In this document: piece by piece, positions 1-64,000 of the stretch | Layout of the letters: the number at the start of each line of letters is the position of its first letter | Numbering within the stretch: the stretch's first letter is position 1 | Assembly: GCF_040436365.1 (NCBI RefSeq) | Contig: NZ_AP026369.1 | Location: forward strand, 496,001 to 560,000 | Direction of reading: 5' to 3' | Length of the DNA: 64,000 nt | DNA from: Hydrogenimonas sp. SS33 | Lineage (GTDB): Bacteria > Campylobacterota > Campylobacteria > Campylobacterales > Hydrogenimonadaceae | The notes under the pieces: model-generated | What the model was told of the DNA's origin: nothing | The model's input: only the letters and a program-made list of their open reading frames with translations | Database searches by the model: none | Translations under genes and position numbers: made by a program

Positions 1-123
1 GAGCTGCTGGAGCAGGATGTTTGCCCGATGGGGGACATCTGCGAGGCGTGCAGGGAGGAAGGGTACGAAAATGACGGCTTCAACCTGCCGATGGTTTTCG
101 CATCAGTATTACGCAAAACATGA
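1..123 (+). CDS. C-terminal end of an unidentified protein (truncated by window edge)
   Basis: Frame 1 is open from the first base to a TGA at 121-123 and gives the last 40 residues of a protein whose start lies outside the window. The visible part has three cysteines (CPMGDICEAC) followed by acidic residues, which could be a small metal or redox site, but I do not recognise the family. The last six or so residues (about SVLRKT) and the stop codon come from the hairpin repeat starting near 109, so the native C-terminus has probably been replaced or extended by the repeat. Function unknown. Confidence 0.55.
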   Translation, partial: ELLEQDVCPMGDICEACREEGYENDGFNLPMVFASVLRKT

Positions 124-224
124 GCGAAGCCCATGTTTTGGCGGGGACTGGCCGTCCCCTGCACCCCCCTAAAGCTTCGAAATCGAAGATTTCGAGAAGA
201 CGTTACGCTCTTTGCGTAACGTCT
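109..224 (+). repeat. Four-hairpin dispersed repeat, copy A
   Basis: Four consecutive perfect inverted repeats: AAAACATG 115-122 with 132-139; GGGGAC 143-148 with 154-159; CGAAATC 178-184 with 188-194; an 11-bp stem 198-208 with 214-224. The first loop contains GCGAAGC (124-130), a heptamer known to form an unusually stable DNA mini-hairpin. Two related copies lie at 3846-3963 and 25908-26001 in the same orientation. The segment GCACCCCCCTAAAGCTTC between stems 2 and 3 is identical in copies A and B, while stem sequences differ but still pair. It resembles a REP/MITE-type or structured-RNA element; its identity is unknown to me. Confidence 0.8.
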
Positions 225-250
225 ATAGGCAAAAACGTAAAGGATTTGAC

Positions 251-424
251 ATGGCTGAAAAAACAATCGACCTGGAAGTGAAGGTCACGATGGAAGAGAT
301 GAAGAAAATCGGCGAATACTGCCGTGAAAAAGGGGTCAATTTCTCCGAATGGATGCGGCAGCTCGCGCTTCGGGAAATCGAGCGCAACGAACAGGAGAAG
401 AAGGAGGAAGAGAAGCCGGCCTAA
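251..424 (+). CDS. Small ribbon-helix-helix-like protein
   Basis: A 57-residue protein starting at ATG 251, preceded by an AAAGGA ribosome-binding site at suitable spacing. An upstream TTG at 212 lies inside the hairpin repeat and is not used here. The pattern is a short strand (TIDLEVKV), helix (MEEMKKIGEYCREKG), turn, and second helix (SEWMRQLALREIE), as in Arc/MetJ-type ribbon-helix-helix DNA-binding proteins or antitoxins, followed by a charged Glu/Lys tail. No toxin partner is visible beside it. The gene starts 27 bp after a hairpin repeat and ends 5 bp before a heptad array. The fold is inferred from pattern only. Confidence 0.6.
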   Translation: MAEKTIDLEVKVTMEEMKKIGEYCREKGVNFSEWMRQLALREIERNEQEKKEEEKPA

Positions 425-429
425 AATAG

Positions 430-512
430 TCATTGGCCACTGGTCATTGGTCATTGGGAAAGAAAAACAAACCCCTCACTTCTCCCTTTCCGATTCCCGA
501 TTCCTGCATTCC
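430..512 (+). repeat. Two four-unit heptad arrays at a convergent gene junction
   Basis: Positions 430-457 are four 7-bp units of TCATTGG type (units 1, 3 and 4 identical; unit 2 CCACTGG). Positions 485-512 are four 7-bp units of GATTCCC type. Both fill the junction between the ribbon-helix-helix gene (+) and the small gene ending at 518 (-). The same TCATTGG words recur at 5875, 10471, 10868, 12431 (as TTATTGG) and 57858. Confidence 0.85.
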
Positions 513-517
513 GGGCG

Positions 518-754
518 CTAAAGCTTAAACTCCGCCTCCGCGGCCTGGGCGGCGGTAATGCCTTTGAAGGTGAGGCCCTCCTCTTCCAGATATCCCTCTT
601 TGCGCAGTTTCCTCGCCAATCTTTTCCCCTCTTTCAGGGTAAAAACCCGGCTGTTTTCCAGCATCAGCAGAATATCCCTAACCGACTCCTGCGGTTCTCT
701 TTTGAGCAGGGCCAGCAGCAGTACCCGCTCTTCGATGGAGAGTTCTTCGTTCAA
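518..754 (-). CDS. Small conserved-type hypothetical protein at the end of the ABC exporter operon
   Basis: A 78-residue, soluble, mostly helical protein whose start overlaps the stop of the ABC-2 permease gene by 4 bp (ATGA), so it is probably translationally coupled as the last gene of the operon. The layout (LLLALL helix, DILLMLENS helix, TLKEGKRLARKLRKEGYL) is compatible with a winged-helix-like fold, with the last segment as recognition helix and wing, but no family is recognised. It contains no cysteine and no signal peptide. Confidence 0.6.
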   Translation of the reverse strand: MNEELSIEERVLLLALLKREPQESVRDILLMLENSRVFTLKEGKRLARKLRKEGYLEEEGLTFKGITAAQAAEAEFKL

Positions 755-1830
755 AACAGTTTTCCTATCTTTTGAAATCCGTACCAGTATAGCATACCTC
801 CCAGCACGATGACTCCCGCGAAATAGGGCCAGAGGTCCTCGAAGGAGGTGCCCCGGAAGAAGATGCTCTCGCTCCCTTCGATGTAGTAGCGCAGGGGTGA
901 AATGAGCGAAAGCTCCTGCAGCATCGGGTGCATGGCGTGGATGGGGGTCCAGGCACCGCTGAGGAAAATGAGGGGCATCATGATGAGGATGGACAGCTGC
1001 GCCACCTGGAGCATGCTTTTGCTCACCGCCGCCACGAAAAGGCCGATGCCCGCGCTGGTGAAGGCATAGAAGAAGGAGAGCAGGAAAAAAGCCCAGAGCG
1101 ACTGGTTGATGGGGAGCCCGAAAGCGCCGAAGAGGACGATGCCGGTGGCGATGACGAGGCCGCCCATCAGAATGAGCACCTGGGAGAAGCTTTTGGCCAG
1201 GATGATCAGTTTGGGGTCGATGGGCATCAGCAGCATGATGTCCCAGGTGCCGTTCTCCTTCTCCCGCACGAAGACCGCGGCGGTGAGAATAACCCCCAGC
1301 AGGGTCGTGACCGAAAGCATCTCCGCCAGGGACATGAACCAGTCGGTCCTGGCGTTGGGGTTGAAGAGTTTGTGGATCTTCAGCTCCACCGGCACGGAGA
1401 TGTCGGAGAAGTTCAGAACGATGTTCTGCAGATACTGCAGCGCCTGGAAGCTCTGGGTGGAGGCGATAGCGTCGAGCAGCACATTGAGTTGTGCGTGGCC
1501 GTTCTTTTCGTAGGATTTTTCGAAATCGTGGTCGAAGAGGATCCCTACCATGATCTCCCGATTGCGGATAGCGTCGTAGAGTGCCTTTTGGGAGAGAAAG
1601 AGTACCGGTTTCTGAAACTGCGGCGCATGGAGCCGGCTGAGGATCTTTCGGCTGATCCCCCCGCCCGTCTCGTCCACATAGCCGACGGAGACGTTTTTCG
1701 CCTGCATCTCGATCCCCTTGCCCGCGATGTAGATGTCCAAAGTGAAGGAGTAGAGCACTACCGCCACCAGCCCCCAGGAGCGGAAAAAGGCGATGATCTC
1801 CTTCGTGACAAGTGCGCCGAAGAGTCTCAT
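751..1830 (-). CDS. ABC-2 type transporter permease (YbhR/YhhJ-like)
   Basis: A 359-residue inner-membrane permease. There is one membrane helix near residues 17-37, then a large periplasmic domain (about 40-170), then five hydrophobic segments in the C-terminal half, including the conserved VREKENGTWDIMLLMP segment after the second helix, where E-x-G-T/W motifs of ABC-2 exporters lie. It overlaps the preceding permease gene and the following small gene by 4 bp each. With the second permease (1827-2939), the double ATPase and the HlyD protein it matches E. coli YbhR in YbhGFSR. Substrate unknown; the E. coli system exports lipophilic cations and drugs. Confidence 0.9.
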   Translation of the reverse strand: MRLFGALVTKEIIAFFRSWGLVAVVLYSFTLDIYIAGKGIEMQAKNVSVGYVDETGGGISRKILSRLHAPQFQKPVLFLSQKALYDAIRNREIMVGILFDHDFEKSYEKNGHAQLNVLLDAIASTQSFQALQYLQNIVLNFSDISVPVELKIHKLFNPNARTDWFMSLAEMLSVTTLLGVILTAAVFVREKENGTWDIMLLMPIDPKLIILAKSFSQVLILMGGLVIATGIVLFGAFGLPINQSLWAFFLLSFFYAFTSAGIGLFVAAVSKSMLQVAQLSILIMMPLIFLSGAWTPIHAMHPMLQELSLISPLRYYIEGSESIFFRGTSFEDLWPYFAGVIVLGGMLYWYGFQKIGKLF

Positions 1831-2939
1831 CGTATCTCCTTTTTCATGAGCATGGAGCCCAGCAGGACGATGCCCAGGGCGTAGAGAAAGAGGATGGCGA
1901 GATAGAGCTGGATCTTGGGCGAGGCGAGCCCCTGGCCGATCAGGAAGGTGTCGTAGATGATATGGTTGTAGTACATCACCGGGTAGATGTGGGCTTCGAT
2001 TTTCGATTCGCCCGACATGGAGGAGATGGGCATCAGCATCCCCGAATAGAGAAATCCCGGAATGATGGTGATGATGATGGTCAAAACGATTGCCACGATC
2101 TGGGTGCGGGTGATGATGGAGACCAGCAGCCCGATGCCCAGGCTCACGACGATGTAGAGTTCACCGGCGAACCAGAAGAGAGTGAAACTTCCGCGAAACG
2201 GTACCTGGAAAAGGTAGGTCGCCCAGAGGAAAAGGACGAAGATGTTCACCGAATGGAGCAGAAAGGCGGGAACCAGTTTGGCGATGATGAACTCGCTTTT
2301 CTTCACCGGGGAGGAGAAGAAGTTGAAGATGGTCCCCTCCTCCTTCTCCTTGACGATCAGCAGGGCCGAGAGGATGGCGGGCGCCACCAGCAGGATGAGG
2401 CCCAGCAGCCCGGGGACGATGGCATCTTCGTCGCGCATCGCCTGGTTGAAGAGGTTGCGGCTGTCGATGGTGATGAGATGCACCTGCTTTTTGGGCATCA
2501 GTTCGGCGGCTGCGGTGTAGATGACCCCCTTGACGTAGTTGCTCATCGTCTCCCCCCGAACCGGGAAGGCGGCGTCCACGAAGACGCCCAGCTCCGACCC
2601 GACCCCTTTGAGAAGCCTCTTTTCGAAACTTTCTGGAATGATGACCAGAATGTCGGTTTTGGCCTGTTTGATGCGGTGGAGCGCCTCCTGCTCGGTGATG
2701 GAGAGAATCCGGGTGTCGAAATATTTGGAGTGTTGGAAACGGGAGGCCAGGTCCGCGGAGAGTTTGGAGTGGTCGTGGTCGATGATGACGGTACGGGCGT
2801 GTGTCACCTCCATGCGGATGCCATAGCCGAAGAGGATGATGATCATCGTCGGCAGGAGATAGACGACGGTGATGAGCCGGGATCGGATCAGCTCCATGAA
2901 CTCCTTGAGCATATAGGCCCGCACGACGCCCAGTTTCAT
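1827..2939 (-). CDS. ABC-2 type transporter permease (YbhS-like)
   Basis: A 370-residue permease with the same architecture as its neighbour: helix near residues 20-42, periplasmic domain to about 180, then five membrane helices. The conserved VKEKEEGTIFNFFSSP segment follows helix 2. Start chosen at ATG 2939 because it overlaps the ATPase stop by 4 bp (ATGA); the reading frame is open further upstream but only as a shadow of the ATPase gene. It presumably forms a heterodimer with the 751-1830 permease, energised by the tandem ATPase. Confidence 0.9.
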   Translation of the reverse strand: MKLGVVRAYMLKEFMELIRSRLITVVYLLPTMIIILFGYGIRMEVTHARTVIIDHDHSKLSADLASRFQHSKYFDTRILSITEQEALHRIKQAKTDILVIIPESFEKRLLKGVGSELGVFVDAAFPVRGETMSNYVKGVIYTAAAELMPKKQVHLITIDSRNLFNQAMRDEDAIVPGLLGLILLVAPAILSALLIVKEKEEGTIFNFFSSPVKKSEFIIAKLVPAFLLHSVNIFVLFLWATYLFQVPFRGSFTLFWFAGELYIVVSLGIGLLVSIITRTQIVAIVLTIIITIIPGFLYSGMLMPISSMSGESKIEAHIYPVMYYNHIIYDTFLIGQGLASPKIQLYLAILFLYALGIVLLGSMLMKKEIR

Positions 2940-4696
2940 CGGCTCTCCTCCTTGTAGAAGCGCAGAAAGATCTCCTCGAAACTTTTTGTGCCGGGGAAAG
3001 CTTTGTAGAGGTTGGCCACCGTGTCGTCGGCGATTTTCCTGCCCAGTTTGAGCAGAACGACCCGGTCGCAGTACTCCGCCTCGCTCATGTAGTGGGTGGT
3101 GATGAGTATGGAGATCCCCCACCGCTCCTTGATCAGATGGAGCATCTCCCAGAACTGGCTACGGGCGATGGCGTCAACCCCCGAGGTAGGCTCGTCGAGG
3201 AAGAGGACCACCGGTTCGTGCAGCAGCGCCGCCGCCACGGAGAAGCGCTGGTTGATCCCCAGGGGAAGCTCCGTCGGCAAAGCGTCCATGTAGTTTTCAA
3301 AACCCAGCTCCCGGGCGTAGCGGGCGATGCGCGCCAATGCCTTCTCCACAGGAATCCGGTGCATGTTGGCGAAATAGAGGAGGTTTTCTCTGATGGTCAT
3401 GTCTTTGTAGAGGGCGAAGTGCTGGCTGACGTAGCCGATTTTGGCTTTCAGCGACTGCCGGTCTTTCGCGCTGCGTATGGGCCGCCCCAGCAGCGTCAAC
3501 TCCCCTTCGTCGATGGGGTAGAGCCCCAGCAGCATTTTGATGAAGGTGGTCTTGCCCGCCCCGTTGGCCCCCAGAAGCCCCAGAATCTCACCGCTTTTGA
3601 GCTGCATGTCGATATGGTCGTCGGCCACGAAATCGCCGAAGCGCTTCGTCAGCCCCCTGGCCTCCATCACGACGGGCGGAATTTTCGTTTCGCTCTCTCT
3701 CGGGCTTACTTCGATAACGGGCAACTGCCGGCCCTTCTTGAGGGCGTTGACGAAAAAGAGCGCTTCGAGGGTGGGCTCCTTCCGGGACGCTTCAAGCGGG
3801 TCGAGCGAATAGGTGAAATGGCCCGTATGAATACAACGGTTTTCATTATGACTCAAAGCATCGGCAAAGCCGATACTTTGGCGGGGACTGGCCGTCTCCT
3901 GCACCCCCCTAAAGCTTCGAAATCTTTGATTTCGAGAAGACGCCACGTTTCCGCTTGGCGTCTGAACATCATTGACGGGACAGGGCACGGGCTCGTAGGT
4001 GTAGGGGCGGACCGTCTCCAGCAGCGCTTCGGCGGTGCCGTCGGCCATGATCTCGCCGTCGTCGAAGAGGTAGATCCTGTCCATCCGGGCGGCCTCCTGC
4101 ATGTAGGCGGTGCTCACCAGCGCGACGGTGCCCTCCTCTTTTCGGATATCGTCGAGAATCTCCCACAGCTCCAGCCGGCTGAGGGGGTCGACGCCGGTGG
4201 TGGGTTCGTCGAGTATCAACAGTTTCGGACGGTGCAGCAGGGTGCAGATGAGGGAGAGTTTCTGCATCATGCCGCCGCTGAGTTTGCCGGCGGGCCGGTC
4301 GGTGAAGCGCTCCAGCCCCGCCATATGCAGAAGCCGCTGCCGATACTCACGGAAATCGGCATCTTTTCTGAGGTTGCGGATGGCGGCGAAGAAGTCGAGG
4401 TGTTCCGCGATGGTCAGGTTTTTGTAGAGCACCAGGCCGATCCCCTGGGGCATCAGCCCAAACTTCTCCTTCACTGGTTCCGCCTCTTTCGGGGAGTGGT
4501 AGGCAACCCCTTCGAAGCGGATCTCCCCTTCGAAAGTGCCGACGCCGGCGATGGCGTGCATCAGGGAGCTTTTCCCCGTGCCGTCGGCGCCGATGAAGCC
4601 GATAATCTCCCCCCGCTCGGCTTCCAGCGAGGCGTGACGGATGCCGATGCGCTGTTTGTAGCGGACCGTCACGTCGTGCACTTCAAGCGTCGCCAT
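2936..4696 (-). CDS. Tandem ABC transporter ATPase (YbhF-like) with repeat-encoded linker
   Basis: A 586-residue protein with two nucleotide-binding domains. Domain 1 has Walker A GADGTGKS (36-43), signature LSGGMMQ (139-145) and Walker B LLILDEP (159-165). Domain 2 has Walker A GANGAGKT (376-383) and Walker B VVLFLDEP, but its signature reads LGINQRFS rather than LSGGQ. It probably energises the two ABC-2 permeases encoded just downstream. Residues about 245-284 of the inter-domain linker are translated from hairpin-repeat copy B (3846-3963), read antisense to the repeat and without a frame break. The flanking linker (VPCPVND and TGHFTYSL) looks native. The start overlaps the MFS stop by 14 bp. 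Confidence 0.92.
   Translation of the reverse strand: MATLEVHDVTVRYKQRIGIRHASLEAERGEIIGFIGADGTGKSSLMHAIAGVGTFEGEIRFEGVAYHSPKEAEPVKEKFGLMPQGIGLVLYKNLTIAEHLDFFAAIRNLRKDADFREYRQRLLHMAGLERFTDRPAGKLSGGMMQKLSLICTLLHRPKLLILDEPTTGVDPLSRLELWEILDDIRKEEGTVALVSTAYMQEAARMDRIYLFDDGEIMADGTAEALLETVRPYTYEPVPCPVNDVQTPSGNVASSRNQRFRSFRGVQETASPRQSIGFADALSHNENRCIHTGHFTYSLDPLEASRKEPTLEALFFVNALKKGRQLPVIEVSPRESETKIPPVVMEARGLTKRFGDFVADDHIDMQLKSGEILGLLGANGAGKTTFIKMLLGLYPIDEGELTLLGRPIRSAKDRQSLKAKIGYVSQHFALYKDMTIRENLLYFANMHRIPVEKALARIARYARELGFENYMDALPTELPLGINQRFSVAAALLHEPVVLFLDEPTSGVDAIARSQFWEMLHLIKERWGISILITTHYMSEAEYCDRVVLLKLGRKIADDTVANLYKAFPGTKSFEEIFLRFYKEESR
3846..3963 (+). repeat. Four-hairpin dispersed repeat, copy B, inside an ABC ATPase gene
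   Basis: Stem 1 is 12 bp (3854-3865 with 3869-3880, one C/A mismatch). Stem 2 is GGGGAC 3883-3888 with GTCTCC 3894-3899 (one G/T pair). Stem 3 is CGAAATC 3918-3924 with 3928-3934. Stem 4 is AGACGCCA 3938-3945 with 3956-3963. Compared with copy A, stems 1 and 4 have changed sequence on both arms so that pairing is kept. The copy lies wholly within the minus-strand ATPase gene (2936-4696) in the linker between its two ATP-binding domains and contains no stop codon in that frame. Confidence 0.85.
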
Positions 4697-5855
4697 GGCC
4701 TCTTCCGAAAACGTTGAGGCTGAAGATCATCCACAAAAAAGCGGTGCCCCCCAGGGAGAAAAGAAGCGCCGCCTCCATGCCCAGATGTTCCCACACCATC
4801 CCGCAGACGAAGGCGCCCAGCGCGCCGAAGAGTGCCACGCCGGCGTAGAAGACGCCATAGACCGATCCCCTATTGTCGCTTGCCGCGGCGATGAAAGCGC
4901 GGTTGGCGTTGAGGGTCGCGACGGTGAAGAGCCCCAGAAAGGCGTAGGCGGCCCATGTCAGCCACGGTTTTTGGAACCAGAGCAGTGTCTGGGCCGTCAC
5001 GCCGAAGCCGTACCCAAGCCAGAGGATGCGGCCTGCGCCGATGCGGTCGATCCAGGTACCGAGCAGATAGCTGGTCAGCGTCTGCGTCCCCGTCGAAACG
5101 ACGAACAGCAGCGGAATGAGCATCACCGCAATGCCGACGGTTTTCGCCTGCATCGTGAAAAAGGCTTCGTTGAACATGAAAAAGATGAAGAGAAAGTAGA
5201 AGAAGAGCCGTTTCACCGCCTTTTTGTCCCTCTCGGTGAGCCGGAAGCTCTCTCCCTCCTTCCGGGGGCTCTTCTTCACATCTTTGACGAAAAAGGCGAC
5301 GAGCACCAGGCCGATGAGGCCAGGCGCGAGGGTCGAGAGGAAAATCGCGCGCATCACCGCTTCACTCTGGCCGAAGTGGTACAGGAGCCCGAAGAGCAGC
5401 AGCGTGCCCGTCAACTCTCCCCCGATGTCCAGGGTCTTGTGAAAACCGAAGGTCCTGCCCGACGCGTTTTTGTGGCTGTAGTGGGCGATCATCACATCTT
5501 TGGGCGCCGAACGCAGCCCTTTGCCCAGCCGTTCCAGCGCTTTCAGTGCTGCCACGCTTTTGTAGCTGTTGGTCAGGCCGATCAGGGGTTTTGAGACGGC
5601 GGAAAGGGCGTACCCTCCCACCACCAGCGGTTTGACGATGCCGAAACGGTCACTGATATATCCCGACACCAGCCGCAGTGCGTAGGAGACAAAAGTCGCC
5701 ACCGCCACGATGATCCCCAGCTTGTCCACCCCCTCGTGGAGTGCCACGACGACGAAGATGGGGAGAATCGGGTTGATCATTGCCGACGCCATATCGGTGA
5801 AAAAGCTGACCAGGCCGAGAATGACGACGTTTCGGTCGATTCCTTGTGGTTTCAT
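4683..5855 (-). CDS. Major facilitator superfamily transporter
   Basis: About 390 residues, with twelve probable membrane helices. Conserved MFS features include the motif A-like GYISDRFG after helix 2 and RLGKGLRSAPKD in the loop before helix 5, typical of a drug/metabolite exporter subfamily. Start chosen at ATG 5855 (MKPQGIDRN) because the protein becomes family-like there. An ATG at 5885 would add ten residues (MTNDMPKCPP) encoded by the heptad array. Neither start has a clear ribosome-binding site. It sits between the HlyD and ATPase genes of the exporter operon, which is unusual for a YbhGFSR-type set. Substrate unknown. Confidence 0.85.
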   Translation of the reverse strand: MKPQGIDRNVVILGLVSFFTDMASAMINPILPIFVVVALHEGVDKLGIIVAVATFVSYALRLVSGYISDRFGIVKPLVVGGYALSAVSKPLIGLTNSYKSVAALKALERLGKGLRSAPKDVMIAHYSHKNASGRTFGFHKTLDIGGELTGTLLLFGLLYHFGQSEAVMRAIFLSTLAPGLIGLVLVAFFVKDVKKSPRKEGESFRLTERDKKAVKRLFFYFLFIFFMFNEAFFTMQAKTVGIAVMLIPLLFVVSTGTQTLTSYLLGTWIDRIGAGRILWLGYGFGVTAQTLLWFQKPWLTWAAYAFLGLFTVATLNANRAFIAAASDNRGSVYGVFYAGVALFGALGAFVCGMVWEHLGMEAALLFSLGGTAFLWMIFSLNVFGRGHGDA

Positions 5856-5874
5856 AGGCGGACACTTTGGCATG

Positions 5875-5949
5875 TCATTGGTCATTGAGCATTTGTCATT
5901 GGGAGGGAGAGGAGACGCTTCCCAATGACCAGTTTCCAGTGACCAATGA
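5875..5949. repeat. Inverted pair of four-unit TCATTGG arrays with a 19-bp centre
   Basis: Four heptads of TCATTGG type (5875-5902) are followed by a G-rich 19-bp centre (5903-5921) and four heptads in inverse orientation (CCAATGA type, 5922-5949). The whole 75 bp is an imperfect palindrome. It occupies the only real gap in the minus-strand operon (HlyD stop 5955, MFS start 5855 or 5885), whose other junctions overlap by 4-14 bp. The arm layout equals the ends of the four-helix-bundle element at 10471-10896, so it may be its gene-less form. Confidence 0.8.
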
Positions 5950-5954
5950 CCATC

Positions 5955-7112
5955 TCATATCTCCGGAATATCATGCAATGATCTGGGCAGCCCTTTGCCG
6001 TCCAGGGAGATGACCCCGACGGCGGGGATGCCCAGTTTCAGCAACGGGTCGGGTTTGAGCGGTTTCAGGTGGACGGCGTAGACCCGCTGGATGCGGTCGG
6101 AACGGACATTGACCTCTTTGGGGGTGAACTCCGCTTTCTGGGCGATGCGCACCACCTCCGCGGGGATGGGCCGGTCGGGCCGGGCATCGAGGAAGATGAC
6201 CGCTTTGTCGTGAAGTTTGATCTTCCCGTTTTCGATGGTGTCGACGAAAATCTTCAGGTAGAGCGAATGGGGGTCGATCAGCGTCGCGACGGGCATGCCC
6301 GCACCCAGCACCTCTCCCGGCTGGGCGATTCTCTCCACGACGTGGCCGGTGACGGGAGAGGAGATATTCATGTCGGCCAGGACCGAGTCGGCCTGCTTCA
6401 GTGCGGCCTTCGCGGCGGAAAGTCCATTTTCCAGCGCTTCGATGCCCTGCGTCAACGCTTCGATCTTCCTCTGGGAGGCGGTCGCCTCCTCCAGGTCCGC
6501 TTTCGCGGCGGCGATGGCGGCATCGACCTGCTTGCGCTTCTCTTTCAGCGCTGCCAGCTTCTCTCTGTCGGTGGAGAGCTTCAGCCGGGCCTTCTCCAGC
6601 GCCTCTTTCTGGATGAGCCTCTTTTCGTAGAGGTTTTCGCTGCGCCGGGCATCCCGCTCGTCCTGGGCGACCACCTGCTCCAGTGCGGCGATGTCGCGTT
6701 CCAGCTCCCCTTTCTGCGCCTGCCGGCTATCAAGTGCGGCGTGGGCCCGTTTCAGTGCCAGAGGGATCGTTTTTCGGGCAATGGCCAGTTCGGTCTTTTT
6801 CGACGCCAGTTCCCGCTCTTTCGCCGCCACTTCCGCGGCAATGCGGTTTCTCCGGGCCTCCTGTCCATCATCTTTCTGCCGGGCGACGAGTTCCCCGGCC
6901 CTCACCGGGTCGCCGTCATCGACGCGAACCATCACTACCCGCCCCGGATATTTGACGTTGAGATTGACCAGGTCGCCGTCGATGCGCCCTACCCCCTCGA
7001 CCAGGTTGGCAGGCAGGGTTTTGGGATGGAGTTTCTGATAGATCATCCATCCGGCGACGGCCAGCAACACAGCGGCGACAGCACCCAGCCAATACTTCTT
7101 CAACAGATTCAT
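5955..7112 (-). CDS. HlyD/YbhG-family membrane fusion protein
   Basis: A 385-residue periplasmic adaptor with one N-terminal membrane anchor (residues 8-26), a biotinyl-lipoyl half-domain (about 40-80), a long alpha-helical hairpin rich in Ala, Glu and Lys (about 80-250), the second half of the lipoyl domain (SPVTGHVVERIAQPGE) and a beta-barrel with AEFTPKEVNVRSDR, a segment typical of YbhG-type proteins. It links the inner-membrane ABC exporter to an outer-membrane channel. Its start overlaps the hydrolase stop by 4 bp, and its stop lies 6 bp from the inverted heptad array. Confidence 0.9.
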   Translation of the reverse strand: MNLLKKYWLGAVAAVLLAVAGWMIYQKLHPKTLPANLVEGVGRIDGDLVNLNVKYPGRVVMVRVDDGDPVRAGELVARQKDDGQEARRNRIAAEVAAKERELASKKTELAIARKTIPLALKRAHAALDSRQAQKGELERDIAALEQVVAQDERDARRSENLYEKRLIQKEALEKARLKLSTDREKLAALKEKRKQVDAAIAAAKADLEEATASQRKIEALTQGIEALENGLSAAKAALKQADSVLADMNISSPVTGHVVERIAQPGEVLGAGMPVATLIDPHSLYLKIFVDTIENGKIKLHDKAVIFLDARPDRPIPAEVVRIAQKAEFTPKEVNVRSDRIQRVYAVHLKPLKPDPLLKLGIPAVGVISLDGKGLPRSLHDIPEI

Positions 7113-7774
7113 ATACCGCTCCCATACAGATGGCCCACGAACCAGTCACGGGCGAGTCGGGCGACCTCTTCCAGCGCTCCCGGCTCTTCGAAGAGATGGG
7201 TCGCTCCCGGAACGACGACCAGCCTCTTTTCACACGGCAGACTGCGGTAGGCCTCTTCGTTGAGCTCCAATACCAGCGTATCGTTGCCGCCGACGATGAG
7301 AAGGGTCGGTGCCGACACGCGGTCGAGGATGTCGGCGGCCATATCGGGCCGCCCTCCCCTGGATACGATGGCGAAGATGTCGCGATTACACATAACGGAG
7401 GCTTTCAGTGCTGCGGCGGAACCGGTGCTGGCACCGAAGTAGCCCATGGGGAGGGATGCAAGCTCCTCGGAGGACTCCACCCAATCCGTCGCCAGCAGCA
7501 GCCTGGAGGCGAGCAGGTCAATGTCGAAGACGTTGCGCCTGTCCATCTCCTCTTCGGGCATCAGAAGGTCGAACAGGAGTGTCGCGATGCCCGCCGCGTG
7601 CAAAACGGAGGCGACATAATTGTTGCGGCTGCTGAAGCGGCTGCTGCCGCTGCCGTGGGCGAAAAGAACGATCCCCTTCGCATCCGGGGGAACGGCCAGA
7701 AAACCGCCGACTCGGACATGGCCGGATGTGATCCATACCTCTTTCTGCGATTGTCGAAATGCTTCGTATCTCAT
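7109..7774 (-). CDS. Alpha/beta hydrolase (dienelactone hydrolase-like)
   Basis: A 221-residue cytoplasmic alpha/beta-hydrolase. The nucleophile elbow is GASTG, the oxyanion-region motif is FAHGSGSSRFSSRN, the acid is the Asp in GGNDTLV and the His is in GATHLFEEPG. This stand-alone type is often found fused to or beside phosphoribosyltransferases, but here it is coupled by 4-bp overlaps to a patatin gene upstream and an HlyD gene downstream. A role in ester or lipid hydrolysis linked to the exporter is only an inference from context. Confidence 0.85.
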   Translation of the reverse strand: MRYEAFRQSQKEVWITSGHVRVGGFLAVPPDAKGIVLFAHGSGSSRFSSRNNYVASVLHAAGIATLLFDLLMPEEEMDRRNVFDIDLLASRLLLATDWVESSEELASLPMGYFGASTGSAAALKASVMCNRDIFAIVSRGGRPDMAADILDRVSAPTLLIVGGNDTLVLELNEEAYRSLPCEKRLVVVPGATHLFEEPGALEEVARLARDWFVGHLYGSGI

Positions 7775-8640
7775 GCCCTCTCCTTATTCCTATTCAATGC
7801 CTCGCGGGCGGCACGGCGGCCCGCTTTGATCACTTCGGCCGCTTTGTGGAAGTCGAAGGTGCTGCAGACGTGCATCGAGATATCGATCATCAAATCGGGC
7901 GGATATCCGCCGATGCGGTAGCGTGTCAGAGCATCCTGCATTGTGTCGAAAGTTTTGTCGAGCACGTCGAACATCGTGAATTTGGTATTCTCTTTTCGTT
8001 CCTCAAAGAGACCGCGCACCATGCTTTCGATGCTCTTTTTCCGCTTTGCCTCCTTCTCTTCCACTTCCACCTCGGGTTTGGGACCTTCCCCGTAGAGATT
8101 GACGGCGACGGTCATGTCGGTCATATCCGACTGGGTGGGCGCGACGGGAAGGGGGTTGAGCGCCCCGCCGTCGACGAGGACCATCCCCTCCCTGTGGACG
8201 GGGGTGAAGACGGAGGGGATGGCGATGGAGGCGCGCACTGCTTCCAAAAGGTCACCCTGCTGGAACCATACCTCCTTCTTCCGGAGGATATCGGTGGCGA
8301 CGGCGGTGAATTTGATGGGCAGTTCTTCGATCTTCCGTTCGCCGATCATTTCGGAAAGCTTGTCGAAGACCTTTTCTCCCTCGATGATGCCGCCCCTGGC
8401 GAAAGAGATGTCAAGCAGTGTGGCCACGTCGAAGGCATCCAGCCCCAGGACCCACCGTTTGTAGGCTTCGAGGCTGCCGCAGGCGTAGAGTCCGCCGATG
8501 AGTGCCCCCATCGACGCCCCGCTGATGGAGACGATGTCGTACCCCTGTCGCAGCAGCTCTTCGATGACACCGATGTGGGCATAGCCCCTGGCGCCGCCGC
8601 TTCCCAGGACGAGGGAGATTTTTCTCTTGTTTCTTTTCAT
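7771..8640 (-). CDS. Patatin-like phospholipase (RssA-type)
   Basis: A 289-residue patatin-family serine hydrolase. The oxyanion loop GSGGARGYAHIG is at residues 12-23, the nucleophile motif GASMG is at about 43-47 and the catalytic Asp is in VDGGALNPLP. There is no signal peptide, so it acts in the cytoplasm or at the inner membrane face. Start chosen at ATG 8640, which overlaps the TetR stop (ATGA); the frame stays open upstream only as a shadow of tetR. It has 4-bp overlaps with tetR and the alpha/beta-hydrolase gene, so lipid hydrolysis is probably co-regulated with the exporter. Confidence 0.9.
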   Translation of the reverse strand: MKRNKRKISLVLGSGGARGYAHIGVIEELLRQGYDIVSISGASMGALIGGLYACGSLEAYKRWVLGLDAFDVATLLDISFARGGIIEGEKVFDKLSEMIGERKIEELPIKFTAVATDILRKKEVWFQQGDLLEAVRASIAIPSVFTPVHREGMVLVDGGALNPLPVAPTQSDMTDMTVAVNLYGEGPKPEVEVEEKEAKRKKSIESMVRGLFEERKENTKFTMFDVLDKTFDTMQDALTRYRIGGYPPDLMIDISMHVCSTFDFHKAAEVIKAGRRAAREALNRNKERA

Positions 8641-9254
8641 GCTTCGATCCCGTTCATGAAACGTTCGAAGACCTCTTCGGCCTTCTCTTCCAGTTCGCCG
8701 CCGAAGTTGAGCCAATACTCGATGTATCCCATCGTCGCGCCGTTGAGCAGGTACCCCGTTTTCATGTAGTTGGCCGTTTTGAGCCGTTTTTTGGCCGCCA
8801 GTTTCTCGAACTGCCGGGCGAGAAAGTCGAAGATCGGGGCGGCGGGATTGATCTGTCTCGTATTCATCTTCACGAAAAAGAGGGGGTCGCCGATGACGGG
8901 GTCTTCGATCGCTTTGCGTTTGGAGGCGAAGGTGGAGAATTTGAGCTGGATGTAGAGGACGAGGCACCTTTCCGGGTCCTCCTCGCCTTCGCACAGTTGC
9001 AAAAGCCTGCGGTGGAAAAGCTCGATCTGGTGCCCGATGTAGGCGAAAAAGAGCTCCTCTTTGGAGGGAAAGAGCTTGTAGAGGGCCCCGACGGAGATGC
9101 CGACCGCCTTCGCGATATCCTGCATTTTGGGTTCGCTGAATCCGACCGTTTCGAAATAGTCGGAGACGGCATCGAGAATGATCTCCCGTTTGGTCTCTTC
9201 CACTCTGCTGCGGATTTTGTGTTTCAGTGTCATCTGTTCACTCATAATAGACAA
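8637..9254 (-). CDS. TetR-family transcriptional regulator
   Basis: A 205-residue regulator. The N-terminal helix-turn-helix is at about residues 20-65 (IILDAVSDYFETVGF, then MQDIAKAVGISVGALYKLFPSKEEL). The rest is a ligand-binding helical domain with no recognised specificity. It is the first gene of the minus-strand exporter operon and divergent from the plus-strand HlyD/MFS/TolC operon. In E. coli the YbhGFSR exporter is likewise preceded by a TetR regulator (YbiH/CecR). It probably represses both operons through the palindrome at 9297-9313. Confidence 0.92.
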   Translation of the reverse strand: MSIMSEQMTLKHKIRSRVEETKREIILDAVSDYFETVGFSEPKMQDIAKAVGISVGALYKLFPSKEELFFAYIGHQIELFHRRLLQLCEGEEDPERCLVLYIQLKFSTFASKRKAIEDPVIGDPLFFVKMNTRQINPAAPIFDFLARQFEKLAAKKRLKTANYMKTGYLLNGATMGYIEYWLNFGGELEEKAEEVFERFMNGIEA

Positions 9255-9296
9255 TAATAAAGCACAATTCCTTAAATAAGAATCAATTAATACTTT

Positions 9297-9313
9297 TGTG
9301 AATATAATTCACA
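9297..9313. promoter_or_regulatory. Palindromic operator overlapping a -10 box
   Basis: The 17-bp sequence TGTGAATATAATTCACA is a perfect palindrome with 7-bp arms and a 3-bp centre. A consensus TATAAT (9303-9308) lies in its middle on the plus strand, 32 bp before the start codon of the divergent efflux operon and 43 bp from the tetR start. The position fits a TetR operator that blocks the plus-strand promoter. No good -35 box is seen at 17 bp spacing. Confidence 0.65.
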
Positions 9314-9339
9314 GAAGTGGTAACACAAAGGATTTTTTT

Positions 9340-10491
9340 ATGTCGAAAAAGCTCGGTACGCTGTTGCTCATCGTCATCGTTCTTCTTCTGGCGATCGTCG
9401 GATACCGCTACATCCATTTCAGGACGGCCCATGCCGTCAGCGATGCCGCCTTCATTCGGAGCGACCGCCTCTCCACCCTCGCCTTCAAAGTGGGCGGAAA
9501 AGTGGTAGAGATGACCAAGGAGACCAACGCTCCCGTCAGAAAGGGGGAGCTGCTGGCCAGAATCGATGCGGTCGATTTCCTCACCGCCAGAGACGAACTT
9601 CGCCACAAACTGCGGGCGCTTAGCCAAAAGGTCGAAGCGGCGAAGCTCAAAAGGGCGCGGCTGGAAAAGGTCCTCTCGATACGCAGCGAAATCTCCGGAA
9701 ACGATGTGGATTCCCTGCGCCAGAGCATTCTCGCCACCACGCTGAAGATCTCCGCGGCGAAGACCCGGCTCGCCAAACTGGAAAAAGACACCGCCCGCTT
9801 CGCCAACTTGCTTGCCAAACGGCTCATAGAGAGGGAAAAGTACGAAAACGTAAAAACCGAGCGCGATGCCCTGCGCCAAAATGTGGAAGCGATGGAAAAG
9901 GGGCTGCAGGCCGAGCGGGAAAACCTCAAAAAAGCGCAAAACGCCCTGAAACTTTCCAAAACCAATGAAAAGGAGATCGAGGAACTCGCCAAAAGCATCG
10001 CGGCGATGGAAGAGCAGAAGAATGCCCTCCGTGCCGCCATCGAAGATGTGACGCACAAGATCGGCTACACCGAACTCTACGCCCCCTTCGACGGCATCGT
10101 CGCCAAGAAGTTCTTCGACGCCCCCAAAGTGGTCAGGAAAGGGAGCCCCGTCTACGCCGTCACCGACCCCAAAGCGCTCTATTGCGAAGTGTTGCTGTCG
10201 GAGAAGAAGATGCACGGCGTCCATCCCGGAAACGCCGCGGAAATCACCGTCGACGCCATCGGGGACAAGAGCTTCAAAGGCCGCGTCGAATCGATCGCCC
10301 CCACCTCCGCCTCCACCTTCAGCCTCGTCCCCCGCGACATCGCCAGCGGAGAGTTCACGAAACTCGACCAGCGCTTCGTCGTGCGCATCAAACTGGAGGA
10401 GACCGACCCCCGGATGCGGGCGGGGATGGGGGCGTCGGTCGCAATCGCGCGTTCCCGCGAAGCGGGAGAGTCATTGGTCACTGGTCATTAG
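9340..10491 (+). CDS. EmrA/HlyD-family membrane fusion protein
   Basis: A 383-residue adaptor: N-terminal membrane helix (about 5-25), lipoyl half-motif (STLAFKVGGKVVEM), long coiled-coil hairpin (about 75-235), second lipoyl half (ELYAPFDGIVAKKF) and C-terminal barrel. Start ATG 9340 follows AAAGGA at good spacing; a GTG at 9298 lies inside the operator. The stop (TAG 10489-10491) and the last residues (about SLVTGH) come from the TCATTGG array, so the original end was probably just before 10471. It is the first gene of a tripartite efflux operon with the DHA2 MFS and TolC proteins downstream. Confidence 0.9.
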   Translation: MSKKLGTLLLIVIVLLLAIVGYRYIHFRTAHAVSDAAFIRSDRLSTLAFKVGGKVVEMTKETNAPVRKGELLARIDAVDFLTARDELRHKLRALSQKVEAAKLKRARLEKVLSIRSEISGNDVDSLRQSILATTLKISAAKTRLAKLEKDTARFANLLAKRLIEREKYENVKTERDALRQNVEAMEKGLQAERENLKKAQNALKLSKTNEKEIEELAKSIAAMEEQKNALRAAIEDVTHKIGYTELYAPFDGIVAKKFFDAPKVVRKGSPVYAVTDPKALYCEVLLSEKKMHGVHPGNAAEITVDAIGDKSFKGRVESIAPTSASTFSLVPRDIASGEFTKLDQRFVVRIKLEETDPRMRAGMGASVAIARSREAGESLVTGH

Positions 10492-10896
10492 TCATTGGGA
10501 ATGGCGAATATGAGCGAAAAAAGTTTGGGAAGTTTGGAAGTCTATCAAACATCATTGGCGTTGAGCGAGAAAGCTTGGAACGTTTACCTTTCCCTTCCTA
10601 AACAATTTCGTTTCGATATGGGAAGTCAATTTTTGAGGGCTATCGACTCTATCGGTGCCAATATCGCGGAAGGGTATGGCCGGTTTCACTACAAGGATAA
10701 AATCAAATTCTACCACAATGCGCGAGGTTCTTTATGGGAGGCGAAACATTGGCTCTATCTGCTCCATAAAAGGAATTTTCTGGAGCAGGAAACTTTCAAT
10801 CTAATCCTCGATGAACTCAACAAGGCCGGAAAGCGACTTAATCGGTTTATTACGAGCACGGGAGCCCCCAATGACCAATGACCAATATACCAATGA
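10471..10896. mobile_element. Candidate small element: inverted heptad arrays around a four-helix-bundle gene
   Basis: The left end (10471-10498) has four TCATTGG-type heptads. The right end (10868-10896) has four units in inverse orientation (CCAATGA type, with one extra base before the last). Between them lies a single gene for a four-helix-bundle protein. The unit splits the emrA and emrB-like genes, which in this operon type are normally adjacent. The array supplies the emrA stop, the emrB-like start and the stop of the inner gene. No transposase or target duplication is seen, so mobility is a hypothesis. Confidence 0.55.
10501..10881 (+). CDS. Four-helix bundle protein (23S rRNA-intervening-sequence protein family)
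   Basis: A 126-residue helical protein with the family hallmarks: early LEVYQTSLALSEKAWNVY helix, SQFLRAIDSIGANIAEGYGR in the second helix, then RGSLWEAKHWL. Relatives (TIGR02436-type) are encoded in 23S rRNA intervening sequences or stand alone, and the diversity-generating retroelement accessory protein bAvd shares the fold. The exact role is unknown. The start could be ATG 10501 or ATG 10510; the GGGA at 10497-10500 fits 10510 better. Both termini touch TCATTGG arrays, and the gene sits between emrA and emrB-like genes, which it does not resemble functionally. Confidence 0.85.
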   Translation: MANMSEKSLGSLEVYQTSLALSEKAWNVYLSLPKQFRFDMGSQFLRAIDSIGANIAEGYGRFHYKDKIKFYHNARGSLWEAKHWLYLLHKRNFLEQETFNLILDELNKAGKRLNRFITSTGAPNDQ

Positions 10897-12427
10897 CACG
10901 AAGAAATCTTGGGAGATTTCTTCGGCCGAAAGAGCAATATTCTCCATCATCGTCATGACCGGCGCTTTCATGGCAATTTTGGATACGACGGTGGTGGATG
11001 TCATCGTGCCCAAACTCACCGGGCCGTTGGCGACGGATATGTACGGGGTGCAGTGGATCATCACCAGCTATATGGTCGCCGCGGCGATCGCGCTGCTGAT
11101 CACCGAGTGGCTCATCAAGAATTTCGGTGCCAAGGCGGTCTTTCTGGGGGGTGTGGCGCTTTTTACAGGAGCCTCCTTTTTCTGCGGCATCTCGGGGTCG
11201 CTGGAGGAGATCATCATTTTCCGCATCATCCAGGGGATCGGCGAGGCGCTGATCATGGTAACGAGCCACATCATGATCTTCAGCTACTTTCCCCCCGAAA
11301 AGCAGGGGCTGGCGATGGGGCTTTACGGCCTGGGGGTCAGTTTCGCGCCGGCTCTGGGCCCCACGATCGGCGGTTACCTGACCGAATATTACAGCTGGCG
11401 GATGGTCTTCTTCATCAATGTCCCCGTCGGGCTTCTGCTGGTCATCGCCGGGCTGGTCTTTCTGCCGAAAGAGTCGATGTTTCAGAAGCTCAAGTTCAAT
11501 TTTATCAGTTTTTTATTGCTCTCTTTCGCCACCATCTCCCTGCTCATCATGCTAAGCCGTGGCCAGCAGCTCGGCTGGTTCAACTCCATCGAAATCGGCG
11601 TCCTGCTCCTGTGCACCCTCGTCGGATTCGCCCTCTATGCCCTGAGCGAACTCAACGCAAAAGACAGGCTCATCGACTTCTCCCTCTTCAAAAATCCGCT
11701 CTTCGCCAACGGGATGATGATCTACTTCTTCATCCTCGGCTTTTCGATGTACCAGTACTTCTATCTGCTGCCGGTCTACTACGAACATATCAAGATGCTG
11801 CCCACCCTCGACGCCGGTATCGCCGTCTTCGCCTTCGCCGTCTTCATCGGCCTCTTTTCACCGCTTGCAGGGATGCTCGCGGACAAGATCGGGGCGAAAA
11901 AAACGGTGGCGATCGCCGCTTTTTTCTATGTTGCCACCTCCCTATTCTTCCTGCCCACGCTCAACTACTACACGCCCCTGCACCAGGCGATGCTCATTAC
12001 GATTCCATTCGGTATCGGCATGGGGCTCTTTTTCGCGCCGGTGACGGTGATGGTCCTTCAGAACGCCCCGGGCCACAAAGGGGAGCTGGCGATCGTTCTG
12101 ATGGACTATTTCCGCTTTGTCGGCGGCAGTTTCGGCACGGCGCTGGCCACCAACAATATGGAATATTTCAAAAACCTCCATTTTCTACGCATGGAGGAGC
12201 TTCAGAATACGGAATATCTCGCATGGTTCCTCCAGCGCCTCCATGCCCTTTCGGGCCTGTCGATGGAGAGGATCAAGGCGGTCTTCGGCAACTATGAAGC
12301 GTTCATGAGTTACAACTACGGCTTTTACAACACATTCATGCATGCGGGATACTGGGGGCTGCTGGGGTCCCTTTTCGTGGTTCTGCTTTTCGTGAAAAAC
12401 CCGTTCAAAAAGGAGGTAGCGGTATGA
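10871..12427 (+). CDS. EmrB/DHA2-family MFS multidrug exporter
   Basis: A 518-residue, 14-helix exporter of the drug:H+ antiporter-2 family. It has MAILDTTVVDVIVP in helix 1 (motif D1), VQWIITSYMVAAAI, and GVSFAPALGPTIGGYL (motif C of exporters) in helix 5. The start ATG 10871 is inside the inverted heptad array and overlaps the end of the four-helix-bundle gene by 11 bp, so the first nine residues (MTNDQYTND) are array-encoded. The real fold begins at about SSAERAIFSI. With the HlyD and TolC genes it forms a tripartite pump, probably for hydrophobic compounds. Confidence 0.9.
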   Translation: MTNDQYTNDTKKSWEISSAERAIFSIIVMTGAFMAILDTTVVDVIVPKLTGPLATDMYGVQWIITSYMVAAAIALLITEWLIKNFGAKAVFLGGVALFTGASFFCGISGSLEEIIIFRIIQGIGEALIMVTSHIMIFSYFPPEKQGLAMGLYGLGVSFAPALGPTIGGYLTEYYSWRMVFFINVPVGLLLVIAGLVFLPKESMFQKLKFNFISFLLLSFATISLLIMLSRGQQLGWFNSIEIGVLLLCTLVGFALYALSELNAKDRLIDFSLFKNPLFANGMMIYFFILGFSMYQYFYLLPVYYEHIKMLPTLDAGIAVFAFAVFIGLFSPLAGMLADKIGAKKTVAIAAFFYVATSLFFLPTLNYYTPLHQAMLITIPFGIGMGLFFAPVTVMVLQNAPGHKGELAIVLMDYFRFVGGSFGTALATNNMEYFKNLHFLRMEELQNTEYLAWFLQRLHALSGLSMERIKAVFGNYEAFMSYNYGFYNTFMHAGYWGLLGSLFVVLLFVKNPFKKEVAV

Positions 12428-13734
12428 GGGTTATTGGTTATTGGTTACTGGTTATCGGTTTTTCCGTTACGAGTGCGCAGGCAGAGAGTTACAGAGATAT
12501 CATCGCCGGGGTAGATCGGGCGCTGGCGCTGAAGAGTGCCGATGCGATGGTGGAAGCGGCCGGGTTGCAGGCCGAAGCGGCGAAGGGGAAAAACCTCCCC
12601 TCCCTCGACGCCCATCTGGATGCCGTGCGCCTAAAAGACGACCCTGTGATGTATCTGCATTTCCCTCTGTTCCCGGCTCCTACCGGTGCGGTACCCATGG
12701 CGACCAAATCCCAATGGCACGGCGACCTGACCCTCTCCTACCCCCTTTTCACCGGCTTTGCCGTCACCGCCTCCATCGACAAAGCCTCCTACGAGCATGC
12801 CCTGGCGGCCCTGAAACGTGACGACCTCCGGCGCAACCTCTACCTGCAGGCGACCCGGCTCTACACCGCCGTCTATGCCGCGGGCAGGATTCTGGAGGCG
12901 CAGAAGAAGGCGAAAAAGGCGATGGACGACGCCTACAAAAAGGCGAAAGGGCTCTACGACAACGGCCTCCTCCCCCCGGCGGACCTCTACAATATCGAAG
13001 CGAAAAGATACGCCATCGAGGCGGAAATCACCGAATCCAAAAACCGCAAATCGCAGCTGCTCAACCGCCTCTCCTACCTTCTGGACCGTCCCGTCGAAAC
13101 CGCCGATGCGCCGGAAGCGGCCCAGTTCACTCTGCAGAAAAAGGAGATTCTTCAGACCGCCCTCACCTCCAGGGAAGATATCCGCGCTCTGAAAACTTCG
13201 CTGAAAGTCGACGAATCGCTGGAGAAGCTGGCCAAAAGCCGCTACTACCCCACTGTCGGGGTGGCGGCCGCGCTGAAAAAGCACGGCGACACCCTCCGCC
13301 TCAACGGGGACGGCTACACCAATGCCGACCAGAGCTACGTGGGCGCGACGATGTCGTGGAACCTTTTCGAGGGTTTCAGCGATGAAAAGAGGGTCGAAGC
13401 GGCACGAAAGAGGATTCTCGCTGCCAAACTCACACTTCGCGACTACGAAAAGCGGGTGGCGACGGAGCTGCGAAACGCCTTCCTCGATCTGTCCGCCATG
13501 CGCTCGAAACTTCTCAGCGCCCAAATGGAGGTGAAGGCGCGCAAGGAGTACTACAAACTCACCCTGGGCCGGTTCGAAAACCAGCTCGCAAGTGCCGACG
13601 AACTGAGCCGCGCCATCGCCGACCTGGCCGCCGCGCGGGCGAAGGTTTCGGCCCTCAAAAGCGAACTGTTCAACGAGAAAATGACCATTTTGCTGATGAG
13701 CGGACTGGAAAATTTCCGTAAATATTTCAGATAA
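12424..13734 (+). CDS. TolC-family outer membrane efflux protein
   Basis: A 436-residue outer-membrane channel protein with two repeats of long helices and short strands (outer membrane efflux family). The start ATG 12424 overlaps the MFS stop by 4 bp and follows a strong AAGGAGGT (12410-12417). The signal peptide (MRVIGYWLLVIGFSVTSAQA, cleaved near AQA-ES) is encoded in its first half by four TTATTGG-like heptads (12431-12458), so period-7 DNA gives the hydrophobic Val-Ile-Gly/Trp-Leu-Leu core. It serves the EmrAB-like pump and possibly the divergent ABC exporter, which lacks its own channel. Confidence 0.9.
   Translation: MRVIGYWLLVIGFSVTSAQAESYRDIIAGVDRALALKSADAMVEAAGLQAEAAKGKNLPSLDAHLDAVRLKDDPVMYLHFPLFPAPTGAVPMATKSQWHGDLTLSYPLFTGFAVTASIDKASYEHALAALKRDDLRRNLYLQATRLYTAVYAAGRILEAQKKAKKAMDDAYKKAKGLYDNGLLPPADLYNIEAKRYAIEAEITESKNRKSQLLNRLSYLLDRPVETADAPEAAQFTLQKKEILQTALTSREDIRALKTSLKVDESLEKLAKSRYYPTVGVAAALKKHGDTLRLNGDGYTNADQSYVGATMSWNLFEGFSDEKRVEAARKRILAAKLTLRDYEKRVATELRNAFLDLSAMRSKLLSAQMEVKARKEYYKLTLGRFENQLASADELSRAIADLAAARAKVSALKSELFNEKMTILLMSGLENFRKYFR
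12431..12458 (+). repeat. Four TTATTGG heptads encoding part of the TolC signal peptide
   Basis: Four 7-bp units (TTATTGG twice, then TTACTGG and TTATCGG) begin seven bases after the start of the TolC gene. The words are one base away from the TCATTGG arrays elsewhere in the window. Read in frame they give hydrophobic residues compatible with a signal-peptide core. Confidence 0.8.
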
Positions 13735-13743
13735 GGTTCCCAC

Positions 13744-14301
13744 TTGAATTTTTCGGCAAAAAAACAAATTGCGGTACTGTTACTATGCTCGATTTCGCTT
13801 TGGGCAGCGGAGAATGAACCTCCCCTTTCACGAAGCAAAGCAAACGGAGGGTTCGATGCCGTGACCCTCGATTACGGTCAGAGTCAGGACGGCATCGCCA
13901 TCTACCGCATCGGTTTGAGAAGAGCTTTTGAGACACACTGGTTTGAAAGCACCTCCGGTTATCTCTCCGGATATTGGGAAGGGTCACTCAACTACTGGAA
14001 CGGAAAGGGAGATGAAAATTACGGTATAGCATTCTCTCCCGTCTTTACCTATATCTTCCCCCTTTCCGCTGCCTATACCCCCTATGTGGAAGCGGGCGCG
14101 GGAGTCTCTCTCTGGAGGCGGGTACGCATGGGTTCCCGCAATCTCTCTTCGGCATTTCTCTTCGAAGATCGTATCGGTGCGGGCCTGCGCATGAACGCAT
14201 GGGATTTCTGCCTACGTTTCATGCACTACTCCAATGCCGACATCAAACTCCCCAACGACGGTATCGACATCGGCATCCTCTCCGTCAGCTATTCCTTCTG
14301 A
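13744..14301 (+). CDS. PagL-like lipid A 3-O-deacylase (acyloxyacyl hydrolase family)
   Basis: A 185-residue outer-membrane beta-barrel protein with an N-terminal signal peptide (cleaved near WAAEN), alternating amphipathic strands and a C-terminal aromatic residue (SYSF). The PagL catalytic motif H-x-S-N is present near the C-terminus (FMHYSNADIKLPNDG). It would remove the 3-O acyl chain from lipid A in the outer membrane. The start is TTG 13744 with AAGG upstream, 9 bp after tolC, so it is probably part of the efflux operon. That links lipid A remodelling with export; regulation by the TetR protein is inferred. Confidence 0.8.
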   Translation: MNFSAKKQIAVLLLCSISLWAAENEPPLSRSKANGGFDAVTLDYGQSQDGIAIYRIGLRRAFETHWFESTSGYLSGYWEGSLNYWNGKGDENYGIAFSPVFTYIFPLSAAYTPYVEAGAGVSLWRRVRMGSRNLSSAFLFEDRIGAGLRMNAWDFCLRFMHYSNADIKLPNDGIDIGILSVSYSF

Positions 14302-14422
14302 AACCGATCCCGGCAGAAGATTTTGCCGGTTCATGACGGTTCATCACCGATTCATCAGGCATAACGCCCGGTTCACACGACTCCTTTACAATGGCACCCT
14401 ACCATTTCGTAAAGGAGTAGAA

Positions 14423-14692
14423 ATGTTGAACTATTTGAAAAAAGCGGTTGTCGCATCGTCGATTCTGCTGATAAGCGGTACAGTTCTTTTGGAAGGCAGC
14501 AGCCACTCGGTCGATGACGTGGCATGGGACTATGCAGCCGACTGGTACGACGGCTACAATGTCCACCCCTACGTGAAGATCAAAGCGGTGATCGACCCTT
14601 CCGGAAAAGTCCGTCATCTGAAGGACAACGCGACCGGAATGTATCAGTTTGTAGAGGTTTCCAAGGCGGAGTACGAAAGGGGCTATGAATAG
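14423..14692 (+). CDS. Small exported protein of unknown function
   Basis: An 89-residue protein with a strong ribosome-binding site (AAAGGAG) and an N-terminal signal sequence (LKKAVVASSILLISGTVLL), probably cleaved near residue 28. The mature part is short, acidic and aromatic (VAWDYAADWYDGYNVHPYVKIKAVID), probably periplasmic. I do not recognise the family. A TACAAT box lies at 14387-14392 without a clear -35. The gene is followed after 3 bp by the convergent SUI1 gene. Confidence 0.65.
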   Translation: MLNYLKKAVVASSILLISGTVLLEGSSHSVDDVAWDYAADWYDGYNVHPYVKIKAVIDPSGKVRHLKDNATGMYQFVEVSKAEYERGYE

Positions 14693-14695
14693 GCG

Positions 14696-15028
14696 CTACC
14701 TGAAACCGAACCCTTCTTTTTCCAGGAGTTCTCTGATCTGCGGGGCCTTGTCACCCTGCAGTTCCATCCACCCCTCTTTGTAGGTGCCGCCGCTTCCAAG
14801 GGCTTTTTTCAGGCGCTTGAGCAGCGCTTTGGCGTCGCTCTCTTCGAGAAAAAATTCCCCTATCAGCGTCACCGGTTTGCCCCGGCGCTTCTCTTTTTTA
14901 AAAACCAGCCGATGCTTTTGCGGTGCCAGCGTTTCGGCCACGGGTTTTTGCTCCGTCTTCCTGTTGTCAGCTTCCCAGCCCTCGTCGAAGGAGCTAAATT
15001 CGATGTCGAGTTTTTCACCCCGTGCCAT
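14696..15028 (-). CDS. SUI1/eIF1-like translation factor (YciH family)
   Basis: A 110-residue protein whose C-terminal two thirds is a SUI1 domain (KRRGKPVTLIGEF, then LKKALGSGGTYKEGWMELQGDK), as in bacterial YciH. The N-terminal 35 residues are acidic and probably disordered. YciH-like proteins bind the small ribosomal subunit and affect initiation-codon selection. It starts directly on the ABC-F stop codon (TGATG), so it is coupled to that translation-associated gene. Confidence 0.85.
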   Translation of the reverse strand: MARGEKLDIEFSSFDEGWEADNRKTEQKPVAETLAPQKHRLVFKKEKRRGKPVTLIGEFFLEESDAKALLKRLKKALGSGGTYKEGWMELQGDKAPQIRELLEKEGFGFR

Positions 15029-16638
15029 CAGGCCGACACCGCCTCCCCGATCGCTTCGGCGTAGGCTTCATAGTTGCCTTTGAAGTCGACGATCTCCCCG
15101 CCCGGTTTGATTTCGACGATACGGTTGGCGAAGGCATCGATCAGTTCCCGGTCGTGGGTGACGCAGATGACGTTGCCCTTGAAGTTGTAGAGCGCTTCGC
15201 CCAGAGCGATGATCGCCTCCAGGTCCAGGTGGTTGGTGGGTTCGTCGAGCACCAGGAAATTCCCCTGCTCCAGCATCATTTTGCTCAGCATCATCCGGTG
15301 TTTCTCGCCCCCGCTGATCTTCTCGATGCTCTTCTCCTGCTCCTCGCCGCTAAAAAGCATCCTGCCGAGACAGTTGCGGATTTCGGAGATATCGGCTTCC
15401 CTGTCATGGTTTCTGAGCCACTCGTAGAGGGTTTCGCTGCCCTGAATCCGGTCGGTCGTATCCTGGGGAAAATAGCTCGGCTCCACCGTCGCCCCCCATC
15501 GTATCTCCCCGCTGTCGGGTTTGAGGCCGTCATCCATGATCATCTTCAGCAGCGTCGTCTTGCCCACACCGTTGGGGCCGATGAGCGCCACCTTGTCGCC
15601 GGGGTCGATCTTGAGGTTGAGCCCGTCGAAAACCACATGCTCACCGAAGGCTTTGGAGAGATTTTCGATCTCCAGCGCCTCCTTGCCGATTTCGCGCCGT
15701 ATTTTGAAAACGATGGAGGGGTCGCGGCGGCTGGAGGTTTGCAGGGCGGAGAGGTCGAGCTTTTCGAGCTGCTTTCGGCGGCTGGTGGCCTGCTTGGCCT
15801 TGGAGGCGTTGGCGCTGAAGCGTTCGATGAACTTTTCGAGCTGCTCTTTCTCCTTCAGTTTTCTCGCCCGTTCCATCTCCCGCTGTTTCTGCAGCAGGTT
15901 GGAGGCGATGTACCAGTCGTCGTAGTTGCCGGTAAATTCGCGGATCGTCTTGAAATCGAGGTCGAGAATGTGGGTGACGACACTGTTGAGGAAGTGGCGG
16001 TCGTGGGAGATGACGATCATCGTCCCCTCGTGGCGCTTGAGCTGCTCTTCCAGCCAGGCGATGGCGTGGATGTCCAGGTTGTTGGTGGGCTCGTCCAAAA
16101 AGAGGATGTCGGGCTTGGGAAAGAGGACCTGCGCCAGCAGGACTTTGAATTTGTCGGCGCTTGGCAGCGTGCTCATCAGGTCGTTGTGCTGATCTTCGGG
16201 AAAACCCAGCTCGCTGAGGATTTTGGCGATGCGCACGTCGTACTCGTACATCGGGTCCTCTTCGACACAGATCATCTCCAGCTCGCCGAGGCGTTCGTTG
16301 ACCTTGCCGTCGTCGAAATTGCCCTCCATATAGAGCTTCTCTTTCTCTTTGATGGCGTCATAGAGCCGCTTGTTGCCATAAAGCACCGCATCGGCGATGG
16401 TGAAATCCTCGAAAGCATACTGGTTCTGCCCCAGCACCCCGACTTTGGCGCCGCTTTGGATGACGATCTCGCCGCCGGTGGGCTCCTCCTCACCGGCGAC
16501 GATCTTCAAAAAGGTACTCTTGCCGGCCCCGTTGGCGCCGATGAGGCCGTAGCGCTTGCCGGCATCGAGTTTGAGGTTGACGTTTTCAAAGAGAACGCGC
16601 CCTCCGAAACGTTTGGTCAGATCGATGGTCTGCAGCAT
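15028..16638 (-). CDS. ABC-F family ATPase (YbiT-like)
   Basis: A 536-residue soluble protein with two ATP-binding domains and no membrane segment. Domain 1: Walker A GANGAGKS, Walker B ILFLDEPTNNLD. The linker (about 240-320) is charged and includes RFSANASKAKQATSRRKQLEKL. Domain 2: Walker A GPNGVGKT, signature ISGGEKHR and FLVLDEPTNHLD. The domain-1 signature is degenerate (LPSADKFK), as in YbiT. ABC-F proteins act on the ribosome E-site. It overlaps the arsenate reductase-like and SUI1 genes by one base each (TGATG). Confidence 0.9.
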   Translation of the reverse strand: MLQTIDLTKRFGGRVLFENVNLKLDAGKRYGLIGANGAGKSTFLKIVAGEEEPTGGEIVIQSGAKVGVLGQNQYAFEDFTIADAVLYGNKRLYDAIKEKEKLYMEGNFDDGKVNERLGELEMICVEEDPMYEYDVRIAKILSELGFPEDQHNDLMSTLPSADKFKVLLAQVLFPKPDILFLDEPTNNLDIHAIAWLEEQLKRHEGTMIVISHDRHFLNSVVTHILDLDFKTIREFTGNYDDWYIASNLLQKQREMERARKLKEKEQLEKFIERFSANASKAKQATSRRKQLEKLDLSALQTSSRRDPSIVFKIRREIGKEALEIENLSKAFGEHVVFDGLNLKIDPGDKVALIGPNGVGKTTLLKMIMDDGLKPDSGEIRWGATVEPSYFPQDTTDRIQGSETLYEWLRNHDREADISEIRNCLGRMLFSGEEQEKSIEKISGGEKHRMMLSKMMLEQGNFLVLDEPTNHLDLEAIIALGEALYNFKGNVICVTHDRELIDAFANRIVEIKPGGEIVDFKGNYEAYAEAIGEAVSA

Positions 16639-16997
16639 CAGGCGCCTTTCACCAGTTCGAGCACCTTTTGCGGCGGGCGCCCCAGAACCGCTTTGCCATC
16701 CTTGATGACGATGGGCCGCTCGATCAGCCTGGGATGCTCCGCCATCGCTTCGATCAACTTCTCATCGTCGTCCACATCCTTAAGGCCCAGCTCTTTGTAG
16801 ATATTCTCTTTGGTCCGCATGATATCACGGGGCTTGGCGCCCAGCATCTTAAGCACCTCTTCAATCTGCTCCTTCGTCGGATGCTCATCGAGGTATTTGT
16901 AGACTTTGGGTTCGATGCCCTCCTCTTCCAGCAGTTTCAGCGCCTCCCGCGATTTGGAGCACCGCGGGTTGTGCCAGATGATGATGTCGTTTGCCAT
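16638..16997 (-). CDS. arsC: Arsenate reductase (ArsC, glutaredoxin-coupled thioredoxin-fold type)
   Basis: A 119-residue protein of the ArsC/Spx family. The active-site cysteine is in HNPRCSKS (Cys13), and the arginine pair region reads RLIERPIVIKDGKAVLGRP, as in reductases using glutathione or glutaredoxin. Start ATG 16997 follows AAGGATCGAG. No ars operon genes (arsR, arsB) are nearby and it is coupled to abc-F and sui1, so a general role as a YffB/ArsC-like reductase is also possible. Confidence 0.85.
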   Translation of the reverse strand: MANDIIIWHNPRCSKSREALKLLEEEGIEPKVYKYLDEHPTKEQIEEVLKMLGAKPRDIMRTKENIYKELGLKDVDDDEKLIEAMAEHPRLIERPIVIKDGKAVLGRPPQKVLELVKGA

Positions 16998-17025
16998 TTC
17001 TCGATCCTTTTGGTAGAGTTTTTGC

Positions 17026-17346
17026 ATGGATACTTTGCTCGAACAAGATGTTGCCCCCGCCGTCGACCTTCTGCCGACGCTGCCGTTTCGATGCCGGGCC
17101 ATGACTGCCGTTTTGCACGCCATTCTGGTCGGCGTGCCGTTTCTCTTCGGACTTTGGCTGGGGTCGGAAACGGGATGGCTCTACGGCTTTTTCGGATGGC
17201 TGGCAAGCGTCTTTGCCGGAATGATCATCGTCAGCAAACTCAAGCTTCACTATGTCCCTCTGCAGCAGCACGAACTGCCCCACGCCACCCATACCATTCT
17301 CAAATGGGCCGTTTATAAACGGTTCTGCCAACCGGAAAGAACCTGA
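17026..17346 (+). CDS. Small membrane protein of unknown function
   Basis: 106 residues with two predicted membrane helices (about 27-47 and 51-72; LHAILVGVPFLFGLWLG and GFFGWLASVFAGMIIV) and a C-terminal cytoplasmic tail. The start is uncertain: ATG 17026 has only a weak GGTAG upstream, and ATG 17101 would remove the first 25 mostly polar residues. It is divergent from arsC with only 28 bp between starts, so promoters must overlap or lie inside coding sequence. No family recognised. Confidence 0.5.
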   Translation: MDTLLEQDVAPAVDLLPTLPFRCRAMTAVLHAILVGVPFLFGLWLGSETGWLYGFFGWLASVFAGMIIVSKLKLHYVPLQQHELPHATHTILKWAVYKRFCQPERT

Positions 17347-17357
17347 CCCCTCCCTCT

Positions 17358-17385
17358 GTTCACCGTTTACTGTTCACTCTCCACC
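17358..17385. repeat. Four-unit GTTCACT-type heptad array
   Basis: Four 7-bp units (GTTCACC, GTTTACT, GTTCACT, CTCCACC) fill the junction between the convergent membrane-protein gene and dapD, directly before the hairpin at 17386. The period and copy number match the TCATTGG arrays although the word differs. Confidence 0.6.
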
Positions 17386-17408
17386 GATTTTCGCAAAACG
17401 CGAAAATC
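17386..17408. terminator. Hairpin at the 3' end of dapD
   Basis: A perfect 9-bp inverted repeat (GATTTTCGC and GCGAAAATC) with loop AAAAC. It overlaps the dapD stop codon and lies between convergent genes. No long T tract follows on either strand, so termination strength is uncertain. Confidence 0.45.
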
Positions 17409-18615
17409 AGTGCAGCTCTTCGTTCAGTTTCACTTCACGCCGGCTGCGCATGGCGATCATGCGGCCGGTCGTACTCTCTTGGCGGAAATGGATGCCGTTT
17501 TTGCCGGCCAGTTCCACCCCTTTGAAGATATTTTCCTCTTCGACCGCCACATCCCAGTCGGGATTGACCTCTTTGATCTTTTCTAGCTCCGCTTTGGCGA
17601 TGACGAATTTGGTCCCTTCCAGTACCGCGATGCCCGCATCGACGATGCAGCCGTCACCCAAGGGAATGCCGGTGACGCTGTTGGCGCCCAGAAGGACGTT
17701 TTCACCGATGGTGACAGGGTTGCCGTTGGTACCGCTGAGCACGCCGAGGATGGAGGCGCCGCCGCCCACGTCGCTGCCGGGCCCGACGATGGCGGAGCTG
17801 GAGATACGCCCCTCCACCATCACCGCGCCGGTGGTTCCGGCATTGAAGTTGATGTAGCTCGCCCCCGGCATGACCGTCGTGCCCGGATGGAGCTGCGCCC
17901 CCATGCGCACCTTCGCACTGTCGAGAATGCGGGTATTGTCCGCTGGAATGATATGCTGCAGGTATCGGGGGAATTTGTCGACGCTCTCGATTTCGGGATA
18001 GGCGCCGTTGAGTTTGAGGTCGATCTCGTTGTCGCGCAGCCAGTCGAGTTCGAAAGGCTCGTTGCCGAACCACGCACAGTTGTGCAGAATGCCGAAGGCG
18101 CCGGTCAGATTGACGCTACGAAGGGCCGCTTTGCCCAGAGAGAGGGCATAAAGCTTTAGATAGACCGCCTCCACACTCTGGGGTGCCGCATCTTCGAAAA
18201 GAAAGACCACTTTGTAGATGTCGTCGAGCATCTCCGCCTCGGCGATACCCGCCAGGGTCGTGACCACCTGCACGTTTTTGTGGGCATCCCCGCAGGCTTC
18301 GGGAATGAACGGGGCGAAGGCGTTGACCGCGTTGACGACGAAGGCGTCGCTCACCTCGAAAACCTGTTCGGCGGCGTTGAAGTCGACCACCTCTCCGCTC
18401 TCCTGCAGTGCGGCGATGAAGACGGCTGCGGAACCGTAGTTTTCGTTCCAGTTGATCAACGGATAGACCGCCTGCAGGATCTTCTCACGGTTTTTCTGCC
18501 CACGGTCGACCCGGCAGATGCCGAACGCCACGGGCTTGCGGTATCCGGCCTGGGACTCCACATTCTCTACAAATGATTTAAACGCCTCTTTGCTCTGAAT
18601 CTCTTGGATGGCCAT
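17407..18615 (-). CDS. dapD: 2,3,4,5-tetrahydropyridine-2,6-dicarboxylate N-succinyltransferase
   Basis: A 402-residue enzyme of the long DapD type found in Campylobacterota. The N-terminal half is the family-specific domain. The C-terminal half has a left-handed beta-helix of hexapeptide repeats (about residues 235-335; ARMGAQLHPG-like turns, then GPGSDVGGGASILGVLSGTNGNPVTIGENVLLGANSVTG). It transfers succinyl from succinyl-CoA in the lysine/diaminopimelate pathway for peptidoglycan and lysine. Single gene with its own upstream region; no dap neighbours in the window. Confidence 0.93.
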   Translation of the reverse strand: MAIQEIQSKEAFKSFVENVESQAGYRKPVAFGICRVDRGQKNREKILQAVYPLINWNENYGSAAVFIAALQESGEVVDFNAAEQVFEVSDAFVVNAVNAFAPFIPEACGDAHKNVQVVTTLAGIAEAEMLDDIYKVVFLFEDAAPQSVEAVYLKLYALSLGKAALRSVNLTGAFGILHNCAWFGNEPFELDWLRDNEIDLKLNGAYPEIESVDKFPRYLQHIIPADNTRILDSAKVRMGAQLHPGTTVMPGASYINFNAGTTGAVMVEGRISSSAIVGPGSDVGGGASILGVLSGTNGNPVTIGENVLLGANSVTGIPLGDGCIVDAGIAVLEGTKFVIAKAELEKIKEVNPDWDVAVEEENIFKGVELAGKNGIHFRQESTTGRMIAMRSRREVKLNEELH

Positions 18616-18686
18616 ATTCTCTCCTCACTGTTTCAATAAATTTTTATAAATTGACGCGATTGTACTCGAAAATATCTGACAATGTA

Positions 18687-18715
18687 TTGAAAATTTCAGA
18701 CTATTGGAGTAAAAT
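18687..18715 (+). promoter_or_regulatory. Promoter of the tRNA-Thr gene
   Basis: TTGAAA (18687-18692) and TAAAAT (18710-18715) are separated by exactly 17 bp and lie 26 bp before the tRNA 5' end, in the A+T-rich gap between dapD and the tRNA. Confidence 0.65.
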
Positions 18716-18741
18716 ACGCCCGCCGAAACGATCGCTTCCAT

Positions 18742-18818
18742 GCTGATGTAGCTCAGCCGGCTAGAGCACTTGATTCGTAATCAAGAGGTCGCGGGTTCGA
18801 GTCCCGCCATCAGCTCCA
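18742..18818 (+). tRNA. tRNA-Thr (anticodon CGT)
   Basis: A 77-nt cloverleaf. The acceptor arm GCTGATG pairs with CATCAGC. The D arm contains AGCTCAGCCGGCTAGAGC, and the anticodon stem CTTGA/TCAAG encloses the loop TTCGTAA, with anticodon CGT reading ACG. The T arm is GCGGGTTCGAGTCCCGC, the discriminator is T, and CCA is encoded (18816-18818). Its 3' 25 nt are duplicated 178 bp downstream. Confidence 0.95.
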
Positions 18819-18932
18819 CTTTCTTTACACATCAAATTTTTTCTTCCAAAAAATCAACCCTTGCCATTTGCCACCCGCTTCGCCCGACGTTCATGGCTTC
18901 GCTTCGCTCCGACCATGCCGTCGTGCGGGGCT

Positions 18933-18960
18933 AAAAACGCCAAGCAGTCGGCGTTTTTTT
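18933..18960 (+). terminator. Rho-independent terminator of tRNA-Thr
   Basis: The stem AAAAACGCC (18933-18941) pairs with GGCGTTTTT (18950-18958), with an 8-nt loop and a run of seven T. It is the first good terminator after the tRNA. Confidence 0.8.
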
Positions 18961-19097
18961 GACGCCCCTCCGGTTCGAGTCCCGCCATCAGCTCCACTTT
19001 CTTTACACATCAAATTTTTTCTTCCAAAAAATCAACCCTTGCCATTTGCCACCCGCTTCGCCTGACGTTCATGGCTTCGCTTCGCTCCGACCATGCT

Positions 19098-19122
19098 AAA
19101 AACGCCAGGCAGTCGGCGTTTT
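19098..19122. terminator. Second copy of the terminator hairpin
   Basis: AAAAACGCC pairs with GGCGTTTT around an 8-nt loop in the second repeat unit. It lies 15 bp from the stop of the minus-strand acyltransferase gene, so it may now terminate that transcript. Confidence 0.6.
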
Positions 19123-19136
19123 CTCTGCGCCCCTGT

Positions 19137-19700
19137 TTATCGACAGAAAATCGGGTGTTTTTCCCTCAATTCATTGTAGTCCATAATGAGCAGATTTCTC
19201 TCTTTTCCGAAATATTCGATTCCGCCTGCCACTTTTTTAAAAGGCAGACGGGTCATCATGATAATCCGATAGAATGCATCTTCTACGGCGAAAAAGACAA
19301 AATCGATTTTCTTGCGTTTCAAATAGATGCAACCTCTTTTCAAGAGAAGTTTGACGAGACTGATCATGTTGCGAAGGCCCCTGTGATTCTTGGCGATTGC
19401 GATTCGGGAAAATTCGGCAAGACGATCGGCATCGTAGGTTTCCAACAATGATTCCAGGTGCATATGGTTGAGTCCCGGAAATCCGAGTGGATTGTTCAGA
19501 ACAAGGCGAAATGTTCCGACAATATCGTTCTTGTCATCCAGGATCATAAAATGTTCGGCGAATGGGTCGTATTCATCCTTCTCTTCACCGTCAGGATAAT
19601 TCTTTGGATCAAGCATATGGATCTCTTCACAGAAAATCCGGTATCGGAAACGGTAAATTTCATGCATCTTTTCCGGATCGGTAACACGAACGATTTTCAA
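19137..19700 (-). CDS. GNAT-fold acyltransferase (FeeM / autoinducer-synthase-like)
   Basis: A 187-residue cytoplasmic protein. The N-terminus resembles N-acyl amino acid synthases and LuxI-type enzymes: RFRYRIFCEE near residue 18, then the acidic DEYDPFAEHFMILDD and VGTFRLV strand. Later FSRIAIAKNHRGL matches the acyl-carrier-binding helix region of GNAT proteins. Such enzymes transfer acyl groups from acyl-ACP to amino acids or amines. No LuxR-type regulator or exosortase gene is nearby, so the product is unknown. The stop lies at the edge of the tRNA trailer duplication. Confidence 0.7.
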   Translation of the reverse strand: MKIVRVTDPEKMHEIYRFRYRIFCEEIHMLDPKNYPDGEEKDEYDPFAEHFMILDDKNDIVGTFRLVLNNPLGFPGLNHMHLESLLETYDADRLAEFSRIAIAKNHRGLRNMISLVKLLLKRGCIYLKRKKIDFVFFAVEDAFYRIIMMTRLPFKKVAGGIEYFGKERNLLIMDYNELREKHPIFCR

Positions 19701-19751
19701 GTCTGAAACTCTTTGAATGGAATGATAAAATTATTCCTGAAACAGGATAAC

Positions 19752-19771
19752 AACTGACTGAGCCGTCAGTT
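19752..19771. other. Inverted repeat in the 259-bp divergent intergenic region
   Basis: AACTGAC (19752-19758) and GTCAGTT (19765-19771) form a perfect 7-bp inverted repeat with a 6-bp centre, upstream of the acyltransferase gene and about 190 bp before the divergent diguanylate cyclase. It could be an operator or a hairpin. The remaining A+T-rich region (19772-19959) holds a TACAAT box at 19923-19928 but no gene. Confidence 0.35.
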
Positions 19772-19959
19772 AAAAATAATATTTTTCCAAATAATTCTGT
19801 TTATTGTTCGAAATCATGTGACAACCGATTTGAAAAGGTATGACTATTGGAAAAAGAAGTGTCACCAATATAATATTTGCGATAACATACTAATTGCAGT
19901 ACTTGGCCGACTCCTAAAGATATACAATAATTTCAATCTACATAAATGAAGGTTTCTGA

Positions 19960-21519
19960 TTGAAAACATTTTCCATGATTTTTCGAAAGCGGAGGTGGCT
20001 CTGGTGGGTCACTTTACTTCTTTTCCTGCTGCTGACTCTCCTGTTGGGTACCCTTCGCCGGATGGTTTATCAGGACAAAGTCTCCACAATTGTCCACACA
20101 GAAACCGAAGCAGCTACACAGCAGATAGACCTGGTCAAAAACCATCTGTGGGAGTTGGCGGAAACTTTTCACAAATTCAAAATCGACATACCGCAGATCA
20201 CCGACATCATGGCCGGGGCCCTTCATGCGAAAACGATGCAAAAGCGGCAAGCGCTGCGGAAAGAACTTTTTAAACTACTCGATCCGTCCTATAAATACAT
20301 GAAGCAGTTCGGCCTGCGTCAGCTCCACTTCCATCTGCCCGGCCCCGTCAGTTTTTTGCGCTTCCACCGTCCTTCGAAATATGGAGATTCCCTCGCCGGG
20401 GTCCGTGAAGACCTGGATTGGGTCAACCGAAACAAAAAACCGATCGCCGCTTTCGCCGAAGGGCGCATCTTCAACGGATTCAGGAATGTCTATCCTATTT
20501 TCAAAAACGGTGAATTCCTGGGTACCGTGGAGATCTCCTACTCCTTCGCCGCACTGGAAGAGGAGCTTCGCAAAGCGGATACCGACGCTTCCTACACCTT
20601 TCTCGTCAAACGGGACGTGATGAACCGAAAAGTTTTCAAGGATGAAAAGCACAACTACGAGCCGAGCAATTTCAAAGGCTTCTACTTCGACAAGTCGACA
20701 CTTAGAAAAGATATGCCACTCTCACTCGCTACGATCTACGCCATCAACAGAGCCATCAGCCCGGAGGCTGCATCCATCATGCAAGCCGGTGCATTGAAGT
20801 CCATCCTCTTCCACGCCTCCAACATCCGGGGCAACAGGCATATTCTCGTCACCTTCGTTCCCGTCAAAAACATCAGGAAAGAGACGGTCGCCTACATCGT
20901 TAAATATGATTTCCTTCCGATCATCGACGAAATGAGGTCCAACCTGAAACTCTCCTACTTCTTCGTCACCATCATCGCCCTGTTGTTGACCATTCTCATC
21001 ATGCTGGGGGTCGTGAAGTACATTATGGTCAAAGAGTCTTCGACCCACGACCCTCTGACCGGGCTTTTCAACAGAGCCGTGGTCAACGCCTTTTTCAACA
21101 AATATATCCAGGAGAGCCACCGCTACGGCGTTCCATTCAGCGCCATCTTCTGCGACATCGACCACTTTAAGAGGATCAACGACACCTACGGCCACGATGT
21201 GGGCGACCTCATTCTCCAGGCGCTGGCGAAAATGTTGCAACAAAATTTAAGGGAGAGCGACGTACTGGCACGGTGGGGCGGCGAGGAGTTCATCATTCTT
21301 CTGCCGGATACCAAGCTAGACCAGGCGGTCACGGTGGCGGAAAAGCTTCGCGAAGCCATCGATGCGGCCTCCTTCCCCGAAGTAGGGAAAAAGATCACCT
21401 GCAGTTTCGGCGTCGCCCAGTTGCAGGAGGGTGAAAATGCCCAGGCCTTCTTCAAGCGGGTCGACGACTACCTCTACAAAGCGAAAAAGAGCGGCCGTAA
21501 CCGTGTCGTCAGTGCCTAA
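19960..21519 (+). CDS. Membrane diguanylate cyclase with periplasmic sensor domain
   Basis: A 519-residue protein. Membrane helix at about 14-34, a periplasmic double-CACHE-like region (about 35-325, including GRIFNGFRNVYPIFKNGEFLGTVEISYS), a second helix at about 326-350 and a C-terminal GGDEF domain. The active-site motif is GGEEF (440-444) and the inhibitory I-site RESD lies five residues upstream, so it should make c-di-GMP with product inhibition. Start TTG 19960 follows GAAGG; ATG 19975 is an alternative. The ligand of the sensor domain is unknown. Confidence 0.9.
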   Translation: MKTFSMIFRKRRWLWWVTLLLFLLLTLLLGTLRRMVYQDKVSTIVHTETEAATQQIDLVKNHLWELAETFHKFKIDIPQITDIMAGALHAKTMQKRQALRKELFKLLDPSYKYMKQFGLRQLHFHLPGPVSFLRFHRPSKYGDSLAGVREDLDWVNRNKKPIAAFAEGRIFNGFRNVYPIFKNGEFLGTVEISYSFAALEEELRKADTDASYTFLVKRDVMNRKVFKDEKHNYEPSNFKGFYFDKSTLRKDMPLSLATIYAINRAISPEAASIMQAGALKSILFHASNIRGNRHILVTFVPVKNIRKETVAYIVKYDFLPIIDEMRSNLKLSYFFVTIIALLLTILIMLGVVKYIMVKESSTHDPLTGLFNRAVVNAFFNKYIQESHRYGVPFSAIFCDIDHFKRINDTYGHDVGDLILQALAKMLQQNLRESDVLARWGGEEFIILLPDTKLDQAVTVAEKLREAIDAASFPEVGKKITCSFGVAQLQEGENAQAFFKRVDDYLYKAKKSGRNRVVSA

Positions 21520-23783
21520 ACTTCCGCCTTCGCCAGTAGCCCCAGCACCGTCGTCCGCTTCGTCGTGTCGATACGGCGACAGGCGCTTTTGAAGGCGGCG
21601 GCTTCTCCGACGACGATGCACATCTTCTTCGCCCTCGTCACGGCTGTGTAGAGCAGTTTGGTATTGTGCATGATGTAGTGGCTGAAGGTCATGGGAATGA
21701 TGACGGTGTCGTACTCCATCCCCTGGGTCTTGTGGATCGTCAGGGCGTAGGCGAGGGTCAGATATTCACCCAGGTGCTCGTAACCGTAACGGACCACCAC
21801 CCCCTCGGTGGGATAGTAGACGAAACACTCCTCCTCTTCCGGGTCCATTTTGAAGATGAGGCCGATCATCCCGTTGTAGATGCGCTGAGTGACGGCCTCT
21901 TCCCCCTCCTTGAAACCTTCGGGCGTGTAGGCGGGCATGTTTTCGTTTTTGATGTGGACCACTTTGTCGTAGAGGCCGTAGGTGAAGGGGCCCTTTTTAA
22001 CACCGTGTTTGGGGGAGGGGTTGAAGAGTTTCTGCAGCTCGATATTGAGGTTTTCCACCCCCAGCAGGCCGCTTCGCATCGGGGTGATGACCTGGATTTT
22101 GGTGAGGTAGTCGCCGATTCTCTTTTCTTTCAGCAGCTCTCTCGCTTCCACGATCGTCGGGACCGCCTCCTCCTTGATGCTTTCGAGGATCGTCCGGTTG
22201 TGCTCCTCCCGCAGCTTCCGCCGCTCCTCTTCGTTCATCGTCGCTTTTTTGGCGTAGAAGTCGGGGATGGAGCGGTCGACGAAGCGAAAGTCGATGTAAC
22301 GGTCCGAGAGTTCCGGTACCCGGGCCTGGCGGATGCTGTCAGCGATGAGGGTGATGGCCTGCTCGTCGCTCTGGCGGTAGATGCGGGTCAGCTTGACGAC
22401 GGGAAGCAGTTCATATTGGACAATATCAGCCAGGATATTGCCGGCTCCGATGGGGGGAAGCTGCCCGTCGTCCCCGACAATGATGAATACGGCATCCTCC
22501 CTGAGCATGGAGACGAGCTGGAAGAAGATCTGGGAGTTGACCATGGAGGCTTCGTCCAGCAGCACCACATCGTAGGGAAGCTCCTCCTTCTCCTTGTGGG
22601 TCACCAGAAGGCTCTGGATGGTGGCGCTCTGAAATCCCGTCGTGTCGTGAATACGCTGGGCGGCGATGCCGCTGAGCGCCGTGGTCATGATGGCCTCTTC
22701 GCCGTAGCGCCTCTTCAAAAGCTCCAGCATCGTCTTTGCGACGGTACTCTTTCCCGTACCGGCGTAGCCCACCAGCGCCATGGCGGTGGCCCCAGCGCCC
22801 AGAGTCTGCACGGCGGCCTTCTGCTCCTCCCCCAGGGAAATGCCCATCTGCTTCTGCATATCAGCGATAAAGGCGTCCATATCCTCCGCCGGGGGCGGCA
22901 TCCGCTTTTCCTTTCGTGCCTTGAAAAAGCGGTAAAGACCCTCTTCCGCCCGGTAGTAGAAACGGTGGGCGAACCAGCTCTCACCCCCCTCCTCCAGCCG
23001 GACGAGCGTCTCCTTTTCGACCATCTGATCGATGACGCCGCCGACGAGCGCCTCTTCCCCCTCCATCTCCAGCAGGTCGTGCAGCGCCGCCATCAGCCGC
23101 TTGCGACTCACGGCACTGCTACCTTGCTGCTCGGCGATCTCCTTCATCACATACCCGACGGCCGCTTCGATGCGAAAGGGGGAACGGGGGTCGATGCCCA
23201 TGGAGCGGGCCATCTCGTCGGCGCGCTTGAAACCGACCCCTTTGACCTGGGTGATGATGTAGGGATTGGCTTTGATCGCCTCGATGAGATTCTCTTTGCC
23301 GATGAAGGTCTGGTAGATTTCGCTGACGATACTCTGGCCGATTTTGTAGGGGGCCAGGAACATCGCCAGCTGGCGGATCTCCTTGTAGCGCTGCCAGCTT
23401 TCGGTAATCTGCGCCAGCTTCTTCTCTTTGATCCCTTTAAACGCCAGCAGCTTCTGCGGCTCCTCGTCGAGGATGCGCAGCAGTTCTTCCTCCCCGTAGT
23501 GGGCGATGAGCCGCTTCACCAGCTTCTGCCCCACCCCTTTGACCACCTTGGTCAGGTAGAAGTAGAGTTCGCTACCCTTGATCTCCAGCGACTCGAAAAC
23601 GAATTGCGGCCCAAAGCGCGGATGCTCCTGCCACTCCCCCTCCAGTTCCACCTCCTGTTTCTCCAGCGCGTCGATATCGGTGATGAGGCAGCTGCCGGAG
23701 ACTTTGGCGCCGTTGTCCAGCACGGCGATGAGAAAGCCCTCCTTCTGAAAGAGGATTTTGTCGATGCGTCCCGTCAGCTTCAA
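21516..23783 (-). CDS. recD2: RecD2-like ATP-dependent DNA helicase
   Basis: A 755-residue superfamily 1B helicase of the stand-alone RecD2 type. An N-terminal OB-like domain (about 1-75) is followed by helix-hairpin-helix motifs (VVKGVGQKLVKRL and VKGVGFKRADEMA), Walker A GYAGTGKST (near 337), Walker B VVLLDEASMVN, and a C-terminal motif with TIHKTQGMEYDTVIIP. It acts as a 5'-3' helicase in repair or recombination without RecBC. Start chosen at TTG 23783, overlapping the stop of the upstream gene by 4 bp. The frame is open to 24284 but that part is a shadow of the upstream gene. Confidence 0.9.
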   Translation of the reverse strand: MKLTGRIDKILFQKEGFLIAVLDNGAKVSGSCLITDIDALEKQEVELEGEWQEHPRFGPQFVFESLEIKGSELYFYLTKVVKGVGQKLVKRLIAHYGEEELLRILDEEPQKLLAFKGIKEKKLAQITESWQRYKEIRQLAMFLAPYKIGQSIVSEIYQTFIGKENLIEAIKANPYIITQVKGVGFKRADEMARSMGIDPRSPFRIEAAVGYVMKEIAEQQGSSAVSRKRLMAALHDLLEMEGEEALVGGVIDQMVEKETLVRLEEGGESWFAHRFYYRAEEGLYRFFKARKEKRMPPPAEDMDAFIADMQKQMGISLGEEQKAAVQTLGAGATAMALVGYAGTGKSTVAKTMLELLKRRYGEEAIMTTALSGIAAQRIHDTTGFQSATIQSLLVTHKEKEELPYDVVLLDEASMVNSQIFFQLVSMLREDAVFIIVGDDGQLPPIGAGNILADIVQYELLPVVKLTRIYRQSDEQAITLIADSIRQARVPELSDRYIDFRFVDRSIPDFYAKKATMNEEERRKLREEHNRTILESIKEEAVPTIVEARELLKEKRIGDYLTKIQVITPMRSGLLGVENLNIELQKLFNPSPKHGVKKGPFTYGLYDKVVHIKNENMPAYTPEGFKEGEEAVTQRIYNGMIGLIFKMDPEEEECFVYYPTEGVVVRYGYEHLGEYLTLAYALTIHKTQGMEYDTVIIPMTFSHYIMHNTKLLYTAVTRAKKMCIVVGEAAAFKSACRRIDTTKRTTVLGLLAKAEV

Positions 23784-24463
23784 AGCAGTCTCGCCCTGCG
23801 TTCGCGATAATCGGGGATGAATCTTCCCACCAGCTCCCAGAAGGGCTTCCGGTGGTGTTTGTGGCAGATGTGGGCCAGTTCGTGGACGACGACATAGTCG
23901 ACAAGCGCCTCTTCGTAGGCCATGAGCATCGTGTTGAGGGTGATGACATTGTCCAGGCCGCAGCACCCCCAGCGGCTCTTGTAGAAGCGGTGGCGCAGCC
24001 CCTTCGGCATCAACCCCGTCCGTTCGCTCCACTCCCGCACTTTTTGGCGGAAGAAGCTCTCCGCCATCCGGCTGTAGAGGCGCCTCCAGGCCGCTTCCAG
24101 GCCTTCGGGCGACGCCATATGAAAACAGAAACCTCCCTCTTCCAACGAAAGACGGTTTCGCGAAGCTTTCTGCGCATGCACGGGCAGCGCCTCCCCCAGA
24201 TACCAGAGGCGGCTTCCGGGCTCGTAGGAGGCGGGGTTGGTTTTTCGGTGGGTATCGAGCCGGAGTACCCTTTGGCGTATCCACGTCTCTTTGCTCGCCA
24301 CGAAGCGGTCTATCTCCTCGCGACCCATCCAGACCGGCGCCGAAACCTGCAGCGACCCGTCACTCATTATGCGAAGGTAGAGGTTTTTCTGCCCCCTTTT
24401 GCGGATGAGTTCCCCTTCGATCCTTTCGCCATTACTACAGCAAAACGCAAAAGAACTTCTCAC
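23780..24463 (-). CDS. YgjP-like metallopeptidase domain protein (DUF45, SprT/M48-related)
   Basis: A 227-residue soluble protein. The C-terminal zinc-binding motif is HELAH (VVVHELAHICHKHH), with a following helix KPFWELVGRFIPDY, as in the YgjP/DUF45 family. The middle contains SRWGCCGLDNVITLN, a family signature (usually SRWGSC). The start is GTG 24463 within an 8-bp repeat array, so the first codons are array-derived. It is coupled to recD2 by overlap; relatives also neighbour restriction or DNA-repair genes. The true protein substrate is unknown. Confidence 0.85.
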   Translation of the reverse strand: MRSSFAFCCSNGERIEGELIRKRGQKNLYLRIMSDGSLQVSAPVWMGREEIDRFVASKETWIRQRVLRLDTHRKTNPASYEPGSRLWYLGEALPVHAQKASRNRLSLEEGGFCFHMASPEGLEAAWRRLYSRMAESFFRQKVREWSERTGLMPKGLRHRFYKSRWGCCGLDNVITLNTMLMAYEEALVDYVVVHELAHICHKHHRKPFWELVGRFIPDYRERRARLL

Positions 24464-24496
24464 TTTCCCACCTTCTCACCCTCTCACTTTTTCACC
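24457..24496. repeat. Five-unit octad array (TTCTCACC type)
   Basis: Five consecutive 8-bp units of TTCTCACC type lie between algC-like and ygjP-like genes. They contain the stop codon of the former (24492-24494) and the GTG start of the latter (24461-24463). The same octads recur at 57893-57932 and 58916-58963. Confidence 0.75.
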
Positions 24497-25883
24497 CGAC
24501 TTCCTCTTTCGCCTCTTCGATCAACCCGTTCATCACCTTTCGGATACGCTCCAAAGCTTCGGGGCTCTGGGCTTCGAAACGGGTGACGAGTATGGGGGTC
24601 GTGTTGCTGGCGCGCACCAGCCCCCACCCCTCATCGAAGATGACCCTCACCCCGTCGATGGTGACGATGTCCCGGATGCCCAGCGCCTCACGCCGGCTTT
24701 GTAGAATCTTTTTGAGCGCGTCGACAATGGCGAACTTCTTCGCATCGGTTGTGGGGACCTTGATCTCGTCGGTGCTGTAGGTTTTGGGAAGCTTTTCGAA
24801 CTCCGCATCGAAATCGAAACCGTTTTTGAGCATCTCCAGTATCCGCATCATGGCGTAGATGGCGTCGTCGTAGCCGAAGTAGCGGTCGTTGAAGAAGATG
24901 TGCCCGCTCACTTCCGCCGCCAGGTCGGCGCCGGTCTCCTTGAGCAGCACCTTCAGGTTGGAGTGGCCCGTTTTGTGCATGATCGCCTTGCCGGTTTTGT
25001 TGATTTCGTCGTACATCACCTGGGAGCATTTGACCTCCCCGATGACCGTGGGCTTCTTCCCTTCCGCCGCCATCGCCTTTGCGAAGAAGAGGGCCAGAAT
25101 GTCCCCTTTGAAATTGTGATTTCGGCTCAAAAAGGCGATCCGGTCGCCGTCGCCGTCGAAGGCGAAGCCGTAATGTCTGCCCTTCTCCATCGCCTTTTTC
25201 AGGTCCTCCAGGTTCTCCTCCTCGCTGGGGTCGGGATGGTGGTTGGGGAAGGTGCCGTCGGGCTCGCAGTAGAGTTTCTGCGCCGGTATCTCCAGGCGCT
25301 CCAGCAGCGGTTCGACGGCGACGCCCGCCGCGCCGTTCCCGCAGTCGATAGCCATCTGCGGGTCGAACCCCTTCAGCCCCCCAAAGGCGTCGGCCAGGTA
25401 GTCGACATAGCGGCCGAGCGCGTCGATGGCGATGCTCTCCGTCTCGTCGGGAATTGCCATCGCACTGTTGGCCTCCACCTCTTTGCCCAGCGCATAGATC
25501 GCCTCTCCGTAGAAGGGGGCTTTGTCGATGGTGATTTTGAAGCCGTTGTACTCCGGCGGGTTGTGGGAGCCGGTAATCTGGATGCCGCCGGCGGGCGTCA
25601 CCACTTTGGCGCCCACTTTGAAGCTGTTGAAGTTGCAGAAATAGTTGACGGGGGTGGGGACCATCCCCGCATGCAGAACGATCACTTCCGCAGCGTTAAG
25701 GCCGCTGACCAGCCAGTCGGAGAGGGTCGGCGAGTGGACCCTGGCATCGTAACTGACAACGGCGTAGTCGCCCTTCTCCTTGATCTTTTTTCCGAGAAAA
25801 TAGCCGATGAGTTTGACCCGCTCTTCGGTCAGATCCTCACCGAAAACGCCGCGGATGTCATACTCTCTGAAAATATGCTGCAA
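24492..25883 (-). CDS. Phosphomannomutase/phosphoglucomutase
   Basis: A 463-residue alpha-D-phosphohexomutase. Active-site phosphoserine loop TGSHNPPEYNG (Ser near residue 105), metal-binding loop DGDGDR, sugar-binding EVSGH and phosphate-binding RASNTTP are all intact. It interconverts hexose 1- and 6-phosphates, feeding GDP-mannose, LPS and glycogen synthesis. ATG start at 25883 overlooks hairpin-repeat copy C (25908-26001) in its leader. It is the first gene of a minus-strand group with the ygjP-like and recD2 genes. Confidence 0.92.
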   Translation of the reverse strand: MQHIFREYDIRGVFGEDLTEERVKLIGYFLGKKIKEKGDYAVVSYDARVHSPTLSDWLVSGLNAAEVIVLHAGMVPTPVNYFCNFNSFKVGAKVVTPAGGIQITGSHNPPEYNGFKITIDKAPFYGEAIYALGKEVEANSAMAIPDETESIAIDALGRYVDYLADAFGGLKGFDPQMAIDCGNGAAGVAVEPLLERLEIPAQKLYCEPDGTFPNHHPDPSEEENLEDLKKAMEKGRHYGFAFDGDGDRIAFLSRNHNFKGDILALFFAKAMAAEGKKPTVIGEVKCSQVMYDEINKTGKAIMHKTGHSNLKVLLKETGADLAAEVSGHIFFNDRYFGYDDAIYAMMRILEMLKNGFDFDAEFEKLPKTYSTDEIKVPTTDAKKFAIVDALKKILQSRREALGIRDIVTIDGVRVIFDEGWGLVRASNTTPILVTRFEAQSPEALERIRKVMNGLIEEAKEEVG

Positions 25884-25907
25884 TCTTGTTCCTTTTTTAT
25901 TTTGATG

Positions 25908-26001
25908 TTACGCAAAGCTTGAGCAAAGCCAAGTTTTGGCTGGGAGACATCTCTCCCTTGCACCCCCTGAAGCTTCAAAACCAAAGATCAGGTGGGGTTT
26001 T
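25908..26001 (+). repeat. Four-hairpin dispersed repeat, copy C (lacks stem 4)
   Basis: Stem 1 is CAAAGCTTG 25913-25921 with CAAGTTTTG 25930-25938 (one G/T pair). Stem 2 is GGGAGA 25942-25947 with TCTCCC 25952-25957. The conserved spacer TGCACCCCCTGAAGCTTC follows (25959-25976). A third pairing is AAAACC 25977-25982 with GGTTTT 25996-26001, which runs into the yigZ stop codon. Loops and stem lengths match copies A and B, but nearly every stem base differs. It lies between yigZ and the phosphomannomutase gene. Confidence 0.75.
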
Positions 26002-26587
26002 ATCGAACGATCGAAAACGGCAGGCGCTCGTTCTCCAGCGCAGCGGACAGCTCCTTTTCCCTTCCTTCGGGGATCTCCACTTCCATCCAGACCCCCTTTT
26101 CGTCGAAGCTTTTCGAGACACGGCAGCCCCCGAAGCCCTGTAGCCGGTACTCCCACCTCGCTATCTGCTCGAAAGAAAGATGAAACTTCAGCGTCACGGC
26201 CGGCTCAAAAAGGCTCAAACGAGCCTGCGCCACCGCCTCCTTCGCCGCGGCGCCGTAGGCCCTGGCCATCCCGCCGGTGCCGAGCTTGATGCCGCCGAAG
26301 TAGCGGACGACGAAGAGGCCGCATTCCACCAGGCCGTTGCCACGCATCACCTGCAGTACCGGTTTGCCCGCACACCCTTTGGGTTCCCCGTCGTCGCTGG
26401 AGGCTTCCTGCAGCTGCCCCTCTTCGTTGAACCACCGCTTCGCCCAGACGATATGGTTCGCCTTGGGATGCTCCGCCCTCAGCCTCGCATGCATTGCATC
26501 GAAACGGCCGATGGGAACGAGAACGGCGAGAAACTTGGAGCGTTTCACTTCCGTTTGGGCTTCGGTCATGCGATTTACCGTTTTCAT
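26000..26587 (-). CDS. YigZ/IMPACT family protein
   Basis: A 195-residue cytoplasmic protein with the UPF0029/IMPACT N-terminal domain: KRSKFLAVLVPI, then HIVWAKRWF, SSDDGEPKGCAGKPVL and VVRYFGGIKLGTGGMARAYG. The C-terminal half is the smaller ferredoxin-like domain. Eukaryotic IMPACT regulates translation through GCN2; the bacterial function is not established. It is divergent from the methyltransferase gene (32 bp gap). Confidence 0.9.
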   Translation of the reverse strand: MKTVNRMTEAQTEVKRSKFLAVLVPIGRFDAMHARLRAEHPKANHIVWAKRWFNEEGQLQEASSDDGEPKGCAGKPVLQVMRGNGLVECGLFVVRYFGGIKLGTGGMARAYGAAAKEAVAQARLSLFEPAVTLKFHLSFEQIARWEYRLQGFGGCRVSKSFDEKGVWMEVEIPEGREKELSAALENERLPFSIVR

Positions 26588-26619
26588 GAGGTATGATTTT
26601 ATCCAAAAAAGGTTGGATT

Positions 26620-27228
26620 ATGGGTTTTGACGAGAGAGCGAAAAGCTGGGACGCTTCCCGGCGCAGGCAGGTGCTGGCTTCGTCCGTGGCCGGGGCGATC
26701 AGAGAGAAAGTCGGGCTGAAACCCGATATGCGGATACTCGATATGGGGGCGGGCACGGGCCTGCTCACGGAGCATCTGCTTCCCTTTGTCGGTCATGTCA
26801 CCGCCGTGGATACCTCCAAAGGGATGCTGGAGAAATTCACTCGGAAGTTCGCCCCGGAATCCCGGAAGATCGACACGTTTCACGGCGATATTCTGGAGTT
26901 CGAAGCTTCCGCACCTTATGACGGCATCGTCAGCTCCATGACGATGCACCATATTGAAGACCTCGGCGCCCTCTTTCACAAACTTCACACCCTCCTGAAA
27001 CCGGGCGGCTTCATCGCCATCGCCGACCTGACGCCCGAAGACGGCACTTTCCACGACCACGGCAACGACGGGGTTCACCATTTCGGTTTTGAAGAGGGAG
27101 AGCTCCGCTCACTTCTTTCAGGGCCGGGGTTTATGGCAGCAAGTATTGATATGGTCCACACTATTTTGAAGGGAAAGCGGAGGTACGACATTTTCCTTCT
27201 GACCGCTAGGAAACCACCCTGCCCCTGA
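26620..27228 (+). CDS. Class I SAM-dependent methyltransferase
   Basis: A 202-residue cytoplasmic methyltransferase with a Rossmann core: motif I ILDMGAGTGLLTE, acidic loop VTAVDTSKGM, motif IV MTMHHIEDL and LLKPGGFIAIAD. Substrate unknown (UbiE/YcgJ-like group). Start ATG 26620 (MGFDERAK) is preferred over ATG 26593 because AAAAGG precedes it at good spacing. The 3' end overlaps the convergent diguanylate cyclase gene by 23 bp. Confidence 0.88.
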   Translation: MGFDERAKSWDASRRRQVLASSVAGAIREKVGLKPDMRILDMGAGTGLLTEHLLPFVGHVTAVDTSKGMLEKFTRKFAPESRKIDTFHGDILEFEASAPYDGIVSSMTMHHIEDLGALFHKLHTLLKPGGFIAIADLTPEDGTFHDHGNDGVHHFGFEEGELRSLLSGPGFMAASIDMVHTILKGKRRYDIFLLTARKPPCP

Positions 27229-28366
27229 TGCAGATGCGATTACGTCCCGCTTTTTTGGCGCGGTAGAGTTCCCTGTCCGCCTTTTCCACGGCATCTTCCG
27301 CATCGGGTGATTCGCCCACATCGGTATTGATACCCAGAGATATGGTTACAGAGAGGCTCTTTTCCCCGATGATGAAAGGTGTGCTTTCTATCGCTTTTCT
27401 GATCCTTTCCGCGATCTCTACCGTCTCTTTCTCGCCTCTGCTTTTGACAAAAGCAACAAACTCTTCCCCGCCGAAACGAACCAGATAATCCTCTTGTCTC
27501 AAGAGTTTTCTTACACGGGCCGACAACATTCGCAAAACATCATCTCCCGTCTCGTGTCCGCATGTATCGTTGACCTGTTTGAAGTTGTCTACATCGTACA
27601 TAATGATATGGAAATTCCTATACTCTCCCGGTGCCAGTATCTCATAGAAAAACTTTCTGTTGCAGCTACCCGTCAAAGGATCGACAAAACTTCTGGAGCG
27701 CCCTTTGAAATAGTAGTAGATCTGCAGATATCCGAAAATCAGCAAAACGAGTATGACAAAGGCAACCCCCAGCATGATCGACTTGATCTGCGTGAAGTGT
27801 CGATCCACATCGCTGCGAATATGTGCCGAAAGGTCACTGCCCAGAACCGCCGACACGGTCCCGTTTTCTACAATCGGGATAGCTGCGGTTACCCACAAAG
27901 AGCCCTTTTCAACGTGTCTGTGGATCTGCCTCTTTTTGGTTGCATAGACCCTGTCCCATACATCCGACACAGGTTCGAACCGTTGCCGGAATATCGCTTT
28001 CTCCTCCGGATCGGGCTCTGTATCGAGTAGATAGCGGTAATGTCCATGCGAATCTCTGAAAACCGCAAAAACATCTTCCAGCTCTTTTGTTCTGAAGTGG
28101 TTCAGGTCCTTTTCAAGATGTTCTCTGAGACTCCTGTTTTCGGCGAGTTCGGCAAGGAGCGCTCCCCCCGTCTCCTCTTTGATCAGATCCACGGCGTTTT
28201 CCAACTCCATGACGTAGCGCTCGATCAGCATATCCGTCATCTCCTGCCTTGTGGAGACAAGGGTTTTGTCGACCTGGAGGTAGAGATAGAACATGACGGT
28301 GGTCAAAACGGCGAGAACGGTTATTGCCGTTTTGAGAACCAGGTCGAACTGTCGCGTAATCTTCAT
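27206..28366 (-). CDS. Membrane diguanylate cyclase, end of a receptor operon
   Basis: 386 residues. Membrane helix at about 10-30, periplasmic sensor region (31-195, single-CACHE-like, ending VTAAIPIVENGTVSAVLGSDLS), second helix at about 196-218, and a GGDEF domain with GGEEF at 299-303. The I-site RQED lies five residues before it. The start overlaps the upstream periplasmic protein gene by 4 bp. The operon order (PPK2, TonB-like receptor, periplasmic protein, cyclase) suggests that an outer-membrane or periplasmic signal controls c-di-GMP synthesis. Confidence 0.9.
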   Translation of the reverse strand: MKITRQFDLVLKTAITVLAVLTTVMFYLYLQVDKTLVSTRQEMTDMLIERYVMELENAVDLIKEETGGALLAELAENRSLREHLEKDLNHFRTKELEDVFAVFRDSHGHYRYLLDTEPDPEEKAIFRQRFEPVSDVWDRVYATKKRQIHRHVEKGSLWVTAAIPIVENGTVSAVLGSDLSAHIRSDVDRHFTQIKSIMLGVAFVILVLLIFGYLQIYYYFKGRSRSFVDPLTGSCNRKFFYEILAPGEYRNFHIIMYDVDNFKQVNDTCGHETGDDVLRMLSARVRKLLRQEDYLVRFGGEEFVAFVKSRGEKETVEIAERIRKAIESTPFIIGEKSLSVTISLGINTDVGESPDAEDAVEKADRELYRAKKAGRNRICIRGRVVS

Positions 28367-28824
28367 TGCTCCAGATCTTCCACATAATCTTTCATCTCAT
28401 CTTCCACTTGGAGTCCGAACCGTTGGAGCCTCTCCCGGCCGAAAATGATGGTAGGCCTTCCCTTCATCCAGAAAAAGGCACCGATTTCATCGGGGCATTC
28501 CAGAAGAATGCGGTAGTTGTCGGTCAATCTCGGGATTGCTCTACAAGCGTTCCCTTTGACGACATATCCCTTTGTATCGACAATCAGAGTCGCCTCTTCG
28601 CAACGGTCCACAATCATGAGACGGGCAATACCGGAGAAGAGTCGCGCCATATTTCTGTCTTCTGTATAGAGACGGTACCCATCCAAAGAGAGATCGAAAA
28701 TGACTCTTTTCCATATCTTTCTGTTGATATCTTCCTTCTCGTCGGCACAGGCCGAAATCCAGTGTATAGAAAATATCAGAGAAAGAGTCAGGAGCTTTTC
28801 GATCCATTTTCTCAAAAAAACCAC
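28363..28824 (-). CDS. Exported periplasmic protein between receptor and diguanylate cyclase
   Basis: A 153-residue protein with an N-terminal signal sequence (LLTLSLIFSIHWISAC); the Cys after ISA could also make it a lipoprotein. The mature part is alpha/beta, with two cysteines (NACRAI, LECPDE) and the segment GAFFWMKGRPTIIFGRERL near the C-terminus. It overlaps the receptor gene by 13 bp and the cyclase gene by 4 bp. By position it may be a YfiR-like periplasmic effector, but I see no decisive similarity and make no firm family call. Confidence 0.65.
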   Translation of the reverse strand: MVFLRKWIEKLLTLSLIFSIHWISACADEKEDINRKIWKRVIFDLSLDGYRLYTEDRNMARLFSGIARLMIVDRCEEATLIVDTKGYVVKGNACRAIPRLTDNYRILLECPDEIGAFFWMKGRPTIIFGRERLQRFGLQVEDEMKDYVEDLEQ

Positions 28825-30821
28825 TCCAGTGAGAGATAGACCTGCCTCTCAACCACGGGCAAAGCCAGCGTACCCGTATCATAGGGCAGTGATCTGTTTG
28901 CCGGAATCTTCAATGTATGGTAGGAGGTCTCCCTGGCATCGTTGAGAATATTGACCCCTTTCAGAGAGATCGTGAGATCCCCGTTCACGTGATACCGTAT
29001 ACCCGCATTGTAGTCCCATCCTCCCGGCAGGTTGTCTCTGCCTCTGCGGTAGACGAATTCATTGAAAAGGTCGAAACGCTCTACGGTATCGAGCAGGCGC
29101 AAAAACCCCCCGTAATCCTCTTTCCTGCGCGTTCCCATCTCTTTATTGACAAAGGTGTACCACCCGTTGAAGTCGATACGGTTGTTTTCGTCGAATCGGT
29201 GGGAGTAGTCGATGGATGCCGTCAGAAGAGGAAAATCCATCTTTTCGATTCTGTTGGATTTGAGAAGGTCTTCCAGGTTCATGACTATCATCGCATCCCG
29301 GGCGTAGGTGTATCTTCCTGTTACGCGTGCCGTGTCGCCGTTGTGGCTGAATTTGATTTCCGCCGCCAGTGAATCGTTCTTGGTCGAATCGAATTGCGCA
29401 TTGTGCATCGTCAGTTCATACAGTTGTGTGGGATATTCGGTATGGGTAAGAAATGTCTTGAAGTACCAGTGGTTGTCGAAAATTTTGTTGTACCCTACCC
29501 TTCCCTGCCAGGTTTTCAGTGAATCATCCACATCTCCGTTTTTCATCGTGGGGCACTTCCGGTAATCCTCCGCCGTGGCCTCGTCATGCCGGCTGTAGTC
29601 ATACCAGTTGAACTTCAATGAAACCGAAAGCATGGCACTCTCTTCGAGTGAGATCTGGTCCTGCAGATAGATGGAATAGATGTTGAAACTCGCTTTACTG
29701 TCCGGTGCTTCGGAATCATTGAAACGGTATTCGCCTATTTTCCCATGTTTGTATCGGTAGACCAGACCCACTTTAAACAGATGCGCATCCCATCTGTGGC
29801 GATAGTAGCCTTTGGCCGTAAAAAGATCGCTGTCGGCATTGAGAGAAAAGTCCGAAGGGGAAGCGTGGGCAGAAGGGTCACAGACGAAGGGAGCCAGCAA
29901 CTCACCCCAGAAAGGAGAAAAAGAGCTCATATCCATGTCGATTTTCGAATGGACATAGGAGAGGTCCAGGTGCATCTCCTTCCCGAGCCAGTCACCGGAA
30001 TAGGAGAGCCGGTAGGTAGGCATTGTAAAACTCCCTTTCTGCGGCGTTATTTCCATGCTCTGCGCCGTAAAAGGGTCATGTTTCTGCCCCAGGTATTCAA
30101 GTTCGACCCGATGGTTTTGACGATGGAGATCAAAATAAAGATGTTGCTGAGAATAGTCTCGTGAAACAGAGCTGCCGAGGTGTTCCGTATGCCTGAAGTT
30201 GTTCTCCGCCTCTTCGGCATAGGCGAAATAGGACCATTGGTCAAAAACCATGGCGTGCGAAAGTGAGAGCTCCTGGGTTTTTCTGGCGCCGATCCTTGCC
30301 TGCAGATTTCCCCCGAGTTCACGCTCCGGGTTTTTGGTATAGAGTTTGATAACGGCGGAAGCCGGCTCGGTGGAAATATCGAGTATAGGAGCACCGTAAT
30401 AGATCTCCACATGGTCGAACATTCCCATGTCTATATTGCCGTAGAAAAGGAGTCCGCTTCCGGATATCCCACTGGTGATTTCATGTTCGTTCACATAGAC
30501 CTTGATCTGGTCACTGGAGTAGAAAATCGGGTTGTTCTCCAGGGGGTCGGTCAGTCCGAAACTGTTTATGTCATAGCGAATAAGGCGCATTGTTTTGATG
30601 AGATCGGATAGACGGTAAACCTGCATTCTCTCCAGATCGTCACGGGTATAGACGACGACAAAACCCGCATTTTCATCTTTCGTTTTCCGGGAAAGATCAG
30701 AGGCTTTTCGGTAGCTTGAGAGCAGCGACTCTATGGAGTTGTCGGCACGGAGTGACTCCGTTCCCCCCTGCCAGGCAAGCAGAAGGGCAATTCCCGGCAA
30801 GAGCAGTTTTTTCATGATCAA
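28812..30821 (-). CDS. TonB-dependent receptor-like outer membrane protein
   Basis: 669 residues: signal peptide (KKLLLPGIALLLAWQGG), an N-terminal plug domain (about 30-165; VVVYTRDDLERMQVYRLSDLIKTMR, later VEIYYGAPILDISTEPASAVIKLY), then alternating barrel strands ending in LEWFF with a terminal Phe. No clear TonB box is seen before the plug. The gene overlaps the PPK2 gene by 4 bp. The downstream partners are a periplasmic protein and a diguanylate cyclase rather than an ABC importer, which argues for a sensory receptor rather than nutrient uptake; that role is an inference. Confidence 0.85.
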   Translation of the reverse strand: MIMKKLLLPGIALLLAWQGGTESLRADNSIESLLSSYRKASDLSRKTKDENAGFVVVYTRDDLERMQVYRLSDLIKTMRLIRYDINSFGLTDPLENNPIFYSSDQIKVYVNEHEITSGISGSGLLFYGNIDMGMFDHVEIYYGAPILDISTEPASAVIKLYTKNPERELGGNLQARIGARKTQELSLSHAMVFDQWSYFAYAEEAENNFRHTEHLGSSVSRDYSQQHLYFDLHRQNHRVELEYLGQKHDPFTAQSMEITPQKGSFTMPTYRLSYSGDWLGKEMHLDLSYVHSKIDMDMSSFSPFWGELLAPFVCDPSAHASPSDFSLNADSDLFTAKGYYRHRWDAHLFKVGLVYRYKHGKIGEYRFNDSEAPDSKASFNIYSIYLQDQISLEESAMLSVSLKFNWYDYSRHDEATAEDYRKCPTMKNGDVDDSLKTWQGRVGYNKIFDNHWYFKTFLTHTEYPTQLYELTMHNAQFDSTKNDSLAAEIKFSHNGDTARVTGRYTYARDAMIVMNLEDLLKSNRIEKMDFPLLTASIDYSHRFDENNRIDFNGWYTFVNKEMGTRRKEDYGGFLRLLDTVERFDLFNEFVYRRGRDNLPGGWDYNAGIRYHVNGDLTISLKGVNILNDARETSYHTLKIPANRSLPYDTGTLALPVVERQVYLSLEWFF

Positions 30822-31720
30822 TCCACCTGCTTGCTCTTTCTGTGGTACCGCTGTACGATGTCAGGGTCGGGGTGGAGCGAGACTTCCGCTTCTTTTTTGC
30901 CTTCGTAGGGGACGGTGGAGAGAACGTAGCGTATCGACTCCAAGCGTGCCGACTTCTTGTCGTTGCTCTTAACGATGATCCAGGGAGAGTAGGAGGTGTG
31001 GGTGCGGCTGAACATCTCCTCTTTGTAGTAGGAGATGTCGTCCCACTTCTCCTGAGCCTGCATATCGATGGGACTGATCTTCCACTGCTTCAGGGGGTTG
31101 GTCTTGCGCTCTTCGAACCGCTTCTTCTGCTCTTTCTTGGAGATGGAGAACCAGAATTTGATGAGGGTGATCCCGTCGTCGATGAAGGCGTGTTCCAGCT
31201 CCGGCACCTCCTGCATGAACTTTTCGTACTGCTCCTCGGAACAGAAGCCGAAGACCGGTTCCACGATGGCCCGGTTGTACCAGCTTCGGTCGAAGAAGAC
31301 GATCTCCCCGGGATTGGGAAGCTGGGCAATGTAGCGCTGGAAATAGAACTGCCCCATCTCCACTTCCGTCGGTTTGGGGAGGGCGACGACCCGGTAGCGG
31401 CGGGGGTTGAGATGTTCGGTGAAGCGCTTGATGGCACCCCCTTTTCCGGCGGCATCGCGCCCCTCGAAGATGATGAGAACCCGCTTCTTGTTTTCATAGA
31501 CCCAGTTCTGGAGCTTCACCAACTCGATCTGCAGTTTCACCAGCTCCTCTTCGTAGGTTAGTGTCCTCAGCGCTTTTGAAAGATTTTTCCCTTTGCCCAG
31601 TAGCCGCAATCCCTCTTTACTGCTAAGTCTCTCGAGGGATTTCTTCAACGACCGGATACGTTTGAGTAGCTTTTTGTCTTCGATTCTTTTCTCAATTTGG
31701 CGTAACTCATTCTCTATCAT
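30818..31720 (-). CDS. ppk2: Polyphosphate kinase 2
   Basis: A 300-residue cytoplasmic PPK2 enzyme. Walker A is GRDAAGKGGAIKRF, Walker B/catalytic segment FFDRSWYNRAIVEPV and lid-region KWDDISYYKEEMF. PPK2 enzymes phosphorylate nucleoside mono- or diphosphates with polyphosphate; the single-domain length fits the class making NTP from NDP. Start ATG 31720 is chosen because AAAGGA precedes it. The frame extends to a TTG at 31801 without a ribosome-binding site. It is the first gene of an operon with a TonB-like receptor and a diguanylate cyclase, which may connect nucleotide supply with c-di-GMP output. Confidence 0.9.
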   Translation of the reverse strand: MIENELRQIEKRIEDKKLLKRIRSLKKSLERLSSKEGLRLLGKGKNLSKALRTLTYEEELVKLQIELVKLQNWVYENKKRVLIIFEGRDAAGKGGAIKRFTEHLNPRRYRVVALPKPTEVEMGQFYFQRYIAQLPNPGEIVFFDRSWYNRAIVEPVFGFCSEEQYEKFMQEVPELEHAFIDDGITLIKFWFSISKKEQKKRFEERKTNPLKQWKISPIDMQAQEKWDDISYYKEEMFSRTHTSYSPWIIVKSNDKKSARLESIRYVLSTVPYEGKKEAEVSLHPDPDIVQRYHRKSKQVD

Positions 31721-32186
31721 TCGAATCCTTTCTCTATATATTGCATCTTGTTCTATAGTACTCCATATTTCATTACAAAAAATATAAATATTTTTTTTCA
31801 AGAACGGACAGGGAAATACCGCCTATGATTTACATGTAACACAGACCATCCTGACATTTGAAACCGGGGAGTACACGTTTGACGGTCTGCACCAACAATA
31901 TCGGCAAAAAATAGGATCCATATAACTGAGGTTATGCGGTGTCTGATCCAAATTTGCGGCATTTCTGCCGGTGTGGAGGCACCGCAACGGAGTCATGAAA
32001 AAATATGCCGGGAAAACCGACAAGACGGCCGAATATCCCGGAGCCGGGAAAGACCCTGCCTATGATATTTTCTATATTTTCGCCTTTGGTATAATCATAC
32101 AAAAAGAGGGGCTCTTCACAAAGCTCTGTTTTCGGTTTGGAAGCGGATCAAAACTTTGTGTAGTAGACCGATAAATGGGGTGATAT
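31721..32186. other. Gene-free region upstream of tamA and ppk2
   Basis: No convincing coding sequence is seen in these 466 bp. The left part (31721-31800) is very A+T rich and probably holds the ppk2 promoter. In the middle is a small hairpin CGGTG/CACCG (31969-31973 with 31980-31984). A TATAAT box at 32090-32095, 92 bp before the tamA start, is a candidate -10 box for the tam operon. The short open frames here lack ribosome-binding sites and normal composition. Confidence 0.5.
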
Positions 32187-33878
32187 TTGGTACGATTCGT
32201 TACCCTGTTTCTTCTGCTTCTGTTACCGCTGCGGGCTGCCCTCCTTCCGGTACGGTTCATCGGCAACCACCACGTGCCCACCTCCAAACTCTACGAGATC
32301 ATGGGCATTCCCGAACCGCTTTTTTTCGAATTCTGGAAAGAGAAACCCAGAATCGACCCCGACAAAGTCAAAGCACTCCTTCCGGCCATCGAAAGCTACT
32401 ACAAAAGTGTCGGTTTCTACCATGCCCGCGCCGATGCGGAGGTGAAGAAGGGAGTCGTTCTCATCACCATCAAAGAGAACGCCCCCATCAGGGTAAAAGA
32501 TGTCTCGACAATCTCCCCGCTTCCCATCGGGAAGCTGATCCCCTTCAAAACGGGAGATATTTTCAACGCGGAAGCCTTCGTCAAAAGCAAAAAAGAGATC
32601 AAACGCTACTATCGGGACCACCACTACTGCAACGTCCAGCTCAATGCGAAATCCTTCGTCGACATCGTCAAAAACGAAGCCTACCTCGTCTACGATGTCA
32701 CGCCCAACCGCCCCTGCCGTTTCGGGAAGATCAGCATCACCACGCCCCCGACGGTGGAAAAGAGGATCGTCCACTCCCTGCTCCTTTTCAAAGAGGGGGA
32801 CCCCTACTCTACCGAAGCGATCCGCCGCTCCTACCGGGAACTCTACTCCAACGAGGGCATCGAACGGGTCGTCATCGACGACACGAGCCACGACGGCAAT
32901 GTCGTGCCGGTCCATGTGAGCGTCACGACCTACGAAAAGCCGGTCCACTTCAGCGCGGGTGCGGGCTACAGCACCGACGAGGGGATCAACCTCCAGGCGG
33001 GCATCAAACACCGCAATTTCCTGGGAAACCTCAAAACCGTGGGCCTCAATGCCTACTACTCGCAGATCAAACATTACATCCAACTGGAGGGTGAGATGCC
33101 TCTGCCCCATCACAACCGGCTCTCCTTTCGTACCGGGGTGAAAAAGGAGATTTTCGACGGGTACGACGAATACTCCGTTATGGCGAAGATCAATCTCAAA
33201 CAGATCCGACCGCCCCACTACTTCGAAGAGGGAATTCTCATCGAGGAGCTCGATACCCGCAACAGCCGTGACCCGGAAACATTTCCCAACGGGAAGCTTC
33301 TGATCGTCTCCCCGACGCTGGGATGGAAGGTGGATACCCGTGACAACATGCTCGACCCCAGGCGGGGGTACCGGATCATCGTCGACGGCATGGGCTCGGT
33401 AAGAAGCGCCCTCTCCGACGCCACCTACTACAAAATCTCCGCCGAAGGCGCCTTCCACAAAGAGCTCGGCCGGGCCATCGCGGCGGTGAGACTCAGACTC
33501 GGTTCCATCGACGTTTTCGACGGGCGGATTCCCCCATCCTACCGCTTCTACGCCGGGGGCATGAACTCCAACCGGGGATGGAACTACCGCCAGCTTGGGC
33601 CCAAGAACCGCTACGGCGACCCGACGGGGGCCTTCAGCATCGCCGAAGGGAGCCTGGAGCTGCGTATGCCCATCGGCGAGACCTTTCGATGGGTGCTCTT
33701 CAGTGACGTCACCTTCATGGGGTACGACCCCTACCCCGATTTCGGCAAAGCCTATGTAGCGGCGGGTCCCGGCATCCGGTACATGAGCCCCATGGGGCCC
33801 ATCGCCCTGGATTTCGGGGTCGATGTCGAGGACCCCTCCCAGTACGCCATCCATTTTCATATCGGAGAGCTCTTCTGA
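32187..33878 (+). CDS. tamA: Omp85-family outer membrane protein TamA
   Basis: 563 residues: signal peptide (residues 1-17), three POTRA-like domains (about 18-240; the second contains NAEAFVKSKKEIKRYYRDHHY) and a 16-strand barrel (about 260-563) with the Omp85 features RFYAGGMNSNRGWNY (RGF-like lid loop) and a C-terminal Phe. The length matches TamA (E. coli 577). Start TTG 32187 follows GGGGTGAT. With TamB downstream it supports insertion of outer-membrane proteins or phospholipid transport between membranes. Confidence 0.88.
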   Translation: MVRFVTLFLLLLLPLRAALLPVRFIGNHHVPTSKLYEIMGIPEPLFFEFWKEKPRIDPDKVKALLPAIESYYKSVGFYHARADAEVKKGVVLITIKENAPIRVKDVSTISPLPIGKLIPFKTGDIFNAEAFVKSKKEIKRYYRDHHYCNVQLNAKSFVDIVKNEAYLVYDVTPNRPCRFGKISITTPPTVEKRIVHSLLLFKEGDPYSTEAIRRSYRELYSNEGIERVVIDDTSHDGNVVPVHVSVTTYEKPVHFSAGAGYSTDEGINLQAGIKHRNFLGNLKTVGLNAYYSQIKHYIQLEGEMPLPHHNRLSFRTGVKKEIFDGYDEYSVMAKINLKQIRPPHYFEEGILIEELDTRNSRDPETFPNGKLLIVSPTLGWKVDTRDNMLDPRRGYRIIVDGMGSVRSALSDATYYKISAEGAFHKELGRAIAAVRLRLGSIDVFDGRIPPSYRFYAGGMNSNRGWNYRQLGPKNRYGDPTGAFSIAEGSLELRMPIGETFRWVLFSDVTFMGYDPYPDFGKAYVAAGPGIRYMSPMGPIALDFGVDVEDPSQYAIHFHIGELF

Positions 33879-36685
33879 TGGGCAGGCTCTATGTTTTTCT
33901 GGCGACACTGCTGCAGGGGGTGTTGATCGTTGCGGGGACGCTCGCTTTCATCCTTCTGCATCCCGCTTTCACCGACTACGTGGCCCAAAAAGCGCTCCGG
34001 GATAACGGCATCGGCTACAAAAAGATCGAAGGGTCTCTTCTGACGGGCATCACCGTCGAGGGGATCGCCTACGGCCGCTTTTTTCGCGCCCGGAAAGTCT
34101 CCATCGACTACCGCATATGGCGGCTCCTCTCTCCCGTGCCCACTATCGACGGCGTCCTCATCGTGGACCCCGTCATCAACCCGAACCGTCTGCCGAAGCG
34201 ACAAGCCAAAAGCGGTGACACCAACACCACGATGCCCTGGCTGCCGCCGATTGTCCTGGAGAGGGTCGACATCGAAAGGGTGAAGGTCCGCCTGCCCCAA
34301 ACCGTCGAAGGGACGATCCACGCGAGGAAGATCCGCTACTACGAAGAGGATGTGACGATTCCGAAGATCGAATTGGAAGTGACTTCACCCTATGCCGGCG
34401 GGCGTATGGAGGGGTCCTATGAAAAGCGCATACTTACTCTCGACGGAAAAGCCTGGCCTTCGCGGCGCTACAGGGCCCTTGCCGAAAAAAGCCTCGCCGC
34501 CGTGCCCGAAAGCCTGCCCATCGCGTTGAAACTTGACAGCAACGGCGTGGAAGTGAAGACCCGGCTTCCGTCGCCCATACGTAGCAGGGAGGGGAACGCC
34601 ACCCTATCGCGCCTGCACCTGGCGGCCCGGTACCACTTCGGCCCCGGATACATGGATGCCGGCGCCTGTTACCGAATCGAGTCGCCGGCGCTGGAAGCGG
34701 ATATCAACGAAACCTTCCTGCTGGCCGATACCCTCGCCTACGCCACGAAACTGGAGGCGCGCGTACGAAAGACGACCCTGCCCCTTCCTTCGATGCGATT
34801 CGACGGGGTCGTTTCGGGTGACAGAGAGGTGATGGCGGCGGATGTGTGGTTGAAACCCTTTCACCTGAAAGCTTTCACCACCGACTACGGCCGCTTCGCC
34901 CTGCATATCGCCTCTTCTCCCCATCGCCTCGACTACATCCGCGGCCTGCCCGAACTCTTCCGTCACCAAAGTATCTCGCTGGAAGGCAACGCCACCGCCA
35001 CCCTTACGCCGACACCCCGCCTGGAGGGGTTGGTCGTCGTAGACGGCAACTTCTCACGCTCCAAATCCTATGTGGAGGTGGCGGAGCGTTCCTTGCTCGT
35101 GCGCTCCGAAGTGGTCCCCAAAGAGCTCGACAAAGGGATCTGGGCCGTACTGCCCGATATTTTCAAATCGGACATCCACACCTATATCTACGACGCACCC
35201 GACAACAAGGTGCTGGATGTGGCGACCCGCGACGCCTACCTGACACTCTTCGAAGAGGGGCAGAAGATCGAAGGATGGGCGAACATCGGCTCCCTGAGCC
35301 TGGATGCCAAAGGGCGGGCCTCCCCCGAAACGGTCGACATGAACTTCACGACCCGCATCGACTCCCTCTACGCCCTCATGGAAGAGTTCGGCATTAAAAG
35401 TGCCGTCACCGTCGATGCGGAGGTGTCGAGCCGGATCAATGTCCACATCGGCAAGCGTTTCGAAATCGGTTATGAAACGAAGATCCCCTGGTATCTGGTG
35501 CAACCCGATTCCCAGCACGTCTATTACGGGCTGAACTCCCGCCTCGTGGGTACCCTCAAAGGCAGGGTCGCCACCATCGACAGCTACGACATCGGCATCA
35601 TGGACCGACACTTCAAACAGGAAAGGCCCTCCGAATTCGTCCTGGACGAAAACATGACCCTCCACATCAGGAAACTGGCGGTACTGAACAGCGGCACCCT
35701 TCACGGCACCGTCGACCTGGAGAGGGCCGAGGGACACATCGCCCTGGATGGCGGCGGCATCCGCTACAGCGGCCCCGAAGGGAACCTCACCTGCAACGCC
35801 CACCTCACCGCCGACTTCAACAGCTCCGCCCTCGACGCCGAGGGAGAGGTGAAACTGCTGGGCGATACCCTGATTACCTACCTGCCCAAAAAGGAGTATA
35901 CGGTCACCGACGAGGATATTGTCATCATCCAGGACATCAGGGAGCCCGGCAAAACCGCCACGACGCTCGATATTCACATCTATGCCGACAAACCTATCCA
36001 TTACCGCATTCCGATGGTCAAAGTGGACCTCAAACCCGACGTGACACTCTGGAAAGAGGCGGAAAAGCCGATGGGGCTGCTTGGCATCGTGCGTGTTACG
36101 GGCGGTGAGATCGACACGGAGGGGAAAACCTTCGAGATACTGCCTTCGGAGATCTACTTCGCGGGAAACTGGCCCATCAACCCCTACCTCGACCTGCGTG
36201 TCGGCTACCGCTTCGACTACATGAAATTCACAATCTACGTCAGCCACACCCTCTCCGACCCCGTCTTCTACTTCTCCTCGGAACCTCCCATGAGCCAGAA
36301 CGACATTCTCAGCTATATCCTCTTCGGCACACCTGCCGACGAGTCGTTCCAGGGAGGCAAAGGCGGCTCCTCCTCGGTGGCCACAATGATCCTGGGGCTG
36401 GGAATCAAGAATGCCATCGGTTCCGCCACCGGCATCCATTTCGACACCTTCAACATCCTCCAAACCGAAGAGGGGGGGTACGGCATCGAAATCGGCAAGC
36501 GGATCGGAAAGAACCTGCGCATCATCTACCGCAACGACTCCCTTTCGAGCTTCATCCTCCAATACAACGTCTCCCAAAGCGTGCGTGTCACCGTCGACAC
36601 CCACGAAACGGGCCAGGGGGTCAATATCCTTTATATCCGGGACATGAGGAGCCCCAAATGGTTCAACCGCGTGGAACCTCGATAA
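33878..36685 (+). CDS. tamB: TamB-like translocation/assembly module protein (DUF490)
   Basis: 935 residues, shorter than E. coli TamB (1259). One N-terminal signal-anchor (about 5-28), then a long beta-rich region forming the AsmA/TamB-type groove, and a C-terminal DUF490 domain with LRVGYRFDYMKFTIYVSHTLSDPVFYFSSEPPMSQNDILSYILFG-like sequence spread over about 770-935. It spans the periplasm and partners TamA; the two genes share one base (TGATG). The 3' end overlaps the convergent sulfatase-fold gene by 23 bp. Confidence 0.9.
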   Translation: MGRLYVFLATLLQGVLIVAGTLAFILLHPAFTDYVAQKALRDNGIGYKKIEGSLLTGITVEGIAYGRFFRARKVSIDYRIWRLLSPVPTIDGVLIVDPVINPNRLPKRQAKSGDTNTTMPWLPPIVLERVDIERVKVRLPQTVEGTIHARKIRYYEEDVTIPKIELEVTSPYAGGRMEGSYEKRILTLDGKAWPSRRYRALAEKSLAAVPESLPIALKLDSNGVEVKTRLPSPIRSREGNATLSRLHLAARYHFGPGYMDAGACYRIESPALEADINETFLLADTLAYATKLEARVRKTTLPLPSMRFDGVVSGDREVMAADVWLKPFHLKAFTTDYGRFALHIASSPHRLDYIRGLPELFRHQSISLEGNATATLTPTPRLEGLVVVDGNFSRSKSYVEVAERSLLVRSEVVPKELDKGIWAVLPDIFKSDIHTYIYDAPDNKVLDVATRDAYLTLFEEGQKIEGWANIGSLSLDAKGRASPETVDMNFTTRIDSLYALMEEFGIKSAVTVDAEVSSRINVHIGKRFEIGYETKIPWYLVQPDSQHVYYGLNSRLVGTLKGRVATIDSYDIGIMDRHFKQERPSEFVLDENMTLHIRKLAVLNSGTLHGTVDLERAEGHIALDGGGIRYSGPEGNLTCNAHLTADFNSSALDAEGEVKLLGDTLITYLPKKEYTVTDEDIVIIQDIREPGKTATTLDIHIYADKPIHYRIPMVKVDLKPDVTLWKEAEKPMGLLGIVRVTGGEIDTEGKTFEILPSEIYFAGNWPINPYLDLRVGYRFDYMKFTIYVSHTLSDPVFYFSSEPPMSQNDILSYILFGTPADESFQGGKGGSSSVATMILGLGIKNAIGSATGIHFDTFNILQTEEGGYGIEIGKRIGKNLRIIYRNDSLSSFILQYNVSQSVRVTVDTHETGQGVNILYIRDMRSPKWFNRVEPR

Positions 36686-38042
36686 ATCCATCCTGACGGT
36701 CCTGCATCGTGCCGTTGACAATGCAGGGGCCTCCGTGCGGGCGATACGCTTTTTCATACCCCATCATCGTACGAATCAACCGGTAGAGGTCCCGGTGGCA
36801 GGCGATTTCACCGATCGCTTCGGGCAACGCCACATTGGAGGCGAGAATCATCGGCACCCTGTAGATGCGGGGGTCGAAGGTGTTGTGGCCGAAACGTCCC
36901 TTTTCCCCGCTGAACTCCCCGTGGTCGGAGGTAAAGAGAAAGAGCCAGGGCCGCTTCCTCTCCCGCAGAACGTGAAGCATCCTTTCGAGTACCGACACGG
37001 TGTAATCGACCGCTTTTTTGTAGTTTTGTGCAGGGTTATCGCTTTTGGGACCCGGGAAATAGATGTAGGGGGAGTGCTCGCCTATCATCTGCATCACCAT
37101 GAAAACGGGCCGGTCGGTTCCACTTTTCAGGTAACCGACCAGTTTGTCGTCGTAGTCGGGCGGCAGTTTCGTCCTGGGTGTGGCCACATAGGTATCCAGG
37201 CACCCCCTGCAAAGATAGGGGTTGATGTATTGTAGCGCCTTGGGACTCTGCATGGAGATGAATACCGTCTTCATGCCGTTCTGGCTGGCGAGATAAAAGA
37301 GGTTGGCGCTTTTTGCCTCCTTCAGGTGTCTCGGGTCGTCGATGCCGCATAGCAGCAGCGGGACGGAGACATCGGTGTTGGTCGCCCCGCTGACGATGCA
37401 CCGGGCGGGCATGCCGGCCTCACGAAACCTTTCCAAAACGAAAGAGGAGCATGGCAGACTCTCGCCGATGACCAGGAAGATGGAGAGGTTGGCCTCATGA
37501 AGCGGGGCGTGGAAGGAAGGAATGTCAGTGGTGGCGGTTCCCGTCTCTTTAACCGGCAGCAGCGCTTGCACCAGTGAGACTCCCAGCCTAAAAGCCGGGT
37601 TCATATTAAACATTATCAAAAGAAAAAAGGAAAAAACGGCGCCCTTTTTCCATCTGCTGTCGCGCCATCTTACGCAAGGTAGCCGCCGAATCAAAAAGAG
37701 TGCCGAAAGCCCCGCAATGCCCATGGCGAAGGGGGTGAGAAAGAGATGCAACAGGGCAAATAGACTCTCCAGCGTTTCCGAGATGTGGCTAAAAAAGAGT
37801 TTCATGTCCGTCGCATCGGCAAATCGCCTGAAATAGGAGAAGAAGGAGAGTTGGATCGTCTCCAAAATTATCCAAAGAGCCAAAAGCATCTGCCAGCCCC
37901 GGAAGAAGGTGAGCAGCAGCAAGACCGCGAAATCGAGCGCCCACTGGCTGAAAGCGGTTTCTCCCGTCACCCCCCATTCGGCCAGCGCGAAAAGAAGCGA
38001 GAAACCTGCCGCGATGAATAGGTTGAAAAGAAAACGTTTCAT
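36663..38042 (-). CDS. Phosphoethanolamine transferase-like membrane sulfatase-fold protein
   Basis: 459 residues: four to five N-terminal membrane helices (about 5-160) and a periplasmic alkaline phosphatase/sulfatase-fold domain. The metal site motif VIGESLPCSSF, a probable Thr nucleophile in GATNTDVSVPLLL and the C-terminal TSDHGEFSGE with GHN match EptA/CptA-type transferases, which add phosphoethanolamine to lipid A or core sugar. The spacing is shorter than in EptA, so the substrate is uncertain. Start ATG 38042 overlaps the FAD oxidoreductase stop; an upstream open frame is a shadow. Confidence 0.82.
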   Translation of the reverse strand: MKRFLFNLFIAAGFSLLFALAEWGVTGETAFSQWALDFAVLLLLTFFRGWQMLLALWIILETIQLSFFSYFRRFADATDMKLFFSHISETLESLFALLHLFLTPFAMGIAGLSALFLIRRLPCVRWRDSRWKKGAVFSFFLLIMFNMNPAFRLGVSLVQALLPVKETGTATTDIPSFHAPLHEANLSIFLVIGESLPCSSFVLERFREAGMPARCIVSGATNTDVSVPLLLCGIDDPRHLKEAKSANLFYLASQNGMKTVFISMQSPKALQYINPYLCRGCLDTYVATPRTKLPPDYDDKLVGYLKSGTDRPVFMVMQMIGEHSPYIYFPGPKSDNPAQNYKKAVDYTVSVLERMLHVLRERKRPWLFLFTSDHGEFSGEKGRFGHNTFDPRIYRVPMILASNVALPEAIGEIACHRDLYRLIRTMMGYEKAYRPHGGPCIVNGTMQDRQDGFIEVPRG

Positions 38043-39151
38043 CCTTTGCGCAAGCGCCTGAGCAGGTAGCGGTCCGCATGGATCGAAGCGTCGGGCACGC
38101 CTTGGCCCAGCACCGCCTCGGCGGCGATTTTGCCCATCAACGGCCCGAAGACGAACCCCCTGCCCCCGAATCCGTTGACGATGAAAAGGCCGGGGATCCG
38201 GGGGATCGCCGCGTCGCCGGGTTTGAGGGATTTGGGAGGGGTTTTCAGTCGCGCTTTGGCGGCGGTGAAGTCGGCCACGGGCCCGACGAGGGGGAAATGG
38301 TCGCTCACCGAGGCCCTGTGCCCGGCGTAAATGCGTACCAGGCGGCTCTCTTTCAGCGACGGCACCAGCGCCATGGCGTCTGTGACGAGGGCGTTGACGC
38401 GCTCGATCTCGCTTCTGGTATCGTCTCGGACATGGGTCGCACCCACCCGGACGATGCCCTTCACATTGGCGGAGACCGAAAGCTTTTGGTGCAGCGTCAC
38501 GGGAATCTCGGCATCGGTTTGCAGGTCGACCCGCTCCCCCCATACGCCGCCGATGGTAAAGTAGGGAATCTCCAGCGGCAGACGCTGCGCGCCCGTCGCC
38601 AGAACGAGGCGCTCTGCCTTTGCGCCGCCGACCTGCCATGCCCCCTCTTTGAAAAGGGGCCTGGCATCGACACCCCACCGGGTATCGAAGGCTTTCGCCA
38701 GCGTCTTGGCCACCCCCATCGGGTCAACGAAAGCGGCATCGGGAAAGAAAAAGCCGCCCCACGCCTTCGCCTGGGGCGATATATGGGGAAAATCATCGGG
38801 CAGAACGCCTCGGTAGGTGACGTCGATGAAGGTTTCGAAGTCAGCGAAACGGGCGGCATCCTCTTCGTTTTTGGGAAGGCGGACGAGCCCTTTTTGGAAG
38901 AAGTGTTCAGGCGTCTCTTTCGCATAGAAGTCGAGGGCGAAACGGTAGGCGTCATCCGTGACACGCTGCAGCGGTCCGCCCCTGCCCAGCCTCGGGGAGA
39001 GAAAGGCCCCCGCCGCCCCGCTGGCGCCGGCGAGCAGCCCTTTTTTGTCGACCAGCAGCACCTTCTGCCCAAATGCCGTCAGCCACCACGCCGTCGAAAG
39101 GCCGGCGATACCGGCACCTACGACGATGGTGTCGTAGCAAGCATTATGCAT
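38039..39151 (-). CDS. FAD-dependent oxidoreductase (DAO family, MnmC C-domain-like)
   Basis: A 370-residue flavoprotein. The FAD-binding dinucleotide motif is VVGAGIAGLSTAWWL (residues 10-24), with ASGAAGAFLSPRLGRGGP after the second strand and a C-terminal GFGGRGFVFGPLMGK that contacts the flavin. Sequence around LSPRLG and VGATH resembles the oxidase half of MnmC, which processes the tRNA wobble uridine side chain, but the methyltransferase half is absent. D-amino-acid or glycine oxidase is the alternative. Coupled by a 4-bp overlap to the sulfatase-fold gene. Confidence 0.8.
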   Translation of the reverse strand: MHNACYDTIVVGAGIAGLSTAWWLTAFGQKVLLVDKKGLLAGASGAAGAFLSPRLGRGGPLQRVTDDAYRFALDFYAKETPEHFFQKGLVRLPKNEEDAARFADFETFIDVTYRGVLPDDFPHISPQAKAWGGFFFPDAAFVDPMGVAKTLAKAFDTRWGVDARPLFKEGAWQVGGAKAERLVLATGAQRLPLEIPYFTIGGVWGERVDLQTDAEIPVTLHQKLSVSANVKGIVRVGATHVRDDTRSEIERVNALVTDAMALVPSLKESRLVRIYAGHRASVSDHFPLVGPVADFTAAKARLKTPPKSLKPGDAAIPRIPGLFIVNGFGGRGFVFGPLMGKIAAEAVLGQGVPDASIHADRYLLRRLRKG

Positions 39152-39154
39152 GGC

Positions 39155-39397
39155 TTAGGCGGCAGCGTGCTCACTGCGAAAAAGCATGCCATCGATACTC
39201 AGGTGGTAATCGAGCTCCTCCCATTCAATACCGCTCTCTTGACATATAAAACGGTAGTTTTTCAATTGGGAGATCGTCGCTTTTTGCAAGGTTGGATACC
39301 AGGAAATCGGAGTGGAAATCATCCGGCCATCTTCAAGAACAACATGTAGGTAGTGATCGTCGAAATGGACCTCTTTACCTTTGATCAAACCAGGCAT
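39155..39397 (-). CDS. DUF2442 family protein
   Basis: An 80-residue protein with the DUF2442 pattern: VHFDDHYLHVVLEDGR, then ISTPISWYPTL and ending with WEELDYHLSIDGML. This family usually follows a DUF4160 gene and the pair is suspected to be toxin-antitoxin-like. Here the upstream DUF4160 gene (39375-39601) is broken. The start overlaps the end of that pseudogene. Confidence 0.85.
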   Translation of the reverse strand: MPGLIKGKEVHFDDHYLHVVLEDGRMISTPISWYPTLQKATISQLKNYRFICQESGIEWEELDYHLSIDGMLFRSEHAAA

Positions 39398-39601
39398 CCC
39401 AATCCTTTAAAAATTTTTCCCGATGTTCTTCTACCACTTTGAGGGCGATTCGCACATTTTTCGATTTCATGTAATTTTGAGAAACTTTCAATCTCTCAAG
39501 ATCGATTTTGACGAATTCGTCATCACTTGGATATGTTTGGGCTCATGCTCATTGGCATAAAAAAAGAATTTGAATCAGTCAAACATCAACAAGGTAGGCA
39601 T
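39375..39601 (-). pseudogene. Degenerate DUF4160 gene
   Basis: Reading from ATG 39601 gives MPTLLMFD, then a TGA (39575-39577) where the family has Gly, then FKFFFYANEHEPKHIQ in the same frame. Near 39519-39525 the frame shifts, after which the family sequence continues as DEFVKIDLERLKVSQNYM and later RIALKVVEEHREKFLKDW to a TAA at 39375. One nonsense mutation and one small indel therefore inactivate it. It overlaps the intact DUF2442 gene by 23 bp. Confidence 0.85.
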
Positions 39602-39622
39602 ATTATAACCTAACAAAATGGC

Positions 39623-41674
39623 CTACACCGAAATCTCTTTGATATCCGCCACCGCTTTGAAGGCTTTGTAAATGGCGCCGACCAGGTTGCGGCGGTTGCG
39701 GCGCAGCTTCTCGTCTTCTGCGTTGACCATGACATGGTCGAAGAAGCGGTCGAGTTCCGGTTTGAGGCCGAAAAGCGCGTCAAGCTGCGTTTCGTAGTCC
39801 GGGTACTCACGCGCCGTCACTCTCTCAAACGCCTCGTAGAGGGCTTTCTCTTCCGGCTTTTCGAAGAGGGAGGGGTCGATGGCGAGGTCGGCTTCCAGGT
39901 CCATATCTTTGCTGATGTTGGCGACCCGCTTGAAGGTGGTGAAGATCTCCTTGAATTCGTCGCTCTCCGCGATCGCTTTCAGGGCAGCCACTTTCTTCAC
40001 GATTTCGGCGATGTCCCGCTCCCCGCTGGCCAGAACCGCCGCGATGATGGAGGGGTTGGCATCAAGCTGCTTGTAGAGGCGCTCTTCGAAGAAGCTCTCC
40101 AGGGCTTTCGTATCGAAAGGCGCGTACTCCCCTTTGAAGCGTTCGATCATTTCGGCGATGTCGAAAGAAATGTCGAAATGCTCGACGATGCGGATGATCC
40201 CCGCCGCCGCGCGCCTGAGGGCGAAGGGGTCGCGGGAGCCGGTGGGAATCTTGCCCACGGAGAAGAGCCCCATCAGGTTGTCGAACTTGTAGGCCAGGGC
40301 GGTGAGGGCGGCGAAAAGGTTTTCGGGCAGGTCGCTCTCTTCGCCGGCGGGCAGGTACTGGTCGCGGATGGCGACGGCCACCAGGTCATCCTCTCCCAGG
40401 GCTTTGGCGTAGTAGTACCCCATAATCCCCTGAAGCTCCGTAAATTCGTAGACCATCTCCGTCAGAAGGTCCGCTTTCGCGAGCATCGCGGCCCGTTCCG
40501 CCAGGGCCTTGAGCTCGCCTCGCCCCTTGCCGGTCTCCTTTTCGAGCCGGTCGGCATAGCAGTCGGCCAACCCCGTGGCGATGACACTCTCGCGGACCGA
40601 TTTGTCGTACATCGACCCCAGCCCGTCCATAAAGACGATCTTCCTGAGCCCTTCGGGGTCGAGGCCGTTTTTGAGGTCATTTTCATAGAAGAACATGGCA
40701 TCGGCCAGGCGGGGTTTCAGGACCCGTTCGTTCCCGGCGACCACCTGGGAGAAGTCGTCGGTTTTGGCGTTGGAGACGACAATGAAAGCGTTGTGCAGCA
40801 CACCTTTTTTGAAGACCGGGAAGTAGCGCTGGTGCTCCTTCATGCTGGTCATGATCACCTCCGGCGGCAGTTTCAGAAAGCCTTCGTCGAAGCGTCCCAT
40901 CAGCGGCGTCGGGTACTCGGTGATCGCCACCACTTCATCCATCAGCTCGTCGTCACGGCCTATCTCGACTTCTTCCTTCGCTTCGATCGCTTCGAACCCT
41001 TCCAGGATCGTCTCGCGCCGATGGTCGGCAAAGAGGTCCACGCCCCCCTCTTGGAGGGTTTCGAAATAGGCTTTGGGCGACGCCACTTTCACCGGTTCGA
41101 AGGAGACCTGACGGTGGATGCGGGTCGTGTCACCGCTCTGGACGCCGAAGAGCTCCATGGGCACCACCCGGTGGTCCAGCATCGCCAACACCCAGCGCAC
41201 GGGGCGGATGAACTCGTCGTGCCGGTCCCCCCAGCGCATCATCTTGCCAAAACGCATGGAGCCGATCCAGGTGTGCACCATCTCTTCCAGCAACGTTTCG
41301 CTGGCGACGCCGGGGATGCTCTTTTTGTAGTAGAGCACCTCTCTGCCCCCTTTTTCTCCCCGTCCAAGCTCGCTCAAAGCGACGCCGCACTTCTGGGCGA
41401 AACTCTCCGCCGCGCGGGTCGGCTGACCATCCCTGAACGCCACCTGCAGCGGCGGCCCGAAGAGCTCCTCCTCGGCATCGGGCTGCCGGGTCGGAAACTC
41501 GGGATGCCACAGCACCAGCCGCCTGGGGGTGTAGGAGAATTCGAACTCACACAACAGCCGGTTGGCTTCGAGAATCTTCGCCCATGACTTCTCTATCTCG
41601 TCGAGAATCTTGAGCAGCGGTACGGCGGGAAGCTCCTCCACGCCGATTTCGATGAGAAGGGGTTTTAACATCAT
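39623..41674 (-). CDS. glyS: Glycyl-tRNA synthetase beta subunit
   Basis: A 683-residue beta subunit of the tetrameric bacterial glycyl-tRNA synthetase: typical N-terminus LLIEIGVEELPA, then FSYTPRRL, the HD-like DGLGSMYDKSVRE region, and RDPFALRRAAAGIIRI shared by all GlyS proteins. The C-terminal part includes the DALR anticodon-binding region (EKALYEAFERV, then FFDHVMVNAEDEKLRRNR). The alpha subunit gene is not in the window. Two start codons (ATGATG) are adjacent; GGCAGG lies directly upstream. Confidence 0.95.
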   Translation of the reverse strand: MMLKPLLIEIGVEELPAVPLLKILDEIEKSWAKILEANRLLCEFEFSYTPRRLVLWHPEFPTRQPDAEEELFGPPLQVAFRDGQPTRAAESFAQKCGVALSELGRGEKGGREVLYYKKSIPGVASETLLEEMVHTWIGSMRFGKMMRWGDRHDEFIRPVRWVLAMLDHRVVPMELFGVQSGDTTRIHRQVSFEPVKVASPKAYFETLQEGGVDLFADHRRETILEGFEAIEAKEEVEIGRDDELMDEVVAITEYPTPLMGRFDEGFLKLPPEVIMTSMKEHQRYFPVFKKGVLHNAFIVVSNAKTDDFSQVVAGNERVLKPRLADAMFFYENDLKNGLDPEGLRKIVFMDGLGSMYDKSVRESVIATGLADCYADRLEKETGKGRGELKALAERAAMLAKADLLTEMVYEFTELQGIMGYYYAKALGEDDLVAVAIRDQYLPAGEESDLPENLFAALTALAYKFDNLMGLFSVGKIPTGSRDPFALRRAAAGIIRIVEHFDISFDIAEMIERFKGEYAPFDTKALESFFEERLYKQLDANPSIIAAVLASGERDIAEIVKKVAALKAIAESDEFKEIFTTFKRVANISKDMDLEADLAIDPSLFEKPEEKALYEAFERVTAREYPDYETQLDALFGLKPELDRFFDHVMVNAEDEKLRRNRRNLVGAIYKAFKAVADIKEISV

Positions 41675-41832
41675 CCTGCCTTCATATGGAATTGGTGCGA
41701 TTCTACTCTAAACGCGCTTATAAAGAGGTGAGATGGAAAGCGGGAACGCATACGTACGGCATCAGTGAAAATGCTTCTGTTTAGAATATCTTTCATAAAA
41801 AATTTATAACGGTTTTTTTATCATACTTCAAA

Positions 41833-43719
41833 ATGAGAACCATCGATTACAGAGAGATTGTAGAGAATTGCCGGGACATACTCTGGCAGACGGACAAAAA
41901 AGGGGTGGTCACCTACGTCAACAGTGCCGTACAGAGAGTACTGGGTTACAAACCGTCCGAAATGGCGGGGAAGAGCATCACCTCTTTTCTTCCTGCGACG
42001 GAAAAACGGCTTTTTCGCAAACTCTATCATCTTATGAAAAAAAGGGAAGAGGAGAGTTTCGAAGGCCTGGTCCACTCTCTCATTCACAAAGAGGGCCATA
42101 CCCTTCTTTTCGAGGCCGGCGGTTACGCTTTCCGGGATGAGACCGGCAACCTCATCGGCTACCGGGGTATCTGCAGAAAAATTTCCGGCACAAAACCGGA
42201 AATCGAAAAATCCGAACGTGAGCTTTTCGGTGACCGCATCATTCTGGAATCGGTTATCAACACCCTTCCCATCCGCATTTTCTGGAAAGACAGAAATTTC
42301 CGGTATCTTGGGGCGAACCGCCTCTTTCTGCAGGATCTCGGGTTTGGAACACTCCAGGAGATTGCGGGTAAAGACGATTATACGCTTATGAAAGCGGAAA
42401 CCGCCGAAATATGCCGGCGCGGAGACCTGCAGATTCTTCATACCGGAAGGGACATGCACGGCCTGGAAGAGAGTTTCTACTCCCATTCGGGAGAAAAAAT
42501 GTGGATCTCACTCTACAAAACCCCTCTGCAGGACAGATATGGAAATATTTTCGGGATTCTCGGAGCCTACATCGACATAACAAAAATCAAACAACAGGAG
42601 CTTGCCCTCAAAGAGAATACCTACCGGTTGAAAGAGGCCCAACGGATCGCGAAAATCGGATATTGGGACTATAATCATCGCAAAAGGAAGATACTCCTCT
42701 CCGAAGAGACATGGCAGCTTATCGGCCAAACCCCTTCGGATCCTGAGGTCGACATCGGAATACTTTTTCAAATGTTCCCGGAAGAAGAGTGGAAAAGAGT
42801 CAGAAAATCGTTTCTGAAAACGGTTACCGAACGGGCACAGCAGTTCGAGATATTCGTTAAAGGAAACAGGAGAAAAGGGGAGGAAACGGTTTTCCGCCTC
42901 TATGCCCATATTGTCTACGATTATCGCCGCAAACCGATCGGTGCGAAAGGAGTCATCCAGGATGTGAGCGAGTCCTACAGGCTGCATCGGGAGAATGAGG
43001 TGAAACAGAGACTGCTGATGCATCAGACACGACTGGCGCAGATGGGCCAGTTGTTGAACAATATCGCCCACCAATGGAAACAGCCTCTGGCCGAGATCAA
43101 TGCACTTCTGCTCAATATGGATACCGACTTCCGCTATGGAGAACTGGACAGGCAACGGTTTGCGCACTATTATGAGCAGCTCGAAAAAACCACGGCGTTC
43201 ATGGGGGAAACCATCGAAACCTTCCAGGCCTACACAATTCCCCATAGGGAGACCGGACCGATCGCCCCTTCCAAAGCGCTGGAAAAGGCGCTTTCCCTTT
43301 TGCAATCACGCATCGAAAAGACGGGTGTTTCGGTCAATATCAGAAAACGTACGCAGATTAGAACCATCGGCACATACCAGGAGACGGTCCAGGTTTTTCT
43401 TGTCCTTCTAAACAATGCACTCGATGCGTTTGAAACCCGTTCGACCCGCAATCCGAAAATCGACATCGATATAAGAGAGCGGCGAGAGGGAACGGAAAAT
43501 CGGTGTCTCATCACCCTGTGTGACAATGCCGGAGGCATCAGCCCAGATATCGCCGAAGAGATTTTCGATCCCTATTTCACGACGAAATTCAGGGACAAAG
43601 GCCACGGAATAGGCCTCTACATCGCCAAGATGATCGTAGAGAACCTGATGCAGGGTTCCCTCTCTCTTGCGGACGAAAGAAAGAGCCTGTTCAGAATCGA
43701 ACTGAAGGGGGTATCATGA
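41833..43719 (+). CDS. Cytoplasmic multi-PAS sensor histidine kinase
   Basis: 628 residues without membrane helices. Three PAS domains (about 1-115 with WQTDKKGVVTYVNSA; 135-255 with RIFWKDRNFRYLGANRLFL; 260-385) are followed by a dimerisation/phosphoacceptor helix with NIAHQWKQPL (His413), and a HATPase domain with N-box NNALDAF, DNAGGI and GHGIGLYIAK. It should phosphorylate the response regulator whose gene overlaps by 4 bp. The signal is unknown; an internal redox or metabolic cue is likely for a soluble PAS kinase. Confidence 0.92.
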   Translation: MRTIDYREIVENCRDILWQTDKKGVVTYVNSAVQRVLGYKPSEMAGKSITSFLPATEKRLFRKLYHLMKKREEESFEGLVHSLIHKEGHTLLFEAGGYAFRDETGNLIGYRGICRKISGTKPEIEKSERELFGDRIILESVINTLPIRIFWKDRNFRYLGANRLFLQDLGFGTLQEIAGKDDYTLMKAETAEICRRGDLQILHTGRDMHGLEESFYSHSGEKMWISLYKTPLQDRYGNIFGILGAYIDITKIKQQELALKENTYRLKEAQRIAKIGYWDYNHRKRKILLSEETWQLIGQTPSDPEVDIGILFQMFPEEEWKRVRKSFLKTVTERAQQFEIFVKGNRRKGEETVFRLYAHIVYDYRRKPIGAKGVIQDVSESYRLHRENEVKQRLLMHQTRLAQMGQLLNNIAHQWKQPLAEINALLLNMDTDFRYGELDRQRFAHYYEQLEKTTAFMGETIETFQAYTIPHRETGPIAPSKALEKALSLLQSRIEKTGVSVNIRKRTQIRTIGTYQETVQVFLVLLNNALDAFETRSTRNPKIDIDIRERREGTENRCLITLCDNAGGISPDIAEEIFDPYFTTKFRDKGHGIGLYIAKMIVENLMQGSLSLADERKSLFRIELKGVS

Positions 43720-44399
43720 TTCAGGAAAACGGCTATACGGTCCTCTATGCGGAGGATGAAGAGATTATCAGAAACGCCTATATCAGGGTCCTGTCACGCT
43801 ATTTCAAAACCGTGATAGGCGCAAAGGACGGCGAGGAAGCCCTGAAACTCTACGAGAGGCACAAACCGGATATTGTCATTGCCGATATTGTTTTGCCCGG
43901 TCTCAGCGGCCTTTCCCTGATCGAAAGGATCCGCCAATCGGACGATACGACCCGAACGATTCTGATGACCGCCTACAGTGACACGGAGAAACTGCTCAAA
44001 GCGACCGAACTCAACATCACAAAATATCTGATCAAGCCGGTCAAAAAAGAGACGCTGAAAGAGGCGATCGAACGGGCCGTTCAACAACTGGAAAAGCTTA
44101 AAAAACCGCTTCTGCCGTTGGCGGGAAAATTTTCATACAACAAAAAGGAGAACCTGCTCCTCTACAACGGGGAACCTCTCACCCTGAGCCAAAATGAAGA
44201 GTGCTTCATCTCCATTCTCACTTCAAAACCCGGTGATTTTTTTCCGGTTGCCAAAATAGCGGAGCTCTTCTACCTCAATTACGACAAAGACCTCAGCGGC
44301 AATGCGGTCAAATCACTCATCAAACGTCTCAGGAAAAAACTCCCCGAAAAACTCATCGAAAACCGTTTCGGTGCCGGTTATCGCATACTTCCCGGGTAA
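43716..44399 (+). CDS. OmpR-family response regulator
   Basis: 227 residues: receiver domain (1-120) with acidic pair Glu13/Asp14, phospho-acceptor Asp57 (IVIADIVLP), conserved Thr in ILMTAYS and Lys in YLIKPVKKE. The C-terminal winged helix (about 130-227) ends SLIKRLRKKLPEKLIENRFGAGYRI. It pairs with the PAS kinase just upstream (ATGA overlap). Confidence 0.92.
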   Translation: MIQENGYTVLYAEDEEIIRNAYIRVLSRYFKTVIGAKDGEEALKLYERHKPDIVIADIVLPGLSGLSLIERIRQSDDTTRTILMTAYSDTEKLLKATELNITKYLIKPVKKETLKEAIERAVQQLEKLKKPLLPLAGKFSYNKKENLLLYNGEPLTLSQNEECFISILTSKPGDFFPVAKIAELFYLNYDKDLSGNAVKSLIKRLRKKLPEKLIENRFGAGYRILPG

Positions 44400-44904
44400 C
44401 CTCCCTCCTTATTCCGACACTTTTTTGACACTTCTTTTTTTTATAATTTAAAAAATTTTCAATTTTTTGAGAGTTTGCAATTTTCCATGAAAAGAGTCGA
44501 ATTGACAAAAGAGCACTACGAAAAACTGAAAAAAAGGCTTCGGAACTTCCACAAAAACAATCCGATGATGGACAGATACCATCTGCAGTTCGATGACGAT
44601 GTCATATTACATGAAATAGAAAAATTTACGAATCTCTTCGAAACGGATTCCCTCTCTATCAACAAAGCGGCCGATCTGCTCAGCCGCATGTACCTGGACC
44701 ACAACATTCCTTTCGCGATTCTTTCGGATGATCTCGACATCATCAAAGACACCCTCATCTCGACGGTGGAGACGGAAAGAATCGAAGAGTTCAACGAATT
44801 TTTCAAAGCATTGAAAAACAGTGTCGCCTACCGCTTTCTGAAAGTCGCCGCCAAAGAGTACAAACCGATCGTCTCAGTGTAATGACCCCTCCATTTCTGC
44901 ACAC

Positions 44905-45723
44905 CTAAGCTGCTAAACGAAACACTTCAGCTGGTGTTTTGTATCGCAGTGCCGAGTGCTTTCGTTCCCTGTTATAGAAATCGATCCATTCTCCAATAAT
45001 CCGATGAGCCTCCTTGAGTGATGTGAAGTTGTAGTGCCAAATACACTCTTCCTTGATGGTGCGGAAGAAGCGCTCGATCATGCCGTTCTGTTCCGGGGTG
45101 TAGGGCGTAATGAATTCCTGGGTGAAATTGTAATCCTTGATCGTCTTGGCGAATGATTTACTGCTAAAGACCAGACCGTTATCGCTTCGAAGGATTATGG
45201 GCTTTTCCAGTCGTTTGAGTCTGCCGAAACGGTAGATCAGCCCCTCTTGCAAAGCCGCCTCCACCGTCTTGGCTTTGCCGCTAGAAGAGAGCCTCCAACC
45301 CACGATTTCTCTGGTGCAGGTATCGATGACGGCGGCCAGGGTGCTCCAGCCATCCTTGCCACTGTAGACACGGGTCATATCGATGGCCCATCTTTGATCG
45401 GGACGTTGTGAGCGTGAAGGCATCGCCTTGGCTCTAGGTCTGTGCCCTTTGGAGCGTTTTCTCACCTGCCAACCTTTGATCTGGAGGATCCGCTGCACTG
45501 CTTTCTTGTTCATACCCAATAGCAGGGCGAGGCGCCGGTAGCCGTAGGTCGGAAACGTTTCCATCTTCTCTTTGACCTTTTGGACGCGCTCTTCATCCAG
45601 TTTGGGGGTTCTTCGGGTCGGCTTGTAATAGAAACTCCTGCGAGCAATGCCGAACAGGCGACAGAGTTTCGTGATGCTGATGGAATGGCCCTCGTTTCTC
45701 ATTTCGCTCTGAACCTGCATCAC
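44905..45723 (-). CDS. IS3-family transposase OrfB (DDE integrase domain)
   Basis: About 272 residues. An N-terminal helix-turn-helix-like HTH_21 region (VQKVKEKMETFPTYGYRRLALLL) precedes the rve integrase core with DMTRVYSG (first Asp), RSDNGLVF (second Asp) and EQNGMIERFFRTIKEE (Glu). Possible starts are GTG 45723 or ATG 45720. More likely it is made as an OrfAB fusion by -1 frameshifting at 45753-45759. It looks intact. Confidence 0.92.
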   Translation of the reverse strand: MMQVQSEMRNEGHSISITKLCRLFGIARRSFYYKPTRRTPKLDEERVQKVKEKMETFPTYGYRRLALLLGMNKKAVQRILQIKGWQVRKRSKGHRPRAKAMPSRSQRPDQRWAIDMTRVYSGKDGWSTLAAVIDTCTREIVGWRLSSSGKAKTVEAALQEGLIYRFGRLKRLEKPIILRSDNGLVFSSKSFAKTIKDYNFTQEFITPYTPEQNGMIERFFRTIKEECIWHYNFTSLKEAHRIIGEWIDFYNRERKHSALRYKTPAEVFRLAA

Positions 45724-46031
45724 TTCTTCTCTTCCCCGAACAGAGCGTCGTACTTTTTTAGCGCGATGTTCTCCAGTGTCAGTTCCCCGATCACCTCTTT
45801 CATCGATTTGATCTTCTCTTCATACATGGCAGCGACATCTTTGGGTCTGGCCCGCAGCTGGTTCTCCATCCCCGCTCGGGCCTCCTCCATCCACTCTTCG
45901 ATGGCAGCGGGTGTCAGATCGTACTTGCGCGACACTTCGGCCACGGTCGTCTTGCCCTGGAATATATCCATCACGATATCCGCCTTCTTTTTGGCGGTAA
46001 AGCGTTTGATTGGTGGTTGCTGTTCTTCCAA
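45720..46031 (-). CDS. IS3-family transposase OrfA (helix-turn-helix)
   Basis: 103 residues with a helix-turn-helix (FTAKKKADIVMDIFQGK, then TVAEVSRKYDLTPAAIEEW) and a C-terminal leucine-zipper-like helix (MKEVIGELTLENIALKKY). It binds the IS ends and is the upstream partner of OrfB, which it overlaps. Confidence 0.9.
   Translation of the reverse strand: MEEQQPPIKRFTAKKKADIVMDIFQGKTTVAEVSRKYDLTPAAIEEWMEEARAGMENQLRARPKDVAAMYEEKIKSMKEVIGELTLENIALKKYDALFGEEKK
45753..45759 (-). other. Programmed -1 frameshift site A AAA AAG
   Basis: On the minus strand the orfA codons CTA AAA AAG contain the classical slippery heptamer. After a -1 slip the next codons (GTA CGA CGC and on) run without a stop into the orfB frame, giving an OrfAB fusion, as is usual in IS3-family elements. 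No stem-loop was evaluated. Confidence 0.75.
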
Positions 46032-47701
46032 TTTTCTGCTCCTGTATTTCCTGTATTATACATTGTGCAGTCGGGCTGGGGGTCACTATATCAGGAAGCT
46101 ACAAAGAGAAGATTCTCTACAAAATCCATGCCCGATGGCAAGAGGAGTTGCGAAAAGCGATTCTTGAGGAGAGGATCGAAGCGTTTCCGGTAGAAAGCGA
46201 CAAAGCGTGCGCTTTCAGTGACGCCCTCGATTTTCCCGAATCAAAGATGGTCTGCAACGAACTCAATATCTGCGAATATATCCGTACGACCCACCAAAGA
46301 CTGCACGAACTCGCTTCGACACTTTTCTATCTGATGACCCGGAAGCACTATAAATCCGCCTACATCATCTATAACGAAGTGAGGGAGTTCAGCGAACGCC
46401 TGCTGAATCTGATCGGGGTTCTCTATTTCAATGCCCACATCGACAGGGTCCAGACCTTCAAAAACTACATACATCACAGAATACCGGAACTGGAACACTC
46501 TTTTATTGCGGTTCTCGATATCCACAGCATGAAGCAGATAAACACCTTCTACAATCCGAAACTGGGGGACCGTGTCATTGCCCTTGTGGAGCATACCCTC
46601 AATACGGTCTACCGGGAGCATCAGCGGACTATGATCTATACGAAGGGGGTAGGAGGAGATTTCTATCTCTATTTTGAAGAGAGCGGGATCGAAGAGATCG
46701 AAGAGGTTTTCCGCGATATCGAGAGAGAGATGCAGAATCGGATTGCGGATGACCCCTCTCTTCCCGTCTTTAACCTCAAAAAGGGGGTCATCGCCGTATC
46801 GCCACCTTTTTCCCTCGATAAAGAGGATATCAGATCCGTCTTCATCTATCTCAAAGAGCGTCTCAAAAATGCCGACTCCCCGCTGTTTCTCATCTCGAAG
46901 AGAGATCAGGAGGAGATGCTCCACTGGATCAACAACCACTATGCCCATATCACTCATCTCAAACAGCTTCTCGACGAGGATCATGTTGAAATTTTCCTCC
47001 AGCCGATCTCACGCATTCACAATCCGGACAATATCCACGCGTTCGAAGTGCTTGCGCGTATCAGAGAGAAAGAGGATTACATTCCGGCAGGATCTTTTAT
47101 CGACCTTCTGATAGACCTCCAGCTCATTCATCGCCTCGACCGGCTCATACTCGACCGTATCGTGCATTACAGAGATGTCATTCCACTCTTCACGAGCAAA
47201 CTCTTCATCAATGTATCGGCACATACACTCCTCTACAAAGAGTATGTACAAGAGTTGATCGATGCGATCAGAGGGCCTCTCGTCGGTACGGAAATCATTC
47301 TGGAACTGACCGAACAGGTGCTTCTGGACAACCTTGGTCTCATTGTCAAACTTCACGAAGAACATGGGCTGATCTTCGCAATCGATGACTTTGGAACCGG
47401 CTACAGCTCTCTGCAGACGGTGATCAACCTTGCCGAAAAAGGGATCATCCAGTACCTCAAATTCGACGGTTCACTGACACAATCCATGGAGGAGTCGAAA
47501 TCGACAAAGCGGATCATACAGATCGCTTCGAAAATGAGTCATTCCCTCGGGCTGGAGTCGATCATCGAATGTGTGGAGACGGAAAAACAGCGAAGAGAGC
47601 TGCAGGAATACGGTATCGAATATGCACAGGGGTACTTTATCGGCCGGCCGCAAAGTGTTGAAGCGTGGCATATGATCAGAAAAGAGAAAGGCTACCTGTG
47701 A

Positions 47702-47842
47702 AAATTCTCCGGCCCGGCTGTCCGTCGTTGCGTCCCATTCGTCATCTTGGTTTTATGAGGACGGCTAAGGACAAACCGGGAGATTCGCTCATCTCCCAGG
47801 TTGTATCGGCACCGGAAAAAAACAGACAGAAAGGAAACCGAC
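47702..47842 (+). other. Leader region before the chemotaxis transducer gene
   Basis: These 141 bp contain no credible gene. A hairpin GGGAGA (47778-47783) with TCTCCC (47792-47797) and a longer imperfect pairing TGTCCGTC/GGACGGCTAAGGACA suggest a structured leader. It does not match the c-di-GMP or other riboswitch consensus that I can recall. Confidence 0.3.
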
Positions 47843-48916
47843 ATGTTGTTTAATTCAAAGAAGGAGGAGCTGGAGCGTCTCAAAAGCCGTATCCGGAACC
47901 TTGAGAAAGAGAAAGGCGACCTGGAACGTGAAGTGGAAACACTTCATCAGCAGCTTCGGCAGGAGGGGAAAGAGAGCCGCGACTTGGAGCAGGCTTCCTT
48001 CAAAATTGACATATTGGACGACATGATCGCGAACAATGTCAAAAATATAAATGAGATCGCGGAAAATTCCCTGGAAAATGTGCAGAAACTTCGGGAAATG
48101 GCGGAGACTACCAGGGAGGTAAAGGGAGAAATCGAAGAGCTTCGGGCCACATTCGACAAATTCATAGATCAGATCAACAAACTGATCGACTTTACCGGAA
48201 ACACCAAAAACAATACGGAACATCTCAATGAGAGTGTCACCAATATTTCGGAAATCATACAATTGATCAAGGATATCGCAGACCAGACAAACCTGTTGGC
48301 ACTCAATGCCGCCATAGAAGCGGCAAGAGCGGGTGAGCACGGGCGGGGATTCGCCGTCGTGGCGGACGAAGTGAGAAAACTGGCGGAACGGACGCAGAAA
48401 GCGACGGACGAAGTGGAAGCGAGCATCAGCCTCCTTAAACAGAACAGCTCACGGATGTCGGAAGGGACGGAGAACCTTGAAACGATCATCAATTTCATGC
48501 ACCAGTTTATGGAAGAGTTCAAACAGGGATTCGACAACCTCTATGAGATCGATATGAATACGATCGAAGAGCTGCAGAGCCTCGCCGACTCCATTTCGGC
48601 GCTGCAGCAGAAGATCAACAATTTCCTTTTCAAAATCCGAGGATATGAGGAGAAGCTCATCGGAAAGGGAGAGTACATCAGCGATTTTGGAAAACACAGC
48701 TTCCGGGAATGGCACAACAATGCCGGCAAACAGGCTTTTTCCAAAACGGCGTCCTACTTGGAAATCGAAAACTCACAGGAGCGCTTCCAGGAAAAAATGA
48801 ATGATGCGATGGATGCCGAAATGAAAAATTCCGCCGGAACTTTCGAAGAACTCGAAAGCGAGAGTGAGACAATGTACAAACTGCTTGACCGGATGATGGA
48901 CGAAGCGGGGCACTGA
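47843..48916 (+). CDS. Soluble methyl-accepting chemotaxis protein
   Basis: 357 residues without membrane helices. A coiled-coil N-terminus (about 1-55, [16 protein letters not shown]) leads to the conserved MCP hairpin with [40 protein letters not shown] (about 155-195). The C-terminal extension (about 270-357) contains [12 protein letters not shown] and could be a divergent CZB-like sensory segment. Start ATG 47843 follows AGAAAGGA. It would signal to CheA/CheW in the cytoplasm. No che genes are in the window. Confidence 0.9.
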
Positions 48917-48962
48917 ACACCTGCATGCGCCCGATCGGGAAGAAAAAGGGGCGGGATGTCTT

Positions 48963-49253
48963 CTAACGGCTTCCGCAGATGTAGCAGACCTCTTCGGGGG
49001 CGTAGGCGCTGTGAGGCGTGTCGGCTTCGCTCTCCATCCTGTCGCCGGATTGCAGCTCCAGCGTTGCGCCCATCTCCATAATGTGAAGAGTTCCCGATAG
49101 AATCCACCGCACTTCGTCATGGGGGTGGGTGTGTTCCGCGTAGCGGGTGCCGGCACTGTCACACCACCTGAAGATGTTGAAGTACCCCTCTTTTTCCAGA
49201 ATCCTGCGGATTTCGGTTTCGTCGGTAATGCCGGTGTGGACCACTTTCGCCAT
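48963..49253 (-). CDS. Cupin-domain protein
   Basis: A 96-residue single-domain cupin: RYAEHTHPHDEVRWILSGTLHIMEMG (motif 1 with His-x-His and Glu) and SGDRMESEADTPHSAYA (motif 2 with a late His), giving a probable metal site. It may act as a small metal-dependent dioxygenase or isomerase, or as a sensor; substrate unknown. Start ATG 49253 overlaps the dtd stop (TGATG); GTG 49256 is an alternative. Confidence 0.85.
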   Translation of the reverse strand: MAKVVHTGITDETEIRRILEKEGYFNIFRWCDSAGTRYAEHTHPHDEVRWILSGTLHIMEMGATLELQSGDRMESEADTPHSAYAPEEVCYICGSR

Positions 49254-49696
49254 CACAGCTCCTTCGAATCGAGAATGAAGGTGACGGGCCCGTCGTTGTG
49301 GATGGTCACTTCCATCATGGCGCCGAAGACCCCCGTTTTTACCGGTAGATGGGCTTCAAATGCCTTGCAGAAACACTCATAGAGCCGTTTCGCCTCCTCT
49401 GGCGGCATGGCGTCATCGAAACTGGGGCGTCGCCCCTTTCTGACGCTGCCGGCCAGGGTGAACTGGCTTACCACCAGCGCTTCGCCGCCGATATCGAGGA
49501 TACTGCGGTTCATCTTCCCCGCCCCGTCGGCGAAAATGCGCAAATGGACGATCTTGCCGACCAGCTTGTCGATGTCGGCATCCGTATCGCCCTTTTTGAT
49601 ACCCAGCAAAATGTTGAGCCCCCGGCCAATGTGCGCCACCGTTTCTCCCCCGATGGCCACCGAAGAGCGGCTGACACGCTGCAACAGGGCGATCAC
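49253..49696 (-). CDS. dtd: D-aminoacyl-tRNA deacylase
   Basis: 147 residues, the full length of DTD. It carries the two active-site motifs SQFTLAGSVRKGRRPSF (SQFTL) and NDGPVTF (NxGPV-type), and N-terminal MIALLQRVSRSSV. It removes D-amino acids and glycine mischarged on tRNAs. It lies in an overlapping minus-strand run with the cupin, a small membrane protein and trmL. Confidence 0.95.
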   Translation of the reverse strand: MIALLQRVSRSSVAIGGETVAHIGRGLNILLGIKKGDTDADIDKLVGKIVHLRIFADGAGKMNRSILDIGGEALVVSQFTLAGSVRKGRRPSFDDAMPPEEAKRLYECFCKAFEAHLPVKTGVFGAMMEVTIHNDGPVTFILDSKEL

Positions 49697-49842
49697 GCCT
49701 TACCATCCTTTCCCGCCTCATCGCCCTTCTCCTCTTTTTCGCCGTAGCGCTCGTCGTATTTGTTGGCATGGTAGCCGCGGATCAGCCAGACCATGAAGAG
49801 GACGAAAGCGATGAGCATGAGGGTATCCATGACCGTTTTCAC
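49693..49842 (-). CDS. Small single-pass membrane protein
   Basis: A 49-residue protein with one membrane helix (about 6-22, LMLIAFVLFMVWLI) and a charged tail (YDERYGEKEEKGDEAGKDGKA). Start GTG 49842 overlaps the trmL stop by 4 bp; ATG 49830 is an alternative. The stop overlaps dtd by 4 bp, so it is inside a coupled run. Function unknown. Confidence 0.65.
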   Translation of the reverse strand: MKTVMDTLMLIAFVLFMVWLIRGYHANKYDERYGEKEEKGDEAGKDGKA

Positions 49843-50306
49843 ATGAGCTCCTTGAAAGTGTCGAAATTCTGCCGCACCGCTTCGTAGGCGACGATCCCCG
49901 CGGCGATGGAGATGTTGAGGCTGCGTCCCTGGGGCGTCATGGGGATCGTGACGCACCGATCTTCATAGCGTCGCAGCAACGCTTCGGGCAGGCCGGAGGT
50001 TTCGCTGCCGAATAGCAGCCAGTCGCCGGGGCGGTAGTCGGCTTCGAACCAGGGGCGGTCGGTTCTGGTCGTGGCGAGCCAGAGCCGCTCGTTACCGTGG
50101 GACTGCAGAAAGGCATCCAGCGAAGGCCAGATGGTGGGGGCCAGTTTGTGCCAGTAGTCCAGCCCCGCCCGCTTCAGGCGGGTGTCGGTAATCTCGAACC
50201 CCAGCGGCTCCACCAGATGGAGCTTCGCTCCCATATTGACGCAGAGGCGCCCGATAGTGCCGGTATTGGGGGCGATTTTGGGTTCGACGAGGACGATATT
50301 GACCAT
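49839..50306 (-). CDS. trmL: tRNA (cytidine/uridine-2'-O-)-methyltransferase TrmL
   Basis: 155 residues of the SPOUT family, full length for TrmL. Motifs: IAPNTGTIGRLCVNMGAKLHLVEPLGF, LLFGSETSGLP and the knot IPMTPQGRSLNISIAAGIVAYE. It methylates the wobble ribose of tRNA-Leu isoacceptors. Start ATG 50306; the upstream open frame has no family similarity. Confidence 0.93.
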   Translation of the reverse strand: MVNIVLVEPKIAPNTGTIGRLCVNMGAKLHLVEPLGFEITDTRLKRAGLDYWHKLAPTIWPSLDAFLQSHGNERLWLATTRTDRPWFEADYRPGDWLLFGSETSGLPEALLRRYEDRCVTIPMTPQGRSLNISIAAGIVAYEAVRQNFDTFKELM

Positions 50307-50370
50307 ATTTGCGATGACTCCACGATAAAATTGATAAAATTGTAGCCTAAAATGTGAATAGGACGGGACG

Positions 50371-51234
50371 ATGAAAAAACGAATAACGCTGTTTCTGCTT
50401 CCGCTGCTGATCTTGATGGGGTGTGCCAAAGCGCCTATTACGGGACGCACGCAGATCATGATGGTCTCACCCCAACAGGAGCAGGCGATGGGCTTTCAGA
50501 CCGAAGAGGCCATTTTGAAAAAAGAGAAGCTCTCCACCGACAAGGCGTTGGTGGAGAGGGTCACCCGGGTCGGGATGCGCATCGCCAAAGCGACGGGTTT
50601 GAAAAAGGATTGGAAATTTTTCGTCATCGACAAACCCAAAACCGCCAACGCCTTCTGCCTCGCCAACGGCCATGTCTTCGTCTATTCCGGCATCATGAAG
50701 TATGTCGGCAACGACGCCCAGTTGGCAACCGTCATGGGACATGAAATGGGCCACGCCATCGCCCACCACGTGGCCGAACAGGTCAGCATGGCGATGATGA
50801 CCAACCTGGCCGCCACCGCCGCCGCGGCCGCCATCGACAGCAAGGTCCACAACGATGCCGAGCGCGCCGCCTACATCGCGGCACTTGGCCTCGGGGCCAA
50901 TGTGGGGGTCGTACTCCCCTACTCCCGCATGCTCGAAAACGAAGCGGACCATATCGGGCTGATGCTGATGGCGAAAGCCTGCTACGACCCGCGCCAGGCC
51001 ATCGCCTTCTGGAAAAAGTTCGCCAAACAGGGGAAAGAGCCACCCGTCTACTTTTCCACCCACCCCTCCTCAGAGGAGCGGATCCGCCATCTGGAAGAGC
51101 TGATGCCCCAGGCGCTGAAGATCTACCGCGAAAGCGGTTGCCGGAAAGAGGCTTCGAAACGCACGGCCGAAGCGTCAGCCGTTTCCGCGAAATCCCCATC
51201 CGGGAAGAAGGTCCTCGGAACGCCCGTCGATTGA
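50371..51234 (+). CDS. M48-family periplasmic metalloprotease lipoprotein (LoiP/YggG-like)
   Basis: 287 residues: lipoprotein signal with lipobox LMGC (Cys18), M48 zinc motif HEMGHAIAHH and the downstream glutamate in ENEADHIGL. The Ala-rich segment between them is typical. It is probably anchored in the outer membrane and degrades misfolded envelope proteins. The C-terminal 35 residues are basic and low in complexity. Confidence 0.9.
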   Translation: MKKRITLFLLPLLILMGCAKAPITGRTQIMMVSPQQEQAMGFQTEEAILKKEKLSTDKALVERVTRVGMRIAKATGLKKDWKFFVIDKPKTANAFCLANGHVFVYSGIMKYVGNDAQLATVMGHEMGHAIAHHVAEQVSMAMMTNLAATAAAAAIDSKVHNDAERAAYIAALGLGANVGVVLPYSRMLENEADHIGLMLMAKACYDPRQAIAFWKKFAKQGKEPPVYFSTHPSSEERIRHLEELMPQALKIYRESGCRKEASKRTAEASAVSAKSPSGKKVLGTPVD

Positions 51235-51266
51235 CCGGGCACCTCTAAAAACCCATGTCCGACCTT

Positions 51267-52757
51267 TTACCGCCAGTAGAGGCGGTTCAGGGAAGCGAGC
51301 TTCTGCCACGCCGCCTCCTCCATCTGCGCCTGCGTCATGCGCCACCGCCAGTTGCCCTCCGTGGAGCCGGGCAGATTCATCCTGGCCCAGGAGCCGAGTC
51401 CCAGCAGGTCCTGCATCGGGAAAACGGCGGTCGCCGCCACACTTTTGAGCGCCTCCCTTATCATCGCCCACTGAATCTCCTTTTCCGAACTCGCCAGATA
51501 GCCGGTCACTTTCCGGGGGTCGGGGAGAGATTCGAACCACCCCACCGTCGTGTCGTTGTCGTGGGTGCCCGTGTAGACGACGGCGTTTCGGGTATGGTTG
51601 TGGGGAAGGTAGGGGTTGGCGGCATTGCCGTCGAAGGCGAACTGCAGAATCTTCATGCCGGGGAAACCGAGGCTTTCTCGCAGCCGCTCCACTTCGGGCG
51701 TGATGATGCCCAGGTCTTCGGCGATGATGGGAAGTTTTCCCAGTGCCCTTTCGACCGCTTCGAAAAAGGGGGCGCCGGGCCCCTCGACCCACCGGCCCTT
51801 CACCGCCGTTTCTTCTTCGGACGGAATCGCCCAGTAGGCTTCGAACCCCCTGAAATGGTCGATACGCACCACATCGTAGAGTTCGAAACTCTTTTTGAAG
51901 CGGTCAATCCACCAGGCGTACCCCTGACGGCGCATCGCCTCCCAGTCGTAGAGGGGATTGCCCCAGCGCTGCCCCGTGGGGCTGAAATAGTCCGGCGGCA
52001 CCCCCGCCACATGGCGGGGCAGCCCCTTCTCGTCCAGGTCAAAGAGTCCGGGGTGGGCCCAGACATCGGCACTGTCTTCGGAGACGTAGATCGGGATGTC
52101 CCCGACGATGTAGACCCCCCTTTCGTTGGCGAAATGTTTGAGGCTTTTCCACTGGCGGTCGAAGAGGTACTGCAGAAACTTCTGGTACGCCACCTCCTCT
52201 TCATGGGCCCGGGCGGCCTCTCTGAGCGCGGAGGGTTCCCTTTTGCGAAGCTTCTCCTCCCACCGGTACCAGGGCCGGTCCCCCTGGGCTTTCCTGAGCG
52301 CCATGAAGAGGGCGAAATCCTCCAGCCACCCCTTTTCCCTGTCGCAAAAAAGGTGAAAATCTTCCTTCTCTTCCGCTTTGGCATTCGCCGTGAAGTTGAC
52401 AAAGGCTTCTTGGAGTTTCGGAAGTTTGCAGCTTCTGCTCTTCTCGTAGTCGACCCTCGCCGTCTCAGGCTCCGAAGCCCGCTTCTCCTGCACCAGCCAG
52501 CCTGCATCGCGCAGCGGCTGCAGGTCGACAAGGAGCGGGTTTCCCGCAAAGGCGGAGAAACTCTGGTAGGGGGAGTCGCCAAAGCCCGTGGGCCCCAGCG
52601 GGAGCATCTGCCACAGCGAAACGCCGCTCGTCGAGAGTTTCTCGACCCAGCGCATCGCGTTTTCCCCGATATCGCCGATACCGCACTCTCCCGGCAGGGA
52701 GGTCGGATGGAGCAGAATACCCGACATCCGGTCTTTCAACACCCTTTTTTCAGCCAT
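51267..52757 (-). CDS. malQ: 4-alpha-glucanotransferase (amylomaltase)
   Basis: A 496-residue GH77 enzyme. The catalytic Asp is in VRIDHFRGFEAYW, the acid/base Glu in AEDLGIITPEV and the stabilising Asp in YTGTHDNDTTVGW. N-terminal SGILLHPTSLPGECGIGD is family-typical. It disproportionates malto-oligosaccharides released from glycogen. It is the last gene of the minus-strand glycogen cluster, 12 bp after pgi. Confidence 0.95.
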   Translation of the reverse strand: MAEKRVLKDRMSGILLHPTSLPGECGIGDIGENAMRWVEKLSTSGVSLWQMLPLGPTGFGDSPYQSFSAFAGNPLLVDLQPLRDAGWLVQEKRASEPETARVDYEKSRSCKLPKLQEAFVNFTANAKAEEKEDFHLFCDREKGWLEDFALFMALRKAQGDRPWYRWEEKLRKREPSALREAARAHEEEVAYQKFLQYLFDRQWKSLKHFANERGVYIVGDIPIYVSEDSADVWAHPGLFDLDEKGLPRHVAGVPPDYFSPTGQRWGNPLYDWEAMRRQGYAWWIDRFKKSFELYDVVRIDHFRGFEAYWAIPSEEETAVKGRWVEGPGAPFFEAVERALGKLPIIAEDLGIITPEVERLRESLGFPGMKILQFAFDGNAANPYLPHNHTRNAVVYTGTHDNDTTVGWFESLPDPRKVTGYLASSEKEIQWAMIREALKSVAATAVFPMQDLLGLGSWARMNLPGSTEGNWRWRMTQAQMEEAAWQKLASLNRLYWR

Positions 52758-52769
52758 CGTGCCCCACTT

Positions 52770-56352
<3,583 letters not shown>

Positions 56353-56362
56353 GGTAGGGTCC

Positions 56363-57847
56363 TTATTGGTAGTTTTTCACCCGTTTGGCGTAAAGGGTGT
56401 GGTAATAGACATCTTCATACTGCCGGGCCGAGCTTTCCCAGTCGTAGCGCGCCTGCATGGCGTTACGCTGCATCAGCTCGTAGGCGTCCCGGTCGTAGCG
56501 CCAGGTGTCCACGGCCCATTTGACCGTATGGTAGAGGGCGTCGCGTGTGGCATCGTAAAACTTGAAACCGTTGCCGGTGCGGGCGGCGGGGTCGAAGTTC
56601 TGGATCGTGTCGTCCAGGCCGCCGGTGGCGCGGACGATGGGAAGCGTGCCGTAGCGCAGGGAGTAGATCTGGTTCAGGCCGCAGGGCTCGAAGAGCGAAG
56701 GCATCAGGAAAAGGTCGCTGCCCGCTTCGATGATGTGGGCCAGCTCGTTGGAGTAGCCGATGTAGCAGGCGAAGTTCTCCGGGTAGCGGGCCGCCACGTC
56801 GCTGAAGAAACCCTCCGCCCACTTCTCGCCGGTTCCCAGCATGACGATCTGCGCCCCCAGATGCACCAGCCCCTCCATGGCGCCGGCGATAAGGCCGATG
56901 CCCTTCTGCTCCGCAAAGCGCCCCACGAAGCCGATGACCGGCATGTCGGTCCACTCCGGCAGATTGAAGCGCCGCTGGAGGTCCGTTTTGCAGGCGCTTT
57001 TGCCCGCCATATCGCCCAGGTCGTACTTTTGGACGATGTAGGGGTCCACGTCGGGGCTCCATTCGTCATAGTCGACCCCGTTGAGAATGCCGTAGAGTTT
57101 ACCCGCATGGGCGCGGATATGGCCGTCGAGCCCGAAACCGAATTCGGGCGTCTGGATCTCACGGGCGTATTTGCGGCTGACGGTGGTGACGGCATCCGCC
57201 GCGGCGATCCCCCCTTTGAGCAGGTTGACGCCGTCCATCGCTTCGAATTCGTAGGGGTTGAAGTGCTCCCACCCCATCTCCATGACATCCATCGCCCCTT
57301 TGAAAAAGACCCCCTGGTGCTGAAGGTTGTGGATGGTGAGCACCGTCGCGGCCTCGGCGAAGCCGTCGTAGGCGAAGCGGCTCTTCGCCAGGGCAGGCTG
57401 GGCGGCGGTGTGCCAGTCGTGGGCGTGGATCACATCGGGTTTGAAACCGATCTTCTTGGCCAGTTGGAAAGCGGCTTTGGAGAGGAAGATGAAGCGGTTG
57501 TCGTTGTCGCCGTAACTGAAGCCGTGCTCGTCGGCGTAGAGTCCGGAACGCCCGTAGAAGGCTTCGTAGTCGATGAAATAGATTTCAACGTCACTGCCAG
57601 GCAGCGTGCTTTTGTAGACGCCTGCCCACAGCTCCCCCATGGGCCCCATCGGGACACCCAGGGGCCCCGGCACGTGTTCCAGGGCGCTTTTGTCGATGCT
57701 GTAGTAACGGGGCATCACGACCACGACGCGGTGCCCCAGCTTCGCCAAAGCCTTGGGAAGCGCTCCCGCCACATCCGCCAGTCCGCCGGTCTTGGCGAAG
57801 GGGACCACTTCGGAAGCGGTAAATAGAATGTTCAACGGTTGTTGCAT
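56363..57847 (-). CDS. glgA: Glycogen synthase, paralogue 1
   Basis: A 494-residue GT5 enzyme: N-terminal KTGGLADVAGALPKAL, VIHAHDWHTA, TIHNLQHQGVF and C-terminal GGLDDTIQNF with SLFEPCGLNQIYSLRYGTLP. Start ATG 57847 (MQQPLNILF) is preferred; ATG 57868 would add MTNKRPI, which is encoded by a TCATTGG array. It is a second copy beside the one at 58951-60354, from which it differs widely, so the two may use different nucleotide sugars or primers. Confidence 0.93.
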   Translation of the reverse strand: MQQPLNILFTASEVVPFAKTGGLADVAGALPKALAKLGHRVVVVMPRYYSIDKSALEHVPGPLGVPMGPMGELWAGVYKSTLPGSDVEIYFIDYEAFYGRSGLYADEHGFSYGDNDNRFIFLSKAAFQLAKKIGFKPDVIHAHDWHTAAQPALAKSRFAYDGFAEAATVLTIHNLQHQGVFFKGAMDVMEMGWEHFNPYEFEAMDGVNLLKGGIAAADAVTTVSRKYAREIQTPEFGFGLDGHIRAHAGKLYGILNGVDYDEWSPDVDPYIVQKYDLGDMAGKSACKTDLQRRFNLPEWTDMPVIGFVGRFAEQKGIGLIAGAMEGLVHLGAQIVMLGTGEKWAEGFFSDVAARYPENFACYIGYSNELAHIIEAGSDLFLMPSLFEPCGLNQIYSLRYGTLPIVRATGGLDDTIQNFDPAARTGNGFKFYDATRDALYHTVKWAVDTWRYDRDAYELMQRNAMQARYDWESSARQYEDVYYHTLYAKRVKNYQ

Positions 57848-57857
57848 GATCGGCCTT

Positions 57858-57932
57858 TTATTGGTCATTGGTCATTTGCCATTTGTCATTGGGAATCACC
57901 TTCCCACCTACTCACTCTCTCACCTTCTCACC
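57858..57932. repeat. Heptad array followed by octad array between glgA and glucokinase
   Basis: Five TCATTGG-type heptads (57858-57892; the first reads TTATTGG) run directly into five 8-bp units of TTCTCACC type (57893-57932). The segment contains a potential start codon of glgA and fills most of the gap to the glucokinase stop (57957). A short GCCGC/GCGGC hairpin follows near 57934-57946. Confidence 0.8.
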
Positions 57933-57956
57933 AGCCGCAAAGCGGCGATCCCACTT

Positions 57957-58841
57957 TCATATCCCTATTCTATCCAACAAAATCTTCGCCCCTTCCAGCG
58001 ACGCGTCCTGAATGGCACTTCTTTCGATGCGCAAACCCTCCAGAGAGGCCGCCAACGCCAGGCCGCCCATCCGGGTCCGTACCTCGTCGGCAACCCAGGG
58101 GTTGTGCGCCACCACCCCGCCTCCCAGAACCAGCACTTCGGGATTGCAGAGCGTCACCAGCGTCGCGGCGGCATGGCTCAACGCCTCCAGATATTTTATG
58201 GCAATATCATGGCAAACCTTTTGCTGATTCTCGTTTCCCGATTCTCGATTCTCGTTTCTCGTTTCCCCATAATCCACCCATGCCCCCAAATCGGGCTCCC
58301 CTTCGCATCCTGTCTGCCGCATCCACTTCTGCAAACCGCTTCCCGAAGCGTAGAGTTCCAGACAGTTGTCCTTTCCGCATCCGCACCGAAAAGGGGCCTT
58401 CCGGTAGGGGACGTGGCCCACCTCTGCCGCCAGGGAGCGGAAACCGTGGAATATCTCCCCCTTCTCGATGATGCCCGAACCCAGCCCCGTCCCCGAATAG
58501 AGGGCGACGAGGTGGCCGCTCTCCCAGTAGACCGACTCCGCCAGGGCGGCGCAGTTGAGGTCGTTTTCCAGCATCAGGGGAATGCCGTATGCCGCTTCCA
58601 CCCAGTCGGCGATATCCGGCTCGTCCACCTCGATGTTGGGGGCCGAGAGAATAGAGCCCCCATGCACCTGTCCTGCGTAGGAGACGGCGATGGTGTCGAT
58701 GTCGGGGCAGGTACGCATCGCCTCTTCGATAAAGGCTTTGAGGCCCCTCTTGCGGCTGGGGATCTTTCCGCAGAACTCCTGGGGGCCTACCAGTTCGTAG
58801 CGCAGCCACGTCCCGCCGATGTCGATGGCCAGACGGCTCAT
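57957..58841 (-). CDS. ROK-family glucokinase with repeat-encoded insertion
   Basis: 294 residues: ATP/phosphate motif DIGGTWLRYE, catalytic ENDLNCAAL, GTGLGSGII, GHVPY and the ROK zinc motif CGCGKDNCLELYASG. It phosphorylates glucose (or a related hexose) from glucan breakdown. Residues about 192-206 (ETRNENRESGNENQ) are encoded by six 7-bp units (58226-58267), exactly 42 bp, so the frame is kept. The insertion lies in a loop between helices after the zinc site and before VCHDIAIKYLEAL. Whether the enzyme remains active is unknown. Confidence 0.9.
   Translation of the reverse strand: MSRLAIDIGGTWLRYELVGPQEFCGKIPSRKRGLKAFIEEAMRTCPDIDTIAVSYAGQVHGGSILSAPNIEVDEPDIADWVEAAYGIPLMLENDLNCAALAESVYWESGHLVALYSGTGLGSGIIEKGEIFHGFRSLAAEVGHVPYRKAPFRCGCGKDNCLELYASGSGLQKWMRQTGCEGEPDLGAWVDYGETRNENRESGNENQQKVCHDIAIKYLEALSHAAATLVTLCNPEVLVLGGGVVAHNPWVADEVRTRMGGLALAASLEGLRIERSAIQDASLEGAKILLDRIGI
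58226..58267. repeat. Six-unit GATTCTC/GTTTCCC heptad array inside the glucokinase gene
   Basis: Six units of 7 bp (GATTCTC three times, GTTTCCC twice, GTTTCTC once) lie in the coding sequence. Forty-two bases equal 14 codons, so the reading frame is unchanged. The same words, on the other strand, appear in the array at 58861-58907. Confidence 0.85.
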
Positions 58842-58860
58842 TGACTTTCCCCAGGTGTGG

Positions 58861-58963
58861 GAATCGGGAAACGGGAACAGTGAACGGTAAACAGTGAAAC
58901 GAGAATGCTCTTACCTTCCAACCCTCTCACCTTCCCACTTTCCCACCTTCTCACCTCCTCACC
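58861..58963. repeat. Heptad plus octad arrays between glucokinase and second glgA
   Basis: About six to seven GAAACGG-type heptads (58861-58907) are followed by six TTCTCACC-type octads (58916-58963). The octads contain the stop codon of the second glgA (58951-58953) and encode its last residues (about VRR). Confidence 0.8.
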
Positions 58964-60354
58964 AATCCACGATAGAGAGCTTCGTACGCTTTGGCACACC
59001 TTTCGATGGAAAAGTCGCACCGCATGTCGAACCTTTTCATCTTATCCATGCTTGCGGGGCGGTCGTAAAGCGCCAGGGCACGGTCGATCGCGTCGACCAA
59101 CGCGTCAGGCGTGGCATCGTCGAAGACGTATCCCATGCCACAGACCCATTCGCGGCCGCTTTCGTGCACCGTGTCACGCAGCCCCCCGACACGGTGCACC
59201 ACGGGCAGGGTACCGTAGCGCATGGCGATCATCTGGTTGAGCCCGCAGGGTTCGAAGCGGGAAGGCATCAGCAGAAAATCGGCGGCGGCGTACATTCGGT
59301 GGGAGAGGTTTTCGTCGTAGCCAAAACGCAGATGGATATTTTCCGCACTTTCGGCCGCTTCTCCCAGGGCCGTATGCCACCGCTCCTCCCCCTCTCCCAG
59401 GATCGCCAGGGTCATGGGTCGCCGGGCGATCGCCTCGACGGCCTCCACGAGAAGGTCGAGCCCTTTCTGCTCCACGAAACGGCCGATGAAGATGAAGAGC
59501 GGGTCTTCATATTTTTTCATATCAATTTCATTTAGAAAGGCTTTTTTGCAGAGGCTCTTGCCTTCAAGCCGGTCGGGCGAATAGTGTGCGGCAAGGGCGG
59601 CATCTGTTTCGGGATGGTAGAAATCGGTGTCGATGCCGTTGAGGATGCCCTTCAGTTTGCCGGCGTGCTTTCGGATGAATCCCTCCAGGCCGCAGCCAAA
59701 CGCCGTGGTCTGAATCTCCACCGCATAGGAGGGGCTGACCGTCGTGACCGCGTCGGCATGGGCAATGCCCCCTTTCATCCAGTTGACCTGGCCGTAAAAC
59801 TCCATATCCTCCGGGGCGAAGTGGTACGCCGCCAGGCCCGTCCTCTCGAGCGAGCTTTTCGGGAAGATCCCCTGATAGGCCAGGTTGTGGATGGTATAGA
59901 CCACTCTGGAAGGAAGGCCCCGATCTTTCATGAGAGGTGCCGCCAAAGCGGTATGCCAGTCGTTGAGATGGATCAGGTCGAACCGTTCGTTCCTTCCCAG
60001 GGCGACAAGGGCATGGCAGAAAACGGCGAAGCGGATATCGTTGGCTTCGTAAGGGGGGCCGTAGGGGGCGTCCACATCACAGAGACGCTCTTCGTAGAAA
60101 AAAAGATGCTCCACCCCCTCATAAATGCATCGAAAGAGCGCAACGCGAACGGGTGCGCCGCCCATTTCAAACGCCACCGAGCGCCCCGTAGGTTCGATGC
60201 CGAACCTTTCTTGGTCAATAAAGCGGTAAAGCGGCATCGCGACAGTCACTTCCAGGCTTTTGGAGAGGGCTTTGGGAAGGGCATGGGCGATATCGGCGAG
60301 TCCGCCGGTTTTGGCGAAGGGAAAGAGTTCCGCAGCGGCGAACAGCACTCTCAT
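58951..60354 (-). CDS. glgA: Glycogen synthase, paralogue 2
   Basis: A 467-residue GT5 enzyme with KTGGLADIAHALPKAL near the N-terminus, LIHLNDWHTAL, TIHNLAYQGIFP, FVEQKGLDLL and SRFEPCGLNQMIAMRYGTLP. The N-terminal domain is shorter than in paralogue 1. It overlaps galT by 4 bp. No glgC (ADP-glucose pyrophosphorylase) is in the window, so the glucosyl donor must come from elsewhere or be UDP-glucose via the adjacent GalT. Confidence 0.93.
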   Translation of the reverse strand: MRVLFAAAELFPFAKTGGLADIAHALPKALSKSLEVTVAMPLYRFIDQERFGIEPTGRSVAFEMGGAPVRVALFRCIYEGVEHLFFYEERLCDVDAPYGPPYEANDIRFAVFCHALVALGRNERFDLIHLNDWHTALAAPLMKDRGLPSRVVYTIHNLAYQGIFPKSSLERTGLAAYHFAPEDMEFYGQVNWMKGGIAHADAVTTVSPSYAVEIQTTAFGCGLEGFIRKHAGKLKGILNGIDTDFYHPETDAALAAHYSPDRLEGKSLCKKAFLNEIDMKKYEDPLFIFIGRFVEQKGLDLLVEAVEAIARRPMTLAILGEGEERWHTALGEAAESAENIHLRFGYDENLSHRMYAAADFLLMPSRFEPCGLNQMIAMRYGTLPVVHRVGGLRDTVHESGREWVCGMGYVFDDATPDALVDAIDRALALYDRPASMDKMKRFDMRCDFSIERCAKAYEALYRGLVRR

Positions 60355-61388
60355 GACAACGCCTTCAATGCCGTTTTAAGCAGTGACGCCGCCTCTTCGG
60401 GTAGCACCGGATTGATCTGGATGCCGCTTTCTAGTTCGAAGCCGCCCAGGCGGAAGAGGCGCGGCACGATACGTATGCCGAAACGCCAGATATGGGGAAT
60501 GTCGTCATAAAAGGTTTCGGTCTCGCTGTTTTTCTGAAGCGGCGGGGTGTTGAAGAGGATATTGAAATCGAAATCTCCCAGCTCTTCGTAGAGGGCATCG
60601 ATCGTCTGTTTGAGCACTCCGCCCAGTTCCCGCATCATGGGTTCGTCCAGATCGGAAACGGAGACGATGCCGTTTTTGGAAAAAATCGCCGTTTCGAAAG
60701 CGAAAGTGGAGGCGTAGGGGCAGAATGCGATGAAACGGTCGCTCTCCAGCACGATACGCTTTGCGTCGGAGCGCTCCTGGTGCAGGACACTCTCGAAAAT
60801 GTTATGGCGACGCCGGTCGAAATAGTGTTTGGCCCGCTCCATCTGCACGACCGTCTCCTTCGGCACCACCGGCAGGGCGATAAGCTGGGTATGGGGATGG
60901 GTCTGCGTCGCCGCCGCATAGTGGCCGTGGTTTTTGAAAAGGGAAATGGTGACGAGCCTTATGTCGTTGCGCAAGTCATTGACGCGGGAGCGGAGCGTGT
61001 AGAGCCAGTTGAAATATTCATTCTCGCTCCAGCCGTCCATCCGCGTCAGGTGGCGTGGGGTGTCGACGATCACTTCATGGGCCCCCAGCCCCTCCCACAG
61101 GGTGTAGATGCCCACCTCCTCGCTTTGCCAGGGGGCTTCGATCTGTACCGCTTTGTAGAGGTTGGGGACGACACGGGTCTTCCAGCCGGGGGTGTTCGGG
61201 TCTCCCCCGTCGCGCAGGGAGAAGATTTCCGGCGGCGTCATCGCTTCGTGGCCCGGGCAGAAGGGGCAGTTGCGGTGATCCGCACTCTCTTCCTCCCTGA
61301 GGGTTCTGTAGCAGTCGGGGCGGTGGAGGCGCTCGGGCGCGATGAGGGCGTATTCGTCATGGAGCAGGTCGTAGCGTATTTCAGACAT
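60351..61388 (-). CDS. galT: Galactose-1-phosphate uridylyltransferase-type enzyme
   Basis: A 345-residue HIT-superfamily nucleotidylyltransferase. Zinc ligand motif CPFCPGHE near residue 42 and active-site HPHTQ (second His is the nucleophile) are present, along with FKNHGHYAAATQTHPH. In a lithotroph without other Leloir genes nearby, and inside a glycogen cluster, it may exchange nucleotides between sugar-1-phosphates (ADP- or UDP-glucose) rather than use galactose; this is inferred from context. Confidence 0.88.
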   Translation of the reverse strand: MSEIRYDLLHDEYALIAPERLHRPDCYRTLREEESADHRNCPFCPGHEAMTPPEIFSLRDGGDPNTPGWKTRVVPNLYKAVQIEAPWQSEEVGIYTLWEGLGAHEVIVDTPRHLTRMDGWSENEYFNWLYTLRSRVNDLRNDIRLVTISLFKNHGHYAAATQTHPHTQLIALPVVPKETVVQMERAKHYFDRRRHNIFESVLHQERSDAKRIVLESDRFIAFCPYASTFAFETAIFSKNGIVSVSDLDEPMMRELGGVLKQTIDALYEELGDFDFNILFNTPPLQKNSETETFYDDIPHIWRFGIRIVPRLFRLGGFELESGIQINPVLPEEAASLLKTALKALS

Positions 61389-61396
61389 CGTATACC

Positions 61397-63430
61397 TTAT
61401 ACAAACCAGTTTTTCGCATAATCTTCATTCAGATCGACGGTGAGTTCCCCTATGCCGGGAAGCACCTGAACCACATGCCCCTTCTCCAGAATCTCCAGGC
61501 GGACGGTCACTTCACTCAGGCCGTGAAAATGGAGCCGTTTCGAGATGCCTATTTCGACGATCTCCTCCGCCGCATAGGAGAGGTCCCCCAGCACCGGGGA
61601 AAGGCTCAGGTCGATGTCGATCGTATCGTCGAGCCCCTCGATATAGATTTTGATTTCGCCGTCGGTTTTGAGCCTCTCTATCTCCCCGTCGAGGCGGAAA
61701 TAGAGGCTGTCCCTGTCCTGTCCCCAGTGGATCGCCGTAATCGGCCCCCGGACGCGGTCCATCGTCGAATAGAGTTTCGTCTCGTCGATCATGCCGCTGC
61801 CAAGCCACTCGAAAAAGGAGGTAACGCGTCCGTCGATCATTGGCTGGATGGGAAATTTCGGCTCGTTGACCAGGGCGTGAAGGTCTTTGCGTTCGCCGGC
61901 GATGGGTTGGAAGAGGTTCGCCGGCGGCGTGAGGTTCATCAGCCGGTAGACGGCGATGAGGTGGGAGCGGAAGAGTTCGTCGAACTCCGCCGCATAGTCG
62001 GTATGGTGGTCCTCGCCGTACCACCAGAACCAGTCGGAGCACTCCGCAGCGAGAAAGTGGTCGGCGATCTCTGCCTTTCTCTTTTCATCCAGTGATTTCT
62101 CGTGGTGGAGGTAATCGTGCTTGGTCTGGTAGATGCGCTCCCAGGCGGCATTCTTTTCCGGATGCCCCACCCAGGTATCGAAGGTTCCGTAGATCCATGA
62201 CCCGGGGTGGAGTTTGGGCATCGCCACTTCCGGTTTTTCGCTCAATTCATCCATCGTGACGGTGGTACAGAACCGGCAGTCGCCGAGTCTGGCGTAGAGC
62301 GCTTCGAAAAAGCCGAAACCGTTGTCGGGGTAGAATTCCCAGGCGTTCTCCCCGTCCAGGATGACGGAGACGCTCCCGTCGGGGTGCGTTTCGCTGATGC
62401 TTTCGAGATGCTGCATGAAGTCGTCGGCGGAGCGTTCTGCCTCCCAGTAGCGGTAGGTGAAGCCGATCAGGTCGCTGAGGGCATGGTCTCTAAAAGCGAT
62501 GAAGAGGCCGTCGAAGGCATACCTTTGGTAGAGGTTACCCCTCTCCTTCTTTCCATACCCCATGGAGCGCATCAGGATCGCTTCGTCGGTGGCGATCCAG
62601 CGCAGTCCCCGATCTTTGTAGATCGCCACACTCTGCTCATCCACCGCCCCCTCCGCAGGCCAGAAACCGGTGGGTTTGCAGCCGAAGACCTCTTCGTAGA
62701 GGGCGATGGCCCGGTCCACCTGGGCCTCGGCATCCTCTTTCAGGGGAAAGTGGTTGGCGGGGATGACGGTCTTGGGATTGGAGCGGACGGCGTTTTCCAT
62801 ATCGAGCAGCAGCGGAAGGATCGGATGGTTCAGCGGTGTGGTAGCCAGCGAAATGCGCCCCTGTTTCATCAGGTCGGCATAGAAGGGGAGGATGTGCGGC
62901 ATGAAGTCCAGCAGCGCCTTGAGCAGCGCCTCCTTCTCCTCTTTGGTGTAGCCGCGCCCTTTCGCCAGAAGCCTGCGGACCGTCGGGTCGTTTCGGCGCA
63001 GGTAGTTCCCGCACCAGGAGAGCATGAAAAGCACTTCAAGCTCCATGAATTCACCGGCGTCCAGATTCTCTTTGTGGAAAAGCTCGGCATACCGTTTCAG
63101 CGGCTTGACCATCGTGTCGTACTGGGAGGCGTGGCAGATTTTGTCGACGAAGGCCCGCTCTCCTGCGCTCAAATCGCCGGGGTCCTTGCGCCAGAGGGTC
63201 AGGAAAGTGTCACAGTCCGCCCCCTTTTTCGTATAGAGGATCATCTGTTCGATCAGCGGCGGGGTGAGGTTGAAGGTGGCTTTGATGCCTGCGTGCTTTG
63301 AGAGCAGCCAGGGCATTTCATAATAGTCTTTGATGGCGTGGAGAAAGACCCAGGGCATATGCATCTTCCCGTCACCCTGGCGGTAGTCGGGCTGGTGCAT
63401 ATGCCAAAAGAAGGAGAGTTTCAGCGGCAT
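61397..63430 (-). CDS. Glycoside hydrolase family 57 protein (alpha-amylase/glucanotransferase type)
   Basis: 677 residues: N-terminal GH57 motif 1 HMHQPDYRQ, motif 3 GFWPAEGAVDEQ (nucleophile Glu), motif 4 VSVILDGENAWEFYP (Asp), then a C-terminal beta domain (about 550-677). No signal peptide, so it acts on internal glucan. Its place beside glgA, glgB and malQ fits glycogen trimming or mobilisation. Common in Campylobacterota glycogen clusters. Confidence 0.92.
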   Translation of the reverse strand: MPLKLSFFWHMHQPDYRQGDGKMHMPWVFLHAIKDYYEMPWLLSKHAGIKATFNLTPPLIEQMILYTKKGADCDTFLTLWRKDPGDLSAGERAFVDKICHASQYDTMVKPLKRYAELFHKENLDAGEFMELEVLFMLSWCGNYLRRNDPTVRRLLAKGRGYTKEEKEALLKALLDFMPHILPFYADLMKQGRISLATTPLNHPILPLLLDMENAVRSNPKTVIPANHFPLKEDAEAQVDRAIALYEEVFGCKPTGFWPAEGAVDEQSVAIYKDRGLRWIATDEAILMRSMGYGKKERGNLYQRYAFDGLFIAFRDHALSDLIGFTYRYWEAERSADDFMQHLESISETHPDGSVSVILDGENAWEFYPDNGFGFFEALYARLGDCRFCTTVTMDELSEKPEVAMPKLHPGSWIYGTFDTWVGHPEKNAAWERIYQTKHDYLHHEKSLDEKRKAEIADHFLAAECSDWFWWYGEDHHTDYAAEFDELFRSHLIAVYRLMNLTPPANLFQPIAGERKDLHALVNEPKFPIQPMIDGRVTSFFEWLGSGMIDETKLYSTMDRVRGPITAIHWGQDRDSLYFRLDGEIERLKTDGEIKIYIEGLDDTIDIDLSLSPVLGDLSYAAEEIVEIGISKRLHFHGLSEVTVRLEILEKGHVVQVLPGIGELTVDLNEDYAKNWFV

Positions 63431-63440
63431 CGGCGTCGGT

Positions 63441-64000
63441 CTACTCGTTCATCCATTTTTCGATGAGTGCGGTGTACTTCTCGTAGAGCGCCTTTCCGGC
63501 GCTGTCGTCTCTGGCCTGCAGGTAGAGGTTAAGAAAATCCCCGTAGGTGTCGGGAATCATCAATATCCAGTCGGTCTCGTTCTCCCAAATCTTCACCCCG
63601 TCGACCGTGGAGTGTCGTTTCCCTTTGGCGTATTCGATGAATTTGCGCATCATGACGCCCTTTTTCGCCTGCGGGCAGGGGAGTTTGAAGGTTTTGTAGT
63701 AGAAGGGGTGGATTTCCGCACCGATTTCGGAGAGTTTGACATTGTGCTTGATCAGAAGCTGCAGAATCTTCAGGGTGGCGTACATCGCATCCCGGTGGAG
63801 AGTAAAGTCGGTAAAGGCGAAGTTGCCGTCGATGGTGGCGATGAGGTCATATTCACGCAGTTTGCCCGCCTTGAAGTTGCTGTAGACACCCCGTTCGATC
63901 ACAAGATTCTTGTAGTCGATCATATCGGGCGCCCATGTGGGAAGAAAAACCTTCATCCTGCGCCCTTCGCAGACCGCCTCCAGGTCAAGAAGTTTCAGGA
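63441..64000 (-). CDS. C-terminal part of a sugar-phosphate nucleotidyltransferase/phosphomutase (truncated by window edge)
   Basis: The reading frame is open to the end of the window, so the gene continues beyond 64000; the ATG at 63956 is internal. The visible 186 residues contain LLDLEAVCEGRRMKVF and YDLIATIDGNFAFTDF, and end WENETDWILMIPDTYGDFLNLYLQ. This matches the C-terminal region of bifunctional mannose/glucose-1-phosphate nucleotidyltransferase-phosphoglucomutase proteins, whose last domain carries the phosphate-binding loop (here PDTYGDF-like). It would supply sugar nucleotides or hexose-1-phosphate to the glycogen cluster. Confidence 0.65.
   Translation of the reverse strand, partial: LKLLDLEAVCEGRRMKVFLPTWAPDMIDYKNLVIERGVYSNFKAGKLREYDLIATIDGNFAFTDFTLHRDAMYATLKILQLLIKHNVKLSEIGAEIHPFYYKTFKLPCPQAKKGVMMRKFIEYAKGKRHSTVDGVKIWENETDWILMIPDTYGDFLNLYLQARDDSAGKALYEKYTALIEKWMNE

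Follow-up and report, generated by a model that had tools for sequence, protein, structure and literature searches.

A gene-less pair of inverted heptad arrays in a Hydrogenimonas operon belongs to a widespread class of paired repeats

What is a 75-bp palindrome in the only gap of an operon whose other genes overlap? In the window analysed here (64,000 nucleotides of Hydrogenimonas sp. SS33, NZ_AP026369.1, 496,001 to 560,000), such a palindrome lies at positions 5875 to 5949, where an initial annotation had described four TCATTGG-type units, a 19-bp centre, and four inverted units. This structure was borne out base by base, and the coordinates were exact. The left arm (5875 to 5902, plus strand) consists of four 7-bp units, TCATTGG TCATTGA GCATTTG TCATTGG in this order, whose G-rich strand points inward. 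The centre (5903 to 5921) is the 19-bp sequence GAGGGAGAGGAGACGCTTC, and the right arm (5922 to 5949, minus strand) consists of four inverted 7-bp units, which read TCATTGG TCACTGG AAACTGG TCATTGG on the minus strand. The arms match each other at 22 of 28 positions; the outermost and innermost units are perfect, and the middle units are decayed. In the operon direction, the RNA of this stretch is predicted to fold at -35.6 kcal/mol (z = -4.24; none of 200 shuffles was equally stable), in agreement with the strong hairpin expected earlier between the HlyD and MFS genes, and folding as DNA gives z = -4.69. The heptad, sought as TCATTGGTCATTGG with up to two mismatches allowed, occurs 221 times on the plus strand and 173 times on the minus strand of the 2.25-Mb genome, versus 12 and 7 times for its reversed control. 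The abundance of the heptads and the z-scores of the folds rule out a chance palindrome.

The flanking genes, both assigned by Pfam, lie on the minus strand: the gene of an HlyD-family membrane fusion protein upstream of the insertion (5955 to 7112) and an MFS transporter gene downstream of it (4683 to 5885). The MFS ORF in its longer form (to 5885) begins within the palindrome arm, and the conserved start ATG is at 5855. The HlyD gene overlaps its upstream neighbour by 4 bp (7109 to 7112), and the MFS gene overlaps an ABC gene by 14 bp (4683 to 4696), so that the HlyD-MFS junction is indeed the sole gap of the operon. Is the palindrome present in related species? Below, G000 is the genome of the window and G001 onward are relatives. 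Ten genomes of the same genus have neither the palindrome nor heptads at this junction. In eight genomes (G001, G002, G003, G006, G009, G010, G013, and G014), the HlyD stop codon overlaps the MFS start codon by ATGA, within TATGA in seven of the eight, while G005 and G008 have a heptad-free gap of about 11 bp. The closest relative, G016 (MFS protein 83% identical), has a gap of about 150 bp with an unrelated sequence. An 18-bp spacer between the palindrome and the MFS start (5857 to 5874, minus strand) is likewise missing in the relatives. Since the orthologous junctions are empty, the 75 bp and the 18 bp on the MFS side were gained in this lineage, and the comparison places the insertion later than the separation of this lineage from its closest sequenced relatives. 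Both reading frames are intact despite the insertion, and the genes overlapping in eight relatives are now spaced apart. TATGA flanks the palindrome on both sides, at the MFS start (5852 to 5856, minus strand) and at the HlyD stop (5955 to 5959, minus strand). These may be target-site duplicates; it is a single 5-bp case, and in the three closest relatives the two genes are separated by a gap instead of overlapping. Because each TATGA doubles as stop or start context, a target-site duplication is possible but not proven, and none was found at the pilin site when compared with the empty G008 site.

Is this palindrome a solitary structure? Arrays were sought in even 20-kb samples, forming an unbiased 400 kb of the 2.25-Mb genome, as well as in the window and in targeted stretches selected by heptad hits. 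The detection is biased toward intact arrays, and strand polarity was called from composition. The 400-kb sample contained 43 period-7 and 3 period-8 arrays, versus one and none in a Markov control. There are many unit families, such as TCATTGG, TCGTTGG, GCATTGG, AGTGAAC, AGTGGGT, CGGAAAA, CCGATTC, and octads (e.g., GTGAGAAG), among others. In all sampled DNA, neighbouring arrays were G-then-C (convergent) in 31 cases and C-then-G (divergent) in none, with 10 GG and 2 CC cases, and the unbiased 400 kb yielded the same result (13 convergent versus 0 divergent). An inner-side partner, weaker ones included, was found at 29 of 46 arrays (27 of opposite polarity) and an outer-side neighbour at 3, the random background for partner detection being 14 in 400. 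This convergent excess is not what randomly oriented single arrays would give, and the initial observation of inverted pairing survives. G016 agrees weakly (three GC and one CG), and G002 has five GC and three CG cases, all three of the latter spanning tRNA genes between palindromes. The same intergenic junction can carry different unit families in different genomes (L055:1086 and L055:10265, compared with G016 and G008), which implies either concerted turnover of the units or repeated use of the sites.

The palindrome had been likened to the ends of a unit at 10471 to 10896, and the four-unit arm plan is in fact shared. The unit at 10471 to 10896 is 426 bp long with ends of 28 to 30 bp, and a PF05635 gene (23S_rRNA_IVP by Pfam, a four-helix bundle; 10495 to 10881, plus strand) lies between a left arm (10471 to 10498, plus strand; TCATTGG TCACTGG TCATTAG TCATTGG) and a right arm (10867 to 10896, minus strand; four units with one extra base). 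In its predicted fold, the ends close the entire unit (z = -3.06). TCACTGG is unit 2 both in this left arm and in the right arm of the palindrome. Does the palindrome derive from such a unit by internal deletion, as had been suggested? The S23p/IVP ORF, present in the 426-bp unit, is absent from the 75 bp. The centre of the palindrome scores 9.0 against the interior of the unit, no better than the shuffles (95% level of 9.0), and its origin as a remnant of the unit is unsupported. Three other gene-less TCATTGG arrays retain part of the left inner edge of the unit (1793664 and 721750 in G000, and 593966 in G016); there are only these three, and two of them, 593966 and 721750, are at one orthologous site. 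Thus, the description as a MITE-like derivative stands in part: the palindrome has terminal inverted repeats in common with the IVP unit, no ORF, and a size under about 600 bp, but its centre has no significant similarity to the interior of the presumed autonomous element.

Matched ends were found, as a class, only in the gene-bearing units with a PF05635 gene, and this holds across phyla. In this genome, there are five IVP genes; each is flanked by inverted arrays on its two sides, and the unit differs from gene to gene. Among 31 IVP loci of this order, 21 lie above the 95% null and 16 above the 99% null. At 79 IVP loci outside the Campylobacterota set, the median end match is 17, versus 8 for mismatched loci; 62 of them exceed the 95% and 41 the 99% null level, and the units vary by locus. 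Arms of the same kind are found at IVP loci of viral contigs, and many of these loci exceed the 95% null. Throughout the retrieved loci (L031-L035, L056-L084, and L217-L319), PF05635 genes often lie between matched inverted arrays whose units are 7, 8, or 9 bp long; among the IVP hits, L217, from a Campylobacteraceae MAG, is the closest. At the same chromosomal site, IVP genes of different genomes can have different units at both ends, as in L035 versus L077/L078 (presumably between tpiA and fabI, gene names being read from the flanks) and in the pilin locus (L033 versus L064). For IVP loci lacking clear arms, an rRNA context was sought, and no Rfam match was found in 20 loci. A literature search found no description of matched inverted arrays bracketing PF05635 genes. 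The palindrome at 5875 to 5949 belongs, as a member without a gene, to this widespread and undescribed class of paired repeats, which in many phyla bracket a small gene.

How might such a pair arise, and what would it do in the mRNA? The reading that I favour, with somewhat better than even confidence, takes the palindrome for an IVP-type insertion that has heptad ends but no gene and that this lineage has gained; in the mRNA, it would fold as a bulged hairpin and most likely be cut or tolerated. The ends of the element would be standard, each with about four tandem 7-bp units (28 bp) and the G-rich strand running inward from both edges; gene-bearing members carry an IVP gene between matched ends, and the gene-less copy settled at the HlyD-MFS junction without disturbing the frames. 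Movement may depend on a shared machinery, for which the IVP pentamer is a candidate. For the hairpin in the operon mRNA, cutting or tolerance would probably follow the model of the intervening sequences (IVSs) of 23S rRNA and of the Correia elements, as these are handled by RNase III. The IVS of Coxiella burnetii is 428 nt long, with an S23p ORF and a 28-bp terminal stem, and is excised by RNase III; S23p belongs to the IVP family and forms a homopentameric torus (PMC4990558). The unit in the window resembles it in its PF05635 protein, its length (426 bp versus about 428 nt), and its complementary ends of about 28 bp, and the palindrome likewise has stem-forming complementary ends. However, the palindrome lies between the HlyD and MFS genes rather than inside an rRNA gene, and the units in general lie between protein genes (in G002, also in rRNA spacers), not in rRNA helices; their ends are tandem 7-8 bp units varying by locus, and excision by RNase III is only putative. 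Gene-less IVSs are also known in rRNA. Correia elements are gene-less inverted-repeat insertions that can be RNase III substrates in mRNA (PMC2649163, PMC10969869). These miniature intergenic elements of Neisseria (Correia/NEMIS) share the inverted-repeat design, and their terminal hairpins are the RNase III substrates, but their terminal inverted repeats have a fixed sequence, without heptad arrays or IVP. In G002, the only genome in which 23S genes were found, both rRNA operon spacers have gene-less same-family palindromes around tRNA-Ile and tRNA-Ala (L342:1113-1500 and L358:11948-12338; GTCGATG and AGTGAGG families). RNA cutting is routine in rRNA operon spacers. Because of these parallels, the palindrome is read as an insertion that is tolerated between cistrons and whose RNA is probably either cut or neutral.

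An alternative, unlikely but deserving weight, is that two independent arrays, one per edge of the gap, follow a common polarity rule and are both TCATTGG, the commonest family, by chance. Most gene-less pairs of this genome combine two different unit families, and the mean arm complementarity of gene-less pairs (-19.5 kcal/mol) equals that of mismatched arms (-19.3 kcal/mol), which rejects arm complementarity as a general rule of gene-less pairs. The palindrome is therefore a minority same-family pair at about chance frequency and need not be a single transposed unit. In keeping with independent arrays, 24.3% of null pairings pair as well as the palindrome arms, and only 5 places have the inner units in exact inversion (CATTGG..CCAATG), versus 3 for the control. 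Moreover, 190 random pairs of intact same-family arms all match at 24 or more positions, so that the 22 of 28 of the palindrome is worse than every one of them. On the other hand, the strict convergent polarity and the inner-side partners indicate that the placement of two arrays is not independent; the IVP units have matched ends, and the rRNA-spacer palindromes of G002 are same-family. That the arms match may be due to chance, which would draw the commonest family most often, but the inverted orientation is not luck.

It is very improbable that selection maintains the palindrome as a regulatory hairpin in the HlyD-MFS operon, acting in attenuation, mRNA stability, or coupling. Its stable fold and its position exactly between two cistrons would suit such a role. 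However, it is missing from ten relatives with the same operon, its middle units are decayed without compensation, and the same kind of pairs is found at many unrelated junctions. The poor arm match relative to all 190 random pairs also speaks against a hairpin maintained by selection, with the proviso that detection favours intact arrays. An intrinsic terminator is rejected, as no terminator-like T tail follows the stem.

It is very improbable that template switching duplicated one array locally in inverted orientation and that slippage made the units. Such a duplication would result in same-family arms, and tandem units slip easily; arrays of 8 to 21 units exist in another class here. However, most pairs are heterologous in family and yet have the same polarity. 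Exactly four units are found in 33 of 47 TCATTGG-like arrays (which have up to six units), and the TCACTGG-type variant is concentrated at the second unit (p = 0.0026 when the units of each array are shuffled). Since the four-unit count prevails and the variant clusters at one position, the arrays look copied as 28-bp blocks, which fits them better than slippage.

REPINs are hairpin-forming inverted doublets (PMC3116915), and they resemble the present pairs as scattered intergenic doublets that appear to be the replicative unit, with gene-bearing loci flanked by the same repeats; here, however, tandem heptads replace REPs, there are many unit families per genome, and IVP replaces the Y1 transposase. 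It is highly improbable that a Y1 (RAYT-type) transposase moved the palindrome as a non-autonomous element of the REPIN kind, or that a telomerase-like reverse transcriptase added the repeats: Y1_Tnp and RVT_1 are each represented by one gene in G000, but Y1_Tnp is missing from the array-bearing G016 and G008, no period-7/8 array lies beside any of the Y1 genes found, the palindrome itself has no linked Y1/RAYT gene, and only 2 of the 18 genus genomes have RVT_1. As a resident requirement, these enzymes are largely refuted; movement in trans from a lost gene is possible.

Two old puzzles, the origin of the heptamer repeats at bacterial gene borders and the function of the IVP/S23p protein, meet here at common loci. 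Since matched inverted arrays bracket the IVP gene in many phyla, both become testable, and the gene-less pairs show how an element can settle in operon-gene overlaps and leaders with genes unbroken. The STRR of cyanobacteria and the TAACTGA repeats of Beggiatoaceae are likewise short 7-mer arrays of many families at gene borders, for which horizontal transfer is suspected and no mechanism is given; they are described as direct repeats, with a single inverted case in the Beggiatoaceae genome, and neither an IVP link nor paired polarity is reported there (PMC4679880). A tentative and rather unlikely extension is that IVP genes and paired inward arrays of 7/8/9-bp units make up a single, undescribed superfamily of minimal mobile elements in bacterial phyla and viral contigs, with gene-less pairs, the palindrome included, as non-autonomous copies, and that each protomer of the toroidal IVP pentamer reads one unit of the array, in a TRAP-like manner. 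If true, TRAP-like reading would set the 7-nt period and allow each element its own unit, and the superfamily would account for the orphan heptamer repeats of many genomes and for the function of S23p/IVP. IVP has no known catalytic activity and is not a known nuclease. A strict unit motif (RG dinucleotide, period 7) has an information of 3.35 versus a null of 2.94 (sd 0.12), a merely suggestive signal, and the TRAP-like idea is therefore speculative.

Heptads were also found in other settings. In G000, long homogeneous heptad arrays of up to 21 units and differing families enclose a conserved core of 85 bp, which contains a Fur-box-like GAGAATCATTCTC and a TTGACA motif; this is a second, perhaps phase-variable, repeat class (172214, 281094, 341236, 766292, 836108, 924515, 1306131, 1420600, 1432937, 1674666, 1690213, and 2147664). 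In the window, TTATTGG-type heptads at 12424 to 12460 encode the signal peptide (MRVIGYWLLVIGF) of a TolC-like protein, whose G016 version has diverged. Prepilin leaders of G000 (1239591, 1240064-1240181, and 1240713-1240831) are also heptad-encoded in frame, and another in-frame array (58228 to 58265 of the window) lies inside a ROK-like kinase ORF (57957 to 58841, minus strand; family judged by eye from the translation). The mini-hairpins GGGGCTTCGCCCC and GCGGCAAAGCCGC recur beside sampled G000 arrays, for example at 172098, 281047, 338495, and 1690051.

Follow-up and report, generated by a model that had tools for sequence, protein, structure and literature searches.

A framed four-helix-bundle gene inside a drug-pump operon

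The window, i.e., the whole stretch of 64,000 nucleotides analysed here, comes from the 2.25-Mb genome of Hydrogenimonas sp. SS33. It holds a 426-bp unit (10471-10896) composed of a small gene with an inverted heptad array on each side, located inside a drug-pump operon whose emrA-like gene, small gene and emrB-like gene follow one another in this order on the forward strand (Table 1). The best profile for the emrA-like product was the EmrA/EmrK model TIGR00998, with a score below the cut-off of that model, and the emrB-like product matched TIGR00711 (E = 3e-131). The initial annotation had described four inverted units on either side of the gene. This framing is real, with degenerate units: the left array reads TCATTGG TCACTGG TCATTAG TCATTGG (two of four exact) and the right array CCAATGA CCAATGA CCAATAT A CCAATGA, with three exact units, one altered unit and one extra base ahead of the last unit. 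The arrays also supply stop and start codons, as had been claimed. The third left unit holds the stop of emrA (TAG, 10489-10491), the first right unit the in-frame ATG of emrB (10871), and the second right unit the stop of the small gene itself (TGA, 10879-10881). The small gene starts with an ATG at 10510, and an alternative in-frame ATG is present at 10501. RNA structure prediction gave a terminal stem pairing the left and right arrays (z = -3.2 for the entire folded sequence). Many arrays adjoin a short hairpin that is rich in G+C and has the core GCGAAGC or GCAAAGC (e.g., GCGGCAAAGCCGC); one lies at 10451-10468 of the window, and others are found near arrays at loci L001, L004, L005, L010 and L019.

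Table 1. Coordinates of the genes, arrays and repeated elements (window positions, except for the last two lines, which refer to G000:C1).
Feature	Position	Strand	Support or remark
Gene-free TCATTGG array	429..457	+	
Gene-free inverted pair, TCATTGG-type (5874-5902) then CCAATGA-type (5922-5952)	5874..5952	.	
emrA-like membrane fusion protein gene	9340..10491	+	Final codons and stop within left array
Left heptad array, 4 units, TCATTGG type	10471..10498	+	Sequence, TRF
Four-helix-bundle gene (23S_rRNA_IVP/S23p family)	10510..10881	+	PF05635, TIGR02436, AlphaFold, Foldseek
Right heptad array, 4 units, CCAATGA, inverse of left	10868..10896	-	Sequence, TRF
emrB-like DHA2 transporter gene	10871..12427	+	First codons within right array
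Gene-free TTATTGG-type array, emrB/tolC junction	12429..12460	+	TRF
Gene-free TCATTGG-type array	57860..57892	+	TRF
Composite element copies (L153, L159, L161, L162)	about 172040-172400, 280980-281280, 338440-338760, 341190-341500		
Composite element copies (L174, L180, L183, L188)	about 640050-640280, 766150-766500, 835940-836260, 924430-924760		

The product of the small gene had been identified as a four-helix bundle like those of 23S intervening sequences and bAvd, and profile searches agreed, with matches to PF05635 (E = 4e-29; 101.3 bits against a curated cut-off of 33.8) and TIGR02436 (E = 2e-28; 98.6 bits against 24). Its AlphaFold model has four helices (pLDDT 92.8). Foldseek ranked 2GSC first (TM-score 0.90), followed by 2RLD (0.80) and then by Avd, the Avd chains of the retroelement complexes 4DWL and 8UB7 reaching about 0.75-0.78; the Avd equivalog model scored only 20.8 bits, short of its cut-off of 80. 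The entry 2GSC is XCC0516 of Xanthomonas campestris, and a later report, citing Lin 2006, describes the X. campestris protein as a homopentameric ring (PMC4990558). Solved relatives have five chains per entry. Arrays accompany most of the gammaproteobacterial relatives that are 47-65% identical to XCC0516. Proteins of the PF05635 family were found in 39 plasmid records. No family match occurred among 50,697 phage records, and a phage origin of the cassette was rejected on this ground. None of four conserved 23S motifs was present at any family locus examined.

The emr junction was then compared among relatives, where the initial annotation had asked for an empty site. Among 30 emrA loci of the order, 21 have an uninterrupted emrA/emrB junction (71-136 bp) and seven carry a family gene, while one has another insert and one lacks emrB; universal presence of the gene was thus not found. 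Genome G012 retains the full emrB start behind its insert, and the uninterrupted junction of its sister G040 is a clean empty site. Six of these seven genes form a related set, in which the remaining five are 56-67% identical to that of the window, and the words at the emr junction vary (in G005, GGCATTG to the left and CAATGCC to the right). Since these six genes are scattered on the emr tree, they may reflect gains, losses or a transfer of the operon; a single old insertion with later losses could account for them. The seventh gene, in G031, belongs to a different subfamily with different heptads and is best explained by an independent second insertion at this junction.

Matched inverted arrays around PF05635 genes

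Five PF05635 genes are present in the genome, every one of them set between inverted periodic arrays that have a word of their own: TCGTTGG, TCATTGG, about GTAGTGG, an 8-mer about GGTGAGAA, and about GAAAACT/GTGAAAA. Four of these words were among the commonest array words in the 1.26 Mb of the 2.25-Mb genome that was read as stretches. The family was detected in 29 of 60 relatives, mostly framed likewise, and scanning the GTDB species collection yielded 80 family loci in many phyla. Among the 77 of these whose flanks were long enough, the threshold for periodicity at lag 7 was passed by 33 upstream flanks and 35 downstream ones, compared with 2 of 141 control flanks about 1 kb away, and lags 5, 10 and 11 gave zero or one strong flank. 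For 50 of the 77 loci, the inverted match between left and right flanks surpassed the 99th percentile for swapped pairs. In nine further genomes, this match was above the 99% level of the null in 20 of 28 cases. A class-wide sample of gammaproteobacteria showed a strong lag-7 flank in 18 of 20 cases and a match above the null in 9 of 20, the swapped-pair null being high there (99% = 46) because several words resemble each other. The same framing was seen in six cyanobacterial plasmids.

When overlapping loci were deduplicated by protein, 156 distinct genes remained in the pooled set. Strong arrays were found on both sides of 85 genes, on one side of 43 and on neither side of 28, against none on both sides and 14 on one side for 143 far-flank controls. 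Several of the 28 genes without strong arrays under this strict score show visible weak or 8-mer arrays. A period of 7 scored best for 126 genes and a period of 8 for 22; most arrays (125 of 181) comprise four or five units. One locus (L278) has a period-6 array (TCGTTG), a rare departure from periods 7 and 8. The search of related genomes proposed at the outset therefore showed that inverted arrays recur around family members elsewhere, and framing by matched inverted arrays is a general property of PF05635 genes.

The genomic neighbourhoods of these genes are diverse. Well over 100 Pfam families, many with housekeeping roles, are represented among the neighbours, the operons are functionally unrelated, and most single junctions are rare. 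Junction specificity of the cassette was rejected given this diversity, and related arrays also occur elsewhere in the window; what stands of the cassette first proposed is a unit compatible with translation and with matched inverted ends, which is wider in distribution than had been supposed. At the 135 loci with a neighbour on both sides (taken as the longest open frames, not as curated genes), all three genes are co-directional in 116 and the family gene is antisense to co-directional neighbours in 4. Selection for expression could underlie this sense orientation, or else insertion could involve an RNA step. Some junctions are encountered repeatedly. HlyD-type secretion or efflux junctions harbour the family gene both on a Calothrix plasmid (L244) and in the window, and a family gene adjoining an HlyD gene is also mentioned elsewhere (PMC11637426). 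On the Anabaena plasmid pANA02 (L247, 2501-2869), cas6 and cas4 of a type I-D CRISPR locus flank a family gene with its arrays. Two groups of loci (L041, L056, L060, L104 and L252; L044, L045, L051, L058, L107 and L112) show related family genes recurring at the same junctions across genomes, and neighbour Pfam counts suggest sdhA/sdhB for one of the two groups. All five arrays of the first group have period 8, with unlike words.

The two ends of an element resemble each other far more than chance pairs do. The trinucleotide profile of a left array and that of the reverse complement of its own right array gave a median cosine of 0.76, compared with 0.15 for swapped pairs, and the own partner array ranked first in 41 of 92 cases. 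The strand that reads inward is C-poor, the left array having more G than C in 79 cases and more C than G in 10. At orthologous junctions, the word was replaced at both ends and the gene was retained: L001 carries TCGTTGG and L034 GGTGAGAG, with proteins that are 70% identical, and the words of L006 and L007 differ likewise. The two ends were more similar within an element than the same ends between species in all seven such pairs. This points, in a small number of pairs, to a concerted change in which both ends switch word together.

Several candidate explanations for the choice and the matching of words were rejected. A motif common to all words was one of them, as the information across elements (3.77 bits) only slightly exceeded that of the best shuffle (3.66 bits); with nearly no shared motif, the words give no evident sign of a single binding code across the family. 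Protein identity predicted word similarity weakly (Mantel r = 0.21), and the idea that protein lineage sets the period was dropped (Mantel r = -0.09). Selection for an RNA stem was likewise set aside as the reason for matching arms, since arm mismatches showed no excess of G-U (152) over A-C (191); pairing of the sense-strand RNA is apparently not what keeps the arms matched.

Gene-free arrays

Arrays without a gene are also common. With up to two mismatches, TCATTGGTCATTGG occurs 15 times in the window against 0.38 expected, a number reached by none of 100 shuffles, and the two-unit pattern has 394 matches in the genome against 19 for a reversed control. In the 1.26 Mb read, 97 arrays were found at lag 7 and about one at lags 4, 5, 10, 11 and 13. 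Neighbouring arrays there form 25 inward pairs and no outward pair, the words of the two arrays of a gene-free pair often being unlike, and genes of other kinds between strongly matched inward arrays were not found in these 1.26 Mb. Sampled relatives without the family had one array (A/T-rich) in 400 kb, compared with 13 in 360 kb for relatives with it, in samples that are small and of unequal base composition and that include two family-bearing genomes with none in 60 kb.

Individual arrays differ in their setting. The gene-free array that starts at 57860 is followed by an inverted 8-mer array (TCACCCTC) at 57896-57932. At the emrB/tolC junction, the TTATTGG-type array (12424-12460) forms the first codons of the TolC-like gene, encoding the residues MRVIGYWLLVIG, and supplies the hydrophobic start (MRVIGYWLLVIGF) of the likely signal peptide of the protein. 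Elsewhere in the genome, a repeated composite element of about 300 bp contains a TCGTTAG array, a GGGGCTTCGCCCC hairpin, a long GGGCATT array (up to about 14 units), a conserved core with TTGACA-like motifs and a C-rich array whose word varies by copy (ACTACCC, TCTCACT or TGCTCAC). The window also holds a tandem duplication at 18794-19134, with a 178-bp unit (89% matching) that starts with the tRNA-end-like GGTTCGAGTCCCGCC.

Relation to known elements and possible function

The closest counterpart of the unit is the intervening sequence of the Coxiella 23S rRNA, in which tandem GACAGAT heptamers precede the S23p start and the ends form a 28-bp terminal stem (PMC4990558). It encodes a protein of the same family, has nearly the same size (428 nt there, 426 bp here; PMC4990558) and shares with the window unit the inverted ends of about 28 bp and the sense orientation of the gene; the ends of the window unit are likewise predicted to form a terminal stem. 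The Coxiella sequence sits in rRNA, whereas the window unit lies between two protein-coding genes. Intergenic heptamer repeats have also been described. The heptad GGGAATC occurs in 186 patterns in X. campestris, most of which have four units; 70-75 pairs are convergent, and the role of the patterns is unexplained (PMC4692102). Beggiatoaceae carry intergenic TAACTGA heptamer repeats (PMC4679880), and the SPADE survey covers repeats of this kind (PMC6344855). These repeats share the period of 7 but, in the accessible portions of those reports, are not tied to the four-helix-bundle family. Across the open-access literature searched, two-sided matched heptad framing was absent as a rule of the family, and heptamers were linked to the family only for the Coxiella rRNA insert. 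We predict that the family gene XCC0516 is linked to the GGGAATC arrays of X. campestris. STRR heptamer repeats of cyanobacteria were reportedly described by Mazel in 1990, and the STRR2 word, reportedly TTGGTCA, is a rotation of TCATTGG.

Two other systems invite comparison. REPIN-RAYT systems similarly have scattered gene-free inverted pairs of short repeats beside a few gene-carrying copies, comparable with the 25 inward pairs in 1.26 Mb here. In those systems, however, RAYT acts as a catalytic transposase and each REP is one palindrome, whereas the window cassette has tandem arrays as its ends and a PF05635 gene as its only gene, with no transposase encoded. Avd of diversity-generating retroelements (DGR; 4DWL, 8UB7) has the same fold and is part of a reverse-transcriptase ribonucleoprotein in 8UB7, but the window cassette encodes no reverse transcriptase and its adjacent genes are emrA and emrB.

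We consider it the most probable reading, at slightly better than even chances, that the unit is a cassette akin to the 23S rRNA intervening sequences that occupies mRNA operon junctions, its ring protein recognising the arrays as matched ends. Such a cassette would consist of one gene and two ends, each of about four or five copies of a 7-bp (sometimes 8-bp) word and inverted such that the C-poor strand reads inward from either side. The protein would bind the arrays, perhaps with one unit per subunit, and would act as an accessory factor pairing the two ends, with other enzymes copying or homogenising them. The spread of cassettes and gene-free array pairs would then resemble that of an autonomous element and its miniature derivatives. 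By inserting in sense at gene junctions, the cassette would be expressed along with host operons at little cost to them, given the stop and start codons in its arrays, and the 23S rRNA intervening sequences would represent this element in its rRNA location. The framing is observed; binding, copying, mobility and mechanism are what we infer from it.

Other readings of the same arrays were weighed. The protein could instead be a non-mobile regulator of operon junctions, which would bind the C-poor array in the mRNA leader with one heptad per ring subunit and tune its own translation and the balance of the upstream and downstream genes, the gene-free arrays being its regulon. The strong sense orientation (116 to 4), stops and starts carried by arrays, arrays that track the presence of the family, and array lengths of four to five units that would suit a pentamer, as in the five-chain entries of solved relatives, all favour this idea. 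We nevertheless regard it as unlikely, because the operons are unrelated in function and most single junctions rare, most emr loci lack the gene, the word changes freely, and a simple leader-binding model has no need of the inverted right-hand copy. Less probable still is an mRNA intervening sequence, with arrays that pair in the transcript, a stem cut by RNase III, the gene removed from the polycistronic RNA and the matched ends kept by selection for the stem. The predicted terminal stem joining the arrays (z = -3.2, entire folded sequence), the sense orientation and the cutting of the Coxiella sequence by RNase III within its 28-bp stem (PMC4990558) agree with it, but arm mismatches lack the expected excess of G-U over A-C (152 to 191) and cutting would sever the operon mRNA without known rejoining.

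A neutral origin would have slippage-prone 7-mers pile up at junctions, with the gene as an old passenger and the matching as a product of functionless gene conversion. Variable array lengths, mutating units and the abundance of gene-free arrays are in line with it. Yet matched inward framing is specific to the family in the 1.26 Mb read and recurs in many phyla with unrelated words, array orientation is strict (25 to 0), and sampled relatives without the gene are nearly array-free, which makes this the least credible of the explanations, and in our view a very improbable one. For the cassette with matched ends, the evidence also cuts both ways. In its favour are the recurrent framing with ends that match and switch word together, the sense placement, the inward gene-free pairs, the near absence of arrays from sampled relatives lacking the family, the Coxiella heptamers and stem, the different subfamily at the same emr junction in G031 and the family proteins in 39 plasmid records. 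Against it count the 28 of 156 genes without strong arrays under the strict score, the six related emr-junction genes, which fit one gain with several losses, the lack of a phage match and nearly of any shared word motif, and the fact that no catalytic domain, target-site duplication or recent movement was demonstrated.

A broader proposal, which we put forward tentatively and at less than even chances, is that PF05635 genes and the intergenic heptad arrays of prokaryotes form one system and a new class of element. Its ends would be built from tandem copies of a 7-bp word that changes freely; the ring protein would recognise them, and both would be remade together, with copying perhaps via an RNA or reverse-transcriptase step, as suggested by the Avd-like fold and the sense-only insertion. 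With the link between PF05635 and the arrays, the common and unexplained 7-letter repeats of bacteria gain a first protein partner, and the family and the repeats each obtain a partner amenable to bench tests. The intervening sequences of 23S rRNA are recast as one site of a wider element. If true, the existence of such a class would explain at once these intervening sequences and the tandem repeat that is most abundant between prokaryotic genes.
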